DNA from: Methylophilus sp. Leaf416
GTDB lineage: Bacteria > Pseudomonadota > Gammaproteobacteria > Burkholderiales > Methylophilaceae
DNA: 64,000 nt
Direction of reading: 5' to 3'
Assembly: GCF_001424665.1 (NCBI RefSeq)
Contig: NZ_LMQS01000002.1
Span: forward strand, 248,001-312,000
Within the stretch, counting starts at the first letter, position 1. Every line of letters starts with the position of its first letter. Position numbers and translations under genes: made by a program. Below the pieces are notes generated by a model that ran no database searches, had not been told where the DNA came from, and saw nothing but the letters and a program-made list of their open reading frames with translations. Of this stretch, positions 1-64,000 are shown in pieces.

Positions 1-128
1 ACATACGCGGCATAACTTGCCTCAGGCACCCCTTGCGCATTAGCGCTGGCCAGTTGCACTGTTTTAAACTGGCCTTTGAACGCAATGGCTTCTTTAGCCA
101 CTGACTGAAGTTTTTCCTGATCGGTCAT
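1..128 (-). CDS. HugZ / pyridoxamine-phosphate-oxidase-like heme protein, N-terminal part
   Basis: Only the first 42 codons are in the window; the gene runs off the left edge. The reading frame starts MTDQEKLQSVAKEAIAFKGQ and continues with a stretch ending VQLASANAQGVPEASYAAY. That stretch resembles the first beta strands of the split-barrel FMN/heme-binding fold of HugZ/HutZ heme-utilisation proteins (pattern 'LATxxxxGxPxASYxP'). The ATG at 128 is preceded by a TAAGGA ribosome site. A heme-degrading or heme-storage role is inferred from the fold and from the TonB/ExbBD/HemP genes nearby. It could also be a general pyridoxamine-phosphate-oxidase-like protein. Confidence 0.6.
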   Translation of the reverse strand, partial: MTDQEKLQSVAKEAIAFKGQFKTVQLASANAQGVPEASYAAY

Positions 129-498
129 CTTATTTCCTTAAAATACATTAATTACAGAGGCATCGATGTGGTGACAAAGGCTGCGGGAGTAATGTTTAGT
201 GCGATAAAGCACGTTTGATCCAGACTAATTATGTTGCGTTAAAGCTCTAAAATCTGACATACAAGCCGTCACTAACGATGGATAGTAATAAATTCTGACA
301 AAGCCTATTCTACATGAGAAGCATTCCCATTTTCAAGTAGAACACATTAAAACTGGGAGTGTCTTTGCCATTGCTAACATGAAGTATGCGCCAAAAATTC
401 ATGAACCATAGACGTAGCCGCTTGTGAAAATACAGATCGCATCTAACTGGATCTGCCCAGGTAATTTGAAGCTACACAATCCATCGACAAGTGATATA
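129..498. other. Intergenic stretch without a recognisable gene
   Basis: About 370 nt separate the partial HugZ-like gene from the azurin terminator. I find no convincing reading frame, no tRNA fold and no clear Fur box here. Both flanking genes are on the minus strand, so the stretch presumably contains the promoter of the HugZ-like gene. A short GTGC/GCAC inverted repeat around 199-212 is the only structure seen. Confidence 0.5.
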
Positions 499-533
499 TA
501 AAAAAACTCCACTACCTTGGCAGATAGCGGAGC
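499..533 (-). terminator. Rho-independent terminator of azurin
   Basis: Read on the minus strand, a 10-bp stem (CTCCGCTATC pairing with GGTAGTGGAG, one G-U pair) with a 6-nt loop is followed by a run of seven T. It lies about 40 nt after the azurin stop codon. Confidence 0.8.
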
Positions 534-568
534 TTTCAATATTGGCTTTTGATGAGCTGAATAAATAT

Positions 569-1045
569 TTAGATCAGTTTAAGCGTGCCCTTCATCAAGG
601 CAGCATGGCCAGGGAATGAACAGAAGAATACATAGTTACCAGCAGCATCCAACTGGGAAGGGGCAAAAGAGGTACTTGCCGTCTCACCACCACCGATGAC
701 AGTCGTTGCAGCGACTACGCGTGGATCCTGTGGTTTCACATAGGATTGCGCCGCTCCTGCTTTACTACCATCTTGCAAAACGCCCTGTTCATCAGCCTGC
801 TTGCTCACGACCAGGTTATGACCCATGATTGTTTTTTTCATGGCGCCAGCATGCTTCAGGTTAATAGTGAACGATTTACAGGCTTTGGGCACAGCAATTT
901 CTTTCACGCTGAATGTCATCTGGTCAGTGGCATCTACACTCACATCACATTTGTCAGCCGCTTGCGCAGGTTGTTGCAGCAAACAGATTGCGCTACCAGC
1001 CACAGCCAGTAATTGTTGCCATTGTGTACGTTTCAAATTCATCAT
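569..1045 (-). CDS. azu: Azurin, type 1 blue copper protein
   Basis: Periplasmic one-electron carrier of the cupredoxin fold. The 158-residue precursor has a signal peptide ending near residue 29 (PAQA|A), leaving a mature domain of about 128 residues, the normal azurin size. All ligand positions are visible: Gly75-His76 in MGHNLV, Cys142 and His147 in FFCSFPGH, and the axial Met151. Cys33 and Cys56 match the structural disulfide. In methylotrophs such cupredoxins can take electrons from periplasmic dehydrogenases; the partner here is not identified. Two adjacent ATGs (residues 1 and 2) are possible starts. The gene sits downstream of a small membrane protein on the same strand and ends in its own terminator. 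Confidence 0.95.
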   Translation of the reverse strand: MMNLKRTQWQQLLAVAGSAICLLQQPAQAADKCDVSVDATDQMTFSVKEIAVPKACKSFTINLKHAGAMKKTIMGHNLVVSKQADEQGVLQDGSKAGAAQSYVKPQDPRVVAATTVIGGGETASTSFAPSQLDAAGNYVFFCSFPGHAALMKGTLKLI

Positions 1046-1155
1046 TTCTCCGTTTCATCCATAACAAAAAATTAGCTGGCTACCGAAGTTTCCACTTCCT
1101 GGCTGGCTCAGGTTTTAAAACTGCCCGAAGCATAATGTTTCAGGCAACATTAACT

Positions 1156-1350
1156 TTAAGATTTCTGTGCGCTAGCGCCTGGCTTGATCCAATAGTAATA
1201 AGCGGCACTCAGTATCGGCAATGCCACAGCCGCATCTGAAATCAACTCTCGTGCATCATCAACCAGCAACGCTGTTAATAAGCCGGTGAATGACACAATC
1301 GCAATCAGCGTAGGCCATAAAAAAATTTGTGTTAATGACTTATTCCGCAT
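1156..1350 (-). CDS. Small two-helix membrane protein, unknown function
   Basis: A 64-residue protein if the ATG at 1350 is used; this start is preceded by GGAG at a good distance. An upstream in-frame ATG at 1368 would add six residues. Two hydrophobic segments are visible (roughly residues 8-28 and 38-55). I do not recognise the family. It is the last small frame behind the tonB-exbB-exbD-PepSY genes on the same strand. Small membrane proteins often accompany PepSY proteins in iron-uptake operons, so an accessory role there is possible but unproven. Confidence 0.65.
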   Translation of the reverse strand: MRNKSLTQIFLWPTLIAIVSFTGLLTALLVDDARELISDAAVALPILSAAYYYWIKPGASAQKS

Positions 1351-1404
1351 GAATACACGCTCCATCATGGTATTTGCTTGCTAGCATTCATTGATCAAAA
1401 CCGA

Positions 1405-2550
1405 TTAAGAGATGGCTTTATGTAATATCGGGCGCGTACTTGCCACTGGCAGGTATTGACGCCGTTTTTTCCACCAAAGTTTCAAACCGGTCCATAAAAC
1501 GATAATACTCAGCACGTCTAACACTGCCCAAATCCACTTCAGGCTCATGCCGCCGTAATCCCCAAAGTGCAACGGTTGCGAAACAAGTAACGCGACCAGG
1601 TACCATGGCAAAGGACGGCTGTCGGTTAAGGTAGCGTTTTGGGCGTCGATCAATACCGGTTTAAATAAACGCTTGGTGAGCGGGCTGTCGCCGCGCATGA
1701 AGATGCCATAGTGATGCTGGCTGGTGTACGCCGTGCCGGGGAAAGCAATAAAGCCTAATTGCATGGCTGGTTCGGCTTTCTGGGCAACCTCAAGCGATTG
1801 CTGTAACGAAGCGAATTGTGTTGGCGGCGGCAAGTTTTTATAAGGCGCAATCATTTGCGACATCTGGTCAAATTGCCAGTATTTCACCAGCAAGTCTGAC
1901 CAGGCATTAATCACACCCGTGGCGCCCACCACCAGAAACCAGCTGAGGGTGACAATGCCGAGCATATTATGGATATCCAGCCGCTTGAGTTTTTCACCAC
2001 GCTGGTGGCGGATTTCACCGAACGCCAGTTTGCGCATGAACGGGGCATAAAGCACCACGCCGGAAATAATTGCAATCACCAGCAGAAAACCCATCAATCC
2101 TAAAAACAGCATGCCTGGCAAACCTGCAAACAGGTCGACATGCAGTTTGAAGACGATATACATAAAGCCTTCTTCTGCTGGTGGTTCACCCAGCACTTTT
2201 GCAGTGCGGGCATCCATCACTACATATTTAAAACCACTGGTGGCATCTGTAGTTTTGGCCATGCTGATAGTCCACTGTAAAGGCTCATCATCATCGCGGT
2301 ACATGTATAAGGGCACAAATCCGGGATTCTGTTTCTTTGCTGTCGCCACCAGGCTGTCCATGCTGGCCATAGTCCCGTTATGCTGTATATCAGGGGTGAC
2401 GATATGATCGCCCAGCCAATCGTGAATTTCATGGCTGAAAATCAGCGGCAATCCGGTCAGGCACAGCAATAACATGAATACTGTACAAACCAGGCTGGAC
2501 CATTTGTGGGTCCAGGCCCAACGCCGGATGGATTGCTGCGTCATAGTCAT
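1405..2550 (-). CDS. PepSY-associated TM-helix protein
   Basis: A 381-residue inner-membrane protein of the PepSY/PiuB type. It has a first membrane helix near residues 16-38, a periplasmic PepSY-like region, further helices around 130-170, 195-215 and near 340-360, and a lysine/arginine-rich C-terminus. Proteins of this family are found in siderophore and heme uptake operons and some have been proposed to reduce ferric siderophores; the exact activity is unsettled. It starts 16 nt after exbD, so co-transcription with tonB-exbB-exbD is likely. Confidence 0.85.
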   Translation of the reverse strand: MTMTQQSIRRWAWTHKWSSLVCTVFMLLLCLTGLPLIFSHEIHDWLGDHIVTPDIQHNGTMASMDSLVATAKKQNPGFVPLYMYRDDDEPLQWTISMAKTTDATSGFKYVVMDARTAKVLGEPPAEEGFMYIVFKLHVDLFAGLPGMLFLGLMGFLLVIAIISGVVLYAPFMRKLAFGEIRHQRGEKLKRLDIHNMLGIVTLSWFLVVGATGVINAWSDLLVKYWQFDQMSQMIAPYKNLPPPTQFASLQQSLEVAQKAEPAMQLGFIAFPGTAYTSQHHYGIFMRGDSPLTKRLFKPVLIDAQNATLTDSRPLPWYLVALLVSQPLHFGDYGGMSLKWIWAVLDVLSIIVLWTGLKLWWKKRRQYLPVASTRPILHKAIS

Positions 2551-2566
2551 CTATCCGTAATTTTAT

Positions 2567-2986
2567 TTACTGCTGTGGCTGGCTGACAAAACCAACTTTT
2601 TTCATCCCTGCGGTTTGCGCTTGTGCCAATACTTCAGCCAGCACCTGGTACCGGGTATTTTTATCGGCACGTATCTGCAACTCCGGCTGCTCTTTTTTCA
2701 CGCTTTCGTCTTTCATACGCGTCACCAGGGTAGCCTGATCAATTTCCGTATCGTTCCAGAACATCTTGCCATCGGCATCTACAGCCAGGTCTATCACTTC
2801 CGGCTTTTCTTCCAGCGGTTGTGAAGTCGCCTGCGGCAGGTCAATCTTTACTGCATGCGTCAGCAAAGGGGCAGTAATGATAAAAATCACCAGCAGCACC
2901 AGCATCACATCCACTAACGGCGTGGTGTTGATCTCGCTCATCGGCTGCGTGTGCTCGCCCGCGCTGAATGGATTATTACCGATCAT
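2567..2986 (-). CDS. exbD: Biopolymer transport protein ExbD
   Basis: Part of the TonB-ExbB-ExbD complex that passes proton-motive force to outer-membrane receptors. The 139-residue protein has the expected short cytoplasmic start, one membrane helix (about 24-43) carrying the essential aspartate (Asp26 in PLVDVMLVLL), and a periplasmic domain. Its ATG overlaps the exbB stop codon by 4 nt (ATGA), a sign of coupled translation. TolR is related, but the neighbouring tonB and Fur box favour ExbD. Confidence 0.93.
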   Translation of the reverse strand: MIGNNPFSAGEHTQPMSEINTTPLVDVMLVLLVIFIITAPLLTHAVKIDLPQATSQPLEEKPEVIDLAVDADGKMFWNDTEIDQATLVTRMKDESVKKEQPELQIRADKNTRYQVLAEVLAQAQTAGMKKVGFVSQPQQ

Positions 2987-3723
2987 GGATTGCCACCTTT
3001 ATTCACTACTCTGGTGTGTAACTCGCGGACATTGGACTTACTGCCTGGCTTTATCATCAGCGGCGCCCCGGTCGTCAGCAAGGTATGCAGGTCCTGGGCA
3101 AAGCTTTCCAGCTCAGCCATAATGCCGCGGTTCGCTTTAATAAATGCGTTGTATGCCAATACTGCAGGGATAGCGACAGCCAAACCAATAGCCGTCATAA
3201 TCAATGCTTCACCCACCGGGCCGGCCACTTTATCGATAGTGGCGACACCAGATTGACCAATGGCTGTCAGCGCGTGGTAAATACCCCACACAGTACCGAA
3301 CAAACCTACAAATGGCGCCACGCTACCAACTGAAGCCAGTACGGAAAGGCCGCTCTCCAGTCCGGCCTGCTCTTGCGACAAGGTGCGACGTAATTGTCTG
3401 GCAATAAACTCATCCTGGCTGCATGCAGCACCTAATGATTGTGCCGCATATTGCTGGTGATGCTGGGTAGACTCTACGGCTGTCTGCGCCAGTTTATAAG
3501 CTGGAGAATGATGCTGTGTTTCCTGCATTGCTTCCTGCAATGTCGATTTACGCCAGAACTGACGCACATACTCAGAAACCTGGCGTTTGTGTTTGAATAC
3601 CTGCCAGGATTTCACAACCACAAAATACCAACTTAATACTGACATCGTCAGTAAAATCAGCGCCACGATCACTGACACAACGCCACCTTCAGTGATAAAA
3701 GCCAATCCGCTCGTAGATTCCAT
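2983..3723 (-). CDS. exbB: Biopolymer transport protein ExbB
   Basis: MotA/TolQ/ExbB-type proton channel subunit, 246 residues from the ATG at 3723. This start has AAAGGAA upstream; the frame is open six codons further but without a better site. Three membrane segments are seen: residues about 7-30, 120-145 and 160-185. The last two lie in the conserved region with VGLFGTVWGI and GEALIMTAIGLAVAIPAV. It energises TonB together with ExbD and follows tonB by about 50 nt. Confidence 0.93.
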   Translation of the reverse strand: MESTSGLAFITEGGVVSVIVALILLTMSVLSWYFVVVKSWQVFKHKRQVSEYVRQFWRKSTLQEAMQETQHHSPAYKLAQTAVESTQHHQQYAAQSLGAACSQDEFIARQLRRTLSQEQAGLESGLSVLASVGSVAPFVGLFGTVWGIYHALTAIGQSGVATIDKVAGPVGEALIMTAIGLAVAIPAVLAYNAFIKANRGIMAELESFAQDLHTLLTTGAPLMIKPGSKSNVRELHTRVVNKGGNP

Positions 3724-3774
3724 TAAAAAATTCCTTTCCAATCAAACTTTTAATATTTAGTACAAACTTGATAA

Positions 3775-4635
3775 TTAATTTAACGTAAACGCTAATGGCA
3801 CAATGACATAAGCACTCAATGCTTTTCCACCTTTGCGCGCCGGTTCAAACCGCCATTGCTTCACTGCATTCAAGGCCGCGGTATCTAGGCGTTCAAACCC
3901 ACTGCCTTTTGAAACCTCTACCGTTTCCGGACGACCTTCGGCTGACACCAGTACTTTTAACAATACACGCCCTTCTTCACCGGCGCGTTTGGCCAGCTTG
4001 GGATATTCGGGAGGAGGATTATTCAGGTAAGCCACGCCGAATTTAGGCGGCTCTTCTTTTTCTTCAACAACTTCTTGCTTGGGAGGAGCAGCTGGCGCTG
4101 GCGCTGGTTTGGCTGAAGCCGCGACTGGCGCTTCCATTGGTGGTGCTGCGGGCTGGGTACTGGCTTCAAACTTTGGCTGATCCGCTACAGGCTCGACAAT
4201 CCGCTCAACCACGGGCGTTGGACGCTCTACTGGTTTAACCGGTGTTTCTTTGGGTTTGATGACAGGTTTTTCAACCGGTTTTTGCTTGATGATAGGGACT
4301 ACTTCTGGCGCAGGCGCCTCTTCTTTTTTTGCTGGCAGGGTAATCAGGGAAACCGTGATTGGCTCTGGTTTAGGTGGCTTGATTGGCGTTTCGGCGTGTA
4401 TAAACACCCACCAGACCAGGGCTGCATGCAGCAAAATGACGGTCAGCAAACCCAGAATAGACCAGCGTTGGCCTTTATCTTGTCTTAACCAGGCTTCAGT
4501 CGCCAGGCTTGGCCAGCTAAAAATGCCTGCCAATTGTGCAGGTTGACGATGATGCAAGCTCAGCTCAGGAACCTTGGGCACACGTTGCTGCGCAGGCCTT
4601 AGGGGCAACCCTGTTATCAATTCACGCTGAAACAT
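3775..4635 (-). CDS. tonB: TonB energy transducer with long N-terminal extension
   Basis: Couples the inner-membrane ExbBD motor to outer-membrane receptors. The ATG at 4635 has GAGGA nine bases upstream; a GTG six bases earlier is an alternative. Residues about 59-80 form the single membrane anchor, with a Ser and a His spaced as in the TonB S-x-x-x-H region. A proline/lysine-rich spacer follows (85-195), then a C-terminal TonB domain containing PPPEYPKLAKRAGEEG. The roughly 58 cytoplasmic residues ahead of the anchor are unusual, since most TonB proteins have only about 10. A Fur-box match lies 44 nt upstream. Confidence 0.92.
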   Translation of the reverse strand: MFQRELITGLPLRPAQQRVPKVPELSLHHRQPAQLAGIFSWPSLATEAWLRQDKGQRWSILGLLTVILLHAALVWWVFIHAETPIKPPKPEPITVSLITLPAKKEEAPAPEVVPIIKQKPVEKPVIKPKETPVKPVERPTPVVERIVEPVADQPKFEASTQPAAPPMEAPVAASAKPAPAPAAPPKQEVVEEKEEPPKFGVAYLNNPPPEYPKLAKRAGEEGRVLLKVLVSAEGRPETVEVSKGSGFERLDTAALNAVKQWRFEPARKGGKALSAYVIVPLAFTLN

Positions 4636-4678
4636 CCACACCCATCCTCATACTTGTAGAAAAATAGCCAGAAGGCAA

Positions 4679-4697
4679 GTTAATGCGCATCATTATC
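4679..4697 (-). promoter_or_regulatory. Fur box upstream of tonB
   Basis: Read on the minus strand, the 19-mer GATAATGATGCGCATTAAC matches 15 of 19 positions of the classical Fur consensus, including the whole left half. It lies 44 nt before the tonB start, where a ferric-uptake repressor would block transcription of tonB-exbB-exbD and probably the PepSY gene. The match is seen; regulation is inferred. Confidence 0.75.
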
Positions 4698-4859
4698 ATA
4701 TCAATTTACTCAAAGAATGACATTGAGTTCGTTAAAAGTAAAATTATTCAGTGACTTTGCCCAACAACGTTATCTATGACTAGAGCAAGGTTAGTCATTC
4801 AGCAGCAACCTCTCGGCTACATTACCAAGACAACCAGGAATTAAATCAGATCACAAAAC

Positions 4860-5090
4860 TTACAATTGATGAATACCAAGGCTGCCATCCAAAATTTCAT
4901 GGTGGCATTTGGTTAACAATAATTTGTTTTGCTTGGTACGCGTAAGTTTATAGGTTTCATTGCCGTGCAAAATAACCACCCCGGAAGCATTACCCAGAAG
5001 TTGCACGGCATCGATCACAGCCAGAGGCGCGCCCGAAACCTGTACCAGCGAAGGGTTTTTGCCAGACAAAGGTTGCATTTGGCTATTCAT
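4860..5090 (-). CDS. hemP: Hemin uptake protein HemP
   Basis: A 76-residue protein from the ATG at 5090; an open frame with a TTG extends seven codons further upstream. The C-terminal half has the HemP signature VVILHGNETYKLTRTKQNKL followed by LLTK. HemP proteins are small, basic and iron-regulated, and are needed for normal heme uptake or its regulation in several proteobacteria, probably at the RNA or transcription level. Ribosome-site evidence is weak: AGGA lies directly against the ATG at 5090, and the next ATG at 5078 has better spacing. It fits the neighbouring TonB system. Confidence 0.82.
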   Translation of the reverse strand: MNSQMQPLSGKNPSLVQVSGAPLAVIDAVQLLGNASGVVILHGNETYKLTRTKQNKLLLTKCHHEILDGSLGIHQL

Positions 5091-5206
5091 TCCTATATGA
5101 TTAGACCCCAAAAAAAAGCCGACTTACATGCAAAAGCACAGCGGCATCAGATTTCAAGGAACACCCTTACCAGGGGTAATTTGGCGCATAAAAAAACAAC
5201 GCCTAT

Positions 5207-5244
5207 TTGAGCAATGACATGTTGGGGTTAGGAGCATTGCTCAA
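5207..5244. repeat. 10-bp perfect inverted repeat between S4 paralogue and hemP
   Basis: TTGAGCAATG (5207-5216) is repeated in inverted form as CATTGCTCAA (5235-5244), with an 18-nt spacer. On the minus strand it is followed within about 12 nt by a run of seven T, so it may act as a loose terminator of the S4 gene or as a control element for hemP. Confidence 0.55.
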
Positions 5245-5253
5245 ACTCTTATT

Positions 5254-5275
5254 CGAGCAGCCTTCGGGCTGCTCG
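5254..5275 (-). terminator. GC-rich hairpin after the S4 paralogue
   Basis: CGAGCAGCC (5254-5262) and GGCTGCTCG (5267-5275) form a perfect 9-bp stem around a 4-nt loop. It sits 10 nt past the S4 stop codon. There is no strong T-run directly after it, so it may protect the RNA or act as a weak terminator. Confidence 0.6.
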
Positions 5276-5284
5276 AAGCATTTC

Positions 5285-5899
5285 TTAAACGCGGTTAGCG
5301 TAATATTCAACAACCTGCTGAACATCCAGCGGGAATGGTACATCTTCAATCGAAGGCAAATGTCCAACTTTCACAGAAGCAGTTGTCGAATCAACAGACA
5401 CCCACTCAGGAATTGCCAGGCTTGGTGTAGCTAACGCTTCAACCACCATCGGAATCTTGCGGCTTTTCTCTTTCAACGTCACCACATCACCCACTTTCAA
5501 GCGGATAGATGGAATATTTGCTGATTTACCGTTCAACAAAATATGACCATGGCTTACCAATTGGCGAGCTGCAATACCAGTTGGTGCGAAACCAGCCCTG
5601 AACACGACGTTATCCAAACGACGCTCCAGCAGGGACATCAATTTTTCACCAGTAGGCTCATTACCTTTACGGGCTTCCAGCATCAAACCACGCATTTGCT
5701 TCTCGCTCACACCGTAGTTAAAACGAATCTTTTGTTTTTCCACCAATTTCACAGCAAAATCTGAACGGCGACGACGCGCTGCCTGATTGCCATGCTGGCC
5801 CGGTGGATTTGGGCGGTTTTCAATAGACTTGCGTGACAAGCCAGGTAATTCAATACCCAACGCACGCATAATCTTTAATCTTGGTCCTGTGGTTCTCAT
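5285..5899 (-). CDS. rpsD: Ribosomal protein S4 paralogue, cysteine-free, stand-alone
   Basis: A 204-residue protein of the S4 family. It has the PGQHG motif after a short N-terminal region, the two-part central S4 domain (ERRLDNVVFRAGFAPT; ARQLVSHGHILLNGK) and a C-terminal extension. The N-terminus (MRTTGPRLKIMRALGI) lacks the cysteine-containing zinc/metal region of many S4 proteins, and there is no cysteine anywhere. Normal rpsD lies in the rpsM-rpsK-rpsD-rpoA-rplQ operon; this copy stands alone beside iron genes, so it is probably a second S4. Whether it enters ribosomes or binds another RNA is unknown. AAAGGAAAGG lies upstream of the ATG. Confidence 0.85.
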   Translation of the reverse strand: MRTTGPRLKIMRALGIELPGLSRKSIENRPNPPGQHGNQAARRRRSDFAVKLVEKQKIRFNYGVSEKQMRGLMLEARKGNEPTGEKLMSLLERRLDNVVFRAGFAPTGIAARQLVSHGHILLNGKSANIPSIRLKVGDVVTLKEKSRKIPMVVEALATPSLAIPEWVSVDSTTASVKVGHLPSIEDVPFPLDVQQVVEYYANRV

Positions 5900-5977
5900 T
5901 GTTTAAAGCCTTTCCTTTAAAATCTGAAATGAAGAAAATTAGTCGCTACTAATTAGTAAACCCTATATTGTAGCGTA

Positions 5978-6286
5978 TTATTGTAAAGTTGAAGAGGGGG
6001 TGACAAAATCCGTGACTTCCTGCTGCAATGAAAATTCACGATGCGCCTGTAAAAGCGCCTGCCAATCCTGTAACAACTGCTTAGCCGCCGATTCAATCAA
6101 ATGGCTTTCCGCATACTCTGGCGCGTTTAATGTCTGCGCCAAACTGCATCCCAACAATGCAAGGTCTTCGGAAGGATTGACCGCATAGCGGGTTGCTACA
6201 CAACTCAACGATACAAGTACTGCGCTGGCTGTTGGCAGGTCAGGATCAAAAAGATCACTTGCTTCGACAGCTAATTCAGTTTGCAT
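5978..6286 (-). CDS. Unknown protein behind a Fur-like box
   Basis: 102 residues from the ATG at 6286; a TTG seven codons upstream is also in frame. It appears soluble, largely helical and acidic, with no signal peptide or clear membrane segment, and two cysteines. I do not recognise a family. It diverges from ilvI and has a Fur-like sequence about 35 nt upstream, so iron control is conceivable. Confidence 0.6.
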   Translation of the reverse strand: MQTELAVEASDLFDPDLPTASAVLVSLSCVATRYAVNPSEDLALLGCSLAQTLNAPEYAESHLIESAAKQLLQDWQALLQAHREFSLQQEVTDFVTPSSTLQ

Positions 6287-6320
6287 CGTTTGGTTAACTT
6301 TCTTCAATCAGTGGTTAAAT

Positions 6321-6339
6321 GATAATGTTTCTCATTTAG
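6321..6339. promoter_or_regulatory. Possible Fur box between the orphan gene and ilvI
   Basis: GATAATGTTTCTCATTTAG matches about 13 of 19 positions of the Fur consensus, best in the left half and the CATT core. It is 35 nt from the start of the 102-residue gene and about 145 nt from ilvI. This is weaker than the tonB site. Confidence 0.4.
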
Positions 6340-6484
6340 GAAGTCAACAATTATTTGCAAACTCTTTGCAATTATCCACCCACTATTTCAAATCCATTAT
6401 GTAAACCGCGATAATCTTGACCAAACTACCAAAGCAAGCTAATGTATAGGGTTCAACATTAATTAGCATAATAATCAAGATTTT

Positions 6485-8248
6485 ATGGATTCTTCAGCCC
6501 ACTCTGCGACCGACTCTCACACCAAATCCATGACTGGTGCTGATATCGTCATCAACTGCCTGAATGAAGAAAAAGTCAAATTCGTATTTGGCTACCCGGG
6601 TGGTGCTGTCTTGCATATATATGATGCACTCTACAAACAGAATGGCTTCAAGCACATTCTGGTGCGTCACGAGCAGGCTGCCGTACATGCCGCAGATGCA
6701 TATTCACGTGCGACAGGTGATGTAGGTGTTGCCCTGGTAACCAGTGGTCCTGGTGCCACCAATGCCGTGACCGGTATTGCCACTGCTTACATGGATTCTA
6801 TTCCTTTGGTTGTGATCAGTGGACAGGTACCGGTTCCGGCCATCGGCATGGATGCATTCCAGGAAGTGGACATGGTTGGTATCACCCGCCCCTGTGTAAA
6901 ACATAACTTTCTGGTTAAACACGTTAAAGATATTGCGCCTACGATTAAAAAGGCGTTCTTTATCGCCAAAACCGGCCGTCCAGGCCCGGTAGTGGTAGAT
7001 ATTCCTAAAGATATTACTGCTCACATTGCCGACTTTATCTACCCGAAAACGGTAGAGATGCGCTCTTACAGCCCGATTTTGAAAGGCCACAGCGGCCAGA
7101 TCAAGAAAGCAGTTAAATTGCTGCTGGGTGCCAAACGTCCGATGATTTACACCGGCGGCGGCCTGGTATTGGGTAATGGTTCAGCTGAACTGGTTAGATT
7201 AGCCAAAGCGCTCAACTTCCCGGTAACGAATACACTGATGGGTCTGGGTGGCTACCCTGCAACTGACAAACAATTTGTCGGCATGCTCGGTATGCACGGC
7301 AGTTACGAAGCCAACATGGCGATGCAGCACTGTGACGTGTTGCTGGCAGTTGGCGCGCGTTTCGATGACCGAGTGATCGGCAACCCGAAACACTTTTCAG
7401 GCCAGAAACGCACCATCATTCATATTGATGTAGACCCTTCGAGCATTTCTAAACGCGTAAAAGTGGATGTGCCTATCGTGGGTGACGTACAGTCTGTGCT
7501 CGCTGATATGGTAGAAATTCTGGCGCAGGAAGAAAACAAAACCACTGACACTGCTGACTGGTGGGACCAGATCAATGAATGGCGTGGCGTGCAATCGCTG
7601 GATTACACTTATTCAGACACCGTGATCAAGCCTCAGTATGTAGTACAGAAGTTGTGGGAAGTGACCAATGGCGAAGCATACGTGACTTCTGACGTGGGTC
7701 AGCACCAGATGTGGGCTGCGCAATACTATAAATTTGACAAGCCACGTCGCTGGATCAACTCAGGCGGCCTCGGCACCATGGGCGTTGGCTTGCCATACGC
7801 AATGGGCTGTCAGTTTGCTGACAAACATGCACAAGTGGCCTGTATTACCGGCGAGGGCAGTATCCAAATGAATATCCAGGAGCTCTCAACCTGTGCGCAA
7901 TACGGATTACCGATCAAGGTGATCCTGTTGAATAACCGTTACCTGGGCATGGTGCGCCAGTGGCAGGAGTTCTTCTATGAGAACCGCTATTCAGAGTCTT
8001 ACATGGATAGCCTGCCGGACTTCGTGAAACTGGCGGAATCCTATGGTCATATCGGTATGCAAATCACCAATCCGGCAGACGTGGAAGGCGCATTGAAAGA
8101 AGCGTTCGCCAGAAAAGATAAGTTTGTATTTATGGACTTTTTAACCGACCAAGCCGAGAACGTATTCCCTATGGTTGAGAACGGCAAAGGCTTGTCAGAA
8201 ATGGTCTTAAGCCCATTGAGCGGTTCACGCCTGAAGGGAGAGCAATAA
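6485..8248 (+). CDS. ilvI: Acetolactate synthase large subunit
   Basis: Thiamine-diphosphate enzyme that joins two pyruvates to acetolactate, or pyruvate and 2-oxobutyrate to acetohydroxybutyrate, the first common step to valine, leucine and isoleucine. At 587 residues it has the normal length. The catalytic glutamate region (HEQAAVHAADAYSRATG) and the ThDP-binding segment beginning GEGSIQMNIQEL are present. An N-terminal tail of about 17 residues before MTGADIV is poorly conserved in such enzymes, so translation could also start at that later ATG. Its stop codon overlaps the ilvH start by one base (TAATG). No attenuator leader peptide is visible upstream. Confidence 0.97.
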   Translation: MDSSAHSATDSHTKSMTGADIVINCLNEEKVKFVFGYPGGAVLHIYDALYKQNGFKHILVRHEQAAVHAADAYSRATGDVGVALVTSGPGATNAVTGIATAYMDSIPLVVISGQVPVPAIGMDAFQEVDMVGITRPCVKHNFLVKHVKDIAPTIKKAFFIAKTGRPGPVVVDIPKDITAHIADFIYPKTVEMRSYSPILKGHSGQIKKAVKLLLGAKRPMIYTGGGLVLGNGSAELVRLAKALNFPVTNTLMGLGGYPATDKQFVGMLGMHGSYEANMAMQHCDVLLAVGARFDDRVIGNPKHFSGQKRTIIHIDVDPSSISKRVKVDVPIVGDVQSVLADMVEILAQEENKTTDTADWWDQINEWRGVQSLDYTYSDTVIKPQYVVQKLWEVTNGEAYVTSDVGQHQMWAAQYYKFDKPRRWINSGGLGTMGVGLPYAMGCQFADKHAQVACITGEGSIQMNIQELSTCAQYGLPIKVILLNNRYLGMVRQWQEFFYENRYSESYMDSLPDFVKLAESYGHIGMQITNPADVEGALKEAFARKDKFVFMDFLTDQAENVFPMVENGKGLSEMVLSPLSGSRLKGEQ

Positions 8249-8739
8249 TGCGCCACATTATCTCCCTGTTGATGGAAAACGAAGCGGGTGCCCTGTCACG
8301 TGTGGCAGGCCTGTTCTCCGCACGTGGTTACAATATTGAATCACTCACCGTGGCCGTGACCGAGGATCCAACCTTGTCCCGCATGACGATAGTCACCACC
8401 GGCTCCGATGACGTGATTGAACAAATTATCAAGCAACTCAACAAGTTGATTGACGTGGTCAAAGTGCTGGACCTCAACGATGGCAAGCACATTGAGCGCG
8501 AATTGATGCTGGTCAAGGTTAAAGCCACCGGCGTTTATAAAGACGAAATGAAGCGTATGTGCGACATTTTCCGCGGCCGTATTATCGATGTGGCCGACAA
8601 TAGTTACACCATTGAGCTTACCGGCTCTTGCAGCAAACTGGATGCATTTATCGAAGCCATAGACCGCAGCGCGATTCTGGAAACCGTGCGTACCGGCGCG
8701 TCCGGCATTGGTCGTGGCGACCGCATCCTCAAAGTTTAA
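8248..8739 (+). CDS. ilvH: Acetolactate synthase small (regulatory) subunit
   Basis: 163 residues with an N-terminal ACT domain (MRHIISLLMENEAGALSRVA, then GLFSARGYNIESL) and a second ALS small-subunit domain. It binds the large subunit, raises its activity and gives valine feedback inhibition. It starts on the last base of the ilvI stop, so the two subunits are translationally coupled, and ilvC follows after 58 nt. Confidence 0.97.
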   Translation: MRHIISLLMENEAGALSRVAGLFSARGYNIESLTVAVTEDPTLSRMTIVTTGSDDVIEQIIKQLNKLIDVVKVLDLNDGKHIERELMLVKVKATGVYKDEMKRMCDIFRGRIIDVADNSYTIELTGSCSKLDAFIEAIDRSAILETVRTGASGIGRGDRILKV

Positions 8740-8782
8740 ACATCCCTATTTCTTCATATATATACCAAAGCATTTGTATTGA

Positions 8783-9814
<1,032 letters not shown>

Positions 9815-9876
9815 TATTCCTGGTGAATTGATCAAGCCTTATGGTTGAGTTTAAAACACATTAACCAGCCATAGGC

Positions 9877-9917
9877 AAAAAGCACAGGCCGATGTAATAT
9901 CGCCTGTGCTTTTTTAT
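9877..9917 (+). terminator. Rho-independent terminator after ilvC
   Basis: AGCACAGGC (9881-9889) pairs with GCCTGTGCT (9902-9910), 12-nt loop, followed by TTTTTATTT. Ends the ilvIHC transcript. Confidence 0.88.
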
Positions 9918-9986
9918 TTAACATCGCACAAAAAATAAAAACTTCTTGTTCGGGATTGAAACCGTACAAGCCAATAAGGGAATGAA

Positions 9987-10835
9987 GTGAAACTCTCTAT
10001 TCTGCTGCAATACATCGCACCCAAACAATTGCTGACTGCCGCTGCCGGCAAACTGGCGCATTGGCAGGCTGGCGCCCTGACTACGGCTTTTATCGGCTGG
10101 TTTGTGCGCAAGTACCACGTGAATATGGAAGAAGCGCTCAACGGTGATATTGCCAGTTACGCCTCATTCAACCTGTTTTTCACCCGTCCGCTGAGGCCAG
10201 GCGTCAGGCCATTGGAAAGCAATGCTTTTATCTGTCCGGTAGACGGTGCCATCAGCCAGTTCGGCGATATCAAGTCAGGCCAGATTTTCCAGGCCAAGGG
10301 TCATCACTACACAGCACAAGCTTTAGTTGGTGGCGATGCCACAGTAGCCGCCAAGTTTGACAACGGCAGCTTTGCCTGCCTGTATTTAAGCCCCAAGGAT
10401 TACCACCGCATCCATATGCCGTGCGAGGGAAAACTGTTGCAGATGACTTATGTGCCAGGCGATTTATTTTCAGTGAATCCAGACACTGCCGCCAATGTAC
10501 CCGGCCTGTTTGCGCGCAATGAACGTGTGGTATGTACGTTCGAATCCGCCGCGCACGGCAACTTTGTGTTGGTGTTGGTGGGAGCAACCATTGTCGGTAG
10601 CATGGCCACCGTTTGGCATGAGTCCAAAGACCGGATCATTAACCCGCCTCGTCCAGGCAAGGTTCTGCACTGGGATTACAGCGACCGAAACATCAGCCTG
10701 AAACAAGGTGAAGAAATGGGCCGCTTTCTGCTGGGTTCTACCGTGGTCATGCTGTTTGAAAAAGATGTATTGAAATTCAACGACAGCTGGCACGCGGGTA
10801 AACCGATCCGCCTAGGTGAAGCCATGGGGCGCTAA
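9987..10835 (+). CDS. psd: Phosphatidylserine decarboxylase proenzyme
   Basis: Makes phosphatidylethanolamine from phosphatidylserine at the inner membrane. The 282-residue proenzyme carries the self-cleavage motif LGST near residues 249-252, where the serine becomes the pyruvoyl group of the small alpha chain. Conserved DGAISQFG and KDYHRIHMP segments are also visible. Translation most likely starts at GTG 9987 with AAGGGA upstream, because the nearby ATG is in a frame that stops at once. The gene stands alone between two terminators. Confidence 0.95.
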   Translation: MKLSILLQYIAPKQLLTAAAGKLAHWQAGALTTAFIGWFVRKYHVNMEEALNGDIASYASFNLFFTRPLRPGVRPLESNAFICPVDGAISQFGDIKSGQIFQAKGHHYTAQALVGGDATVAAKFDNGSFACLYLSPKDYHRIHMPCEGKLLQMTYVPGDLFSVNPDTAANVPGLFARNERVVCTFESAAHGNFVLVLVGATIVGSMATVWHESKDRIINPPRPGKVLHWDYSDRNISLKQGEEMGRFLLGSTVVMLFEKDVLKFNDSWHAGKPIRLGEAMGR

Positions 10836-10851
10836 AACGAATATTTGCAGG

Positions 10852-10890
10852 GGTATAAAAAAGGAGGCGATTGCCTCCTTTTTTTATACC
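10852..10890. terminator. Bidirectional terminator between psd and pepN
   Basis: A near-perfect palindrome: AAGGAGGC (10861-10868), loop GATT, GCCTCCTT (10873-10880), flanked by A-run and T-run that extend the stem. It serves psd on the plus strand and pepN on the minus strand. Confidence 0.9.
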
Positions 10891-10902
10891 ATCCATTGCT
10901 CA

Positions 10903-13509
10903 CTAACCGTTAAGGCTCTTAGTTACAATCTCGAACACATCCCCGGACAAGTTTGGCGTTGCCAATATGGCTTCCAGGGCTGCTTTCATTTGTGCCTGCA
11001 ATGCCGGTGTGTAACGTTTCCACTCACGTAATGGCGTCACCATGCGTGCGGCGATTTGCGGGTTAATTGTATTTAACTCGATAATCACATCGCGCAAGAA
11101 AGCATAACCTTTACCGCTAGGATCATGGAACTTCACCGGATTGTTAATTGCAAATGCGCTATACAGTGAGCGTACACGGTTAGGGTTTTTGATATTGAAA
11201 TCTGCATGGTTGCGCAACATGGCGAGGTCATCAAAAATCTGTTCGCGGTTGGCAATTGCTTGCAGCGAGAACCACTTATCCACCACCAAAGGATAATTTT
11301 TGAAGCGGGCATAAAAATCGGCAAAGACTTCTGCGCGTTGTGGCTGGCTGCTATCTGACAAACAGGCCAACGCTGTCACGCGGTCAGTCATATTATCCGC
11401 CGCATCGTAATGCGCTTTTGAGCGTGCCGCGCAACCGGTGCCATTAGTCACAGTGAGAATATCCAGCACAGCATGTTGCAACGCACGGCGGCCCATCGCT
11501 TCCGGTGTAATGGAGAACGTGCCCGTATTGCGATTTGCATCATACAACGCAGCTAACGCATCTTTATGCGTACTTTTGATTTGCTTGAGAATCGCAGTGC
11601 GCGCTTCATCAATGGCTGCCGGATCCACCACAGCCTGATGCTGCGCAATCACACCTAGCAAAGGCAGGCTTAATGCGCGTGCCAGCAAGGCTTTATCACC
11701 CTGCCCCGCCAGGCCTTGCTCAACCAGGGTGCCGACATCGGCAACGAATTGCGAAATATCGGTCTCTGGTTTTTCCATCACGCGCTGAATAGTACGCAAC
11801 GCCAATGTCTGTCCGGCTTCCCATTTGTTAAAACCATCGGTGTCATGCACTTGCAGTAAACGCAGGTCATCGTCGCTTAAATCGGTTTCCAGTTTCACTG
11901 GTGCTGAAAAGCCACGCAAAATGGAAGGCACAGGCCTACCAGGCAAGTCAGCGAAAGTGAATGTTTGCTCTCGCTCAGTCACTTCCAGCACGCGGGTTGG
12001 CAGAATCTCTTTACCATTGGCATCCAACAGACCAACCGCGACTGGAATATGTAACGCTTGCTTGTTGCTTTGCTCAGGTGTATCCGGCTGCGATTGCTTA
12101 AAGGTCAGCGTATAACTTTGCTGCGCTGCATCGTACTGACTGCTGACCTGCAAGGTTGGCGTTCCCGCCTGCTTGTACCAGCGGAAAAATTGCGACATAT
12201 CACGACCAGACGCATCCGCCATACATTGCACAAAATCATCGCAAGTGACGGCATGACCATCATAGCGGTCAAAATACAGATCAGTGGCTTTGCGGAAAGT
12301 CTCGGCGCCGAGCAAGGTATGCTGCATGCGGATCAGCTCGGACCCTTTTTCATAGATCGTCTTGGTGTAGAAGTTGCTGATCTCGATAAACTGATCCGGC
12401 TGCACAGAGTGCGCCAGCGGGCTGCCATCTTCAGGAAACTGCAAGCGACGTAAGCCGTTCACATCGTCGATACGCTGCACTGCACGTGAATTCAGGTCAG
12501 CGCTGAATTCCTGGTCGCGGAATACGGTAAAGCCTTCTTTCAGCGACAGCTGGAACCAGTCACGGCAGGTGACGCGGTTACCGGTCCAGTTGTGGAAATA
12601 CTCGTGCCCGATCACGCCTTCCACGCTCATAAAATCGCTATCGGTGGCGGTTTCCTGATGTGCCAGCACCAGCGCGGTGTTGAAAATATTCAGCGAGGTA
12701 TTCTCCATCGCGCCCATATTAAAATCGCTCACCGCGACGATATTAAACAGGTCCAGCTGGTACTCGCGGCCATACACTTCCTCATCCCACTTCATGGATT
12801 TTTTCAGTGACTCCATGGCGTGGCCACACTGCTTTTCATCCCCTGCCCGCACATAAATATGCAAATCCACCTTGCGACCAGACATGGTGGTAAAGGTATC
12901 CGCCACCCGCACCAGATCGCCGGCCACCAGCGCAAACAAATAGCATGGTTTAGGGAAAGGGTCATGCCAGACAGTGTAATGACGGCCATCCGGCAAGCTG
13001 CCAGAATCCTGTAAATTACCGTTAGACAGCAGCACCGGATAAGCCTTGGCGTCCGCTTCAACACGCACGGTAAAAATACTCAGCACATCCGGCCGATCCT
13101 GGTAATAAGTGATGCGCCGGAAGCCTTCAGCCTCGCACTGGGTGCAATAGTTACCCTGTGATTGATACAAGCCTTCAAGCGCCGTGTTCGCCGCAGGGTC
13201 GATCTCGCTGATGATGGTTAACGTAAATTCATCGCCTGGATTCACTAAGGTCATTTGCCCATCGGCAACCGAATAGCTATCAAATCGCTGACCGTTCAAC
13301 GCTACCGAAAGAATTTTCTGCTCTTCACCATCCAGCACCAGGTCATTCGAAACGCCCGCCGGATTTTTTACATATTTCACTTCAGAGGTGACGATAGTTT
13401 TGCCGAGCAACAGGTTAAAACTTAAATTGACCTGTTGCGCCAGGTAAGGCGCCGGTGTGTAGTCTTTAAGGTAAATGGTTTTTGGTGCAACAGCGTTTTC
13501 GGTTCGCAT
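10903..13509 (-). CDS. pepN: Aminopeptidase N
   Basis: Zinc metallopeptidase of family M1 that removes N-terminal amino acids from peptides in the cytoplasm. The 868-residue length is typical of proteobacterial PepN. The substrate-binding GAMEN motif and the zinc site HEYFHNWTGN with a downstream conserved glutamate (LSLKEGFTVF) lie around residues 260-325. The remaining C-terminal half is the helical cap domain. It stands alone on the minus strand. Confidence 0.97.
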   Translation of the reverse strand: MRTENAVAPKTIYLKDYTPAPYLAQQVNLSFNLLLGKTIVTSEVKYVKNPAGVSNDLVLDGEEQKILSVALNGQRFDSYSVADGQMTLVNPGDEFTLTIISEIDPAANTALEGLYQSQGNYCTQCEAEGFRRITYYQDRPDVLSIFTVRVEADAKAYPVLLSNGNLQDSGSLPDGRHYTVWHDPFPKPCYLFALVAGDLVRVADTFTTMSGRKVDLHIYVRAGDEKQCGHAMESLKKSMKWDEEVYGREYQLDLFNIVAVSDFNMGAMENTSLNIFNTALVLAHQETATDSDFMSVEGVIGHEYFHNWTGNRVTCRDWFQLSLKEGFTVFRDQEFSADLNSRAVQRIDDVNGLRRLQFPEDGSPLAHSVQPDQFIEISNFYTKTIYEKGSELIRMQHTLLGAETFRKATDLYFDRYDGHAVTCDDFVQCMADASGRDMSQFFRWYKQAGTPTLQVSSQYDAAQQSYTLTFKQSQPDTPEQSNKQALHIPVAVGLLDANGKEILPTRVLEVTEREQTFTFADLPGRPVPSILRGFSAPVKLETDLSDDDLRLLQVHDTDGFNKWEAGQTLALRTIQRVMEKPETDISQFVADVGTLVEQGLAGQGDKALLARALSLPLLGVIAQHQAVVDPAAIDEARTAILKQIKSTHKDALAALYDANRNTGTFSITPEAMGRRALQHAVLDILTVTNGTGCAARSKAHYDAADNMTDRVTALACLSDSSQPQRAEVFADFYARFKNYPLVVDKWFSLQAIANREQIFDDLAMLRNHADFNIKNPNRVRSLYSAFAINNPVKFHDPSGKGYAFLRDVIIELNTINPQIAARMVTPLREWKRYTPALQAQMKAALEAILATPNLSGDVFEIVTKSLNG

Positions 13510-13609
13510 GGGATGACCTGATTAAAGTATTAATAAGGATTATATTTGAGAGTTGGCTTATGCGAATTGGTTTAATTCAACTGTAAACAAATGATTCGAC
13601 ATAATATGG

Positions 13610-13623
13610 TTAACATATGTTAA
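13610..13623. promoter_or_regulatory. Perfect 14-bp palindrome ahead of the BrnT/BrnA pair
   Basis: TTAACATATGTTAA in an AT-rich promoter region, about 50 nt before brnT. Antitoxins of this class bind palindromes in their own promoter, so this is a candidate BrnA operator. AT-rich palindromes also occur by chance. Confidence 0.45.
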
Positions 13624-13674
13624 TTTATAATTAAAATTTATCATTGACTAATTATTTTATGTAATTACAATAAT

Positions 13675-13959
13675 ATGAGATTCAGTTATTCTAAAAATAA
13701 AAATTTAACCAATTTACAAAAGCACGGCATTTCTCTCGCTGATGCCAAATTGCTTGATTGGAACTCGCTGCTATTTATCGAAGATGAACGCGAAGACTAT
13801 GGTGAGGTACGTTTAATAGGATTTGCACCTATTGCTAACCGCTTGTATTGCGTCGTGTATACAGAACGTAGTGAAGCAATACATGTGATTAGCTTACGAA
13901 AAGCAAATACCAGGGAAGTGAACAGATATGTCAAATCACGCAAAAACATTGAAACCTAA
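13675..13959 (+). CDS. brnT: BrnT-family ribonuclease toxin
   Basis: 94 residues resembling the BrnT (RelE-fold) toxin family: an N-terminal KNKNLTNLQKHGISLADA segment, a central EDEREDYGEVRLIGF region, and the C-terminal VISLRKANTREVNRY motif with the basic and acidic residues expected of the RNase site. BrnT toxins cleave RNA and stop growth when not bound by BrnA. The gene is first in a two-gene unit and overlaps brnA by 32 nt. Flanking DNA is markedly AT-rich, as in many acquired toxin modules. Confidence 0.9.
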   Translation: MRFSYSKNKNLTNLQKHGISLADAKLLDWNSLLFIEDEREDYGEVRLIGFAPIANRLYCVVYTERSEAIHVISLRKANTREVNRYVKSRKNIET

Positions 13960-14206
13960 AGTGTTGAAATTAGAGTTGCCGGATGCTGCGGAAGAAGCTC
14001 GCATCAATGCAGGAATAGCAGCCGACCCTGACACTTTTGAAGTTAGCGATGCACAATTCAAGAAAATGCGGGGTAGGCCTGTTGGTAGTAATAAAACACT
14101 GGTACATATCCGGCTAGATAATGAAGTTTTAGAAAAATTTAAGGCGACGGGTGCGGGCTGGCAGACGCGCATTAACGAGGTACTAAAAAAGGTAAATGTA
14201 GCCTAA
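13928..14206 (+). CDS. brnA: BrnA-family antitoxin
   Basis: 92 residues. The C-terminal part (RGRPVGSNKTLVHIRLDNEV followed by GWQTRINEVLKK) matches the ribbon-helix-helix DNA-binding region of BrnA antitoxins, and the N-terminal part would wrap the toxin. It probably neutralises BrnT and represses the operon. The start lies inside the end of brnT with GGGAAGTGAACAG upstream. Confidence 0.9.
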   Translation: MSNHAKTLKPKVLKLELPDAAEEARINAGIAADPDTFEVSDAQFKKMRGRPVGSNKTLVHIRLDNEVLEKFKATGAGWQTRINEVLKKVNVA

Positions 14207-14231
14207 TAGAATCTGCCACTTAATTACATAA

Positions 14232-16082
14232 TTAAGGCTTGGCCGGCTTCTCAGGCCGCTGGAATGTACCCACCAGCTCACCTTTGGCAATCACATGGCC
14301 TGCCATCGCTTTAAGCAAAGTATCGCGATTTGCACCCGGGGGAATTTGCAGCACGGTATCCAGTGCAAATACCTGCACATGATAATGGTGCGGTGGGTCA
14401 CCTGCTGGTGGTTTGGGGCCAACATAGCCGATTTTCCCGGTGGTCGCCTGGCCTTGCATCAGGCCATCCATGCGTTCAGCTTTATCTTCCAGCCTGTCCT
14501 GCTTTTGCAGGCCCTCACGCAAAGTAGTGATTTCTTTGCCTATATTCCATGCCACCCAATGCACGACTGGAGTGATAGGTTTGGCATCCGGGTCTTCCAT
14601 AATAAGGGCATAAGATTGCGTTGCCGATGGCCCCTTACTCCAGTTCAACTCAAAGCTGGCACCCTGATCATAGCTGGAATGACTATCCGGTATTTTTTCG
14701 CCATTGGTGAATGCAGGACTGCTCACAGTCAATTTGCTGGCTTGTTTTCCTGCAATCTCGGTTTCACTACGCAAAGTGGCAATCTGCACACCAGAACCTT
14801 GCGCTGCTTGCTGCTTCATACTATCCGCAGGAATGGCTGAAGGTGGATTCGCCGCTGCTTTTCCATCGCCTTTGTAGCTGACTTTATAAATCACACCGTT
14901 GACGTCATCACTGAAAAGCAGATTGCCCTGCTTATCAGTCACCAGTCCGAATGGTCGGCCGCTCTGGCCTTTATTGCTAACAAAGCCTGTCAGAAAAGGC
15001 GCGATGGAGACAGCTTTACCATTCTCAAAATGGATACGTACGATCTCATAGCCGGAAGGGGTCTGGCGGTTCCATGAACCGTGCATCGCGACAAAGGCAT
15101 CATTACGGTATTCGGCGGGAAACTGGCCCGCATTGTAAAACGCCATCTGCATGGGGGCCGCATGGCCAGCATAGCCAAGCACCATAGGCACGCTGGTTTT
15201 CTTCCAGTCCGATTTTTCAAGCTTGCCTGAAGGAACCAGTCGTGGATTCTCTACATTGTTACCAAAAATATATGGCCAGCCATAACGCTTGCCCTGCTCG
15301 ATTTTGTTGACTTCTTCAGGCGTCACATCGTCGCCCAGCCAGTCTATGCCATGATCCATGCCCCATAACTCACCGGTCTGCGGGTTCCAGTCGAAACCGA
15401 TCGTGTTGCGCAAACCGGAAGCAAAAATGACGCGCTTTTTGCCGTCCAGCGTACTGCGCAACATGGTCGCATTTTCAATATTGGTTTCTATGCACTCATT
15501 ACAGGTTGAGCCAACTGAAATATACAGCATGTCATCCGGACCAATCGCAATCGTTCGGTCATGGTGTTGTCCCGCATCCGGCAAATCGGTGATGATCATT
15601 TTCAACGGCCCGAAACGGCCATCCGCCAACACAGGTGCAGTAAACACTTCTTTCACTGTCACCATGTAAACCGTATCACCTCGGAAAGCGATGCCGTGCA
15701 TACCGGAACGGCTAGCGACGCGCACCGGCTTGCCAAACGTATCACCCGTTTTTGGCAACATTAATACATCGCCCTGCTCACGCCTGGTCACGTAGAGATT
15801 GCCTTGCAGTGATATCGCCAGCACACGGGCATTGCCCAGGCTTTCCGCTACCTTGCTGACTGAAAAACCTTGCGGCACTTTAAGCTCACTGATGGCAGGA
15901 GGTGGCAACTCGGCAGGCTGCAAAATGTAACTTTGAATCGGCAGAGCCACTTTTGCAGCAACATTTGTTTCTGCCATGGCCACATGAGCAGTGAAAACCA
16001 GTTGCGATAGCAAAGCGGCTACACCCATTTTGCTGATTGCTGGTTTACGGATTAACGGCTTAAGGGATAAATGCAATGACAT
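14232..16082 (-). CDS. Secreted sugar-dehydrogenase-like beta-propeller fused to a PEBP domain
   Basis: 616 residues. Residues 1-37 are a signal peptide (VAMA|ETN). About 65-420 form an L-sorbosone/glucose-dehydrogenase-type beta-propeller (NPQTGELWGMDHGIDWLGDD; GRPFGLVTDKQGNLLFSDDV), the fold used by PQQ-dependent soluble aldose dehydrogenases. About 451-610 are a YbhB/YbcL-type phosphatidylethanolamine-binding (PEBP) domain, with the DPDA segment and HHYHVQVFALD. Both parts exist as separate proteins elsewhere; the fusion is less usual. A periplasmic oxidoreductase is possible, but PQQ binding and the substrate are not shown. It is transcribed alone. Confidence 0.85.
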   Translation of the reverse strand: MSLHLSLKPLIRKPAISKMGVAALLSQLVFTAHVAMAETNVAAKVALPIQSYILQPAELPPPAISELKVPQGFSVSKVAESLGNARVLAISLQGNLYVTRREQGDVLMLPKTGDTFGKPVRVASRSGMHGIAFRGDTVYMVTVKEVFTAPVLADGRFGPLKMIITDLPDAGQHHDRTIAIGPDDMLYISVGSTCNECIETNIENATMLRSTLDGKKRVIFASGLRNTIGFDWNPQTGELWGMDHGIDWLGDDVTPEEVNKIEQGKRYGWPYIFGNNVENPRLVPSGKLEKSDWKKTSVPMVLGYAGHAAPMQMAFYNAGQFPAEYRNDAFVAMHGSWNRQTPSGYEIVRIHFENGKAVSIAPFLTGFVSNKGQSGRPFGLVTDKQGNLLFSDDVNGVIYKVSYKGDGKAAANPPSAIPADSMKQQAAQGSGVQIATLRSETEIAGKQASKLTVSSPAFTNGEKIPDSHSSYDQGASFELNWSKGPSATQSYALIMEDPDAKPITPVVHWVAWNIGKEITTLREGLQKQDRLEDKAERMDGLMQGQATTGKIGYVGPKPPAGDPPHHYHVQVFALDTVLQIPPGANRDTLLKAMAGHVIAKGELVGTFQRPEKPAKP

Positions 16083-16126
16083 TAAAACGATCCTTAATGG
16101 GGTGACTTAAAGCTGAGACAGGCGGC

Positions 16127-16402
16127 TTAAATAGCCACACCATGGTTTCTTTTGATTTCAATCTCATCCACAACGCCGTCGTTAATCACAAATTCAGAAA
16201 CAGGATGCCCGCCCTGATAAAGCAATGCGACATTAGCTTCAGTAGCGGGCACGGTAATGCGGGAATTGTTAATCATAAAAACGGTGAAGTACTTATTAGC
16301 GTTTTTATCGTAGTGTTCCCAAACAGAAAATACATCTTCAAGATACAAGCCAGCGATCTCCAACCCATCAAGGTGGAGATCTGTTTTATTAAAATTGTTC
16401 AT
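16127..16402 (-). CDS. Unknown 91-residue protein
   Basis: Small soluble-looking protein with alternating hydrophobic residues (VFSVWEHYDKNANKYFTVFM) suggesting a beta-rich fold. No signal peptide and no recognised domain. The ribosome site is weak. It lies on the same strand as three other small unknown or small membrane genes. Confidence 0.55.
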   Translation of the reverse strand: MNNFNKTDLHLDGLEIAGLYLEDVFSVWEHYDKNANKYFTVFMINNSRITVPATEANVALLYQGGHPVSEFVINDGVVDEIEIKRNHGVAI

Positions 16403-16464
16403 TACATTCGATTCAGAAAGTTAACTTTGTAGCGGTTAAACCTGTTTGATAACTACGAAGTTAC

Positions 16465-16644
16465 TTAGTTGCGAGAAATATCTTTAGTCCTGGTGTGTGA
16501 CACTGCTTTTAATATGCCAATACCCGTGAGAATCACGGAAGCAATAATGATGTATGTATGCGGCACACCAGCTTCAACCAGTGCCCATGCAATGCCGCCG
16601 ATCAGAATAGCGAAACCGATTAGATAGAGAACGAACGATGACAT
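16465..16644 (-). CDS. Small two-helix membrane protein (59 residues)
   Basis: The frame begins MSSFVLYLIGFAILIGGIAW and ends in a short basic tail (HTRTKDISRN). Two hydrophobic helices fall at about residues 4-22 and 29-46. A very good ribosome site, GAGGAGG, lies just ahead of the ATG at 16644, which supports it as a real gene despite its size. Family and function are not recognised. Confidence 0.7.
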   Translation of the reverse strand: MSSFVLYLIGFAILIGGIAWALVEAGVPHTYIIIASVILTGIGILKAVSHTRTKDISRN

Positions 16645-16747
16645 ATAGCCTCCTCATTAATTAGATTTTTAGTAGTTAAATGATAGTTTTTAAGAAAGAT
16701 AGTGGTATCAGACAGGTGCTGAAAACTGTGTAGGAAAAGTGGAAAAT

Positions 16748-17023
16748 TTAATTAATCGATAACTTTTCTAAACCTTGATAATGAAGTGGAGCTACCGTCT
16801 CAATCATTTCCAAAAGATATTTCACATTATTTTGTGTTTCTGCCACGAGCGCAGGATCAAAACCTTTACCTGTATAGTGAGATAAGTCATTAGAGAATTT
16901 CAAAATTGCTGTTTTTTTGTGAGCATCAAATTGAACAGTTTCTAATTTCTGATAAAGGTTTTTGTTAGAGGGAGTATAGAAGTCAAGAAACGTTTCTAGC
17001 ACCTTCCGAGCGACATACTTCAC
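16748..17023 (-). CDS. Unknown 91-residue protein
   Basis: Starts at a GTG (MKYVARKVLETFLDFYTPSN). It looks helical and soluble, with no cysteine, no signal peptide and no recognised domain. The base composition is noticeably more AT-rich than the neighbouring metabolic genes, which may point to later acquisition. The weak ribosome site leaves some doubt about the start. Confidence 0.5.
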   Translation of the reverse strand: MKYVARKVLETFLDFYTPSNKNLYQKLETVQFDAHKKTAILKFSNDLSHYTGKGFDPALVAETQNNVKYLLEMIETVAPLHYQGLEKLSIN

Positions 17024-17078
17024 CTATAAAGCTATATCTCTACGCCCGATATTCAATAACAATCAAAACCAGATTCTA

Positions 17079-17414
17079 CTAAGCCTTTTTCACGAACTCT
17101 GACTTCAACTTCATCGCACCAAAACCATCAATCTTGCAGTCGATATCGTGATCTCCATCGACCAAGCGAATATTTTTCACTTTAGTGCCTACCTTTACCA
17201 CCGATGAAGATCCTTTTACTTTGAGGTCTTTAATCACGGTAATCGTGTCGCCGTCTTGAAGTACGTTGCCATTGGCATCGCGAATGACTTTAACCTCTTC
17301 TGAATCTGCCGCTGCTGTCTTGCTCCATTCATGCGCGCATTCCGGGCAAACGTAGTTGTCACCATCTTCATAGGTGTATTCAGATTGGCATTGCGGGCAG
17401 GCTGGGTAGGACAT
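17079..17414 (-). CDS. yjdM: YjdM/PhnA-family zinc-ribbon protein
   Basis: 111 residues. The N-terminal zinc ribbon has Cys6-x2-Cys9 and Cys23-x2-Cys26 (ACPQC and VCPEC); the C-terminal part is the small beta-barrel typical of YjdM, with [17 protein letters not shown]. YjdM was once linked to phosphonate use (PhnA), but that link is not supported by a phn cluster here and its biochemical role is not established. Confidence 0.88.
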
Positions 17415-17516
17415 AAGAACTTTCGTGAGGCGATTAGCAAAACCTATATTTTACAGGGTTATTATTGAATAACTTTGTTATTGATCAAACTTGCCCAGGT
17501 GATTAGTAACCAACAA

Positions 17517-17545
17517 AGAAAAACCGCCTGCAGAAGGCGGTTTTG
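17517..17545 (-). terminator. Rho-independent terminator after the RIO-type kinase
   Basis: AAACCGCC (17521-17528) pairs with GGCGGTTT (17536-17543). Read on the minus strand the stem is followed by TTTTTC. It lies about 30 nt after the kinase stop codon. Confidence 0.82.
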
Positions 17546-17573
17546 TAACTGACAGCGAACTACTAATCAACAA

Positions 17574-18446
17574 TCATCGCCCTGCTTTTGGCAATGCCGC
17601 CTTTGCTTCTGCCAAGCGCATTTGTTTGGCAGCCTCTTCATCGCGAACGGCGTCAATCACGCGTACCACGCTTTTTAAATCTACCGGTGTGTTGTCTTGC
17701 TTGAATCTGCCGGTCAGCTCCGTTTCAAGGGTAAGGTCGCCATGCGCGTAGAATGCCCAGATTTCTTTGCCATATTCTGTGTTGAGTAACTCAGGCGCAA
17801 ATTGGCCGAAGAAATCAGCCAGGTTGCGAACATCACGTTCGAGCATGCTCATGGCGTGGTTGTTGCCTGCGGCATCTACCGCTTGGGGTAAGTCGATGAT
17901 CACCGGGCCGTTTTCACTCAGCAGAATGTTGAATTCAGAAAGGTCGCCATGCACGATACCGGCACACAGCATGCGCACGACTTCTTTGAGGAGTGTTTGA
18001 TGATGCAGGCGAGCTTCTTTAGCGCTAAACACGATGTCGTTTAGCCTGGGCGCGGCATTACCTTCGGCGTCGGCGACTAAATCCATAATCAATACACCTT
18101 CGTAGAATTGATACGGGGTCGGTACGCGGACTCCGGCGGCGGCAAGCCGATACAGTGCATCCACTTCGGCGCTTTGCCAGGCTTCTTCTTGTGCCTGTTT
18201 GCCATATTTGGTGCCTTTAGCCATGGCACGGGCCTGACGGCTGCTTTTGACTTTGCGACCTTCGGTGTAATCGACACTCTGGCGGAAGCTGCGTTTGTTG
18301 GCTTCTTTGTAGACCTTGGCGCAGCGTGTGTCTTCACCACAGCGCACTACATAGACGGTGGCTTCTTTGCCGCTCATTAGCTGGCGGATGACATCGTCAA
18401 TAATGCCGTCTTCGATGAGGGGTTCTAATCTTTGCGGGGTTTTCAT
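17574..18446 (-). CDS. RIO-type serine protein kinase
   Basis: 290 residues. The kinase-like core shows KEATVYVVRCG followed by CAKVYKE (nucleotide-binding lysine), the catalytic loop HGDLSEFNILL and the metal-binding IIDLPQAVD. This is the RIO1-like pattern of bacterial 'serine protein kinase RIO' proteins found in Pseudomonas and betaproteobacteria. The targets of the bacterial members are poorly known. The gene is alone, with its own terminator. Confidence 0.88.
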   Translation of the reverse strand: MKTPQRLEPLIEDGIIDDVIRQLMSGKEATVYVVRCGEDTRCAKVYKEANKRSFRQSVDYTEGRKVKSSRQARAMAKGTKYGKQAQEEAWQSAEVDALYRLAAAGVRVPTPYQFYEGVLIMDLVADAEGNAAPRLNDIVFSAKEARLHHQTLLKEVVRMLCAGIVHGDLSEFNILLSENGPVIIDLPQAVDAAGNNHAMSMLERDVRNLADFFGQFAPELLNTEYGKEIWAFYAHGDLTLETELTGRFKQDNTPVDLKSVVRVIDAVRDEEAAKQMRLAEAKAALPKAGR

Positions 18447-18729
18447 AAGGCTAGCTAATAAGAGGTGTGGTCAGACTATCATTAAATGCAAAAAACGGGG
18501 CAAGTCTTGCAAATCAAGCGAACTTTTTGAATCGTATGTGCGTCATGTTAAGGTCATGAGCAATTTATCCATATAAAAATTATCTAGGTGAACGCATTTG
18601 TACGGCTGTTTCCTGATAATACGGCATGAGAGTAACTGGCGGGTTCAATACACTTGAATTCAAACTATGCGCAGTGTTTATCAAAGAAGGCTAGAATGAA
18701 ACTGAATAAACCACATAAGGATTCACGCA

Positions 18730-19527
18730 ATGTGGCTACGTACTGAATGTGACATCACATTTAATGTGATCATCCCTACCCCATTTATTTTGATGCTGCG
18801 TCCGCGTAGCGGTGTGCAGCAATGGGTCGCGCAACAGTCTTATACACTTAACCCGAGCGTGCCGGTGGTTGAGTATACCGATGTTTATGGCAACCTTTGC
18901 CAGCGGCTGATGGCACCTGTGGGCAAATTTAGTATTAGTACCTCTGCTGATATTTTAACCGCGGACGGGATAGATACCGCCCCCGGTGCACCGTTTAATG
19001 ATGTGCAAAATCTGCCAGATGATGTGCTCACCTATCTATTGCCTTCGCGTTATTGCGAGTCAGACAAGTTGATTGATCTGGGCCAGCAGATAGTGGCGAA
19101 TGCGCAGCCAGGCTATGACCAGGTGATGGCGATAGAGCAATGGATTCGGCAAAACATCAACTACAACACAGACTCTCCGCATTATCAACTCTCTGCAGTG
19201 GAGGTGAACCAGGCGCGTGAAGGTGTCTGTCGCGAACTGGCGCATCTGGGGATCGCCCTATGTCGTGGCTTGTGTATTCCGGCGCGGATGGTGGTGGGAT
19301 TCTTGTATGAGCTGCAACCAATGGACTTCCATGCCTGGTTTGAGGCTTATGTGAATGGTCGATGGTATACCTTTGACCCTACACAACCTTCTCCTCGTGG
19401 CGGCCGTGTAACAGTTGCCTACGGGCACGATGCTGCGGATGTGGCTATTTTTACCCAGTTTGGTCCGGCATTGTATCCTGAAGAGATGTCAGTACGCATG
19501 ACCCAACTTCCAGGTGCCCCTGGTTAA
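18730..19527 (+). CDS. Transglutaminase-like cysteine protease/ligase, first of a tandem pair
   Basis: 265 residues. An N-terminal beta domain is followed by a transglutaminase core with the triad Cys167 ([12 protein letters not shown]), His201 ([10 protein letters not shown]) and Asp216 (YTFDPTQ). No signal peptide. This family includes peptidases and amide-bond-forming enzymes; the actual substrate is unknown. AAGGA precedes the ATG. A second homologue begins 20 nt downstream. Confidence 0.85.
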
Positions 19528-19547
19528 CGTGACCTGATATAAATACC

Positions 19548-20408
19548 TTGAAACGTCTTAAAATCAAACATCTTACCGAGTATGTTTTTTCTTCTCCGGT
19601 GACGCTGCAACAACATCGCTTGCTGATACGTCCGCGGGAAGGACACGACTTGCGTATCGAATCTTCGATTCTTAACATATCGCCGGCTTATCAGATCCGA
19701 TGGTCGCGGGATGTGTTTGATAATTCGTTGGCGACTGTCAACTTTTCACAGGCTAGTGACAAGCTGACTATCGCTAGCGAAGTGGTGATACAACATTATG
19801 AAGAGGCTCCGCTTGATTTCTGGATGGAGAGTTATGCCGTGAACTATCCATTTTCTTATGCGGAAGCCGAATGGGCAGATCTGGCAGCGTTTCAGCGTCC
19901 GGTGTTTGTACAAGACGAGGCTCAAGTTAATCAATGGCTGCAGCAACTTGGTTTGCTGAATGGACAGCGCAATACGTTTGAGTTGCTAACCACCTTGAAT
20001 CAGGCGATTTATACGCAATTCCGTTATCAGGCTCGTGAGGCAGCAGGCGTACAAACGCCCGCTACCACCCTGCAATATGGCAGCGGCTCCTGTAGGGATT
20101 ATGCAACCCTGTTTATCGAGGCTTGCCGAAAAATGGGGCTTGCCAGCCGCTTTGTCAGCGGTTATCTGCACGCGCCTGCCACTGAGGCAGGCAATGCCAC
20201 AACACATGCCTGGGCAGAAGTTTATTTGCCGGGCACTGGCTGGAAAGGGTTTGACCCGACCTCTGGCCTTGTCACAGGGACGCACCATATCGCGGTAGCC
20301 GTGTCTCGCAACCCAGAAGCAGTTCCTCCAGTTGCGGGGAGTTTTATCGGCCCCAATGTGAAGCCCATACTGCGGGTGGATGTGCAGGTCAATTTACTCA
20401 CCGCATAG
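19548..20408 (+). CDS. Transglutaminase-like protein, second of a tandem pair
   Basis: 286 residues starting at a TTG. It has the bacterial transglutaminase N-terminal domain (IKHLTEYVFSSPVTLQQHRL followed by IRPREG) and a core with Cys182 (GSGSCRDYATLF), His220 (THAWAEVYLP) and Asp236 (GFDPTSG). It is arranged with the preceding homologue as an operon ending at the terminator near 20473. The alpha-E and ATP-grasp genes that often accompany such proteins are not present here. Confidence 0.85.
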   Translation: MKRLKIKHLTEYVFSSPVTLQQHRLLIRPREGHDLRIESSILNISPAYQIRWSRDVFDNSLATVNFSQASDKLTIASEVVIQHYEEAPLDFWMESYAVNYPFSYAEAEWADLAAFQRPVFVQDEAQVNQWLQQLGLLNGQRNTFELLTTLNQAIYTQFRYQAREAAGVQTPATTLQYGSGSCRDYATLFIEACRKMGLASRFVSGYLHAPATEAGNATTHAWAEVYLPGTGWKGFDPTSGLVTGTHHIAVAVSRNPEAVPPVAGSFIGPNVKPILRVDVQVNLLTA

Positions 20409-20472
20409 AGATAAGTCATTACTTTGGGCTGATTCCATAGTATTAATATCTGCGCAGCTATCCATACAAATA

Positions 20473-20502
20473 AAAAAACCGCTTCCTAGGAAGCGGTTTT
20501 TT
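20473..20502. terminator. Bidirectional terminator between transglutaminase genes and tkt
   Basis: A 30-bp perfect palindrome centred on TCCTAGGA, with an A-run on one side and a T-run on the other (stem AACCGCTTCC/GGAAGCGGTT). It can end transcription from both directions. Confidence 0.9.
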
Positions 20503-20521
20503 AAACTGCAAATCTGTTTAA

Positions 20522-22504
20522 TTACAGTACAGATTTAACGGTGTTGACTACGTTTTCAACAGTGAAACCGAAGTGCTTCATCAGTGCGCCGCCAGGAGCA
20601 GACTCACCGAATGTGTCGATACCGACCACAGCACCCTCTAAACCTACATACTTACGCCAGAAGTCTGGGTGAGCAGCTTCAACCGCTACGCGAACAACGC
20701 CTGGAGTCAGAACGCTGTCTTTGTAAGCCTGGTCTTGGCGGTCGAATACGTTAGTAGATGGCATTGAAACCACACGTACTTTAGTACCGGCAGCGTTCAA
20801 CTCGGCAGCAGCTTTCACAGCCAGATCCAGCTCGGAACCGTTAGCGATGATGATCACTTGTGCGCCAGCAACGTCGGAGAATACGTAGCCACCCTTGCGG
20901 ATTGCATCGAAGTCTTTAGCTTCGTGTTTGATACCTGGCAGGTTTTGACGAGACAGAACCAAGCTTGTTGGGCCGTCTTTCTTCTCAACTGCAGCAACCC
21001 ATGCAACGGTAGTTTCAGTCGCATCAGCTGGACGCCATACATCCATACGTGGGATGTAACGCAAGCCAGAAGTGTTCTCAACTGGTTGGTGAGTTGGGCC
21101 GTCTTCGCCTTGACCGATAGAGTCATGGGTCAGCACGTAGATCACACGTTGATGCATCAACGCAGACATACGCATACCGTTCTTCATGTAGTCAGAGAAC
21201 ATGTGGAATGTACCGCCGAATGGCAACAGGCCACCGTGCAGTGCAACACCGTTCATGATCGCAGCCATACCGAATTCACGTACACCGTAAGAGATGTAGT
21301 TACCCGGTTCTTTCGCGTTTACATGTACGAAGCTGCCAGTTGAAGTCAGGTTAGAACCAGTCAAGTCAGCTGAACCGCCCAGGAATTCTGGCAACAATGG
21401 CGCCAAGGCACCGATTGCATTTTGTGAAGCTTTACGTGAAGCAACACCTTCTGCTTTTTCGTTGATGGCAGCGATGATTTTGTCTGTTTCCGCTTTCCAG
21501 TTTGCTGGCAGCTCGTTGTTCATACGACGTTTGAACTCTGCAGCTTCAGCCGGGAATGCTTTTTCGTAAGCTGCGAATTTATCATTCCAGTCAGCTTCGC
21601 GCTTGGCACCCTTCACTTTTTGATCCCAGCCAGCGTAAACATCAGCAGGAATCACGAATGGCTCGTGTGCCCAGCCGATTTCAGCACGTGTTGCAGCAAC
21701 TTCTGCGTCGCCCAGTGCAGAACCGTGGCAGTCGTGTGAACCGGATTTGTTTGGTGAACCTTTACCGATGATTGTTTTACAGCAGATCAATGAAGGCTTG
21801 TCAGTGACTTTTTTCGCTTCGTCGATTGCTTTTTGAATCGCGTCCTGGTCGTGACCATCAACAGACACAACGTGCCAGCCGTAAGCTTTGAAACGGCCTG
21901 CTGTGTCGTCTGTGTACCAGCCTTCAATGTGACCGTCGATAGAAATACCGTTGTCATCCCAGAAAGCAACCAGTTTGCCCAGGCCCCAGGTACCAGCCAG
22001 TGCACATGCTTCGTGAGAAACACCTTCCATCATACAACCGTCGCCCAGGAACACGTAAGTGTAGTGGTCAACGATGTCGTGGCCTGGCTTGTTGAACTGG
22101 TTAGCCAGCAGTTTTTCAGCCATTGCGAAACCAACAGCGTTAGCAATACCCTGGCCCAATGGACCGGTAGTGGTTTCAATGCCTGGTGCGTAGCCGAATT
22201 CCGGGTGACCAGCACAGCGTGAGTGCAATTGACGGAAAGTCTTGATATCTTCGATACCTAAATCGTAACCTGTCAGGTGCAACAATGAATAAATCAGCAT
22301 TGAGCCATGGCCGTTTGACAACACGAAGCGGTCACGGTTAGCCCATTGTGGATTTGTAGGATTGTGGCTCAAATTGTGGTTCCAAACCACTTCAGCAATT
22401 TCCGCCATGCCCATAGGAGCGCCTGGGTGACCGGAGTTTGCTTTTTGTACAGCATCCATGCTCAAAGCACGAATAGCGTTGCACAAGTCGACACGTGTTG
22501 CCAT
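20522..22504 (-). CDS. tkt: Transketolase
   Basis: Thiamine-diphosphate enzyme moving two-carbon units between sugar phosphates; in a ribulose-monophosphate methylotroph it also helps regenerate the formaldehyde acceptor. The ATG at 22504 ([20 protein letters not shown]) has GGGAGA upstream; the longer open frame adds 13 residues without a ribosome site. At 660 residues the length is typical. ThDP motif GDGCMMEG and substrate-binding HSRCAGHPE and [14 protein letters not shown] are seen. Confidence 0.96.
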
Positions 22505-22776
22505 TGTTTTCTCCCAAATGAAAATAAGAGCGGTCTTACACAAAAAGCTGCAAAACCTTGATTGAATTCTTTAAAAAAGGCGAGAAACCAGCCCTTTTAC
22601 GGAAAGGGTAGATTATTCCTTAGAACCCGTTTTTCATCAAGGGTTAATGAGTATTTAATTATCGTGGCAAGCGGTAGCAGTGAAATCAAAAACCTGCTAA
22701 TTCAATGTCTGCGATAGCCATGCCTGGCGTTTTCCCCTACCATGTAAAAAAACATTGATCACAAAGGAGTATGTAG

Positions 22777-23328
22777 ATGTCTGACGATAGAATCATTATG
22801 CGTGTCGGTGAAGCCCTGGTTGCTGGCGGCCCGCCCGGAACGGCAGCAGAACCCGAAGTCGCGATTGGCGAGATGAACGGCCCTATGGGGACTGCATTTG
22901 CCAACTTATTGGGTGACCAGGTCAAAGGCCATACCCGTGTGCTGGCAATCATGAATACCGACATCATGGTGCGCCCGGCGACGTTGATGGTGAGCAAGGT
23001 GACGGTAAAAGACCCGCGTTACACCAATATTCTGATGGGCACGGTACAAGGCGCGATTGCCAACGGCGTACTGGATGCGGTCCGCAGCGGCGATATCCCC
23101 AAGGAAAAAGCCAACGACCTCGGCATTATTGTTTCTGTCTGGCTAAGCCCGGCAATCCTGGAACAAGACAAAATCGACCATAAAGCCTTGTTTGATATTC
23201 ACCGTGAAGCAACTTTTAAGGCGATTCAAAAAGCCTTGCGCAATGAGCCCAGCATAGACTGGCTGCTGGAAAACCAGGAGAAAATTGTGCATAAATATTA
23301 CCAGATGGGCCTGGACAATAAAATTTAG
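22777..23328 (+). CDS. Formaldehyde-activating enzyme (Fae) homologue
   Basis: 183 residues aligning along its length with Fae, the enzyme that condenses formaldehyde with tetrahydromethanopterin (GEALV near the start; GTAFANLL; PATLMVSKVTVKD; VQGAIANGVLDAV). The segment that carries the proposed catalytic His17 in Fae aligns here with Glu25 (AEPEVAIGE), so classical activity is doubtful. Methylotrophs often carry such divergent Fae paralogues with unclear roles. It is transcribed alone with AAAGGAG upstream and a terminator downstream. Confidence 0.85.
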   Translation: MSDDRIIMRVGEALVAGGPPGTAAEPEVAIGEMNGPMGTAFANLLGDQVKGHTRVLAIMNTDIMVRPATLMVSKVTVKDPRYTNILMGTVQGAIANGVLDAVRSGDIPKEKANDLGIIVSVWLSPAILEQDKIDHKALFDIHREATFKAIQKALRNEPSIDWLLENQEKIVHKYYQMGLDNKI

Positions 23329-23348
23329 CCTCCCCATTCCGCAAAAAG

Positions 23349-23378
23349 AAAAAGGATGCCTGAGCATCCTTTTTTTTG
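23349..23378. terminator. Bidirectional terminator after the Fae homologue
   Basis: AAAGGATGC (23351-23359), loop CTGA, GCATCCTTT (23364-23372) with A-run before and T-run after. Lies between convergent genes. Confidence 0.88.
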
Positions 23379-23390
23379 TGTCCGCGCTTT

Positions 23391-24404
23391 TTATTTGGTC
23401 AATGCTGAAATCACCATTTCAATCGCCCTGCAATTGCCCTTGGCATCCGCAAACGTCAGCAACGGTGATTTGCCATTCAGCACACAGTCACCAAAATGCT
23501 CGATTTCGAGATTGAAGTGATTGGCTTTGGGCAATACGATGGTTTCTGACTTGCCGCCCGCTTCCCAGCTGATCACAGGATCATCCACTGGATAGCTCCA
23601 CATATTGTGGCATCTGATCCAGCCTTTATCACCGATGATTTCATATTCAGCTTTGCGGCCACGCTCGAAGCTCACATCAAAGTGACCGTAACGCGCGCGG
23701 CCATGGGTATCGTGCCCAAAATCAAGAATGCCGCTCGCCACCACATCGGCGCCATGTTCATTCAACTTGCCATAGGCAACGACATTGACCGGCTCGGCAG
23801 GCTCGCCATTCCTCTCGAAACACCAGCGCAAGGCGTGAATGGCATAAGGCCCGATATCCCACATCGCACCACCCCCATGCGCCATATCACGCGTAATTCG
23901 GTACATGCGGGCGGGTGCCATCAGGAAAGAAAAACTGGCGCGGCAAGAGAGCACATCGCCAATCAATCCTGAGTCGATCAACGCTTTCACTTTGGCATGC
24001 TGCGGATGAAAGCGGTACATAAAGCCCTCCATCACTGTCACACCGTTGGCTTTAGCCGCTGCTTCAATGCTGATGATATCCGCCAGGCTGGTCGCCATCG
24101 GTTTTTCGATCAGGATATGCTTGCCAGCTTCAATCGCTTTCAACGCCCATTCGGCATGCTCTTCATTTGCCATCGGGCAATAAATCGCCTGCACATTGCG
24201 ATCAGTGATCAGGCTTTGCATATCGTCGTAACAGGTCACGCCGTCAGTATTCGGCGCATATTTATCCAGGATAGCTTTTGCTGCGCCCGGACGGCGACTG
24301 CCAATGGCTACCAGTTGCGAATTTGAGGCTTCAACAATCGCCGGCAATAAGCGCTCATTGACGCGGGCGGCACCTAAAATGCCCCATTTGAGTTTTGTAG
24401 TCAT
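23391..24404 (-). CDS. Gfo/Idh/MocA-family oxidoreductase
   Basis: 337 residues. N-terminal Rossmann fold (GILGAARVNERLLPAI) with the family's EKP motif (HILIEKPMATS), and a C-terminal substrate domain containing GGGAMWDIGPYAIHALRW. Such enzymes oxidise or reduce sugars and cyclitols with NAD(P). The substrate cannot be told from sequence or context. Good AGGAAAG ribosome site. Confidence 0.88.
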   Translation of the reverse strand: MTTKLKWGILGAARVNERLLPAIVEASNSQLVAIGSRRPGAAKAILDKYAPNTDGVTCYDDMQSLITDRNVQAIYCPMANEEHAEWALKAIEAGKHILIEKPMATSLADIISIEAAAKANGVTVMEGFMYRFHPQHAKVKALIDSGLIGDVLSCRASFSFLMAPARMYRITRDMAHGGGAMWDIGPYAIHALRWCFERNGEPAEPVNVVAYGKLNEHGADVVASGILDFGHDTHGRARYGHFDVSFERGRKAEYEIIGDKGWIRCHNMWSYPVDDPVISWEAGGKSETIVLPKANHFNLEIEHFGDCVLNGKSPLLTFADAKGNCRAIEMVISALTK

Positions 24405-24518
24405 AGGTATCTTTCCTGTCTGCTAATTTTGGCTGATTATACCCCGCAAAAAATGGCGGGATATTTAACGCTTATGAATGGAAGACAAAAGCCGGCTAGC
24501 GTTAGTGCCATTGCAATC

Positions 24519-25151
24519 TTAAATCAGACCCATTTTCTGCGCAGTGATAGCGGCTTCAGCCCTGGAGGATACATTTAACTTGCGGTAGATTTCTTTGACA
24601 TAGCCGGCAATGGTGTTGCGCTTGAGGCCAAGCATACTGGCGGTTTCGGCCATGGTCATGCCTTTGGCAATAATCGACAGCACTTCCTTTTCACGTTCGG
24701 TGAGTGATTCTTGTGGCTGCAAACTATAGGGTTCATGAAAATGCCGCAGCAGCTTTCTGGCAATCGCGGGTGATAACGGCGGCTGCCCGGTCACAATGCC
24801 ATTCAACGCCTGCACCAGCGCAGCTTGTGGCTGGTCTTTCAGCAAATAGCCATGCGCACCGGCGCGTAATGCCGGGAAAATATGTCTATCGTCGTCAAAA
24901 ATGCTGGCAACTACGCAAATAGTATGGGGCGAATGCCGGTTGAACCATTCAATCACCGTGATCCCACTGCCATCTGGCAGACTTAAATCTATGAGTGCGA
25001 TATCAATCGGCAGAGTGGTAGACACCAAAGCAATGGCTTGTGCGATATTATTTGCAGAACTAATCGCAATCCCCGGAAAGCTATTGTGTAATACTTCTGA
25101 TAACCACAGTTGTGACTCCGGCGTATCTTCAAGTATGAAAGCAGTTTTCAT
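24519..25151 (-). CDS. NarL/LuxR-type response regulator
   Basis: 210 residues: an N-terminal receiver domain with acidic pocket Glu8-Asp9 and phospho-acceptor Asp55 (IALIDLSLPDG), then a C-terminal LuxR helix-turn-helix (LTEREKEVLSIIAKGMTMAE and onward). It diverges from the outer-membrane-protein/histidine-kinase operon and is the probable partner of that kinase, which is of the matching NarX type. A C/G-rich imperfect palindrome in the shared promoter region is its likely binding site. Confidence 0.92.
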   Translation of the reverse strand: MKTAFILEDTPESQLWLSEVLHNSFPGIAISSANNIAQAIALVSTTLPIDIALIDLSLPDGSGITVIEWFNRHSPHTICVVASIFDDDRHIFPALRAGAHGYLLKDQPQAALVQALNGIVTGQPPLSPAIARKLLRHFHEPYSLQPQESLTEREKEVLSIIAKGMTMAETASMLGLKRNTIAGYVKEIYRKLNVSSRAEAAITAQKMGLI

Positions 25152-25215
25152 TGGTGGTTAGTGCGTATGCGCTCAAAGTAATATGAGTGACTATATACGA
25201 ATTTAAAAAGAATAC

Positions 25216-25235
25216 ACTCCCCGCAAACAGGGGTA
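25216..25235. promoter_or_regulatory. Candidate response-regulator operator (CCCC-N7-GGGG)
   Basis: ACTCCCCGCAAACAGGGGTA lies in the 124-nt gap between the divergent regulator and OMP/kinase genes. Its reverse strand begins TACCCCTGTTTG, close to TACCCCCTGTTC at 28453-28464 ahead of the PEP-CTERM gene. Placement fits auto-regulation of the two-component locus. Confidence 0.55.
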
Positions 25236-25275
25236 TCAAACACCACAAAAAGAATAATGAGTACTTCAAAGCACT

Positions 25276-26535
25276 ATGACGGATCTTTTGCCCATTTCTA
25301 AGAGTCATCCGACCGCTTGGCTGATGCTACTGGCATCTTCATTCGCGGTAACCGATACGCCGGCTGGCGAGAATATTCCCACAGCATCCTATTTCGCGCT
25401 GGATACCATGGCACCCGAAAGTAGCTGGGCGATCCGCTTTGAGCAACGCAGCAGCCATTTCGATGAGCGTTATGATGACCGTGGCCACTTATCACCATTA
25501 GGCAGTAGCTTTAACAACCTGAACCTGGATGCCAGTATGTTTCCGGCGCTCGCGGCACTGGGACCAGGCGCCTCATTAGGCACCACGCGATTCGATCATA
25601 AAACCGATAACCGGATCAGCATTTTGACCATAGGCTATGGCCTGACACCCGACCTGACCGTGGGCGCAATTATTCCTTATGGCGTGACGCAATCACGGGT
25701 AAATTTCAACGTCGATGGCGGCAACGTAGGCTTTAACCCGGCGTTCAATGCCAACCAGCCGATAGGGGCTGGCAACTTCCCATTTGCGCCGGCAGGTGGG
25801 GGCATTCCGGCCATGGGAGCTGCGGGGGTGCAAAACATACTGACCAATCCGGCTTTCGGTTATCAATACAAAGCACTTAAAGATACACGCAACGAAGGGT
25901 TTAGTGATCCGACCTTAGGCGTATTGTGGCGTGCCATGAAATCGCCAGGCGAGAGCCTGATTCTCGGGCTTGGTTTGCGCATGGGCCTGGCAAAGAAACA
26001 AGATCCGGACAACTTGCTGGATACGCCATTGGGTGATGGCAGCACCGACATCCGCACGCGGGCCGAATACTTTTATGATCTCGGCGCTAACTTTGATTTG
26101 CGCTTGCTGGCCGATTACAACTGGCAGTTTTCAGACAAAGCCCGCATGCGGATTCCGGCGACTAGCCAGGGATTGGCGTTGGCCAGCTCCAAACAAAAAC
26201 TGGAGCGTGACCTGGGTGATTATTACGAGGCGGATATTGAATTAGGCTATCGCTGGACCAACTGGCGCTTTGCTACGACCTGGCATCGCTTTGAGAAAAA
26301 ATCGGATGACTACAGCTCCCGTTTTGGTACCGACACTTCAGCACTGGAGGTTTATACCGACAGGCGGGCAGATCAATATCGCATCAGCGCGACCTGGAGT
26401 GGCGTACAAGCCTGGCAACAGGGTAAACTGCCTTTGCCGGTGATCGTGAAACTGGAATTCCAGGATACCTATGGCGGCCGTAACTTTGTTGATGTGCAGG
26501 ATATTTACCTGCAAGTGATCACCCTGTTTAAATGA
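25276..26535 (+). CDS. Predicted outer-membrane beta-barrel protein
   Basis: 419 residues. After a short hydrophobic start the chain shows alternating polar/aromatic strands (SWAIRFEQRSSHFDERYDDR; NRISILTIGYGLTPDLTVGA; WRFATTWHRFEKKSDDYSSR) typical of barrel proteins such as the phenol-degradation 'MetA-like' transporters. A classical signal cleavage site is not obvious, so either the start or the location is uncertain. Its last bases overlap the start of the kinase gene (ATGA), which implies coupled expression, as if it were part of the sensing system or its output. Confidence 0.7.
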   Translation: MTDLLPISKSHPTAWLMLLASSFAVTDTPAGENIPTASYFALDTMAPESSWAIRFEQRSSHFDERYDDRGHLSPLGSSFNNLNLDASMFPALAALGPGASLGTTRFDHKTDNRISILTIGYGLTPDLTVGAIIPYGVTQSRVNFNVDGGNVGFNPAFNANQPIGAGNFPFAPAGGGIPAMGAAGVQNILTNPAFGYQYKALKDTRNEGFSDPTLGVLWRAMKSPGESLILGLGLRMGLAKKQDPDNLLDTPLGDGSTDIRTRAEYFYDLGANFDLRLLADYNWQFSDKARMRIPATSQGLALASSKQKLERDLGDYYEADIELGYRWTNWRFATTWHRFEKKSDDYSSRFGTDTSALEVYTDRRADQYRISATWSGVQAWQQGKLPLPVIVKLEFQDTYGGRNFVDVQDIYLQVITLFK

Positions 26536-28424
26536 AAAAGCGCACGCCATTTCAATCCTGGATATTCATACTTGGCTGGTTGCCAGGCTTTTTGCTTTGT
26601 GTAAATGCCGCTCTGGCTAATGTCGCAGCGGCGGATGCTCAAGGGATAGAAATAAGCCAGGGATCATTTGTACTCAGCGCCAGTGAAACACCGCCTTCAA
26701 CCCAGTCGGCCTGGTCATCGACCAGCTTGCCGGATATCTGGAAGCTGACCCACCCTGATGCATTCGGCACTGGCTGGTACCGCTTTCAGTTTGATTACCC
26801 AGGCCTGAATGCACATGAAATTTACGCCTTGTACCTTTCACGCATGAGCCTGAATGCCGAGGCTTACCTGAATGGCAAGAAGATAGGCTCCGGTGGCTCA
26901 TTCACCGAACCCATTTCGCGTAACTGGAACCGCCCGCTGTTATTCACCATTCCGCCCGACACCTTGAAAGCGACAGATAACACGCTGTATATCCGGGTGA
27001 TTGCACCGGAGAACTCGCAGGGCATGCTCTACCCGCCAAAGATCAACCTGCTGCATACCTTGCAGCCGGAATATGAGAAAGCCCGGTTTATCCGCATCAC
27101 GCTTAACCAGACCTCCAGCCTGCTGATTGTCGGCATCGGAATGTTGATGCTCAGCCTGTGGTGGCGCAGAAAACAGGACACGGCCTACGGCCTGTTTGGG
27201 CTTGCGGCGTTTGTCTGGGCACTGCAATCGCTTAATTTTTACATCATTACTGCACCGCTTCCCACTGCACTGTGGGAGATACTGGTCAATGCCAGCTTCC
27301 AGGCCATCGCCACCTTGTGGCTGATTTCGCTGCTCGACTTTGTCGGCATCCGCTTAAAACGGTTTAATCAGTTGCTATGGTGGATTTTGATTCTAGCACC
27401 GGTGACATTGCTACTGACGCCAGCAAATTACTTTATGCTGGCTACCGACTTCTGGCATTTGATTACCATGATAGTGGTGATTTTCGGGTTGGCCTTGCTG
27501 GCAAAAACCGGTTTTGTACACCGCAACAAAGATGCCAAATTATTGTTGCTGACGCTGAGCATTATCCTGCTGTTTGCGTTTCATGACTGGTTGATTCATA
27601 CCAATGTCCCCGGCATCAATGCCTGGCTGATTACTGAAGAAGAATACCTGATGCAGTTTTCAGCACCGGTGCTTTTCCTGATTGTCGGCCTGATGATGAC
27701 TTCACGGTACGTTGGTGCGCTCAACAACTATGAGCAACTGAACCAGGAACTGGAACAGCGCGTGGTTTCCAAACACCAGGAGCTCAACGATAACTTCCAG
27801 CAACTGCAAACTATTCTTAAAGAACAGGCCACACTGGAAGAACGTGAACGTATCTACCAGGATTTGCACGACGACCTGGGCGCCAAACTGTTGACGCTGG
27901 TCTACAGGGCGCAAAACCCGAATAATGCCGAGCTGGCACGTTCAGCGCTACAGGATTTACGCGATGTCGTGTCACGCGCGGGCGATGAAAGTAGCGCGCT
28001 GAATGACATCATGGCCGATTACCGCATCGAGTGCGAAAAGCGGCTGGGCGACGTGCAGATTCAACTGGTTTGGGATAACCAGATTGAAGACGACAGTTTG
28101 CAGCTAACGCAACCGCAGGCTCTGAACCTGGGCCGGATCATCCGTGAGGCGATCTCCAATGTGATCCGCCATGCGCAAGCCTCGAAGGTGGCCGTCACTT
28201 TAAAACCGATGAAACAGCATTTACTGCTACAAATTGAAGATAATGGCATGGGTTTACCCAAAAACACCGAAAAATCCATGGGTCGGGGATTGAGCAATAT
28301 CCAGAAACGTGCAACCTTGCTCGGCGGAGAGGTGCATTTTGCAGAAAGCCTCTCTGGTGGCCTAAAACTTAGTCTGTATTTGCCTTGGCAATTAATTTCC
28401 GGCCAGTCAAATTCGGCCCGCTAA
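26532..28424 (+). CDS. 7TM-DISM-type sensor histidine kinase (NarX-like)
   Basis: 630 residues. Signal peptide 1-29, a periplasmic jelly-roll-like domain (about 40-185), a bundle of seven or so membrane helices (about 195-395), a coiled coil (400-440), a HisKA_3 domain with His446 (DLHDDLGAKLL), and a HATPase domain with N-box REAISNVIRHA and G-box EDNGMGLP. The layout matches 7TMR-DISM receptors that sense extracellular ligands, possibly carbohydrates. It is coupled to the preceding barrel gene by a 4-nt overlap and probably phosphorylates the divergent response regulator. Confidence 0.9.
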   Translation: MKKRTPFQSWIFILGWLPGFLLCVNAALANVAAADAQGIEISQGSFVLSASETPPSTQSAWSSTSLPDIWKLTHPDAFGTGWYRFQFDYPGLNAHEIYALYLSRMSLNAEAYLNGKKIGSGGSFTEPISRNWNRPLLFTIPPDTLKATDNTLYIRVIAPENSQGMLYPPKINLLHTLQPEYEKARFIRITLNQTSSLLIVGIGMLMLSLWWRRKQDTAYGLFGLAAFVWALQSLNFYIITAPLPTALWEILVNASFQAIATLWLISLLDFVGIRLKRFNQLLWWILILAPVTLLLTPANYFMLATDFWHLITMIVVIFGLALLAKTGFVHRNKDAKLLLLTLSIILLFAFHDWLIHTNVPGINAWLITEEEYLMQFSAPVLFLIVGLMMTSRYVGALNNYEQLNQELEQRVVSKHQELNDNFQQLQTILKEQATLEERERIYQDLHDDLGAKLLTLVYRAQNPNNAELARSALQDLRDVVSRAGDESSALNDIMADYRIECEKRLGDVQIQLVWDNQIEDDSLQLTQPQALNLGRIIREAISNVIRHAQASKVAVTLKPMKQHLLLQIEDNGMGLPKNTEKSMGRGLSNIQKRATLLGGEVHFAESLSGGLKLSLYLPWQLISGQSNSAR

Positions 28425-28453
28425 ACTCACACACATCATCATTTTAACCAGCT

Positions 28454-28471
28454 ACCCCCTGTTCAGGGGGT
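28454..28471. promoter_or_regulatory. Perfect palindrome ACCCCCTG-TT-CAGGGGGT ahead of the PEP-CTERM gene
   Basis: Two 8-bp arms (28454-28461 and 28464-28471) around TT, 81 nt before the start codon. It resembles the C/G palindrome in the promoter of the adjacent two-component system and is too short-looped and U-poor to be a terminator. Candidate activator site for the neighbouring NarL-type regulator. Confidence 0.6.
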
Positions 28472-28551
28472 GCACGCTTTCCTATTCATACGCTAATCTG
28501 ATCATACAATTCAGAAGGGCTGCTGGTTAGTTTTTGAGAGAGGAAAGTAAT

Positions 28552-30108
28552 ATGAATGTGATCAACCGTGCAAGCAGATCAGGTCGTGGAAAATACCCTT
28601 CAGCAAGGACTTTGTTAGGACTGAGCCTGCTCATTCCGCTCCCATCCCACGCCAGTGAAATCGCCACCAATATTCTTCTTTCATTCAACGAAACTGTAAA
28701 TTTCAGCGAAGAAAACTTCCACCAAGGGATAGACAAACTGCTGACGCTGGATGCAGCAAAAGTAGATGCACGCTTGCTCACCAACCGGCTAGGTAAATTC
28801 AGTGGTGGCAACGCGATATTTACGCTGAATACTAGCCAGAGTGTATCAGTCAATGATTTTGGTGTCTCAACTGCACCGACTGAACCCCGCCAGTTCTTCA
28901 GAACCACCGGGAGTGCAACCGCGAGTGGCGGATTGCTTTCCGAACCTGTCTTGTTGAACGCAGGGCGAGGTTGGCATTGCCCTGCGGCTGTGTTGTCCTG
29001 CAACAGCGACGAGGCATTCAGTACGCCCAACAGCAGCACTCCAGCGATGCAGGTACCCGCAAATGCAGCTTCATTATCGAACCCAATCCAGGTCCAAGCT
29101 AGCCTGTCATCGTTTACACGCCTCTCTCCTGATTACACACTGAACTATGCCAAACTACATTTGTATGGTACATGGCAAGTCAATGCGCAGTTCACTGCAA
29201 AAACCACATCGCAATATGTGGCTGATGCACTCTCTGCTACAGCAGGCGTCATCGGCACAAACCGCTGGGCAGCAGCAAATAACGATATCAACGACCTGCG
29301 TAACACGAGCCTGACAGATGTATCCGTGGTCAATCATCTGCAAGCAGGCAAAAATGCTGAACTTTCAAAAGCCCATAGCATTCTGGCAGTAGCGAAAGAT
29401 GGCGCCAGCTTATTGGCAGCAGGTAGCGTCACAGGAACCAGTTTCCAAACCTCATCCGAAGTGGCAAGACAATTGTGGAATGTTGCCGCAGGCGTTGACC
29501 CATCCCTGGGACGTGATAGGGCCGGCTTCAGCAGCGAGAGCGTTTCCAGTCTGGATGCCGCAACAGATTTGGCAGTCATACGCATGATGGTCAATGGCAC
29601 TAATGATGCCAGTTTCGTGAGTGGCGTTGAGTTTGCTTTAAACAATCCATTCACTGTGGGTTCATTACCTGTATTTTCATTTGATGGTGCGCACCTTGGA
29701 CTGACTGGCGCCACCATGTCGGTGTTTTATCTGGGCTCAAGCAGCGGTGAAGTCGAAATTGAACTAGGCGCTGCCAGCCGTTATGCACTCTGGCACTCCG
29801 GATCTGATTTTAACAACATTTCTTATATTGAAGGTGCAAGCGATAGCCTGATCGCAAGCAATCTCTACAACACGACAGAGATAGGGCGTGGATCTGGGTT
29901 TCAATATGTTGGAGAGTCTCCTTCTCCCGATAATCTGATGTTTTTAAGCGGTAACGGATCTGCTATAAAGCTGGGCCTGAACAACTTCAATAGCGATAAA
30001 GTATTGGTTGTTGCCAGCTGGGCTGTCACACCAGTACCCGAACCCGGTGCATTATCTATGCTGCTGTTCGGCCTGGTGCTGATTGGGCGCAATAAAAAAT
30101 TCGTATAG
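28552..30108 (+). CDS. PEP-CTERM sorting-domain protein
   Basis: 518 residues from the ATG at 28552, which has GAGAGGAAAG upstream. A signal peptide (LLGLSLLIPLPSHA) is followed by a large Ser/Thr/Asn-rich region with low complexity and few cysteines, and a C-terminal PEP-CTERM sorting signal: VPEPGALSMLLFGLVLIG plus a basic tail. Such proteins are processed by exosortase (EpsH/XrtA) and displayed or released together with exopolysaccharide. No exosortase gene is in the window. It follows the histidine kinase on the same strand, with a separate promoter carrying the palindrome. Confidence 0.9.
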   Translation: MNVINRASRSGRGKYPSARTLLGLSLLIPLPSHASEIATNILLSFNETVNFSEENFHQGIDKLLTLDAAKVDARLLTNRLGKFSGGNAIFTLNTSQSVSVNDFGVSTAPTEPRQFFRTTGSATASGGLLSEPVLLNAGRGWHCPAAVLSCNSDEAFSTPNSSTPAMQVPANAASLSNPIQVQASLSSFTRLSPDYTLNYAKLHLYGTWQVNAQFTAKTTSQYVADALSATAGVIGTNRWAAANNDINDLRNTSLTDVSVVNHLQAGKNAELSKAHSILAVAKDGASLLAAGSVTGTSFQTSSEVARQLWNVAAGVDPSLGRDRAGFSSESVSSLDAATDLAVIRMMVNGTNDASFVSGVEFALNNPFTVGSLPVFSFDGAHLGLTGATMSVFYLGSSSGEVEIELGAASRYALWHSGSDFNNISYIEGASDSLIASNLYNTTEIGRGSGFQYVGESPSPDNLMFLSGNGSAIKLGLNNFNSDKVLVVASWAVTPVPEPGALSMLLFGLVLIGRNKKFV

Positions 30109-30147
30109 AGGATATTAATAACAATAAATTATCTGCATCATCTCTCA

Positions 30148-30197
30148 GCAAGCTTTAAGTGGATGCCCATCTTACTTAAAGCTTGCACCTCTTTTTT
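30148..30197 (+). terminator. Terminator after the PEP-CTERM gene
   Basis: A 13-bp perfect stem, GCAAGCTTTAAGT (30148-30160) with ACTTAAAGCTTGC (30174-30186), followed by CTCTTTTTT. Confidence 0.82.
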
Positions 30198-30409
30198 GAA
30201 ATCAGTGCTTTCCCACAAACCTCTCTCCCCATAATCAATCCTTTATTCTCCAGAGCTAAGTCCGCGACAGCATTTGGCACTTATGCCCCACCTGTAGTCC
30301 TCGTTAAAAAACTCTCAAAACAGCTTTCAGTTTGCGCCAACGCAAAACCACAATGTTAGGATCAGGTTATATTGAGCTAGCTGCTTTAGCTGCCAGAAAA
30401 AGTACCCCA
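30198..30409. other. Intergenic region upstream of nnrS
   Basis: Together with the terminator this makes about 300 nt between the PEP-CTERM stop and the preferred nnrS start. Apart from two alternative in-frame nnrS starts (TTG 30332, ATG 30353) nothing is recognised; there is no clear FNR- or NsrR-type palindrome. Confidence 0.4.
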
Positions 30410-31621
30410 ATGCCTCTTATTCAAATTTCTCCGCCCAGCCGAAGAACACCACAAAAAGGATTCGCTTTATTTAACCTCGGGTTCAGGCCGTTTTTTATGC
30501 TGGCTTCTGGATTTGCATCAGTTTCCATGATGGTCTGGATGTGGAAATATTTTAGTTTCACCTTGCCACCTTTGTTTTATGTCACGGCCTCACAATGGCA
30601 TGCGCACGAAATGCTGTATGGATTTGCATTCGCCGTGATTGCAGGCTTCTTGCTCACCGCAGTTAAAAACTGGACCGGGATACAGACTTTGCATGGTCGC
30701 TCATTATCAGGGCTGGTGGCTTGTTGGGCAGGCGCACGCGGAATAATGCTGCTGGTACCAGACTGGATACTGTTCGCCGCCATACTCGATTTAACTTTTA
30801 ACCTGTGGCTGATTGCTGCCGTGGCACATCCTATCATCAAGGTGAAACAATGGCGGCAATTAGGCGTGTTATCCAAAGTGATCTTACTGACTTTGGGCAA
30901 TATCGCTTTTTATGCGCAAGTATTGGGCTGGTCCATCAACGGTGCCCGCGCCGCATTATGGATAGGCTTGTTACTGAATGTCAGCCTGATCCTGGTGATC
31001 AGTCGCCGCATCTTGCCTGGTTTTATTGAACGCGGCGTACAGGAAAAAGTGTTCCTGAAAAACTCCCTGTTGCGTGACCGTATCATCATGCTGGCACTGG
31101 TGGCATTGCTATTGAATATTCTGACCATAGATGCCGCATTAGCCAACCTGGTGTTAGGGCTCACTATCGGGTTTATCAGCAGTATGCGGCTATCGTGCTG
31201 GCATACACCCGGAATCTGGCGCGTGCCTTTGCTGTGGAGTTTTTATTGCGGGTTATGGCTGATTAATGCTGGCTTTTTCCTGTATGCCGCAAGTTTTATC
31301 ACAAGTAGCGTGTCAATGATCCTGGCGATTCATTGCTGGGCGATTGGCGGTATCGGTGTCATCACACTGGCGATGATGGCGCGTGTTTCGCTAGGACATA
31401 CCGGCCGCAATATCCATCAGCCGCCAGCTAGCGTATTCTGGATATTCGGTCTGTGTATTGTCGCTACCTTATTCAGGGTGCTCATGCCGTTAGTGCTGCC
31501 TGAAGCTTACCGCATATCTCTCATGCTGGCAGCGGGTTGCTGGATAGCCTCGTTTAGCTGGTTTTGTATCGTGTATTGGCCGATACTCAGCAAACCACGT
31601 ATTGATAGCACGCCAGGCTGA
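30410..31621 (+). CDS. nnrS: NnrS-family membrane protein
   Basis: 403 residues from the ATG at 30410 (MPLIQISPPSRR); the frame is open to ATG 30353 and TTG 30332. About twelve membrane helices. Family marks are the opening FALFNLGFRPFFML and the histidine-rich positions WHAHEMLYGFAFAV and HCWAIGGIG. NnrS is a heme- and copper-containing membrane protein linked to nitric-oxide stress in denitrifiers. No denitrification genes are nearby. Confidence 0.88.
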   Translation: MPLIQISPPSRRTPQKGFALFNLGFRPFFMLASGFASVSMMVWMWKYFSFTLPPLFYVTASQWHAHEMLYGFAFAVIAGFLLTAVKNWTGIQTLHGRSLSGLVACWAGARGIMLLVPDWILFAAILDLTFNLWLIAAVAHPIIKVKQWRQLGVLSKVILLTLGNIAFYAQVLGWSINGARAALWIGLLLNVSLILVISRRILPGFIERGVQEKVFLKNSLLRDRIIMLALVALLLNILTIDAALANLVLGLTIGFISSMRLSCWHTPGIWRVPLLWSFYCGLWLINAGFFLYAASFITSSVSMILAIHCWAIGGIGVITLAMMARVSLGHTGRNIHQPPASVFWIFGLCIVATLFRVLMPLVLPEAYRISLMLAAGCWIASFSWFCIVYWPILSKPRIDSTPG

Positions 31622-31661
31622 ATGAGATTTTAAGCGGCGCTGAATATCATCAGAATGATGG

Positions 31662-32213
31662 TTACTCTTTCCACTTGATCGAGCAACCAATACTCTGCAC
31701 TTGCTGCTTTGGCCCATGCCCGGTTTGACTGACCTGCTTCATTGCCCTGAATAAATCGCGTGTGCTTTCCGGTGCTGTCTCCTTGCGGCTTTCATCAAAC
31801 CGTCCACGGTATTGCAGCTCAAAGTTTTTATTAAAGCCAAAGAAGTCCGGTGTGCAAACCGCATCATAATTTTTGGCAATCTGCTGTGTTTCATCCAAAA
31901 GATATGGAAACGGAAATGCCAGCTCTTCTGCAATTTTTTTCATGTTTTCAGGGCTGTCTTCCGGGTAATCGGAAGGATCGTTTGACATGATGGCGACCGT
32001 GTTGACACCCAGGGTTTTCAACTCTTCAAGATCTTTGATCAGGCGCGGCAGGATCGCTTTGACATAGGGGCAGTGATTGCAAATGAACATGACCAGCAGG
32101 CCTTTGGGGCCCATACTTTCCTGCAGGTTTACCAGCTTGCCGTTGACGTCCGGCAGGTTAAATTCAGGCGCTTTCCAGCCAAAATTGCATGCTGGGGGAT
32201 TGATACTAGCCAT
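31662..32213 (-). CDS. Thioredoxin-like (redoxin) family protein
   Basis: 183 residues with a thioredoxin fold. FNLPDVNGKLVNLQE precedes the active-site region LLVMFICNHCPYVKAI, giving a Cys-Asn-His-Cys motif. No signal peptide, so cytoplasmic. It is close to AhpC/TSA-type 'thioredoxin family' proteins of unproven substrate; a peroxidase or disulfide reductase role is likely. A short degenerate copy of its own first codons lies upstream (32296-32349). Confidence 0.85.
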   Translation of the reverse strand: MASINPPACNFGWKAPEFNLPDVNGKLVNLQESMGPKGLLVMFICNHCPYVKAILPRLIKDLEELKTLGVNTVAIMSNDPSDYPEDSPENMKKIAEELAFPFPYLLDETQQIAKNYDAVCTPDFFGFNKNFELQYRGRFDESRKETAPESTRDLFRAMKQVSQTGHGPKQQVQSIGCSIKWKE

Positions 32214-32295
32214 GTGATTCCTTTCAAAAACTTTCTAGACTGTCACTATATAACTTTGTGCAATTCCGGCGAAGGCTAACTCGGTGAAACCGATG

Positions 32296-32349
32296 TTAAG
32301 CGAAGCGGCTTTCGCCAAAATCACAGCCAGGTAGGCTAATACTTGCCAT
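32296..32349 (-). pseudogene. Degenerate duplicate of the 5' end of the thioredoxin-like gene
   Basis: An ATG with a strong GGAG site opens a 17-codon frame, MASISLPGCDFGESRFA, then a stop. Its first eleven or so residues parallel MASINPPACNFG of the intact gene just downstream, and the DNA after TTTTGGC can still be aligned once a small gap is allowed. The simplest reading is a decayed tandem duplicate; a short upstream reading frame that controls the downstream gene is an alternative. Confidence 0.45.
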
Positions 32350-32466
32350 CTTTATTCTCCGGTGTTTATACACAATTAAAGTCCTATGGTACGTGATTAA
32401 GGCTTGCAGGTGAATGCCAGTACTTAATGCGGAACACTGAAGTCAGCCTTCGGCATTTTGGTTACA

Positions 32467-33210
32467 ATGCCTGACATGAGCAATTTAAGATTTTATAGCC
32501 CTAGCCAGCTGACCATCGGTGTGACCGCTGCACTGAGTGAAAATGCAGCGGCACATGCTACGCGTGTGATGCGTTTAAAAGTGGGGGATACACTCACTTT
32601 GTTTTGTGGCGACGGCGTTGATTACCAATGTGCGCTGGTGAGTGTGGAAAAGAAAACTGCCAGTGTAGAAGTACTCAGCCAGGAAAAAATCAACAATGAA
32701 TCGCCACTCAATATGCGGCTGTTACAGGGGATTTCCAGCGGCGATCGTATGGACTACACCATCCAGAAGGCAGTTGAGCTTGGGGTGACTGAAATCTTCC
32801 CGTTAAGCACAGAACGTAGTGTCACCAAGCTGAGCGGCGACCGCGCCGAGAAACGGGTCGAGCATTGGCAAGGCGTGGCGATAGCTGCTTGCGAACAAAG
32901 CGGGCGCGCAGTGTTACCTAAAATTCATTTTCCGCTTACTCTGGCGCAATGGCTGAGCCAGCACGATACCCAGCAAAGCCTGAATTTGTTGCTCAACCCG
33001 GTTGCGGCAAAAACTTTGGCCCAATTAACAAAACCGGAAAACCGGATTCATCTCCTGATTGGTCCTGAAGGTGGCTTAAGCCCTGGCGAGATTGAGCTAG
33101 CCAACCACAATAACTTTCAATCGATAGTGCTGGGGCCAAGAATCTTGCGCACCGAAACTGCGGCCCTGACTGCAATTTCCAGCATGCAAACGCTTTGGGG
33201 TGACTTTTAG
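32467..33210 (+). CDS. rsmE: 16S rRNA (uracil-1498-N3) methyltransferase
   Basis: 247 residues from the ATG at 32467 (MPDMSNLRFYSPSQL); the ATG three codons later is equally possible. SPOUT-class knotted methyltransferase: N-terminal PUA-like domain and C-terminal SAM site with LLIGPEGGLSPGEIELA and LGPRILRTETAALTA. Methylates U1498 at the decoding centre of 16S rRNA. Confidence 0.95.
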   Translation: MPDMSNLRFYSPSQLTIGVTAALSENAAAHATRVMRLKVGDTLTLFCGDGVDYQCALVSVEKKTASVEVLSQEKINNESPLNMRLLQGISSGDRMDYTIQKAVELGVTEIFPLSTERSVTKLSGDRAEKRVEHWQGVAIAACEQSGRAVLPKIHFPLTLAQWLSQHDTQQSLNLLLNPVAAKTLAQLTKPENRIHLLIGPEGGLSPGEIELANHNNFQSIVLGPRILRTETAALTAISSMQTLWGDF

Positions 33211-33240
33211 GACATGCTGGTGATAAGAAAGTGATTACCC

Positions 33241-34170
33241 ATGTTTAACGTTATGCTGCAAATGGCTCTGTTGATTGTGGCCGGCATCGCCTGGCAGCGA
33301 TTTGTGCCTGACCATATTTCCGCGACTTCCCATCGCAGAGCACTGACAGACCTGGTGTTTTATATCCTGCTGCCTGCTTTAGTCATCGATGTCCTGTGGC
33401 AGGCACCATTGGATGCCGACACATTCAGTATCCAGCTTACAGCCATCACCCGGTTAGCCACAGCAGCAGGTTTAATGTGGATAACCTTGCAAGTATTCAA
33501 TCGCTTTAAACCTCTTTCGCGTGCGCAAGAAGGTGCACTGATGCTGGCAGCCACATTTCCTAATGCAACCTATCTAGGGTTACCAGTGACTAGCGAAGTA
33601 TTGGGTGACTGGGCACAGGAAATGGTACTCAAATTTGACTTGTTCGCCTGCACACCGATTTTATTATCAGTAGGCATGTTGATGGCGCAAGCCTATGGCA
33701 AGGCAGAATCTCGCTCAAATCCACTCAGAGAACTGTTACGCGTACCGCCATTGTGGGCACTGCTGCTCGCCTGTATCCTCAACCTGGCGCAAGTACCGCA
33801 ACCTGAAATGATAGGCCATGCCTTGCACACCCTGGCTGGTGGGGTGGTCCCCCTGATGCTGATTGCACTGGGCATGAGCATCCGTTGGGATACCTTCAAG
33901 TTTGCACTTATCCCTAAACTGTTACCGCTCTGCCTCATCGGCCTAGTGGTTGCGCCCCTCACCGCCATGCTTGTGGCAGAACGCCTGGGGCTTGGCGGGC
34001 ATACGCTGACAGCCGTCACTTTATTAAGCGCCATGCCGACCATGGTATTTGGTGTGATCATCTGCGAGCGCTACCATTTAGATGGTGCGTTGTATGCAGC
34101 CGCGGTGTTCTTTACCACACTACTAAGTATGCTCACCCTGCCTGTGTGGTTTCAGCTTCTCTCCCATTAA
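33241..34170 (+). CDS. AEC-family (auxin efflux carrier) transporter
   Basis: 309 residues, about ten membrane helices in two similar halves of five. Segments PNATYLGLPVTSEVLGD and the C-terminal SAMPTMVFGVIICERY fit the AEC family. Bacterial members export or import malonate, malate or related acids; the substrate here is unknown. It follows rsmE by 30 nt. Confidence 0.85.
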   Translation: MFNVMLQMALLIVAGIAWQRFVPDHISATSHRRALTDLVFYILLPALVIDVLWQAPLDADTFSIQLTAITRLATAAGLMWITLQVFNRFKPLSRAQEGALMLAATFPNATYLGLPVTSEVLGDWAQEMVLKFDLFACTPILLSVGMLMAQAYGKAESRSNPLRELLRVPPLWALLLACILNLAQVPQPEMIGHALHTLAGGVVPLMLIALGMSIRWDTFKFALIPKLLPLCLIGLVVAPLTAMLVAERLGLGGHTLTAVTLLSAMPTMVFGVIICERYHLDGALYAAAVFFTTLLSMLTLPVWFQLLSH

Positions 34171-34316
34171 TGGTCATCTGCCGCAGTTAGAACAAATCGC
34201 ACAATCCCTGGTCAATCTTGTTACGTTATATAACGAGTTTTCAGGCTTTCATCTACTGCTTAATATGTGCCTGAGTTCTTTGTGATTTTTATGCGTTTTG
34301 GAGGAGTTTTACCGCG

Positions 34317-35489
34317 ATGCCAAAAACTACTTTTAATCATTTTATCGAACGCCCGCCCTCGCCGCCGGAGACTTTGGTCAGGTTACTGGATGAAACTGGC
34401 ATTACGATCAATGGCAACGCCCCATGGGATGTGCAGGTTTATGATGAAACCGTCTATCGAGATGTGCTGACCCGCGGCACGCTAGGGTTTGGACAGGCGT
34501 ATATTGAAGGCCGCTGGGATTGCCCCCGCCTGGATGAGTTTTTCACCCGTGTGATGCGCGCGGATATTGATGAAGAACTGGGCGGATGGGGCAAGCTGCA
34601 ACTGCTGGGCGATATTCTGCGCCATACACTCTTCAACCTGCAGGCACCAAACCGCGCTTTCCAGGTCGCGCAACACCATTACGATATTGGCAACGATGTA
34701 TTCGAAGCGATGCTGGATTCCAGCATGAGTTACTCGTGCGCCTATTGGGAACATGCGCAGACGCTGGAAGAAGCGCAGACGCACAAACTGGATATGATTT
34801 GCCGCAAACTGGACTTACAACCCGGAGAACGTGTACTTGAAATTGGCTGTGGCTGGGGCGGCCTTGCCAAACATATGGCACAGCACTACGGCGTAGAAGT
34901 GCTCGGCATTACCGTATCAGTAGAGCAGCAAACCATAGCCAAAGAACGCTGCGCAGGATTACCTGTCGAGATCCGCTTGCAGGATTACCGGGAGCTGGAA
35001 GGGCAATTCGACAAGATTGTTTCCGTAGGTATGTTTGAACACGTAGGCCCGAAAAATTACCCGGTTTATTTTGAAACCGTGCATCGTTTATTAAATGATA
35101 ACGGGCTGTTTTTGCTGCACACTATTGGCAATCACAAAACTGCGCTGTATACCGATGCCTGGATAGATCGTTATATTTTCCCCAATGGAAAACTGCCTTC
35201 CGCCGTCGAAATAAGCAGCGCGATTGAGAAGAAATTCCTGATTGAAGACTGGCATAATTTCGGCCCCGACTATGACCGCACACTGATGGCCTGGTGGGAT
35301 AAATTCAGCCGAGCCTGGCCTGAATTACAGTTTAAATATGACGAGAGTTTTTACCGCATGTGGAAATACTACCTGATGTGTTGCGCAGGTTATTTCCGTT
35401 CGCGGCAGGGTCAACTATGGCAACTGATATTGAGCAAGCGGCAAAGTAACCGTATTTACCGCTCGGTACGTCCCGGCACTACAAGTTGA
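34317..35489 (+). CDS. cfa: Cyclopropane-fatty-acyl-phospholipid synthase
   Basis: 390 residues. Adds a methylene group from S-adenosylmethionine across the double bond of membrane phospholipid acyl chains. Visible: an N-terminal lipid-binding part, HHYDIGNDVFEAMLDSSMSY with the conserved SYSCAYW, SAM motif VLEIGCGWGGLAKHMA, and FEHVGPKNYPVYF. The usual length for the family. GGAGGAG precedes the start. Confidence 0.96.
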   Translation: MPKTTFNHFIERPPSPPETLVRLLDETGITINGNAPWDVQVYDETVYRDVLTRGTLGFGQAYIEGRWDCPRLDEFFTRVMRADIDEELGGWGKLQLLGDILRHTLFNLQAPNRAFQVAQHHYDIGNDVFEAMLDSSMSYSCAYWEHAQTLEEAQTHKLDMICRKLDLQPGERVLEIGCGWGGLAKHMAQHYGVEVLGITVSVEQQTIAKERCAGLPVEIRLQDYRELEGQFDKIVSVGMFEHVGPKNYPVYFETVHRLLNDNGLFLLHTIGNHKTALYTDAWIDRYIFPNGKLPSAVEISSAIEKKFLIEDWHNFGPDYDRTLMAWWDKFSRAWPELQFKYDESFYRMWKYYLMCCAGYFRSRQGQLWQLILSKRQSNRIYRSVRPGTTS

Positions 35490-35561
35490 TGTAACCATGG
35501 TGCCTCCTCCTGACATATTTAACATGACGACCAGTAAGTAGCACCAGCCGAATTTTTATGT

Positions 35562-35612
35562 TTAATTTGCATAAAAATCTATATTGATTTATTGTTTTGC
35601 AAATTAATATAG
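35562..35612. promoter_or_regulatory. Nested inverted repeats upstream of the HTH-NAGS gene
   Basis: TTAATTTGC (35562-35570) pairs with GCAAATTAA (35599-35607), and inside/overlapping it CTATATT (35579-35585) pairs with AATATAG (35606-35612). The last arm is 12 nt before the start codon. The AT-rich symmetric layout suits a repressor operator, and the downstream protein itself has an N-terminal helix-turn-helix. Confidence 0.5.
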
Positions 35613-35624
35613 AAAATTCAACAA

Positions 35625-37196
35625 ATGCTCGGCTCAAACATCAGAAATTTGCGAAAATCGCAAAATCTAACATTGCAGCAACTGGCTTCCCGCATGGGTA
35701 CTGATACCAGCAATCTGTCGCGGATAGAGCGCGGCGAAATCGGCATATCTGAAGCATTGTTACGTGCTGCTGCCCAGGCATTAAGCACGACGCCTGGCCG
35801 TTTATACGATGCCGATTTAACGCCGAGCAACCTGACCAATACGCCACCGGCTATCCTCTCCAGCGCCAACAGCAAAGACTTTGTACACTGGTTCCGCTCA
35901 GCAGCGCCGTATATCCATGCTTTTGGTGGCAGCACCTTTGTCATAGCGTTCGGCGGCGAAGTGGTCAGTGAACAACAGTTCGTTGCGCTATCCCATGATT
36001 TGAACCTACTGGCTAGCCTGGAAGTCAGGCTGGTGTTGGTGCATGGCGCACGGCCACAAATTGAGCATAGGTTAAAACGCGATCATCTCATCCCCAAAAT
36101 GCACAACGGCTTACGTATTACCGACGACACCGCAATGGAAGCGGTGAAAGAAGCCAATGGCACGGTGCGGGTAGAGATCGAATCACTGCTGTCGATGGGC
36201 ATCAGCAACTCACCCATGGCAGGTAGCGATATCCGCGTCGCCAGCGGTAACTTTGTCACCGCTAAACCATTGGGTGTGCGTGATGGCGTAGACCTGCAAC
36301 ATACCGGCGAAGTACGCAAGATAGATGCAATAGGTATCCAGAAACGGCTGGATGACGGTGAACTGGTGTTGCTTTCCCCTATGGGTTATTCGCCTACCGG
36401 AGAAATATTCAACCTGACGCTGGAAGATGTAGCAGTGAGCGCCGCTATCGCACTCGATGCGGAAAAACTGATTTTCCTGATGGGTTCTGAGGGCATACAT
36501 AACTTGCGCGGCGAATTACTGCGCGAGATGACTTCGGCCAAAGCGAAGAACCTACTGCGCAATGTGCAGGAAAGCGATGAGCCGATCAATTTTTCCGAAG
36601 ATGTAAATTATTACCTGCCTGCGGCAGTGCGTGCCTGTGAGCATGGTGTTGCCAGAACGCACCTGATTTCACGCCATATTGACGGTGCCATTATCCAGGA
36701 GCTGTTTACCCGCAAGGGCATAGGCACCATGATCACCGAGCTACCGCTGGAAACCATGCGTCAGGCCAATATTGATGATGTCGGTGGAATTTTAATGCTG
36801 ATTGAGCCACTGGAAAATGAAGGCATTCTGGTACGGCGCGGGCGAGAACGGATTGAAATGGAAATCAACTATTTCTACGTAATGGAACACGATAACCGCG
36901 TAATTGGTTGTGCCGCCTTGTACCCTTTCCCCGCCGAGAAAATGGTCGAATTCGCCTGCCTGGCGATTGATCCCGCTTATCGCGGTGGTGGACGCGGTGA
37001 CAAACTGTTTAACTATTGCCAGGAACAGGCAAAAGCCATGGGTAATACAGCGTTGTTTTGCCTGACGACACGCACAGAGCACTGGTTTCTGGAGCGTGGA
37101 TTTACTGAACAAAGTGTCGATCAACTGCCGCAAGAAAAGCAGCAGCTTTATAATCTGCAGCGGAAATCCAAAGTATTTGTGAAAGTGCTGACCTAG
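35625..37196 (+). CDS. argA: N-acetylglutamate synthase with N-terminal XRE-type HTH domain
   Basis: 523 residues in one uninterrupted frame. Residues about 4-60 form a Cro/C1-type helix-turn-helix (IRNLRKSQNLTLQQLASRMG; SRIERGEIGIS). From about residue 84 (KDFVHWFRSAAPYIHAFGG) to the end is a full ArgA of about 440 residues, the E. coli size: an amino-acid-kinase-like domain (FVIAFGGEVV; LVLVHGARPQI) to about 365, then a GNAT acetyltransferase (EFACLAIDPAYRGGGRGDKL). ArgA makes N-acetylglutamate, the first step of arginine synthesis, and is arginine-inhibited. The HTH addition suggests a DNA-binding, possibly self-regulating enzyme. argB follows. Confidence 0.9.
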   Translation: MLGSNIRNLRKSQNLTLQQLASRMGTDTSNLSRIERGEIGISEALLRAAAQALSTTPGRLYDADLTPSNLTNTPPAILSSANSKDFVHWFRSAAPYIHAFGGSTFVIAFGGEVVSEQQFVALSHDLNLLASLEVRLVLVHGARPQIEHRLKRDHLIPKMHNGLRITDDTAMEAVKEANGTVRVEIESLLSMGISNSPMAGSDIRVASGNFVTAKPLGVRDGVDLQHTGEVRKIDAIGIQKRLDDGELVLLSPMGYSPTGEIFNLTLEDVAVSAAIALDAEKLIFLMGSEGIHNLRGELLREMTSAKAKNLLRNVQESDEPINFSEDVNYYLPAAVRACEHGVARTHLISRHIDGAIIQELFTRKGIGTMITELPLETMRQANIDDVGGILMLIEPLENEGILVRRGRERIEMEINYFYVMEHDNRVIGCAALYPFPAEKMVEFACLAIDPAYRGGGRGDKLFNYCQEQAKAMGNTALFCLTTRTEHWFLERGFTEQSVDQLPQEKQQLYNLQRKSKVFVKVLT

Positions 37197-37221
37197 CCGT
37201 TACTTTCAAGATAATCTAACT

Positions 37222-37255
37222 AAAAATGGCTGATGTACGCGTCAGCCATTTTTTT
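37222..37255 (+). terminator. Terminator between argA and argB
   Basis: AAAAATGGCTGA (37222-37233) pairs with TCAGCCATTTTT (37242-37253), 8-nt loop, T-run. It makes separate argA and argB transcripts likely. Confidence 0.88.
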
Positions 37256-37407
37256 GCCTGCAAATAAACGCTTGCTGTCATTATTTATTACTGAAAAATC
37301 TGAACAAAGTCTGCAAAACCATTTCTTATTGAACATCTTCAGTAAAATTCACGCACAGTCATTCACTGTTTAACCCTCAGCAGATAGAATACACATATCC
37401 TTAATAG

Positions 37408-38301
<894 letters not shown>

Positions 38302-38428
38302 GTCCGCTCTCCAATTCATCGTTGATACTGCATTGACCGCTACGCTTTCTCATTGCCGTGCCATGTGCACTGTGTGCGTCAGTCAGTCGCTGCCGCATTG
38401 CCTTAAATTCGAACGGGAGCTGGAGTAA

Positions 38429-39097
38429 TTGCCTCGGGTATGGATTTTCGATCTGGACGATACCCTGCATGACGCTTCCGCCCATATCTTCCCGGTAATG
38501 AATCAATCCATGACGCGTTACATCATGGATTTACTGACACTGGAAGAACCCGCAGCGCATTTGCTCCGCCAGCATTACTGGCGTATTTATGGCGCGACCT
38601 TGAAGGGACTGATGCGTCACCATGGCGTCAATCCCCACCATTTCCTGGCAGAAACACATGCATTTTTAACCGATGATATGGTGCAGGCAACCAAGCAATT
38701 ACGCCAGTTGCTGCAGCGCCTGCCGGGACGTAAATGTGTATTCACCAATGCCCCGCGTGCCTATGCCATGCAGGTACTCAATGTATTAGGCATCAGTGAT
38801 TGTTTTACGCTGGTCTTCAGTGTGGAATCTTCACGCTTCCACGCTAAACCTTCGATGCGCGGTTTTCGTATGCTGTTACGCCAGTTGCGTTGTTGTGCGG
38901 CTGATTGCACCTTGTTTGAAGATAGCCTGCCGGCCTTAATGACTGCTAAACGACTTGGGATGCGTACAGTATGGATCAGCCACAGATTACATAAACCAAA
39001 CTTTGTGCAATATAGATTACCGCATGTGTTGGCACTCACTCACAGCGCGCTGAAAAAACAGCCATCATGCATTCCCGCCCTTGGCGAATCCGGTTAA
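38429..39097 (+). CDS. HAD-superfamily pyrimidine 5'-nucleotidase
   Basis: 222 residues starting at TTG with GGAG upstream. HAD motifs: DLDDTLHDA (nucleophile aspartate), FTNAPRAYA (motif II), and FEDSLPALMTAK (motif IV). Bacterial relatives next to argB and slmA are annotated as pyrimidine 5'-nucleotidases and resemble yeast Sdt1. Substrate assignment is by family only. Confidence 0.85.
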   Translation: MPRVWIFDLDDTLHDASAHIFPVMNQSMTRYIMDLLTLEEPAAHLLRQHYWRIYGATLKGLMRHHGVNPHHFLAETHAFLTDDMVQATKQLRQLLQRLPGRKCVFTNAPRAYAMQVLNVLGISDCFTLVFSVESSRFHAKPSMRGFRMLLRQLRCCAADCTLFEDSLPALMTAKRLGMRTVWISHRLHKPNFVQYRLPHVLALTHSALKKQPSCIPALGESG

Positions 39098-39144
39098 AAT
39101 AGCCTCAAAATAACAACACGCATGTCGGGACTTGGGAACACATC

Positions 39145-39738
39145 ATGGCCACTATCAACAAAAAAGTAAGAGCAAACCGCAAACAACAAATCCTCGAAAC
39201 ATTGGCAAGCATGCTGCAAACGCCACGTGGTGAAAAAATCACGACTGCTGCACTGGCTGGCAAGCTGGAAGTTTCGGAAGCGGCCTTATACCGCCACTTT
39301 GCCAATAAAGCCAAAATGTTCGAAGGCCTGATTGAATTTATCGAAAGCGCGCTTTTTGGCGTGATTAATAAAATCACCAGCGATGAAACTGATGGCCTTA
39401 AACAAGTACAACTCATGCTCACGACCATGCTTAAATTTGCCGAACGTAACCCGGGCATGTCTCGCGTGCTGATTGGTGATGCATTGGTCAATGAAGACGA
39501 AGTGCTGCAGGCGCGCATCAATCAGTTGATGGATCGCCTGGAGGCCAGTATCAAACAATCGCTGCGTATTGCAGAAGCACAAGGCAACAAAATCACTGAC
39601 GCCAGCATGGCGGCAAATACCATGATCAGCTTTGTGGTTGGCCGCTGGCACAGTTTTGCGAAGAGCGGTTTTAAACGTAAGCCAAGCGACCAGATTGAAC
39701 AACATTTGTCACTGCTTATTACTGGCAGTTTGCAATAA
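39145..39738 (+). CDS. slmA: Nucleoid occlusion factor SlmA
   Basis: 197 residues, TetR-type protein. N-terminal HTH (ILETLASMLQTPRGEKITTA followed by AALYRHFANKAKMFEGLIEF). SlmA binds scattered DNA sites and disrupts FtsZ rings over the nucleoid. Length and neighbourhood (argB, HAD nucleotidase) match betaproteobacterial slmA. Interestingly its target FtsZ is encoded about 9 kb away in this window. Confidence 0.92.
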   Translation: MATINKKVRANRKQQILETLASMLQTPRGEKITTAALAGKLEVSEAALYRHFANKAKMFEGLIEFIESALFGVINKITSDETDGLKQVQLMLTTMLKFAERNPGMSRVLIGDALVNEDEVLQARINQLMDRLEASIKQSLRIAEAQGNKITDASMAANTMISFVVGRWHSFAKSGFKRKPSDQIEQHLSLLITGSLQ

Positions 39739-39937
39739 GTAGTCCATATGTCCCTCAACGGCAGAATGACCCCCTTGTGTCTCCCGACCATGGGCCCAAC
39801 ATAAGGTTGTAGAAAGCTATCCCATTTATTTCAGGACCATGACTACGATATGCTAGCGCACATCTGAAATCTCTACGCAGGCAACAAGTATTTTTATCAC
39901 CCGGCGCACTGGTGCGTCACCTAAAGCAGGAAACACA

Positions 39938-40162
39938 ATGGAAGCCACCATTTTTGGCATGAATGAAGCCCAGATCACAGAACTGGGCATGACCTACGGT
40001 GTTGGCGGACTCATGCTGCTGATGCTGCTGATTGTAGGCAACCTGGCACGCAAATCCAAGGCAGGCAAAACCGGCACCTTTGCACTATTTCTGGCACTCA
40101 CCCTTGGCCTGGTGGGCTTTATCGCCAAATATGTCATCCAGTATTATTTGAATATCCGCTAA
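39938..40162 (+). CDS. DUF2788 small membrane protein
   Basis: 74 residues, two membrane helices (about 17-35 and 47-68), with the family pattern EAQITELGMTYGVGGLMLLM. Function unknown. CAGGAAAC precedes the ATG. It stands alone between slmA and the DUF2189 gene. Confidence 0.85.
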   Translation: MEATIFGMNEAQITELGMTYGVGGLMLLMLLIVGNLARKSKAGKTGTFALFLALTLGLVGFIAKYVIQYYLNIR

Positions 40163-40395
40163 ACCTGTTTGGACACTGCTTGCGTGTTACATAGCCATCG
40201 GCACTAGCGCTACCTGTCATGCCAAACTATGCATTGAGTGCGTGAATATGTGTCACACCTTTGTGTCATCCAGTTACAAATGTGTTACATTTTAATTTAA
40301 GCAATTGCACAAGCAACGCCCGCTGCGACGCAGATTGATTGATGTTCGAGAATGCGCCATTAGCGGAACATGAAACATGACATGGGGGCAGGGTT

Positions 40396-41181
40396 ATGAG
40401 CAGAAGCAGAGTAATAGAAGCCGGCAATGTGGGTGTGCAGGTCAGGGTTAAAAAAAACTTACATCCAGCAATGGTGATCGACTGGTTGCATGCAGGGGTA
40501 GAAGATACCCACTTGGGAGGATGGGCAAGCTTGTTTTATGGTCTTGCCTTCACCATCACCGGTATACTGATCCATGCTTTTTTTGCTGAAAACTACTGGC
40601 TGTTAGCCGGCCTCACCACTGGATTTTTTCTCATTGGCCCGTTTCTGGCGACTGGTCTTTATGACATCAGCCGCCGTATTGCGTTGGGCCAGACACCTTC
40701 ACTCTTGCCAAGCCTGACCGCCTGGCGCCCCAACCTGGTAAACATTGCCCTGTTCGCTGTTATTCTCCTGGCAGCACTGGTCGCCTGGACGCAATTGTCT
40801 TTTATCATTTTTGCCTATTACTTTAACCACCAGTTGCCTACTTTTATCGATATTGTATTTAACGTCCTTTCCTTCAAACAACCGATTTTCACTCTGGTAT
40901 ACTTTTCTGTCGGGGGGATATTTGCAGCGCTGACGTTTGCTATCAGCGTGATTGCCATCCCATTGATGCTGGATAGCAACACCAGTGCCGGAGCTGCCGC
41001 ATGGGCTAGTTTCCGCGTTTGCTTGCGTAACCCTGGTGTCATGTCTCTTTGGGCATTGTGCATTGTGGTACTGATAGGCGTAGGCTTTGCAACCAGCTTT
41101 CTTGGACTGATCGTGACCATGCCGGTAGCAGGCCATGCCAGCTGGCATGTATATCGTGATGTGATCGAGATTCAACCATAA
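40396..41181 (+). CDS. DUF2189 integral membrane protein
   Basis: 261 residues with about six membrane helices. The N-terminal part WASLFYGLAFTITGILIHAF and the central ATGLYDISRRIALGQTPSL followed by AWRP are typical of DUF2189 proteins. Function unknown; these are often near cytochrome oxidase or stress genes, but no such neighbour is seen here. Confidence 0.85.
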   Translation: MSRSRVIEAGNVGVQVRVKKNLHPAMVIDWLHAGVEDTHLGGWASLFYGLAFTITGILIHAFFAENYWLLAGLTTGFFLIGPFLATGLYDISRRIALGQTPSLLPSLTAWRPNLVNIALFAVILLAALVAWTQLSFIIFAYYFNHQLPTFIDIVFNVLSFKQPIFTLVYFSVGGIFAALTFAISVIAIPLMLDSNTSAGAAAWASFRVCLRNPGVMSLWALCIVVLIGVGFATSFLGLIVTMPVAGHASWHVYRDVIEIQP

Positions 41182-41384
41182 TCCATCCCTAAAGCGCCGT
41201 AAGTGATGATGGTAGCCATGCACTTTTGTGCATGTCGCTATAACTCCTCTTCCCGCTACCAGCTAGAGAGCCTTCACTGGCAAATCAGGTTAACGCTTTC
41301 TTACCTGAATGACATTGCCGGGCTATTGCGAAGTGCATGCCAGTTAGGTACCCTGCATTACATGCAGTGATAAAGATTTTCGCA

Positions 41385-42329
41385 ATGACGACCACTACAC
41401 CCATTCCCGATAGCGACAGCACCATTTACAAAACCCTGCTGGAATCCACTAAAGCCATTCCCTGGAAGATCGACTGGGCCAGCAAACAGTTTGCCTACAT
41501 AGGCCCGCAGATTGAGCAGTTGCTTGGCTGGTCGCAGGATAGCTGGAAAACAGTGGAAGACTGGGCCACCCGCATTCATGAAGATGAGCGGGAGCGTATC
41601 GTTAATTTTTGCGTGGAACGTTCATTACAGGGTCAGGACCATGAGGCCGATTACCGCGCGCTGACCAAACATGGCGACTATGTCTGGATCAGGGATGTAG
41701 TGCATGTGGTACGCACGCCAACAGGTGAACCCGAAGCACTGATAGGTTTTATGTTTGATATCAGCGAGCGTAAAAAAACCGAACAGCAATTGTTGGAACT
41801 GCAAAAACAGCTCGAAGAGTACTCATACAAAGACGGCCTGACCGAAGTGGCTAACCGCCGCATGTTTGATACGTTACTGGAACAGGAATGGCTGGAAGCA
41901 AAGCGTCATCAGCAGCCCTTGTCACTGATAATGATCGATATTGATTTCTTCAAACAGTACAATGATGTGTACGGTCATCTGCAAGGCGATGAAGTGTTAA
42001 AGCGCGTTGCCCGGACGTTGAATAGTGCCGGATTACGTACCAAGGACTTTTTCGCAAGGTTTGGTGGGGAGGAGTTTGCATTGATTCTGCCGGAAACTAA
42101 CGCAGCCTCGGCAATCAAGATTGCCGAGCGCTGCCGCAACCTGATTTTCAAGGAGCAAATCCCGCATGCCGGTTCAAAAATCAGCCAGATTCTGACAATT
42201 AGCCTGGGTGTTTCCAGCACCGTGCCGGTAAGCAACCTTGAACCAAAAGCGTTTGTGGAGTTTGTAGATAGCCTTTTATATCAGGCCAAGAATGCGGGGC
42301 GCAACCGCATTCAGCAAGGTAGCAAATAA
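41385..42329 (+). CDS. PAS-GGDEF diguanylate cyclase
   Basis: 314 residues from the ATG at 41385 (MTTTTPIPDSDS). A PAS domain with PAC segment (about 30-145; YVWIRDVVHVVRTPTGEPEA), a short coiled coil, then a GGDEF domain (about 160-312) with MIDIDFFKQYNDVYGHLQGD and the active-site loop FGGEEFALILPE. It should make cyclic di-GMP. No membrane helix, so cytoplasmic. I do not see an RxxD inhibitory site at the usual place. Converges on cca. Confidence 0.92.
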   Translation: MTTTTPIPDSDSTIYKTLLESTKAIPWKIDWASKQFAYIGPQIEQLLGWSQDSWKTVEDWATRIHEDERERIVNFCVERSLQGQDHEADYRALTKHGDYVWIRDVVHVVRTPTGEPEALIGFMFDISERKKTEQQLLELQKQLEEYSYKDGLTEVANRRMFDTLLEQEWLEAKRHQQPLSLIMIDIDFFKQYNDVYGHLQGDEVLKRVARTLNSAGLRTKDFFARFGGEEFALILPETNAASAIKIAERCRNLIFKEQIPHAGSKISQILTISLGVSSTVPVSNLEPKAFVEFVDSLLYQAKNAGRNRIQQGSK

Positions 42330-42332
42330 ACT

Positions 42333-43565
42333 TTACAAAACAGGCTTGCGACTCAGCGCCAGCATCGCTTCAATGGCTTGCGTTCTGGCATCTGCCACGG
42401 CTTGTTTAATTTCCGTTGGGGTAGCATAGTTTTTGGCAATGGCACCTGCATCGACCAATAGCGCTGCCTGCAATGCCTTGCGCAGATGCTCGGCATCATC
42501 CAGCGGACAATTTTCCAGCCCTAGCCTTCCGCGACTGTCGCACTCGCACGCCAGCAGAAAATCATCGAAGCGCGTGCGCTGACGAAAAGCATCCAGCTCC
42601 TCCAAGAAATTCAGCAAAGTGCTGGCTTTCATTTCGCGGGCAGCGTGCAATTTGCCATGGTATTTCGCCACTACCAGCGCCAGGTCCTTGCAATCGTTAG
42701 GCACTTTGAGGCGTGCAACTACATCGCGAATCTGGTCCACACTGCGTAACTCGTGGCCGATATGCCGCGGTAATACATCTGCCGGTGTCGTGCCTTTACC
42801 CAGATCATGCACTAGCGCAGCAAAACGCACCGGCAAGCTTAAACCTTGCTTGGCGGCATAATCAATCACCATCATGACATGCACGCCGGTATCAACCTCA
42901 GGGTGATAAATAGCTGTTTGCGGCACGCCCCACAAGCGAGCCAGTTCGGGAAAAATCACCTGCAAGGCGCCGCAATCAAGCAGCATTTCAAACATTCGGC
43001 TGGGCTTTTTTTCCATCAGGCCCTTAGCGATTTCCTGCCATACCCGTTCCGGTACCAGTGCATCTACTTCACCGTCTGCCACCATCTCACGCATCAACGC
43101 CATGGTTTCCGGCGCGACGCTAAATTCGGTGAAACGTGCGAGAAAGCGGCCTGCGCGAAGAATACGTACCGGGTCTTCGCTGAACGCTTCAGTGACATGC
43201 CTTAAGCGTTTTTCCTGAATATCCTGCTGCCCGTGAAAAGGGTCAACCAGGCGGCCGTCTTCGGCCTGGGCGATGGCATTCATCGTAAAGTCACGTCGTG
43301 CGAGATCTTCCTCGAGCGTCACTTCCGGGGCGGCGTAGACACTAAAACCCTTATAGCCCTTGCCTGTTTTACGTTCCGTGCGTGCCAACGCATGTTCCTG
43401 ATGCGTTTCAGGGTGAAGAAATACCGGGAAATCCTTGCCAACTGCACGATAGCCTGCCGCCAGCATTTGTTCTGGCGTGGCACCTACAACCACATAATCC
43501 CTGTCTTTGACCGGAAGACCTAGCAGGCCGTCGCGGACAGCGCCGCCTACCTGATAGATTTGCAT
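42333..43565 (-). CDS. cca: CCA-adding tRNA nucleotidyltransferase (multifunctional)
   Basis: 410 residues from the ATG at 43565; a TTG two codons upstream is possible. Adds the 3' CCA end to tRNAs. Nucleotidyltransferase head (VGGAVRDGLLGLPVKDRDYV), RRDFTMNAIA, RILRAGRFLARF, and a C-terminal HD domain (HDLGKGTTP), which gives the phosphatase/phosphodiesterase activities known for E. coli-type enzymes. Confidence 0.95.
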   Translation of the reverse strand: MQIYQVGGAVRDGLLGLPVKDRDYVVVGATPEQMLAAGYRAVGKDFPVFLHPETHQEHALARTERKTGKGYKGFSVYAAPEVTLEEDLARRDFTMNAIAQAEDGRLVDPFHGQQDIQEKRLRHVTEAFSEDPVRILRAGRFLARFTEFSVAPETMALMREMVADGEVDALVPERVWQEIAKGLMEKKPSRMFEMLLDCGALQVIFPELARLWGVPQTAIYHPEVDTGVHVMMVIDYAAKQGLSLPVRFAALVHDLGKGTTPADVLPRHIGHELRSVDQIRDVVARLKVPNDCKDLALVVAKYHGKLHAAREMKASTLLNFLEELDAFRQRTRFDDFLLACECDSRGRLGLENCPLDDAEHLRKALQAALLVDAGAIAKNYATPTEIKQAVADARTQAIEAMLALSRKPVL

Positions 43566-43604
43566 ATGCAATTATCCATAGAAAAACACGAAGAAATGAC
43601 GCTG

Positions 43605-44564
43605 TTAACGCCTGGCGTTAATCACGCGACCTGCCGCTGCACGAAAATCATCATAAGCACCACGCGGATTATTTTCCACCAGGTAGCCGGAGATCACAGC
43701 GAACATATCGGTAGGCACTACGCATAGCTCATTCGCCATCGGTTGTTGACAGACATTGTCGACCTGCATGGATTTCACATTGTCGCGCGATAACAACTTG
43801 ATTGGCAGCAACTGCATAAAACTGCCTTGTAATAGCGACATTTTTGGGCCCAACCCAATAATCCGCCGTTGCACACCGATCGTTTTCATCACAGCTTCCA
43901 TCACCTGTTGCAAGGTCATGATCGCCGGGCCACCAAGCTCATAAATCCTGCCATAAGTCGCTGACTCATCTAAAGCCGTCACGAAAGCGGTCGCCACATC
44001 TTCAACCCAGATCGGCTGAAACTTGGCTTGTGGCATTGCCAGCACCAGTACTGGCACATACTGGATCAGCTTGGCGAATAAATTAATAAAGCTGTCACGC
44101 GCGCCAAATATTACTGATGGGCGGAATATGGTCACATGCAATTTTTTGCTGGATTCCATCACAGCCTCATCGCCAGCCGCTTTACTACGCAAATATTCGC
44201 TAGGCGCGCTCACTGAAGCCTGCAATGCGCTCATGTGCAGCAATCTGGGGATGCCTAATTCAACACAAAGTTGCGCCACACGACGCGGCAACTGGTGATG
44301 CATTTTTTCAAAGCCGTTATCACTGGTCTGGTGCAGAATACCGATCAGGTTGATCACAGCGTGACTACCTGCCAGCTGCGCTTTCAGTGCGGCATGGTCG
44401 TTGATATCGCCCTCAACCACTTGCACATAGGGTAACAAAATCAGGTGTTTGGCTTTTTCCCTGCGGCGTGTCAACACCTTGACCTGGTACCCTGCCTGGT
44501 CCAAGCCGGCTACCACACTGCTCCCTACAAAACCGCTACCGCCCAATACTGTGACTGTCTTCAT
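43605..44564 (-). CDS. NDUFA9-like NAD(P)-binding protein (atypical SDR)
   Basis: 319 residues. Rossmann start VTVLGGSGFVGSSVVAGL, then VVEGDINDHAALKAQL and IFRPSVIFGARDSFINLF, as in the complex-I NDUFA9 subunit family of extended SDR proteins. Bacterial members are soluble or membrane-associated and their substrate is not known; quinone-linked or nucleotide-sugar roles are guesses. Alone on the minus strand. Confidence 0.87.
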   Translation of the reverse strand: MKTVTVLGGSGFVGSSVVAGLDQAGYQVKVLTRRREKAKHLILLPYVQVVEGDINDHAALKAQLAGSHAVINLIGILHQTSDNGFEKMHHQLPRRVAQLCVELGIPRLLHMSALQASVSAPSEYLRSKAAGDEAVMESSKKLHVTIFRPSVIFGARDSFINLFAKLIQYVPVLVLAMPQAKFQPIWVEDVATAFVTALDESATYGRIYELGGPAIMTLQQVMEAVMKTIGVQRRIIGLGPKMSLLQGSFMQLLPIKLLSRDNVKSMQVDNVCQQPMANELCVVPTDMFAVISGYLVENNPRGAYDDFRAAAGRVINARR

Positions 44565-44752
44565 ATCGCTTGTTCCTGATGCATGTTCGTATTAAAGAAA
44601 GCTTTGATTAAACTAAATTTAGTCACCAAACTTTTTGCTCAAACAAGGGTGCGCGTAAAATCTAATTATCGCGCCTGACCTCACTTACCTGGTTACTTGC
44701 AAGCCGCACTTCATAAAGCTTGCTTAAAGATATTGTACAGAAAAAAGTGTGC

Positions 44753-46756
44753 CTACTCTTGATCTGTAATTGTGATGGTCGTGATCACGCTTTCAGCATC
44801 AGCCACGGCACCACTATTACGCGCCGGAATAGTGCCCAAACGCTTTTTAAGCGTGATGACCGGCAACCCCAGCCTGGGTGCATACATGTGGGCGTTTGCC
44901 AGTACTTTTTTTACATAATTGCGTGTTTCGCTGAAGGGAATGGTTTCGGCATAAATCGCGCCCTCCAGTGGCACGTTCGCTGCCCAGCGCCGGGCGCGGC
45001 TGGGGCCGGCATTGTAGGCGGCAGTCGCCATCGCTTCCTGGCCGTTGAAGGTATCCAGGGTGTAGCGCATGTAATAGGTACCAAGGTTCACATTGGTATC
45101 TATATCGTGCAGCATGGCATCACTATAGCTACTCCAGCCCAGTTTTTTGGCTATCCACTTGGCGGTTGCAGGCATGACCTGCATCAACCCGCCGGCACCG
45201 ACCGAGGATTTGGCATAGTGCATAAAACGGCTTTCCTGCCGGATAATGCCATATACCCAGGCCTCGTCAATTGCACGCGCTTTTGAAGCTTTTTGCAGGT
45301 AATCACGGTAAGGCGTAGGGTAGCGCAATTCAAAATTATGGGTGCGACTGGTTTTATCGGCCGCCAATACCGTCAAATCGTACCAGCCTTTCAGCAAGGC
45401 ATATTGCGCCGCCACGATACGGGAGGAATCATCCAATCCTTCAAGCAAATACATCCACTCCAGCCTGGCCTCATAGCGTGCATCGGCATCAAACAACGCT
45501 TCTATGCGCTTGATGCTGGCCAGGCGTGCAAACTGGCGGACTTCGTCATCGGCAGGCTGGTAGGTTGCCAACGGTTCACCTGCGACCGGCCCCAGCTCTT
45601 CAGCCGACAGCCAGCCGTAAAAATGACGTTCCTGGGAAAGTTTTGCCAATAACAAATTAGCTTCCGGTGCCTGGCCCTTGGTTTTCAGCGCACGTGCTTT
45701 CCAGTAGCGCCAGGTCTGCTCTTCAGATAAGGCGTTCGGCATGCTATTAATAATCTTCAGCAAGGTATTCCAATCCTGCTCCCGCAATGCGCTACGGGCA
45801 TACCATTCCCATTGCTCATTATTCAGGATTGCAGGTTCGACTTTGGCAAATGCCCTCACTGCTTCAGGCTCATGTTTTCTGGCGGATTCCAGCGCGATAT
45901 AAGCTTGTATCAGTTGCCGCTCTTCATTGGACAAAAGCCCGCTGTATTTCTGGTAGCTGGTTTGTGCCAATGCAATATCTGCCTTGGCCTGGCGATGGAT
46001 GGCGAAGAGATAAAGCGCACGGCCATAAGCTGATTTATCCTGAACATTATTCTTTTTCAAAACCAGGGCAGGGTTTTGTGCCACTTCATCGATCTGCTTC
46101 AGCAAAGTAGCATCGGTTTTCCGGCTACGCTTTGCCAATACTTTAGCCAAACCCGGTTTATTGGCAAACAAGGCATTTCGATAGACAGTGAGCAGTAAGT
46201 TCTCATCCAGCACACCCACTTGCTGCAAGGCTTCCAGCATCCCCTGGCAGTCGGGAGGTAACTCTTTACCGGACAGCAATAAGGTTTTGCCATCTTCGTA
46301 AGCGATCGGGTCATCCAGCGCGATTCCAGCCTGCACCTGGAAGCACTGGTTGCCTGTGTCATTCAAGCTGTAATAGTTGGGAATCTGAGCGCGGATTTCG
46401 ACAAACTGGTCCCAGAACTGGACGCGTCCCAGGCGTTTTAGCCAAAGTTCGCGCACGCGTTGGGATAACAATGATTCGTTATTTTCCTGTAAAAAAGCCT
46501 GCACCTGGTAATAGGATAATTGATCCATGGTAAGGATCATCTGCCAGTATTGCAAATATGGTGCGAGCGGTGACTTGCGTTGCTTAAGGGTCTCCAGCGA
46601 CTCGGTCAGCAGCGGCAGGTTTTTAGTCTGGTAAGCCTGTTTGGCTTGCAGATAAGTTTCAGTATCGCCAGCGTATGCCGGCGTGGCAAACACAAGCAGG
46701 CACGGTACCAACACACAGGCAGCAATCGAAAGGAGATGACGGAATTTAGTCTTCAT
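44753..46756 (-). CDS. slt: Soluble lytic murein transglycosylase
   Basis: 667 residues with a signal peptide (…FATPAYA|GD). A long helical superhelix (U/L domains) to about residue 475 is followed by the lysozyme-like catalytic domain with IIRQESRFMHY (catalytic Glu), GAGGLMQVMPATAKWIAKKL and AYNAGPSRARRW. Cleaves peptidoglycan glycan strands with formation of 1,6-anhydro ends. It lies next to the cell-wall/division cluster. Confidence 0.94.
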   Translation of the reverse strand: MKTKFRHLLSIAACVLVPCLLVFATPAYAGDTETYLQAKQAYQTKNLPLLTESLETLKQRKSPLAPYLQYWQMILTMDQLSYYQVQAFLQENNESLLSQRVRELWLKRLGRVQFWDQFVEIRAQIPNYYSLNDTGNQCFQVQAGIALDDPIAYEDGKTLLLSGKELPPDCQGMLEALQQVGVLDENLLLTVYRNALFANKPGLAKVLAKRSRKTDATLLKQIDEVAQNPALVLKKNNVQDKSAYGRALYLFAIHRQAKADIALAQTSYQKYSGLLSNEERQLIQAYIALESARKHEPEAVRAFAKVEPAILNNEQWEWYARSALREQDWNTLLKIINSMPNALSEEQTWRYWKARALKTKGQAPEANLLLAKLSQERHFYGWLSAEELGPVAGEPLATYQPADDEVRQFARLASIKRIEALFDADARYEARLEWMYLLEGLDDSSRIVAAQYALLKGWYDLTVLAADKTSRTHNFELRYPTPYRDYLQKASKARAIDEAWVYGIIRQESRFMHYAKSSVGAGGLMQVMPATAKWIAKKLGWSSYSDAMLHDIDTNVNLGTYYMRYTLDTFNGQEAMATAAYNAGPSRARRWAANVPLEGAIYAETIPFSETRNYVKKVLANAHMYAPRLGLPVITLKKRLGTIPARNSGAVADAESVITTITITDQE

Positions 46757-46841
46757 GAGTCAATAATCACAGGGTCTTACTATGCTCACGTGAGCACTCG
46801 CAAGTGCACCTGACTCATCACGTGGATTTAGGGGGTCACAA

Positions 46842-47024
46842 TCAAATTCTGGCCAGGCGACTCAGAAAGAAAAACAGCAACAGGAGTAGCACTACAACGA
46901 AGCCGGCTTTCCATACTTTTTTAAGCCATTGCCAGTAGCGCGAGTTACCGGTTTGCCAGCCTAGCAGTGCCAGCACCATAGTACTTAGCACCAGCACTGC
47001 AAATAATATCCGTATCCACCACAT
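46842..47024 (-). CDS. Small two-helix membrane protein next to lpxC
   Basis: 60 residues: helix about 4-22, a short basic loop with tryptophans (SRYWQWLKKVWK), second helix about 38-56. I do not recognise a named family. It lies 34 nt downstream of lpxC on the same strand, so it may be the last gene of the lpxC transcript. Confidence 0.65.
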   Translation of the reverse strand: MWWIRILFAVLVLSTMVLALLGWQTGNSRYWQWLKKVWKAGFVVVLLLLLFFFLSRLARI

Positions 47025-47058
47025 AGTCTCGTCTATTCTTGTTAGTTAGGCTTGCTAA

Positions 47059-47994
47059 TCAGGCAGCTGGTAAAAATGGTGCCGGACTAAAGTAGTCACG
47101 TTGACGCACAAAACCGACCGGGGCTTGGCTATCTTCAAAGGTACAGTATTCCCAGGCAGTGTCGTCTTTCAACAAGGCACGTAGCAGCTGGTTATTCAAG
47201 GCATGCCCGGACTTGAAAGCAGAAAACTGGCCGACGATGGGATAACCCAGGATATACAGATCACCAATGGCATCCAGTACTTTGTGTTTGGCGAACTCGT
47301 CGTCGTAGCGCAAACCACCGCCATTCAGTACCTTGTATTCATCGAGCACAATCGCGTTATCGAGACTGCCGCCTTTGGCCAGACCATTCGCGCGCAGGTA
47401 CTCCACTTCGTGCATAAAACCAAAGGTACGCGCACGACTGATTTCGTCTACATAACTTTGGCTATCGTAATCAATATTCACCGTTTTACCTGAGAATTCA
47501 AACACAGGGTGTGCGAAATCAATCGTAAATTCGGCTTTGAAACCATGATGCGGTGTAAATTTTGCCCATTTATCACCATCTTGTACTTCTACCGGTTTCA
47601 GGATGCGCACAAATTTCTTCGGCGCTTCCAGTTCGGCTAAGCCGGCCATTTGCAATAAGTAGATAAACGGCCCCGAGCTGCCATCCATGATGGGCACTTC
47701 GGCTGCCGTTAACTCTATCAATACATTATCCACCCCCAGACCGGCGAGGGCGGACATCAAATGCTCCACAGTGGCAACGCGCGCACCTGAAAACTCTAGG
47801 GCTGAGCTCAGGCGGGTGTCGTTAACTGCCGTCGGGGTGACCCGCATGGCAGGCGTATCGGGCAAATCGATGCGCTTGAACACTACACCATGATCAGCAG
47901 GTGCCGGTTTAAGCGTCAGGGTGACTTTCTCACCGCTGTGCAGCCCTACGCCGGTCGCGCTAATCTGTTGTTTAAGCGTGCGTTGCTTTAACAT
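47059..47994 (-). CDS. lpxC: UDP-3-O-acyl-N-acetylglucosamine deacetylase
   Basis: 311 residues. First committed step of lipid A synthesis in the cytoplasm; zinc-dependent. Zinc ligands are visible in [12 protein letters not shown] and in the [10 protein letters not shown] segment (His-x3-Asp), and the catalytic histidine in [16 protein letters not shown]. It follows ftsZ at the end of the dcw cluster, the usual proteobacterial place. Confidence 0.97.
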
Positions 47995-48073
47995 GGTTTT
48001 CTCTTTTATCAGTGATTGACCCTATTATAAGCCAATCCCACTTCCAAACCGACAAGCAATCACTGCCTGAAGG

Positions 48074-49246
48074 TTAATCAGCCTGCTTACGCAGGAAAGC
48101 CGGAATATCATATTCTTCAATACCGGAATTCTTCATGGCTTCAACCTGTGCACGACGGCTGTTGCTGGTAAATACTGCCGGCTCATCTTCCTCAACTGTA
48201 TTCTGGAAAATAGGCTGGTTAGTAGTACCGTCACGCAGTGTAGTCGTCGTCATGACTTTTAACTCAGGTTTCGCCTGACGCTTGCCGATGGAGCCGTTCA
48301 AGCCGGTGGCAACCATGGTCACACGCAGGTTATCAGCCATTTCTTCGTCAATCACGTTACCGATAATCACGGTCGCATCTTCTGCCGTGAATTCTTTGAT
48401 AGTGTTCATCACATCATAGTATTCACGCATTTTGAAGCTGCTGCTGGCGGTAATATTGACCAATACACCACGTGCATTGGCCAGGTTAACATCTTCCAGC
48501 AACGGGCTGGCTACTGCTTGTTCAGCCGCGATACGGGCACGGTTAGGGCCAGTTGCTTCAGCGGAACCCATCATTGCCATACCCATTTCAGACATCACGG
48601 TGCGTACGTCAGCAAAGTCAACGTTCACGGTACCCGGGCAGTTGATGATTTCGGCAATACCGGACACCGCATTTTGCAACACGTCATTAGCTGCACGATA
48701 CGCTTCCATCACGGTTACATCTTCACCCAACACATCCATCAGCTTTTCGTTAGGGATAACAATCAGAGAGTCAACGTACTGGGAAAGTTCTTCCAAACCC
48801 TCTTGTGCAACTTTTGCACGCTTGCCTTCGAAAGCAAACGGCTTGGTCACCACAGCAACGGTCAGGATGCCCATTTCACGTGCGACTTCCGCGATGATAG
48901 GGGCCGCGCCGGTACCGGTACCGCCACCCATCCCTGCAGTGATAAACAGCATGTCGGCACCATCAATAGTTTCCGCGATGCTGTCACGGTCTTCCAGTGC
49001 GGCTTCACGTCCGATTTCCGGCTTGGCACCAGCACCTAGACCCTTGGTGATATCGGCACCAATTTGCAGTACCACTTTGGCATTGCTCTTTTTCAAAGCC
49101 TGCATATCCGTATTAGCGCAAATAAACTCTACGCCCGGCACCATCTTGGTCATCATGTGCTCAACGGCGTTACCACCGCAACCACCCACACCAATTACCT
49201 TGATTACTGCACCTTCGTTCTCTTTGTCAAAAATTTCAATCATCAT
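48074..49246 (-). CDS. ftsZ: Cell division protein FtsZ
   Basis: 390 residues. Tubulin-like GTPase forming the division ring. GTP signature GGGTGTGAAPIIAEVAREMG, N-terminal IKVIGVGGCGGNAVEHM, a variable linker, and the conserved C-terminal tail IEEYDIPAFLRKQ that binds FtsA, ZipA and SlmA. GGAGAG precedes the start. 80 nt separate it from ftsA. Confidence 0.98.
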   Translation of the reverse strand: MMIEIFDKENEGAVIKVIGVGGCGGNAVEHMMTKMVPGVEFICANTDMQALKKSNAKVVLQIGADITKGLGAGAKPEIGREAALEDRDSIAETIDGADMLFITAGMGGGTGTGAAPIIAEVAREMGILTVAVVTKPFAFEGKRAKVAQEGLEELSQYVDSLIVIPNEKLMDVLGEDVTVMEAYRAANDVLQNAVSGIAEIINCPGTVNVDFADVRTVMSEMGMAMMGSAEATGPNRARIAAEQAVASPLLEDVNLANARGVLVNITASSSFKMREYYDVMNTIKEFTAEDATVIIGNVIDEEMADNLRVTMVATGLNGSIGKRQAKPELKVMTTTTLRDGTTNQPIFQNTVEEDEPAVFTSNSRRAQVEAMKNSGIEEYDIPAFLRKQAD

Positions 49247-49326
49247 TCACTCTCCATTTGCCTAACTTTTGAGGATTGGGTTGCCCCGCACACTCGCCCT
49301 AAACACAGTTAAAAATTACCCAAAAA

Positions 49327-50565
49327 CTAGAAATTACCTGTAAACCAACTTTTCATTCTCTCAAGCAACCTGCCCACCGAGCCAGACTGCAGATTCCCCA
49401 CCATTTGCTTTTCCACCTGCTGCTTAGCCATCAGCAACAGGCCAATACCGGTGGCATAGCGAGGATTACCCACCACCTCAGATAAACCTTCCACATAGCG
49501 CGGGATACCGAGGCGCACCGGTGTGTGGAAAATCTCTTCGCCCAGCTCCACCATGCCGCGCATTTGTGCAGCGCCACCGGTAATCACAATCCCGGAAGCG
49601 ATCATGGATTCCATACCACTGCGGCGCAGTTCCTGCTGTACAAACTCGTAAATCTCTTCGACGCGGTCTTCAATCACCTCAGTCAATGCCTGGCATGACA
49701 ATTGACGCGGCTCACGGCCATCAACCGCCTGTACTTCAACCACTTCACGCGGGTCCGCCAATTGACGCAAGGCACAGCCATGTTTGACCTTGATTTCTTC
49801 CGCTGACTGCGTGGGAGTACGCAAGGCCACCGCGATGTCATTGGTAATCTGGTCACCGGCAATCGGTATCACCGCGGTATGGCGGATGGCGCCATTTTTA
49901 AACACGGCGATGTCAGTCGTGCCGCCACCGATATCTACCAGGCAAACCCCTAATTCTTTTTCATCTTCGGTCAGTACAGATTCGCTGGAAGCCAGTGGTT
50001 GCAGAATCAGGTCGCTCACTTCCAGGCCGCAGCGCTTGATACACTTGACGATATTCTGTGCCGCCGCAATCGCGCCGGTCACGATATGCACACGCACTTC
50101 TAGGCGGATGCCGCTCATACCCAATGGCTCGCGCACGTCTTCCTGGCCATCGATAATAAATTCCTGGGTCAGGATATGCAGGATCTGCTGATCCGCTGGC
50201 AAGGCAATCGCACGGGCAGTATCGACCACGCGGTCAATATCGCTTTGCGAAACTTCGCTTTCCTTGATTTTCACCATGCCGTGTGAGTTCAGGCTTTTGA
50301 TATGGCTGCCGGCAATCCCTGAATACACGGTGTTGATTTTGCAGTCAGCCATCAGCTCGACTTCTTCAATTGCGCGCTGAATCGCTTGCATGGTGGAGTC
50401 GATATTCACCACCACGCCTTTTTTCAGGCCGCGTGAAGCATGCTGACCAACGCCAATCACCTTCAAGGTGCCTTCTGGCAAAATCTCGGCCGCGATGGCC
50501 ACGATCTTGGAGGTGCCGATATCCAGGCCCACGATTAAATTTTTATCTTCTCTTGCTCTACTCAT
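49327..50565 (-). CDS. ftsA: Cell division protein FtsA
   Basis: 412 residues from the ATG at 50565 (MSRAREDKNLIVGLDIGTSK), which has AAGGAAATGA upstream; a GTG five codons earlier is unlikely. Actin-like ATPase with phosphate loop GLDIGTSKI and DIGGGTTDIAVF, and a C-terminal amphipathic membrane helix (LLERMKSWFTGNF). Anchors FtsZ to the membrane. Confidence 0.97.
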   Translation of the reverse strand: MSRAREDKNLIVGLDIGTSKIVAIAAEILPEGTLKVIGVGQHASRGLKKGVVVNIDSTMQAIQRAIEEVELMADCKINTVYSGIAGSHIKSLNSHGMVKIKESEVSQSDIDRVVDTARAIALPADQQILHILTQEFIIDGQEDVREPLGMSGIRLEVRVHIVTGAIAAAQNIVKCIKRCGLEVSDLILQPLASSESVLTEDEKELGVCLVDIGGGTTDIAVFKNGAIRHTAVIPIAGDQITNDIAVALRTPTQSAEEIKVKHGCALRQLADPREVVEVQAVDGREPRQLSCQALTEVIEDRVEEIYEFVQQELRRSGMESMIASGIVITGGAAQMRGMVELGEEIFHTPVRLGIPRYVEGLSEVVGNPRYATGIGLLLMAKQQVEKQMVGNLQSGSVGRLLERMKSWFTGNF

Positions 50566-50603
50566 TTCATTTCCTTGCACATCTTGCTTCAGGCAATTTC
50601 TTA

Positions 50604-51308
50604 TCAGGCTCCGTTGCGTGGCATACGCAACGCAAAGCCATTTGGATAGCGTAAATCTGCATACCGCCAGTCACTTTCAGCGATCGCCGGCTGCTGGGTG
50701 TAGGCTGCTACAAATTGTTGTAACCGTTGTTTAGCTGCTTCACGTCCCAGCATCATTTGCCGTTTATCAGCGGTCTTGATCTCCCAGGCGCGTCGTGACG
50801 ACAAGCTCAATTGCTGAATCTGCAATGAGGTCACTGACAATGTCTGCGCAAAACTGGCATAACCTTGCGCGAGTTCTTTCACCGCATCACCCGGGCCATA
50901 GAACACCGGCAATTGCTCATCAGAGGCTGCCTGGAATAATTCACCATGGCGGTTCACCAATGCCACCCCACCCCAGCGGCCAATGGCCTGATGCTCTTCA
51001 ATCTGAACCACAATGGTGTCAGGCCATTGGCGACGGACACTGACCTTGCGCGCCCATGGCAGCTTCTCGAACGCGGTGCGGGTGCGTTGCAGATCCAGTG
51101 TGTAAAAATTACCTTTTAAATATTTGCTGACAATCAGTTGAATCTGCTCGTGATTGACATGATCCAGATTGCCTTCAACCTGCACATGCTTGACCGGGAA
51201 GATAGGCAGATGCAACACCACAAACAATAAGGCGTATAGCATCAGCACCACTGCCAGTGAAAACAGCAGATTGGCAGTCCAGTTCAGCAATGTCGGTCTA
51301 TGCCACAT
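50604..51308 (-). CDS. ftsQ: Cell division protein FtsQ
   Basis: 234 residues. Single N-terminal membrane helix (about 13-33), then a POTRA domain (VEGNLDHVNHEQIQLIVSKY) and the beta domain (VRRQWPDTIVVQIEEHQAIG). Scaffold in the divisome, binding FtsL/FtsB. It begins 3 nt after ddlB. Confidence 0.93.
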   Translation of the reverse strand: MWHRPTLLNWTANLLFSLAVVLMLYALLFVVLHLPIFPVKHVQVEGNLDHVNHEQIQLIVSKYLKGNFYTLDLQRTRTAFEKLPWARKVSVRRQWPDTIVVQIEEHQAIGRWGGVALVNRHGELFQAASDEQLPVFYGPGDAVKELAQGYASFAQTLSVTSLQIQQLSLSSRRAWEIKTADKRQMMLGREAAKQRLQQFVAAYTQQPAIAESDWRYADLRYPNGFALRMPRNGA

Positions 51309-51311
51309 CGT

Positions 51312-52244
51312 CTATGCGTTCCCGTTTGAGGCCTTCAATGTTTGCTGCAAAATGTTTATGACCAGTGCATCAAAATCCAGCCCAGCCGCTTTGGCTGCCA
51401 TCGGCACCAGGCTGTGGTCTGTCATGCCCGGGCTGGTATTTACTTCCAGGAAATAATGTTTTCCCGCCTCATCCATCAAAAAGTCCACGCGGCCCCAGCC
51501 ACTGCAACCAAGCACCCTGAACGCCTGCAAAGCTTCTGCCTGGATCTGCGCTTCCTGTGCAGCAGACAAGCCACTCGGGCAACGGTATTCGGTATCGTCA
51601 CGCAGGTACTTGGCTTCGTAATCGTAGTATTCGTTTTTCGGCACAATCCTTATCACCGGCAACGCGGTATCGCCGAGAATGCCAACGGTGTACTCACCAC
51701 CACCAACAAACTGTTCGGCAATCACCAGGGGATCAGAGGCTTTAGCCAGGGTATAAGCCGCAGCCAGTTCGGCAGCCTGCTTGACCTTGCTCACGCCTAT
51801 GCTTGAACCTTCGTTGGCAGGTTTCACAAAGACGGGCAATCCCAGCGTCGCGACGACTTCCTCGGTAGTTGTGGATTCATCCATCAGCACAAAATCAGGG
51901 GTTACTACACCAGCAGCTGTCCACAGCAATTTGGTACGCCATTTATCCATACCGAGCGCAGATGCCATGACGCCGCTGCCGGTATAAGGGATATCCATCA
52001 GTTCCAATGCACCCTGTATGGTGCCGTCTTCACCAAAGCGGCCGTGCAAGGCGATAAAGGCGCGGTCATACCCTTTCAAGGCAGACAATTCTTGCGTGGC
52101 CGGATCGAATGCATGCGCATCGACACCCTGACGCTGTAAGGCGGCCAACACCGCAGAGCCGCTTTTCAGCGACACTTCACGCTCGCCAGAACGTCCACCG
52201 AATAACACGGCTACCTTGCCAAATTTTTGCTGTGCTGCACTCAT
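51312..52244 (-). CDS. ddlB: D-alanine--D-alanine ligase
   Basis: 310 residues, ATP-grasp enzyme making the D-Ala-D-Ala dipeptide for peptidoglycan. [17 protein letters not shown] at the start, [15 protein letters not shown], and metal-binding [17 protein letters not shown] at the end. Overlaps murB by 4 nt. Confidence 0.96.
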
Positions 52245-53131
52245 GCTTTTAAAACGCTTTCCCCAATGACTTTCACTTCCTGTATCAATTCCACGCCCTG
52301 CTTTTCATGCACGGTGGTTTTGACACGCTCTATCAATGCTTCAATATCTGCTGCGCTCGCATTGCCCAAATTCACGATGAAATTGGCATGCTTTTCTGAA
52401 ACCTGTGCACCACCAATGATGGCGCCTTTCAAGCCAGATACTTCAATCAAGCGTGCCGCAAAATCGCCTTCCGGATTGCGGAAAGTGGATCCTGCGCTCG
52501 GCATGTTCAGCGGCTGGCTCGCCAGACGTTTTGCCAGCAACTGTTTGATCTGTTCGGCAGAAGTTTTGCCATCACCTTGCGGGATAGCAAACCAGCCGCC
52601 CAGAAACCATTCATCTGCCACGGGGTGTGTTACGTGGCGATAGGCAGGCGCATAGTCAGCACGATTTCGCACTTGTACCGCGCCACTGCGATGTATGGTT
52701 TTTACCTGATCTACCCATTGCCAGGTTTCGCCACCATAACAACCGGCGTTCATCGCAAGCGCACCGCCTACCGTTCCGGGGATACCCGCCATAAATTCGG
52801 CACCAGCGCGATTGTGGCTGGCAGCAAAACGTGCCAGCTTGGCGCAGGTAACACCGGCATCGGCATATACCCGTTCGCCTTGCATTTCAAGTTGCTGCAA
52901 GGCCTGATGCATGACCACTACCGTGCCACGCACACCACCGTCCCGTACCAGCAGGTTGCTGCCCAAGCCAATAAAGGTCAGCGGCTCATCCGCCGGCAAC
53001 TTTTGCAGGAATTGCTGCAGGTGCTCGACATTATCGGCCAGCACCAGCTGGTCAGCCTCGCCACCCACGCGCCAGCTGGTGTAGCGAGTGAGCGGTTCGT
53101 GCTGCAGCACTTTTAACCCTGTTGCGCTCAT
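52241..53131 (-). CDS. murB: UDP-N-acetylenolpyruvoylglucosamine reductase
   Basis: 296 residues, type-II (short) MurB. FAD-binding [15 protein letters not shown] and [20 protein letters not shown], and the catalytic serine in [12 protein letters not shown]. Reduces the enolpyruvyl group to the muramic acid lactyl ether. 4-nt overlaps on both sides. Confidence 0.96.
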
Positions 53132-54522
53132 CGCGTCGCCAGCTCCCGCGTTTTGGCCGCGACGTTACCGATATTGCCGGCGCCCATCACGACCACCACA
53201 TCTCCCGCCTGCACGCTATCCAGTATGGTCGCCGGCAACTCATCTGTGGTTTCCACAAATCTTGGTTCTACCTTGCCGTTCACACGGATGGCACGGATCA
53301 GGCTGCGGGTGTCAGCCGCGACAATCGGCGCTTCGCCAGCCGAATACACTTCTGTCAGCAACAACGCATCAACAGTTGACAATACCTTGACGAAATCCTC
53401 GAAGCAGTCGCGGGTGCGGGTATAGCGATGCGGCTGGAAAGCCAGCACCAGGCGACGCTCCGGAAACGCACCACGTGCGGCAGCTATTACAGCCTGCATT
53501 TCAACCGGGTGGTGACCGTAATCATCAATCAGAGTCACATGACCATCGGCAACCGGGATTTCGCCATAGCGCTCAAACCTGCGACCTACGCCCCTGAACT
53601 CGGCCAGTGCTTTCAGGATGGCCGCATCCGGCACATTCAATTCTGTCGCAATCGCAATCGCCGCCAGTGCATTCAACACATAGTGATGCCCTGGCAGATT
53701 GAGGGTGACTTCATTGCGTACCGTCGTGCCGTTTTTGCGGATCAGCGTGAAATGCATTTTGCCGCCATCAGCGACGATGTTTTCAGCACGGATACTGGCA
53801 TCTTCATGGGTGCCATAAGTAGTCACCGGACGTGTGACGCGCGGCAGGATTTCACGCACATTGGCATCGTCAATGCACATCACGGCCATGCCCCAGAATG
53901 GGATTTGCTGCAAAAATTCAACAAACGCCGTTTTCAACTTGTCGAAGCTATGCTCATAGGTATCCATGTGGTCCTGGTCAATATTGGTGACCACAGCAAG
54001 CACCGGATTCAGGTGCAGGAAGGACGCATCAGATTCATCTGCCTCAACCACTATCCATTCACCCGTACCCAGTTTGGCGTTGGCACTGGCTGCTTCCAGC
54101 TTGCCACCAATGACAAAGGTCGGGTCCATGTCTGCTTCAGCCAGAATGCTGGCAATCAGGCTTGTGGTCGTGGTTTTGCCATGCGTACCTGCTACGGCAA
54201 TGCCCTGCTTGAAGCGCATCAGTTCGGCAAGCATCAGTGCACGTGGAATCACCGCGACCTTGCGTGCGCGGGCCGCGATAATTTCCGGGTTCTCTTCGTT
54301 AATTGCACTGGACACCACCACTACATCGGCATCACCCAAGTGTTCGGTCGCATGCCCCTGGTACACCTTGGCACCAAAGCCTTGCAAGCGTTTGGTAGTC
54401 GCATTGCTGGCCAGGTCTGAGCCGCTGATCTCAAAGCCAAGGTTGAGCAATACCTCGGCAATCCCGCTCATGCCAGAACCGCCTATGCCGACAAAATGAA
54501 TTTTTTTGACTTTATGTTTCAT
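53128..54522 (-). CDS. murC: UDP-N-acetylmuramate--L-alanine ligase
   Basis: 464 residues. First Mur ligase; adds L-Ala. N-terminal nucleotide-binding domain ([20 protein letters not shown]), P-loop [15 protein letters not shown], and C-terminal [20 protein letters not shown] with [11 protein letters not shown]. Overlaps murG by 4 nt. Confidence 0.97.
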
Positions 54523-55619
54523 GCTGCTCGTTGTTTCTCATTTGTATTTGCTGTTGCCAGCTGCTGGCAAATTTCTGCCACTTGTTGTGTGGCTTGTGGC
54601 CGTGCCAGGGCACGTGCCTTTTGCGCCATCACCAGACAGATATTACGGTCCAGCGCTTGCAAGGTATTCGCCAGCTGACTTACATCCAGGTCTCTTTGCT
54701 GGATCAGTAACGCGGCGCCTGCCTGTTGCAGATAGGCTGCATTGGTGGTTTGGTGGTCATCCACCGCAAACGGGAATGGCACCAGAATGCTGGCAGCCCC
54801 TACATTCGCCAGCTCGGCAATCGTTAATGCCCCGGCACGGCAAATTACCAGGTCAGCCCAGGCATACACCTCAGCCATATCCTGGATAAATGCGCGGCAA
54901 TCAGCTGCAACGCCGGCTTCTGCATAGGCTTTTTTCAGTGCTTCAATATGTTTTTCACCCGCCTGATGAATAATCTGTGGCCGCATATTGTGCGGCAATT
55001 GGGCAAAGGCTTTTGGCAACAACGTATTCAATGCCGCGGCCCCCAGACTGCCACCCACAACCAGTACGCGTAACACACCATGATGATCTGCAAAACGCAA
55101 TTCCGGCACCTGCAAGGTGGTAATCTCTTCACGCACAGGATTACCAACCGTTTCGCCTTTTTTACCCAGTGCATTGGGAAACCCGGTCAACACCCGGTTT
55201 GCAATGCTGGCTAATACCTTGTTGGTCAATCCGGCGACAGAATTTTGCTCATGAATCACCAGCGGAATGCCTGCCATTTTCGCCATCACGCCGCCAGGGA
55301 ATGCCGCAAAACCACCCATGCCCAACACCACATCGGGTTGATGCTGGCTTATCGCGCTTTTAGCCTGTGCAAATGCGCGTGACAACTTCACCGGTAAAGT
55401 CAGCCAGCCTTGCAGACCTTTGCCACGCACCCCTTGCATGGTCATCATGGCTTTTTCATAAGGCTTGCCGGCAATCAGACGATTTTCCATACCGCCTTCA
55501 GTCGCCAGCCATACGATCTTCCAGCCTTGCGCGTGCAAAGCATCAGCCACTGCAATTGCAGGATAGACATGCCCCCCAGTGCCACCAGCCATCACCATCA
55601 ATGTGTAATTGCGGCTCAT
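54519..55619 (-). CDS. murG: Lipid II synthase MurG
   Basis: 366 residues. GT-B glycosyltransferase that adds GlcNAc to lipid I on the inner face of the membrane. Glycine-rich loops [16 protein letters not shown] and [12 protein letters not shown], and the donor site [20 protein letters not shown]. Overlaps ftsW by 4 nt. Confidence 0.97.
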
Positions 55620-56776
55620 GTTTGCAGCCCTTTCTGCAAACGTCTGTTCTCAAAATCGATGCGTAACAGCACAGATAAGGCAATGCAGTTAGCCAGGATG
55701 CCGCTACCGCCATAAGAAAGTAGTGGCAGCGTCAAGCCTTTAGTTGGCAGTAAACCCATGTTCACGCCCATATTGATAAAACCTTGCACACCCATCCAGA
55801 CGCCGATCCCCTGTGCCAGCAATGCAGCGTAATAACGCTCATTTGCTACCGCTTCCTTGGCGATACTGAATGCGCGGATCACCAGCCATGCAAATAGCAG
55901 CACGACCACCATCACACCGACATAACCGAGCTCTTCCGCCACCACTGCCAGCAGGAAATCGGTATGTGCTTCCGGCAGGTACAATAATTTTTCAACACTG
56001 CCGCCCAGGCCTACCCCCCAGAATTCACCCCGGCCAAAAGCAATCAACGCGTGCGACAGCTGGTAACCGGTATCAAACGGGTCATCAAAAGGATTCAGGA
56101 AACCTTTCATACGCTCCAGGCGGTAAGGTTCCATCACGACCAATCCCACCACCGCCAGCGGCAGTGCGCCTAGCATGGCAAGAAATATTTTGATATGCAC
56201 GCCACCCAGCCACATGATGGAAAACGCAATCGAAGCGGTCACCGCAAATGCGCCAAAATCCGGTTCGCGTAACAGCAGCACGCCGACGAATACCATCACA
56301 CCCAGCATAGGCAAAAAGCCTTTGGTAAAGCTGTGCATATTGCTGGCCTTGCGGATCGCATAATCAGAGGCATACATGGCAATAAACAGCTTCATTAATT
56401 CCGAAGGTTGCAGGTTCATGACCAGCAATGAGATCCAGCGGCGGCTGCCGTTGACCACTTTGCCGATGCCGGGAATCAACACCAGCACCAGCAACACGAT
56501 GCCGAACACGAACAGATAAGGCGACATTTTCTGCCACCAGGCCATAGGCACCTGGAATACAACGACGGCGGCTACTAGCCCAACAGCCACATACAAGGCC
56601 TGGCGCATCAGGAAATAAGTGCTGTTGTGCCCAAACATCTTGCTTGCATCGGCGTAGGCGATTGAGGCGGAATAGACCATCACCATACCGAATGCCAGTA
56701 ATGACAGCACTACCCAAACCAGCGACAAGTCGTAACTGGGCGAGTTGTAGCGCGTCATCATTAGCGGACTAAGCAT
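55616..56776 (-). CDS. ftsW: Peptidoglycan polymerase FtsW
   Basis: 386 residues, SEDS-family protein with about ten membrane helices; polymerises lipid II with FtsI at the septum. Conserved [20 protein letters not shown], and the C-terminal [20 protein letters not shown]. The chosen ATG lies inside murD (16-nt overlap) because GGAGG sits just ahead of it; an ATG at 56761 forming TAATG is possible but lacks such a site. Confidence 0.96.
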
Positions 56777-58131
56777 GCGTCCTCCATGGCTTTGACCGCC
56801 TCAACAAATACCTGCGCTCTATGCTCATAATTCCTGAACATATCAAAACTGGCGCAGGCAGGTGACAGCAATACCGCGTCACCAGGTTCCGCCAGCGTTT
56901 TTGCGATATGCACGGCAGCGGTCAGGTCGACTGCATCCACTACCGGCACTTGAATATCTTGCAAGACCTGCTGAATTTTTGGCCCGTCACGCCCGATCAG
57001 TACGACTGCCCTGGCATGCTGGATAACGGCATCCCGCAACGGGCTGAAATCCTGGCCTTTGCCATCGCCACCCGCGATTAGCACCACTTTTTGTGGTTTA
57101 CCCTGTTTGAGCATGCCGCTGATGGCCGCCGTAGTCGCACCCACGTTAGTGCCTTTGGAGTCATCGTAAAAATCGACGTCTTCAATACTGGCAATCCATT
57201 CCACACGGTGTGGCAAACCTGTGAATGACTGCACGGTATGCAGGATGGATACTTTATCTATACCTATCGCCTGCGTTAATGCAATCGCTGCAAGCGCATT
57301 GGCAATATTGTGCTTGCCACGGATATGCAGGCTATCAGCCTCAATGTAATGCCGATGACCGGCGCACAACCAGCCCAGATCATTCAAGCCATAATCATTG
57401 ATGGTTGGTGCAGGGTTCACCCCGAATGAAACCTGTGGCAACTGACCAGCCAATGCTGCACTAGCAGGATCATCACGGTTCACAATCGCGATACGGGCAT
57501 GCTGGTAAATGCGCGCCTTGGATTGTGCGTAATCTTCCATGCCGGAATATCTATCCATATGATCTTCGGACAGGTTCAAAATGGTCGCTGCGTCTATCTG
57601 TAATTGTTGTGTCGCTTCCAGCTGAAAACTGGAAAGTTCAAGCACATACACATCCGGCGCTGTCATTTGCAACGTATCCAGCACTGGCACACCGATGTTG
57701 CCGGCCACAATGGTGTTCAGGCCTGCCTGTTTGCAGATTTCACCGACCAGGGTAGTCACCGTGGTTTTACCGTTAGACCCTGTGATGCCAATCACCTTGG
57801 CGTACGGGGCTCGGAAACGCGCAAACAACTCAATATCGCCAATCACGTTCTTGCCTTGCGCAATCAGCTGTTGCAACACGGGCTCTTTCAGTGAAACGCC
57901 CGGGCTGGTTACTATGGTATCCATGCCGGATAACAGGGCAGCATTAAAAGGCCCCAGATGGCATTCAACATCAGGAAATTCTTCCAGCAAACGGTCCTGT
58001 CCGGGTGGATGTAAACGTGAGTCGAACATCACCACTTCTGCACCCATTTGACGCAGCCAGCGCAAAGCAGAGAAGCCGGTGTCACCCAGTCCTATTACCC
58101 CTACCCGCTGTTGTTCAAATTGTTTTTTCAT
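56761..58131 (-). CDS. murD: UDP-N-acetylmuramoylalanine--D-glutamate ligase
   Basis: 456 residues. Adds D-Glu. [18 protein letters not shown] at the start, P-loop [26 protein letters not shown], and the C-terminal [20 protein letters not shown] typical of MurD. Confidence 0.97.
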
Positions 58132-58167
58132 TGTCTCTACGCTCGACAGAATTTCCGCTTTATCTTG

Positions 58168-59271
58168 TTATCTCAGTTTCAGGGTGGACAAGCCCACCAG
58201 TACCAGCATCATGGTAATGATCCAGAAACGGACCACCACTTGTGTCTCTTTCCAGCCTTTTTGCTCATAATGATGGTGCAACGGCGCCATCAGGAAAATA
58301 CGCTTGCCGGTCCCGGTCATTTTCTTGGTGTACTTGAAATACAGTACCTGTGCCGCGACCGAGAAAGTCTCGATCACGAACACGCCACCCATAATGAACA
58401 GCACAATTTCCTGGCGTACCACCACGGCCACCACACCCAACGCCGCACCGAGTGCCAGCGCACCGACGTCGCCCATAAACACTTCTGCCGGATAGGCGTT
58501 AAACCACAGGAACCCCAAACCGGCGCCTGCCATCGCCGCACAGAACACCATCAGCTCACTGGCGCCTTCAACATAGGGAATACCGAGATATTTGGCGAAT
58601 ACGATGTGGCCAGCCACATATGAGAACAGCGCCAGTGCAGCCGCGACCATCACGGTAGGCAAAATGGCCAGGCCATCCAGGCCATCGGTCAGGTTGACGG
58701 CATTGCTGCTGCCGACGATGACAAGGTAAGTTAATACGATGAAACCCACCGCACCTAACGGCAGTGCCAGGTGTTTGAAAAACGGTACGATCAGGGTGGT
58801 TTCAACCGGCGTGGTGGAAGTTGCGTATAAAAACGCTGCCACGCCAAAGCCGATCAGGCTTTGCCAGAAATATTTCTCTTTGGCAGACAAGCCTTTAGGA
58901 TTTTTGTAAACCACTTTGCGATAGTCATCCACCCAGCCAACAGCGCCGAAACCCAATGTGGTAATTAACACCACCCAGATAAACCGGTTATGCAGATTGC
59001 CCCATAACAGTGTGGAAATCGCGATCGCCACCAGGATCAACGCGCCCCCCATGGTCGGTGTGCCGGCTTTCACAAGGTGTGTTTGCGGACCATCGTCACG
59101 TACGGACTGGCCGACTTTGTATTCAGTCAGTTTGCGGATCATGGCCGGCCCAACCAGGAACGAGATGGCCAGTGCCGTCAGTGTTGCCAGCACGGCGCGC
59201 AGCGTGATGTAATCAAATACGTGGAAACCACGTACATCCGACGACAACCACTTTGCCAATTCCAATAACAT
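58168..59271 (-). CDS. mraY: Phospho-N-acetylmuramoyl-pentapeptide transferase
   Basis: 367 residues, ten membrane helices. Transfers phospho-MurNAc-pentapeptide to undecaprenyl phosphate (lipid I). Catalytic and Mg-binding segments [31 protein letters not shown] and the histidine loop [12 protein letters not shown] are present. Confidence 0.98.
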
Positions 59272-59279
59272 AAGCTTCC

Positions 59280-60662
59280 CTATTTCCCCACCAGTTCGGC
59301 GGCTTGTGTTTCCACCAATGCATTGACTACCCGCTCCATTTGCATAAAGCGCGAGCCTTTCACCAGTACGATGTCTTCTGCGGATGTGTTTGCCTGTAAT
59401 GCAGCAATTAATTTTTCTATTGAATCGAAATGCTGGCCTTGCTCGCCAAAGGCTTTAATGGCTGCCTGGGTGTGATTACCCAAGGCATACATCACATCGA
59501 TACCATTATTTTTTGCGTAACTGCCAACCGTGGCATGCATGGCTTCGGCGTCATCGCCCAGTTCACCCATATCGCCCATCACAAATACGGTACGTAGTTT
59601 GTAGTTACGCAACACATCGAGTGCGGCTTTCATCGAATCAGGATTGGCGTTGTAAGTGTCATCAATCACTTTGGCGCCGTTAGCGGCAGTTTTTTGTTGC
59701 AAGCGGCCTTTGACGCCACCAAACCCTTGCAGGCCTTGTGCCACTTCTTGCAGACTGGCGCCAGCAGCTATGCTGGCAGCAGCGGCAGCTAAAGCGTTCA
59801 TGATGTTGTGTGTACCGGGCACGGCCAATGTCACAACAATCCCTTCATTCTGATAATGCACACTGAATGAAGATGATTCACCTGCTACCATTTCGCCGTG
59901 AACTTCAGCTTCAGGACTCATACCGAAAGTCATCACACGTCGTTGTTGATTCAAACCGCGCCAGTAAGTGAAAAACTCGCTATCCGCATTGATCACTGCA
60001 ATACCATCTTCAGCCAGTCCGGCAAAAATCTCGCCTTTGGCGTTGGCAATATTTTCACGCGAACCCAGTTCGCCGATATGGGCGGTGCCGGCATTGTTAA
60101 TCGCAGCCACATTCGGGCGGGCGATGCGGGTCAGGTAATCAATTTCACCCAGATGGTTCATACCCATCTCGATCACCGCAATACGGTGAAAAGGACGCAG
60201 GCGCAGCAGCGTCAAAGGCATGCCGATATCATTGTTAAAGTTTCCGGCAGTCGCCAATACCTTGTCAGCACCGCCAACATGTACTTGCATAATGGCGGCA
60301 ATCATTTCTTTGGTAGTGGTTTTGCCATTGCTGCCGGTGACCGCAATCATGGGCGTGCCAAGATGCTGGCGCCAATATTCCGCCAGCTGGCCCATCGCCA
60401 CGCGTGTATCTTTTACTTCTATTGTTGGCAACTCGGTTTTGACTGGATGTGTGACCAATGCAGCCGCTGCACCTAATGCGGTTACCTGTGGCAAATAATC
60501 ATGTCCATCAAACTTTTCACCAGGCAAAGCCACAAACAACTGGCCTGGCTGTACGCGGCGGCTATCGCTATCTACAGAGGTCACTGTAATCTCGGCATTT
60601 TGCCCGTGCAGCGTATGTAATGTGCCATGCAATACGTTGGCGATGGTTTGCAAGGTCATCAT
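59280..60662 (-). CDS. murF: UDP-MurNAc-tripeptide--D-alanyl-D-alanine ligase
   Basis: About 460 residues from the first of two tandem ATGs (60662), which overlaps the murE stop by 4 nt; the open frame runs 12 codons further without a start signal. P-loop [33 protein letters not shown] and the C-terminal [14 protein letters not shown]. Adds the D-Ala-D-Ala made by DdlB. Confidence 0.96.
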
Positions 60663-62086
60663 GATTGCGCCCTCTTTTTCAGCGCACTCAGCACCCACTC
60701 GGCATCGCTAAATGGATAGCGTATGCCTTGTATTTCCTGGTAATCCTCATGACCTTTGCCTGCCACCAACACTACATCGCCCTTGTTTGCACGCATGACT
60801 GCCATTGCAATTGCTTTGGCACGGTCGGTTTCCATGCTGAATTCGCGGGTCAGGCCTTCGGAAATGGCAGCAATAATTGCATAAGGATTTTCGCTGCGCG
60901 GATTGTCATTGGTAACGACCACGCTATCAGCCAATGCACCGGCAATACGGCCCATTTCAGTGCGTTTGCCGGCATCGCGGTCACCACCGCAACCAAATAC
61001 GCAGCTCAGTTTTCCGCGTGCCTGAATACGCAAAGTCTGCAAGGCTTTTTCCAGCGCGTCCGGCGTATGTGCATAATCCACCACAACCAGTGGCAGGTCA
61101 CCACCACCGAACATCTGCATGCGACCAGCGACCGGCACCAGACCAGAAACCGCCTGCAAAGCCGCTGGCAGGGCCACGTCATTGGCCAGCAAACACCCAA
61201 GCACAGCCAATACGTTATAAACATTAAATTGACCCAAGGCATGCAGTTGCACCAAACCATTACCTTGAGGTGTGCGCACCTGGATTTCAAAACCAGTCGC
61301 ATGCATGGTGACGGCTGTTGCGCATATATCCGCCTCTTGCATGCCATAACTCAACACCTGCTTGCCCTGTTTACGCAGGCGGTCAATCAGTTCGACTCCG
61401 AACGCATCATCTGCATTAATCACAGCCGCAGATAACGTCTGCCAGTCAAACAATTTTTGCTTGGCCGACTGATACGCTTCCATGGTGACGTGGTAATCAA
61501 GATGATCACGCGTGACATTGGTGAATACAGCAACATCGAACGACACGCCATTGACACGGCCCTGATCAAGGCCATGGGATGAAACTTCCATGGCGACCAT
61601 CTGCACATCTTCCAGCAAGAAATTGGCTAGTATTTTCTGTAACTCGACCGGGCCTGGTGTAGTGTTTTGCGTAGGTTGCAAATCATCCAGCGTACCGTTG
61701 CCCAAAGTACCAATCACTGCCGATTTACGTTGCAGGAAACGGTAAGCCTGTGCCAGCCAGTGGGTAACAGTGGTTTTGCCATTGGTACCGGTGACGCCAA
61801 TGCACCATAATTGCTCGGTCGGGTCTTTATAGAATTGGCTCGCAATATGGCCCACCTGCGACTTCAGGTCTGGAATCGCGATATTGTGTACAGTCCACTC
61901 CGGATTCCAGTCGAAACCCAGGCTATCCCAGATAATCGTATTGGCACCTTTGGCAATCGCATCCGGAATGTAGTCGCGGCCATCGCCGTGCTGCCCCGGG
62001 TATGCCAGGAATAAGCCATGCTTCTCTACCTGGCGGCTATCAGCCGTGATCCCGTGTACCGGCGCTGGAATAATGTACTTACTCAC
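60659..62086 (-). CDS. murE: UDP-MurNAc-L-alanyl-D-glutamate--diaminopimelate ligase
   Basis: 475 residues. Adds the third peptide residue. P-loop GVTGTNGKTTVTHWLAQAYR; the DNPRSE motif in VVTNDNPRSENPY marks meso-diaminopimelate rather than lysine specificity, as expected for a Gram-negative cell wall. Overlaps ftsI by 4 nt. Confidence 0.97.
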   Translation of the reverse strand: MSKYIIPAPVHGITADSRQVEKHGLFLAYPGQHGDGRDYIPDAIAKGANTIIWDSLGFDWNPEWTVHNIAIPDLKSQVGHIASQFYKDPTEQLWCIGVTGTNGKTTVTHWLAQAYRFLQRKSAVIGTLGNGTLDDLQPTQNTTPGPVELQKILANFLLEDVQMVAMEVSSHGLDQGRVNGVSFDVAVFTNVTRDHLDYHVTMEAYQSAKQKLFDWQTLSAAVINADDAFGVELIDRLRKQGKQVLSYGMQEADICATAVTMHATGFEIQVRTPQGNGLVQLHALGQFNVYNVLAVLGCLLANDVALPAALQAVSGLVPVAGRMQMFGGGDLPLVVVDYAHTPDALEKALQTLRIQARGKLSCVFGCGGDRDAGKRTEMGRIAGALADSVVVTNDNPRSENPYAIIAAISEGLTREFSMETDRAKAIAMAVMRANKGDVVLVAGKGHEDYQEIQGIRYPFSDAEWVLSALKKRAQS

Positions 62087-63810
62087 ATGGCCTCCGGTAC
62101 CGCTGCGGCTTCTGCAGGTGTGGCCAAAGGCAAAGCATTACCATCCTGAGGAACCGCCAGCATACGTAATACATCATTCATGACAGCACTGAATACCGGC
62201 GCAGCTACGCTGCCGCCGTAATATTCGCCATTGTTTGGCTCGTCTATCATCACCGCCATGATCAGGCGCGGGTTAGAAGCGGGCACCATACCGACGAAAG
62301 AACCTACATATTTGTCATGCTCATAGCCATGAGCGCCCAGTTTGTGCGCAGTACCGGTTTTACCGCCGACGCGATAACCGGTCACTTGTGCTTTCAATGC
62401 GGTGCCGCCTGGCTGCACCACCAGTTCCAGCATATCTTTGACTGCATTTGCTACCTTGGCAGAAAATACCTGACGGCCTACTGGTGGCTCAGATAGTTTG
62501 GTTAGCGTTACAGGCAGCAATTCGCCTTCATTGGCGAACACAGTGTAGGCACGAGCCAATTGCAATAAAGTCACGCTGATACCGTGCCCATAAGACATGG
62601 TGGCCTGCTCGATAGGACGCCAGGTTTTGTAATCGCGTACCTTGCCAGAAGCCTCGCCCGGAAAACCGATTTTTGTCGGCGAGCCAAATCCGAGCTGAAT
62701 GTAGGTATTCCATAACTGTTCGCGGTTGAGCTCCAGCGCCATTTTGGCCGAGCCGACGTTGGAAGATTTCTGGATGATCTGCGACACGCTGAGCATCTGG
62801 TTAGGGTGCGCATCGTGAATGGTGGCTGTGCCTACGCGTAAATAGCCAGGTGCGGTCTGGATTTTGGTATCCGGCTGGTAAGGCCCGAATTCCATGGCAG
62901 CGGCTGCGGTGACCGGCTTCATGGTAGAGCCAGGTTCAAAAATATTGACGATGGCTGAGTTACGCAGTTTACTGGCGACATTGCCCGGATTATTCGGGTT
63001 GTAGGTGGGAATATTTACCAGCGCCAGCACTTCGCCGGTTTTGGCATCCAGTACCACTGCGGCACCTGCTTTGGCTTTATGTTTCTCAACCGCGCGCAAC
63101 AACTCTCGGTGCACTACATATTGCACGGTGCGGTCTATGCTCAACACCAGATCCTGGCCATCATGTGGCAGTTTAATCGCGACCAGGTCTTCAACCACAT
63201 GGCCTTTGCGGTCTCGCACAAAATCGCGCTTGCCGGAAGTGCCGGACAAGACGCTGTTACGATAGAGCTCCATGCCCTCAACACCAGTGTCATCCACCCC
63301 TGTGAAACCGACGATATGTGCCGCCACTTCTGCCGCAGGGTAGAAGCGTTTGTATTCTTTCTGACTGAATACGCCGGGCACTTTCATCGCCATCACCAGT
63401 TTTGCCACATCGGGCGCTACTCTCCGTTTGATATATACAAATTCTTTTTTCTTTTGCTGCACTTTTTGCTGCAACTCTTTTGGCCGCATTTCCAGCAACT
63501 TGGCCATTTGCTTCAACTGCGCCGCCGAGATATTGACATCGGTCGGGTTCATCCATAACGACTCCACCGGCAGGCTGATTGCCAATGGCTTGAAGTTACG
63601 GTCATAAATCTTGCCGCGGTGAGGCATCAATTCCACTTTACGCCGTGAAAAGGCTTCACCTTTTTTAATCAGATAATCCTTGTGCAGGGTTTGCAGGTAA
63701 AACCCGCGACCCAGCAACAATACAAAACCCAACAACAACAGCACCAGCAGCGTTCTTCTACGCCAGGCCGGCAATTTCACCAGCTTATGTTGACTCTCTT
63801 TAAGCAGCAT
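62083..63810 (-). CDS. ftsI: Septal transpeptidase FtsI (PBP3)
   Basis: 575 residues, class B penicillin-binding protein. Short cytoplasmic start, one membrane helix (about 20-40), pedestal domain, and transpeptidase with the active-site STMK (FEPGSTMKPVTAAA), SSN (IQKSSNVGSAKMA) and KTGTAHK. Cross-links septal peptidoglycan with FtsW. Confidence 0.97.
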   Translation of the reverse strand: MLLKESQHKLVKLPAWRRRTLLVLLLLGFVLLLGRGFYLQTLHKDYLIKKGEAFSRRKVELMPHRGKIYDRNFKPLAISLPVESLWMNPTDVNISAAQLKQMAKLLEMRPKELQQKVQQKKKEFVYIKRRVAPDVAKLVMAMKVPGVFSQKEYKRFYPAAEVAAHIVGFTGVDDTGVEGMELYRNSVLSGTSGKRDFVRDRKGHVVEDLVAIKLPHDGQDLVLSIDRTVQYVVHRELLRAVEKHKAKAGAAVVLDAKTGEVLALVNIPTYNPNNPGNVASKLRNSAIVNIFEPGSTMKPVTAAAAMEFGPYQPDTKIQTAPGYLRVGTATIHDAHPNQMLSVSQIIQKSSNVGSAKMALELNREQLWNTYIQLGFGSPTKIGFPGEASGKVRDYKTWRPIEQATMSYGHGISVTLLQLARAYTVFANEGELLPVTLTKLSEPPVGRQVFSAKVANAVKDMLELVVQPGGTALKAQVTGYRVGGKTGTAHKLGAHGYEHDKYVGSFVGMVPASNPRLIMAVMIDEPNNGEYYGGSVAAPVFSAVMNDVLRMLAVPQDGNALPLATPAEAAAVPEAM

Positions 63811-63829
63811 GACCGTTCACTAATTCACA

Positions 63830-64000
63830 CTACTTAGTCGCTGCCGGCACAACAATAGGCGCCGTCGGCACATCCACTACAATGACCTGCGTTTGCTGCA
63901 TGCTAGGGCTGTGCATATGCAAACGTGCGGTGGCAAACTCTTCCAGCCGCGAATGCATGGCCCAGGTACTTTGCTCAATCTGCAACTGGTCATACTCAGT
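63830..64000 (-). CDS. ftsL: Cell division protein FtsL, C-terminal part
   Basis: The last 56 codons are in the window; the start lies beyond the right edge. The chain EYDQLQIEQSTWAMHSRLEE followed by FATARLHMHSP matches the periplasmic coiled coil of betaproteobacterial FtsL, and the position directly before ftsI fits. The stop (TAG) is 19 nt ahead of the ftsI start. Confidence 0.88.
   Translation of the reverse strand, partial: TEYDQLQIEQSTWAMHSRLEEFATARLHMHSPSMQQTQVIVVDVPTAPIVVPAATK

Follow-up and report, generated by a model that had tools for sequence, protein, structure and literature searches.

Proteins that join an XRE-type helix-turn-helix (HTH) to an enzyme or enzyme-like domain include NadR, whose HTH is N-terminal, and regulators of the BzdR/BoxR type, in which the HTH precedes an enzyme-like part that is regarded as a sensor. 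NadR, PutA, BirA and PepA of E. coli are trigger enzymes, i.e. metabolic enzymes that also bind DNA, and PutA represses only its own gene and putP, as described in PMC8249747, so that a very small regulon is normal for such a protein. Classical N-acetylglutamate synthase (NAGS), or ArgA, which catalyzes the first step of arginine synthesis, has no HTH. It forms a hexamer through its amino-acid-kinase-like (AAK) domains; the N-terminal helices of neighboring subunits are interlaced, and arginine binding moves those helices, with an axial contraction of about 20 Å and a ring widening of about 10 Å, according to a NAGS review (PMC4490483) whose main text contains neither the word "helix-turn-helix" nor the word "DNA". 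The same job that we propose below, end-product control of arginine genes, is done by ArgR/AhrC, an unrelated protein family; a study of proteobacterial regulons (PMC5343134) describes ArgR, among others, as conserved across many groups of gammaproteobacteria and missing from other classes.

Trigger enzymes are thus a known kind, of which the HTH-ArgA fusion described here is a new variant. Compared with PutA, NadR, BirA and PepA, the enzyme concerned belongs to arginine synthesis; this ArgA is by homology a hexamer, is presumably inhibited by its end product like its relatives, and occurs in a lineage without ArgR above our search cut-off. Like the BzdR/BoxR type it has an XRE HTH before the enzyme domain, but in this case the enzyme domain appears to be complete, and no second NAGS was found in the genome. 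It shares with classical NAGS (Neisseria gonorrhoeae, 2r8v; PMC4490483) the AAK and GNAT order, the motif of the arginine site and two key residues, Lys and Glu, and differs in carrying an HTH. Searches of one open-access literature collection listed no recognizable title on an HTH-ArgA fusion or on arginine control in Methylophilaceae.

The window, by which we mean the whole 64-kb stretch of Methylophilus DNA that was analyzed, encoded at 35625-37193 a single 523-residue protein in which a Cro/C1 (XRE) HTH is joined by a short linker to a complete ArgA, with the following features.

35625..37196, + strand: argA, HTH-AAK-GNAT fusion, 523 aa plus stop (open frame, predicted start ATG at 35625, profile matches)
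35625..35807, + strand: XRE helix-turn-helix, residues 1-61 (Pfam HTH_31 and HTH_3; AlphaFold helices; near-invariant NLSRIERG)
within 35625..35807, + strand: predicted recognition helix, residues 28-35 (AlphaFold model)
35808..35870, + strand: variable linker, residues 62-82 (mean entropy 2.59 bits)
35871..36743, + strand: amino-acid-kinase-like arginine-sensing domain, residues 83-373 (Pfam, NCBIfam, 2r8v relative, conserved residues)
within 35871..36743, + strand: arginine motif ELFTRKGIGT, residues 359-368 (motif from PMC4490483)
36750..37193, + strand: GNAT acetyltransferase domain, residues 376-523 (Pfam; NAGS structure relative)

The initial annotation had read one open frame with an HTH, a linker and a complete ArgA, joined by a clean junction. 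Pfam, NCBIfam and AlphaFold bore out this architecture, and no stop was present between the HTH and ArgA parts. The Pfam matches, all above the curated cut-offs, were HTH_31 at residues 2-57 (40.2 bits, cut-off 27), HTH_3 at residues 6-57 (38.8 bits, cut-off 23), AA_kinase at residues 104-349 (91.6 bits) and Acetyltransf_7 at residues 415-495 (48.4 bits), and the DNA-binding domain of ArgR (PF01316) was not among the Pfam domains of the protein. In NCBIfam, residues 81-521 matched NF003641, amino-acid N-acetyltransferase, with 685.5 bits (cut-off 344), the ArgA model TIGR01890 scored 576.4 bits (cut-off 202.85), and NF006015, a shikimate-kinase-like family of the BzdR/BoxR type, matched weakly. 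The best solved relative by sequence was the N. gonorrhoeae NAGS 2r8v (E 2.4e-89), and a PDB fold search with the AlphaFold model likewise placed NAGS on top. This model, built on a 15-row alignment, had an overall mean pLDDT of 56.7 and was mostly of low confidence outside the HTH, for which alone we used it; residues 1-60 reached mean values of 76-88 per ten-residue block, and the helices at 2-12, 17-24, 28-35, 43-52 and 57-60 followed the XRE pattern. The 2.94-Mb genome contained one NAGS, the other match (30% identity) being located at the argB place directly downstream. The fusion protein is therefore most likely the cell's N-acetylglutamate synthase, with an enzyme part predicted to be complete.

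The order HTH-AAK-GNAT, which had been put forward as something to look for in other genomes, was found throughout the family, whose members live on methanol. The ArgA protein matched 144 of 150 Methylophilaceae genomes at E 1e-40 or better, and the match reached the HTH in 142 of these 144, meaning that the matching piece began at query residue 1-6; this count includes genome G071, which has one stop in its N-part. In genome G007 the match was given from residue 67, and the HTH was present after re-alignment. The fusion recurred in ten Methylophilus records at 88-95% identity, the nearest named record being Methylophilus rhizosphaerae (95%), and the HTH was retained in genera of the family with 1.2-1.4 Mb genomes. 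Such family-wide conservation ruled out a sequencing artefact or a lone oddity. Two family loci, L089 of genome G033 with unknown bases and a scrambled HTH part and L090 of G071 with its stop in the HTH part, showed either an assembly fault or a loss. A sample of the order gave a match in 281 of 300 genomes, and among the matches listed all those from outside the family began at residue 50 or later. With residues 1-176 as query, 278 of 369 genomes of a class sample matched, and among the matches listed none from outside the family began before residue 39; the one beginning there spanned two stops. As the HTH is present in the family and missing from the listed matches outside it, the fusion looks, on these sequence comparisons, like one old event within Methylophilaceae.

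No ArgR scored above the cut-off in any of the 150 family genomes or the 300 order genomes (2 and 6 of them, respectively, had weak partial matches below it), in a search that was positive for 9 of 14 control genomes. The idea that the fusion substitutes for an ArgR lost in Methylophilaceae was unsupported as stated, because ArgR was missing above the cut-off from the whole order sample.

To evaluate conservation, we used 56 family loci, a subset of the 144 matching family genomes. L089 and L090 were left out of the leader motif counts, giving 54 leaders; L048, which has a short leader, was also left out of the protein entropy set (53 proteins), and L048 and L043 were left out of the paired-site count (52 leaders), although the removal of L043 was unnecessary. 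In the 53 proteins, mean entropy was 0.39 bits at residues 27-38, compared with 1.08 for the whole HTH, 0.57 for AAK and 0.82 for GNAT, so that the recognition residues were the best-kept part of the HTH. The predicted recognition helix, the presence of which had been at issue, was found, with N30, L31, S32, I34, E35 and G37 invariant and R33 and R36 nearly so. The linker, counted to residue 86, was most commonly 24 residues long (24/53) and ranged from 6 to 51, and the arginine-site motif E-(L/I)-(F/M)-(T/S)-X-X-G-X-G-T (ELFTRKGIGT in the window's protein) and the key Lys and Glu (K281 and E359) were kept in 53/53 proteins.

The argA leaders of the family carried paired 19-bp palindromes of the form WTTTG[C/T]-N7-[A/G]CAAAW, mostly 29-31 bp apart, a spacing of about 30 bp that corresponds to about three helical turns. 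A symmetric 19-position EM motif, seeded from our reading of the leaders, had a log-likelihood of 494.6 in the 54 family leaders versus 26.8-81.2 in ten shuffled sets begun from the identical seed. The regular expression TTGY-N7-RCAA matched 24 times in these leaders versus 0.39 expected, and twice in 22 leaders from other families versus 0.24 expected. With every offset between 19 and 60 allowed for the best pair, both sites scored at least 9 bits in 35 of 52 leaders and, with the same matrix, in 0.0 per shuffled set; among those 35 leaders the offset was 30 in 16, 31 in 6, 29 in 4, 32 in 1 and another value in 8. The leaders in which sites were counted had also served to train the operator matrix, and the independent evidence comes from the shuffles, the codon analyses and the untrained genomes of R1, a sequence-only twin-operator model built from twelve leaders. 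In an R1 scan of 20 genomes, argA was the best match in 19, with E 1.6e-5 or better in 18, which included 8 of the 10 untrained genomes; the match in G077 had E 1.3e-3, and the argA leader of G006, without a clear twin operator, reached only E 0.25.

The fifth position of the operator varied with residues 28-29 of the protein, i.e. with the start of the predicted recognition helix. Loci with AG at these residues had T in 16 cases and C in 2, those with AS or SG had C in 22 and T in none, and those with PG had C in three cases and T in one (44 of 54 loci typed, 10 untypable). Shared descent by itself could account for some of this covariation, in which the recognition helix and its putative sites appear to have changed together.

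In Methylophilus, the predicted sites were arranged differently, as shown by the following sites of the window.

35556..35574, no strand: upstream predicted operator TTATGTTTAATTTGCATAA (14.3 bits; second best of the window)
35565..35583, no strand: overlapping upstream site ATTTGCATAAAAATCTATA (8.9 bits; at -60, the place used by other Methylophilus species)
35595..35613, no strand: weak half-site TTTTGCAAATTAATATAGA, matching in its left half only (1.7 bits; 68th best of the window)
35647..35665, no strand: intragenic predicted operator ATTTGCGAAAATCGCAAAA, codons 8-14 (16.9 bits; best of the 64-kb window)

The half-site at 35595-35613 is located 30 bp downstream of the site at 35565-35583, and in the upstream sites of Methylophilus generally the left halves were kept 30 bp apart and the right halves were weak. 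From these scores, the twin pattern is weak in the genome of the window and the intragenic site is strong. The region 35562-35612, suggested earlier for a DNA-binding experiment, overlaps the upstream sites at 35556-35574 and 35565-35583, but the strongest site, at 35647-35665, lies beyond it in coding sequence. A promoter scan of 35300-37420 found 3 promoters versus 3.1 expected, with none between 35300 and the start of argA. Upstream in the window, permease-like and cyclopropane-fatty-acid-synthase-like genes (named by eye) occupy the region up to 35489 between argA and an RsmE-like gene at 32458-33210; elsewhere in the family, an RsmE-like frame seems, again by eye, to run right up to argA in many leaders.

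The palindrome TTTGCG-N5-CGCAAA was present at +22, in codons 8-14, in 16/16 Methylophilus argA genes read, with ATTGCG as the left half in two of them. Codons 9 (TTG), 11 (AAA), 12 (TCG) and 13 (CAA) were identical in all 16 genes, whereas the fraction of identical codons averaged 0.55 across the 389 invariant residues, and for silent conservation the codon windows at codons 8 and 9 ranked first of 316. The exact palindrome occurred in 18 of 22 genomes of the genus and at argA in 14. As it had 24 places in these 22 genomes versus 20 for the reversed control, only its recurrence at argA is telling.

A second recurrent site was located at metW. R1 half-model matches with E < 1 were observed at the metW start, behind metX, in 15 of 20 genomes. 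A first set of 14 of these loci was selected by the R1 match itself. A second set comprised the 30 nearest relatives by protein similarity, from two genera, with a site-bearing metW as query. The palindrome AATGTAAANATTACAAAT was present in the first metW codons of 28 of these 30 loci (L229-L258; the locus of the window's own genome is L259). Its Val codon was GTA in 27/28 loci versus 127/456 elsewhere in these genes, its Thr codon was ACA in 28/28 versus 95/360 elsewhere, and the element was retained while the spacing to the next conserved protein motif shifted by whole codons. We had suspected a chance product of coding, which is unlikely given this silent codon conservation. The element thus appears to be a constraint on the DNA, to which ArgA may bind. 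In a further draw, the corresponding place scored >14 in three of seven Methylophilus metW loci and less in the remaining four, and the other 13 loci had no clear site there, the gene start being unmatched in L270 and L278. Another metW palindrome, at the FAIIAN codons, scored up to 18.8 bits; it was not silently conserved and was treated as a coding coincidence.

The initial annotation had described a possible trigger enzyme that switches its own or other arginine genes. The paired leader palindromes, the intragenic site and the covariation are strong comparative evidence for the part of this proposal that concerns argA itself. The part concerning other arginine genes found no support in the sequences scanned: within the window the operator matrix found nothing above 4.7 bits in the argB leader, and the recurrent second site was in metW. 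A broad arginine regulon was similarly unsupported, as only three places in the 64-kb window scored at least 9 bits, two of them at argA and the third at 9.1.

As in the described trigger enzymes, a predicted catalytic enzyme and a predicted DNA-binding domain are combined in one chain, and conserved putative sites are found at the target gene. We consider it likely that ArgA is an autogenous trigger enzyme, being both N-acetylglutamate synthase and repressor of its own gene, and we infer that the HTH binds these sites, represses the gene by doing so and takes arginine as its signal. In this model, the XRE domains of an ArgA hexamer would form pairs that recognize the 19-bp palindrome TTTG[C/T]-N7-[A/G]CAAA. 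The family leader has two palindromes, 29-31 bp or about three helical turns apart, and the simplest arrangement would be a hexamer whose HTH pairs contact palindromes on one face of the DNA, as set by arginine; in Methylophilus the upstream pair would have decayed, and the strong site is the one in codons 8-14. The HTH is joined just before a helix at residues 81-99 (AlphaFold, of low confidence there). As this position directly precedes the N-terminal helix that moves on arginine binding in the classical enzyme, arginine should alter HTH pairing and hence DNA affinity; acetyl-CoA or glutamate occupancy would perhaps do so as well, and the likeliest sign would be repression at plentiful arginine.

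Only tentatively do we suggest a fuller version, in which an arginine-gated ArgA hexamer would govern a small regulon joining two acetyl-CoA-using pathways, repressing argA through twin operators (in Methylophilus, through its own HTH codons), acting on metXW through an operator in the first metW codons, doing the work of ArgR, and having had its helix specificity switched from TTTGT to TTTGC along with its sites. Should the trigger-enzyme reading hold, an arginine-pathway enzyme that senses the end product would also be a transcription factor throughout a family that includes very small genomes, in an order whose sampled genomes had no standard arginine repressor above the cut-off. This would provide concrete candidate DNA sites, some of them predicted operators embedded in genes, and a natural series of apparently joint changes in operator and recognition helix, with a possible bearing on amino-acid production in Methylophilus.

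These observations could also be explained if another, unlinked transcription factor bound the palindromes and controlled argA and metW, with the ArgA HTH having some other role or other targets. The conserved site of the same type at metW, which is not an arginine gene, in two genera is in keeping with this, but argA leaders of HTH-less genes hardly carry the motif (2 matches in 22 leaders versus 24 in 54) and the operator base varies in step with recognition-helix residues of ArgA itself. XRE repressors, moreover, commonly recognize palindromes of this sort in their own promoters, which further counts against an unlinked factor, and we regard this explanation as rather improbable. A relic HTH, or one that serves as a protein-contact module without DNA binding next to palindromes of unrelated cause, would suit the highly variable linker and the damaged N-parts of G071 (a stop) and G033 (unknown bases, scrambled). 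This is very hard to reconcile with recognition residues that are the best kept of the HTH, with the persistence of the HTH in very small genomes and with the covariation of operator base and helix residues, and we give it almost no weight.

Returning to ArgA as the protein bound at these sites, the sign of control might be opposite to the one proposed, with ArgA as an activator or with arginine releasing it from DNA. Sites were found both upstream of and inside the gene, and their geometry leaves the sign unfixed. Sites that lie close to the start codon or beyond it, as the intragenic one of Methylophilus does, nevertheless fit repression better, and arginine genes are usually repressed by the end product, which also counts against an opposite sign; we find it quite unlikely.

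Single palindromes were evaluated against reversed controls. TTTGTA-N5-TACAAA had 10 places versus 12 for the reversed control in 15 genomes, and TTTGC-N7-GCAAA had 23 places versus 5 in the window's own genome, where argA and four others of the 23 were inspected. As reversed controls were about as frequent for some patterns and TTTGC-N7-GCAAA was in excess, a perfect site alone is not proof; the same excess may leave room for further targets. Single sites were located inside unrelated frames at L110, L114, L115, L119, L159/L160, L177, L178, L180, L187, L188 and L189, of which L189 scored 13.3 bits and L160 16.5 bits although both are within other frames. At L176, in the window's own genome, a single site was located between two long frames, and the sites at L116, L166 and L179 had an ambiguous setting. 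At about 1501-1549 of L111, in one genome (G117), a perfect TTTGTA-N5-TACAAA was observed about 32 bases before an ammonium-transporter-like frame.
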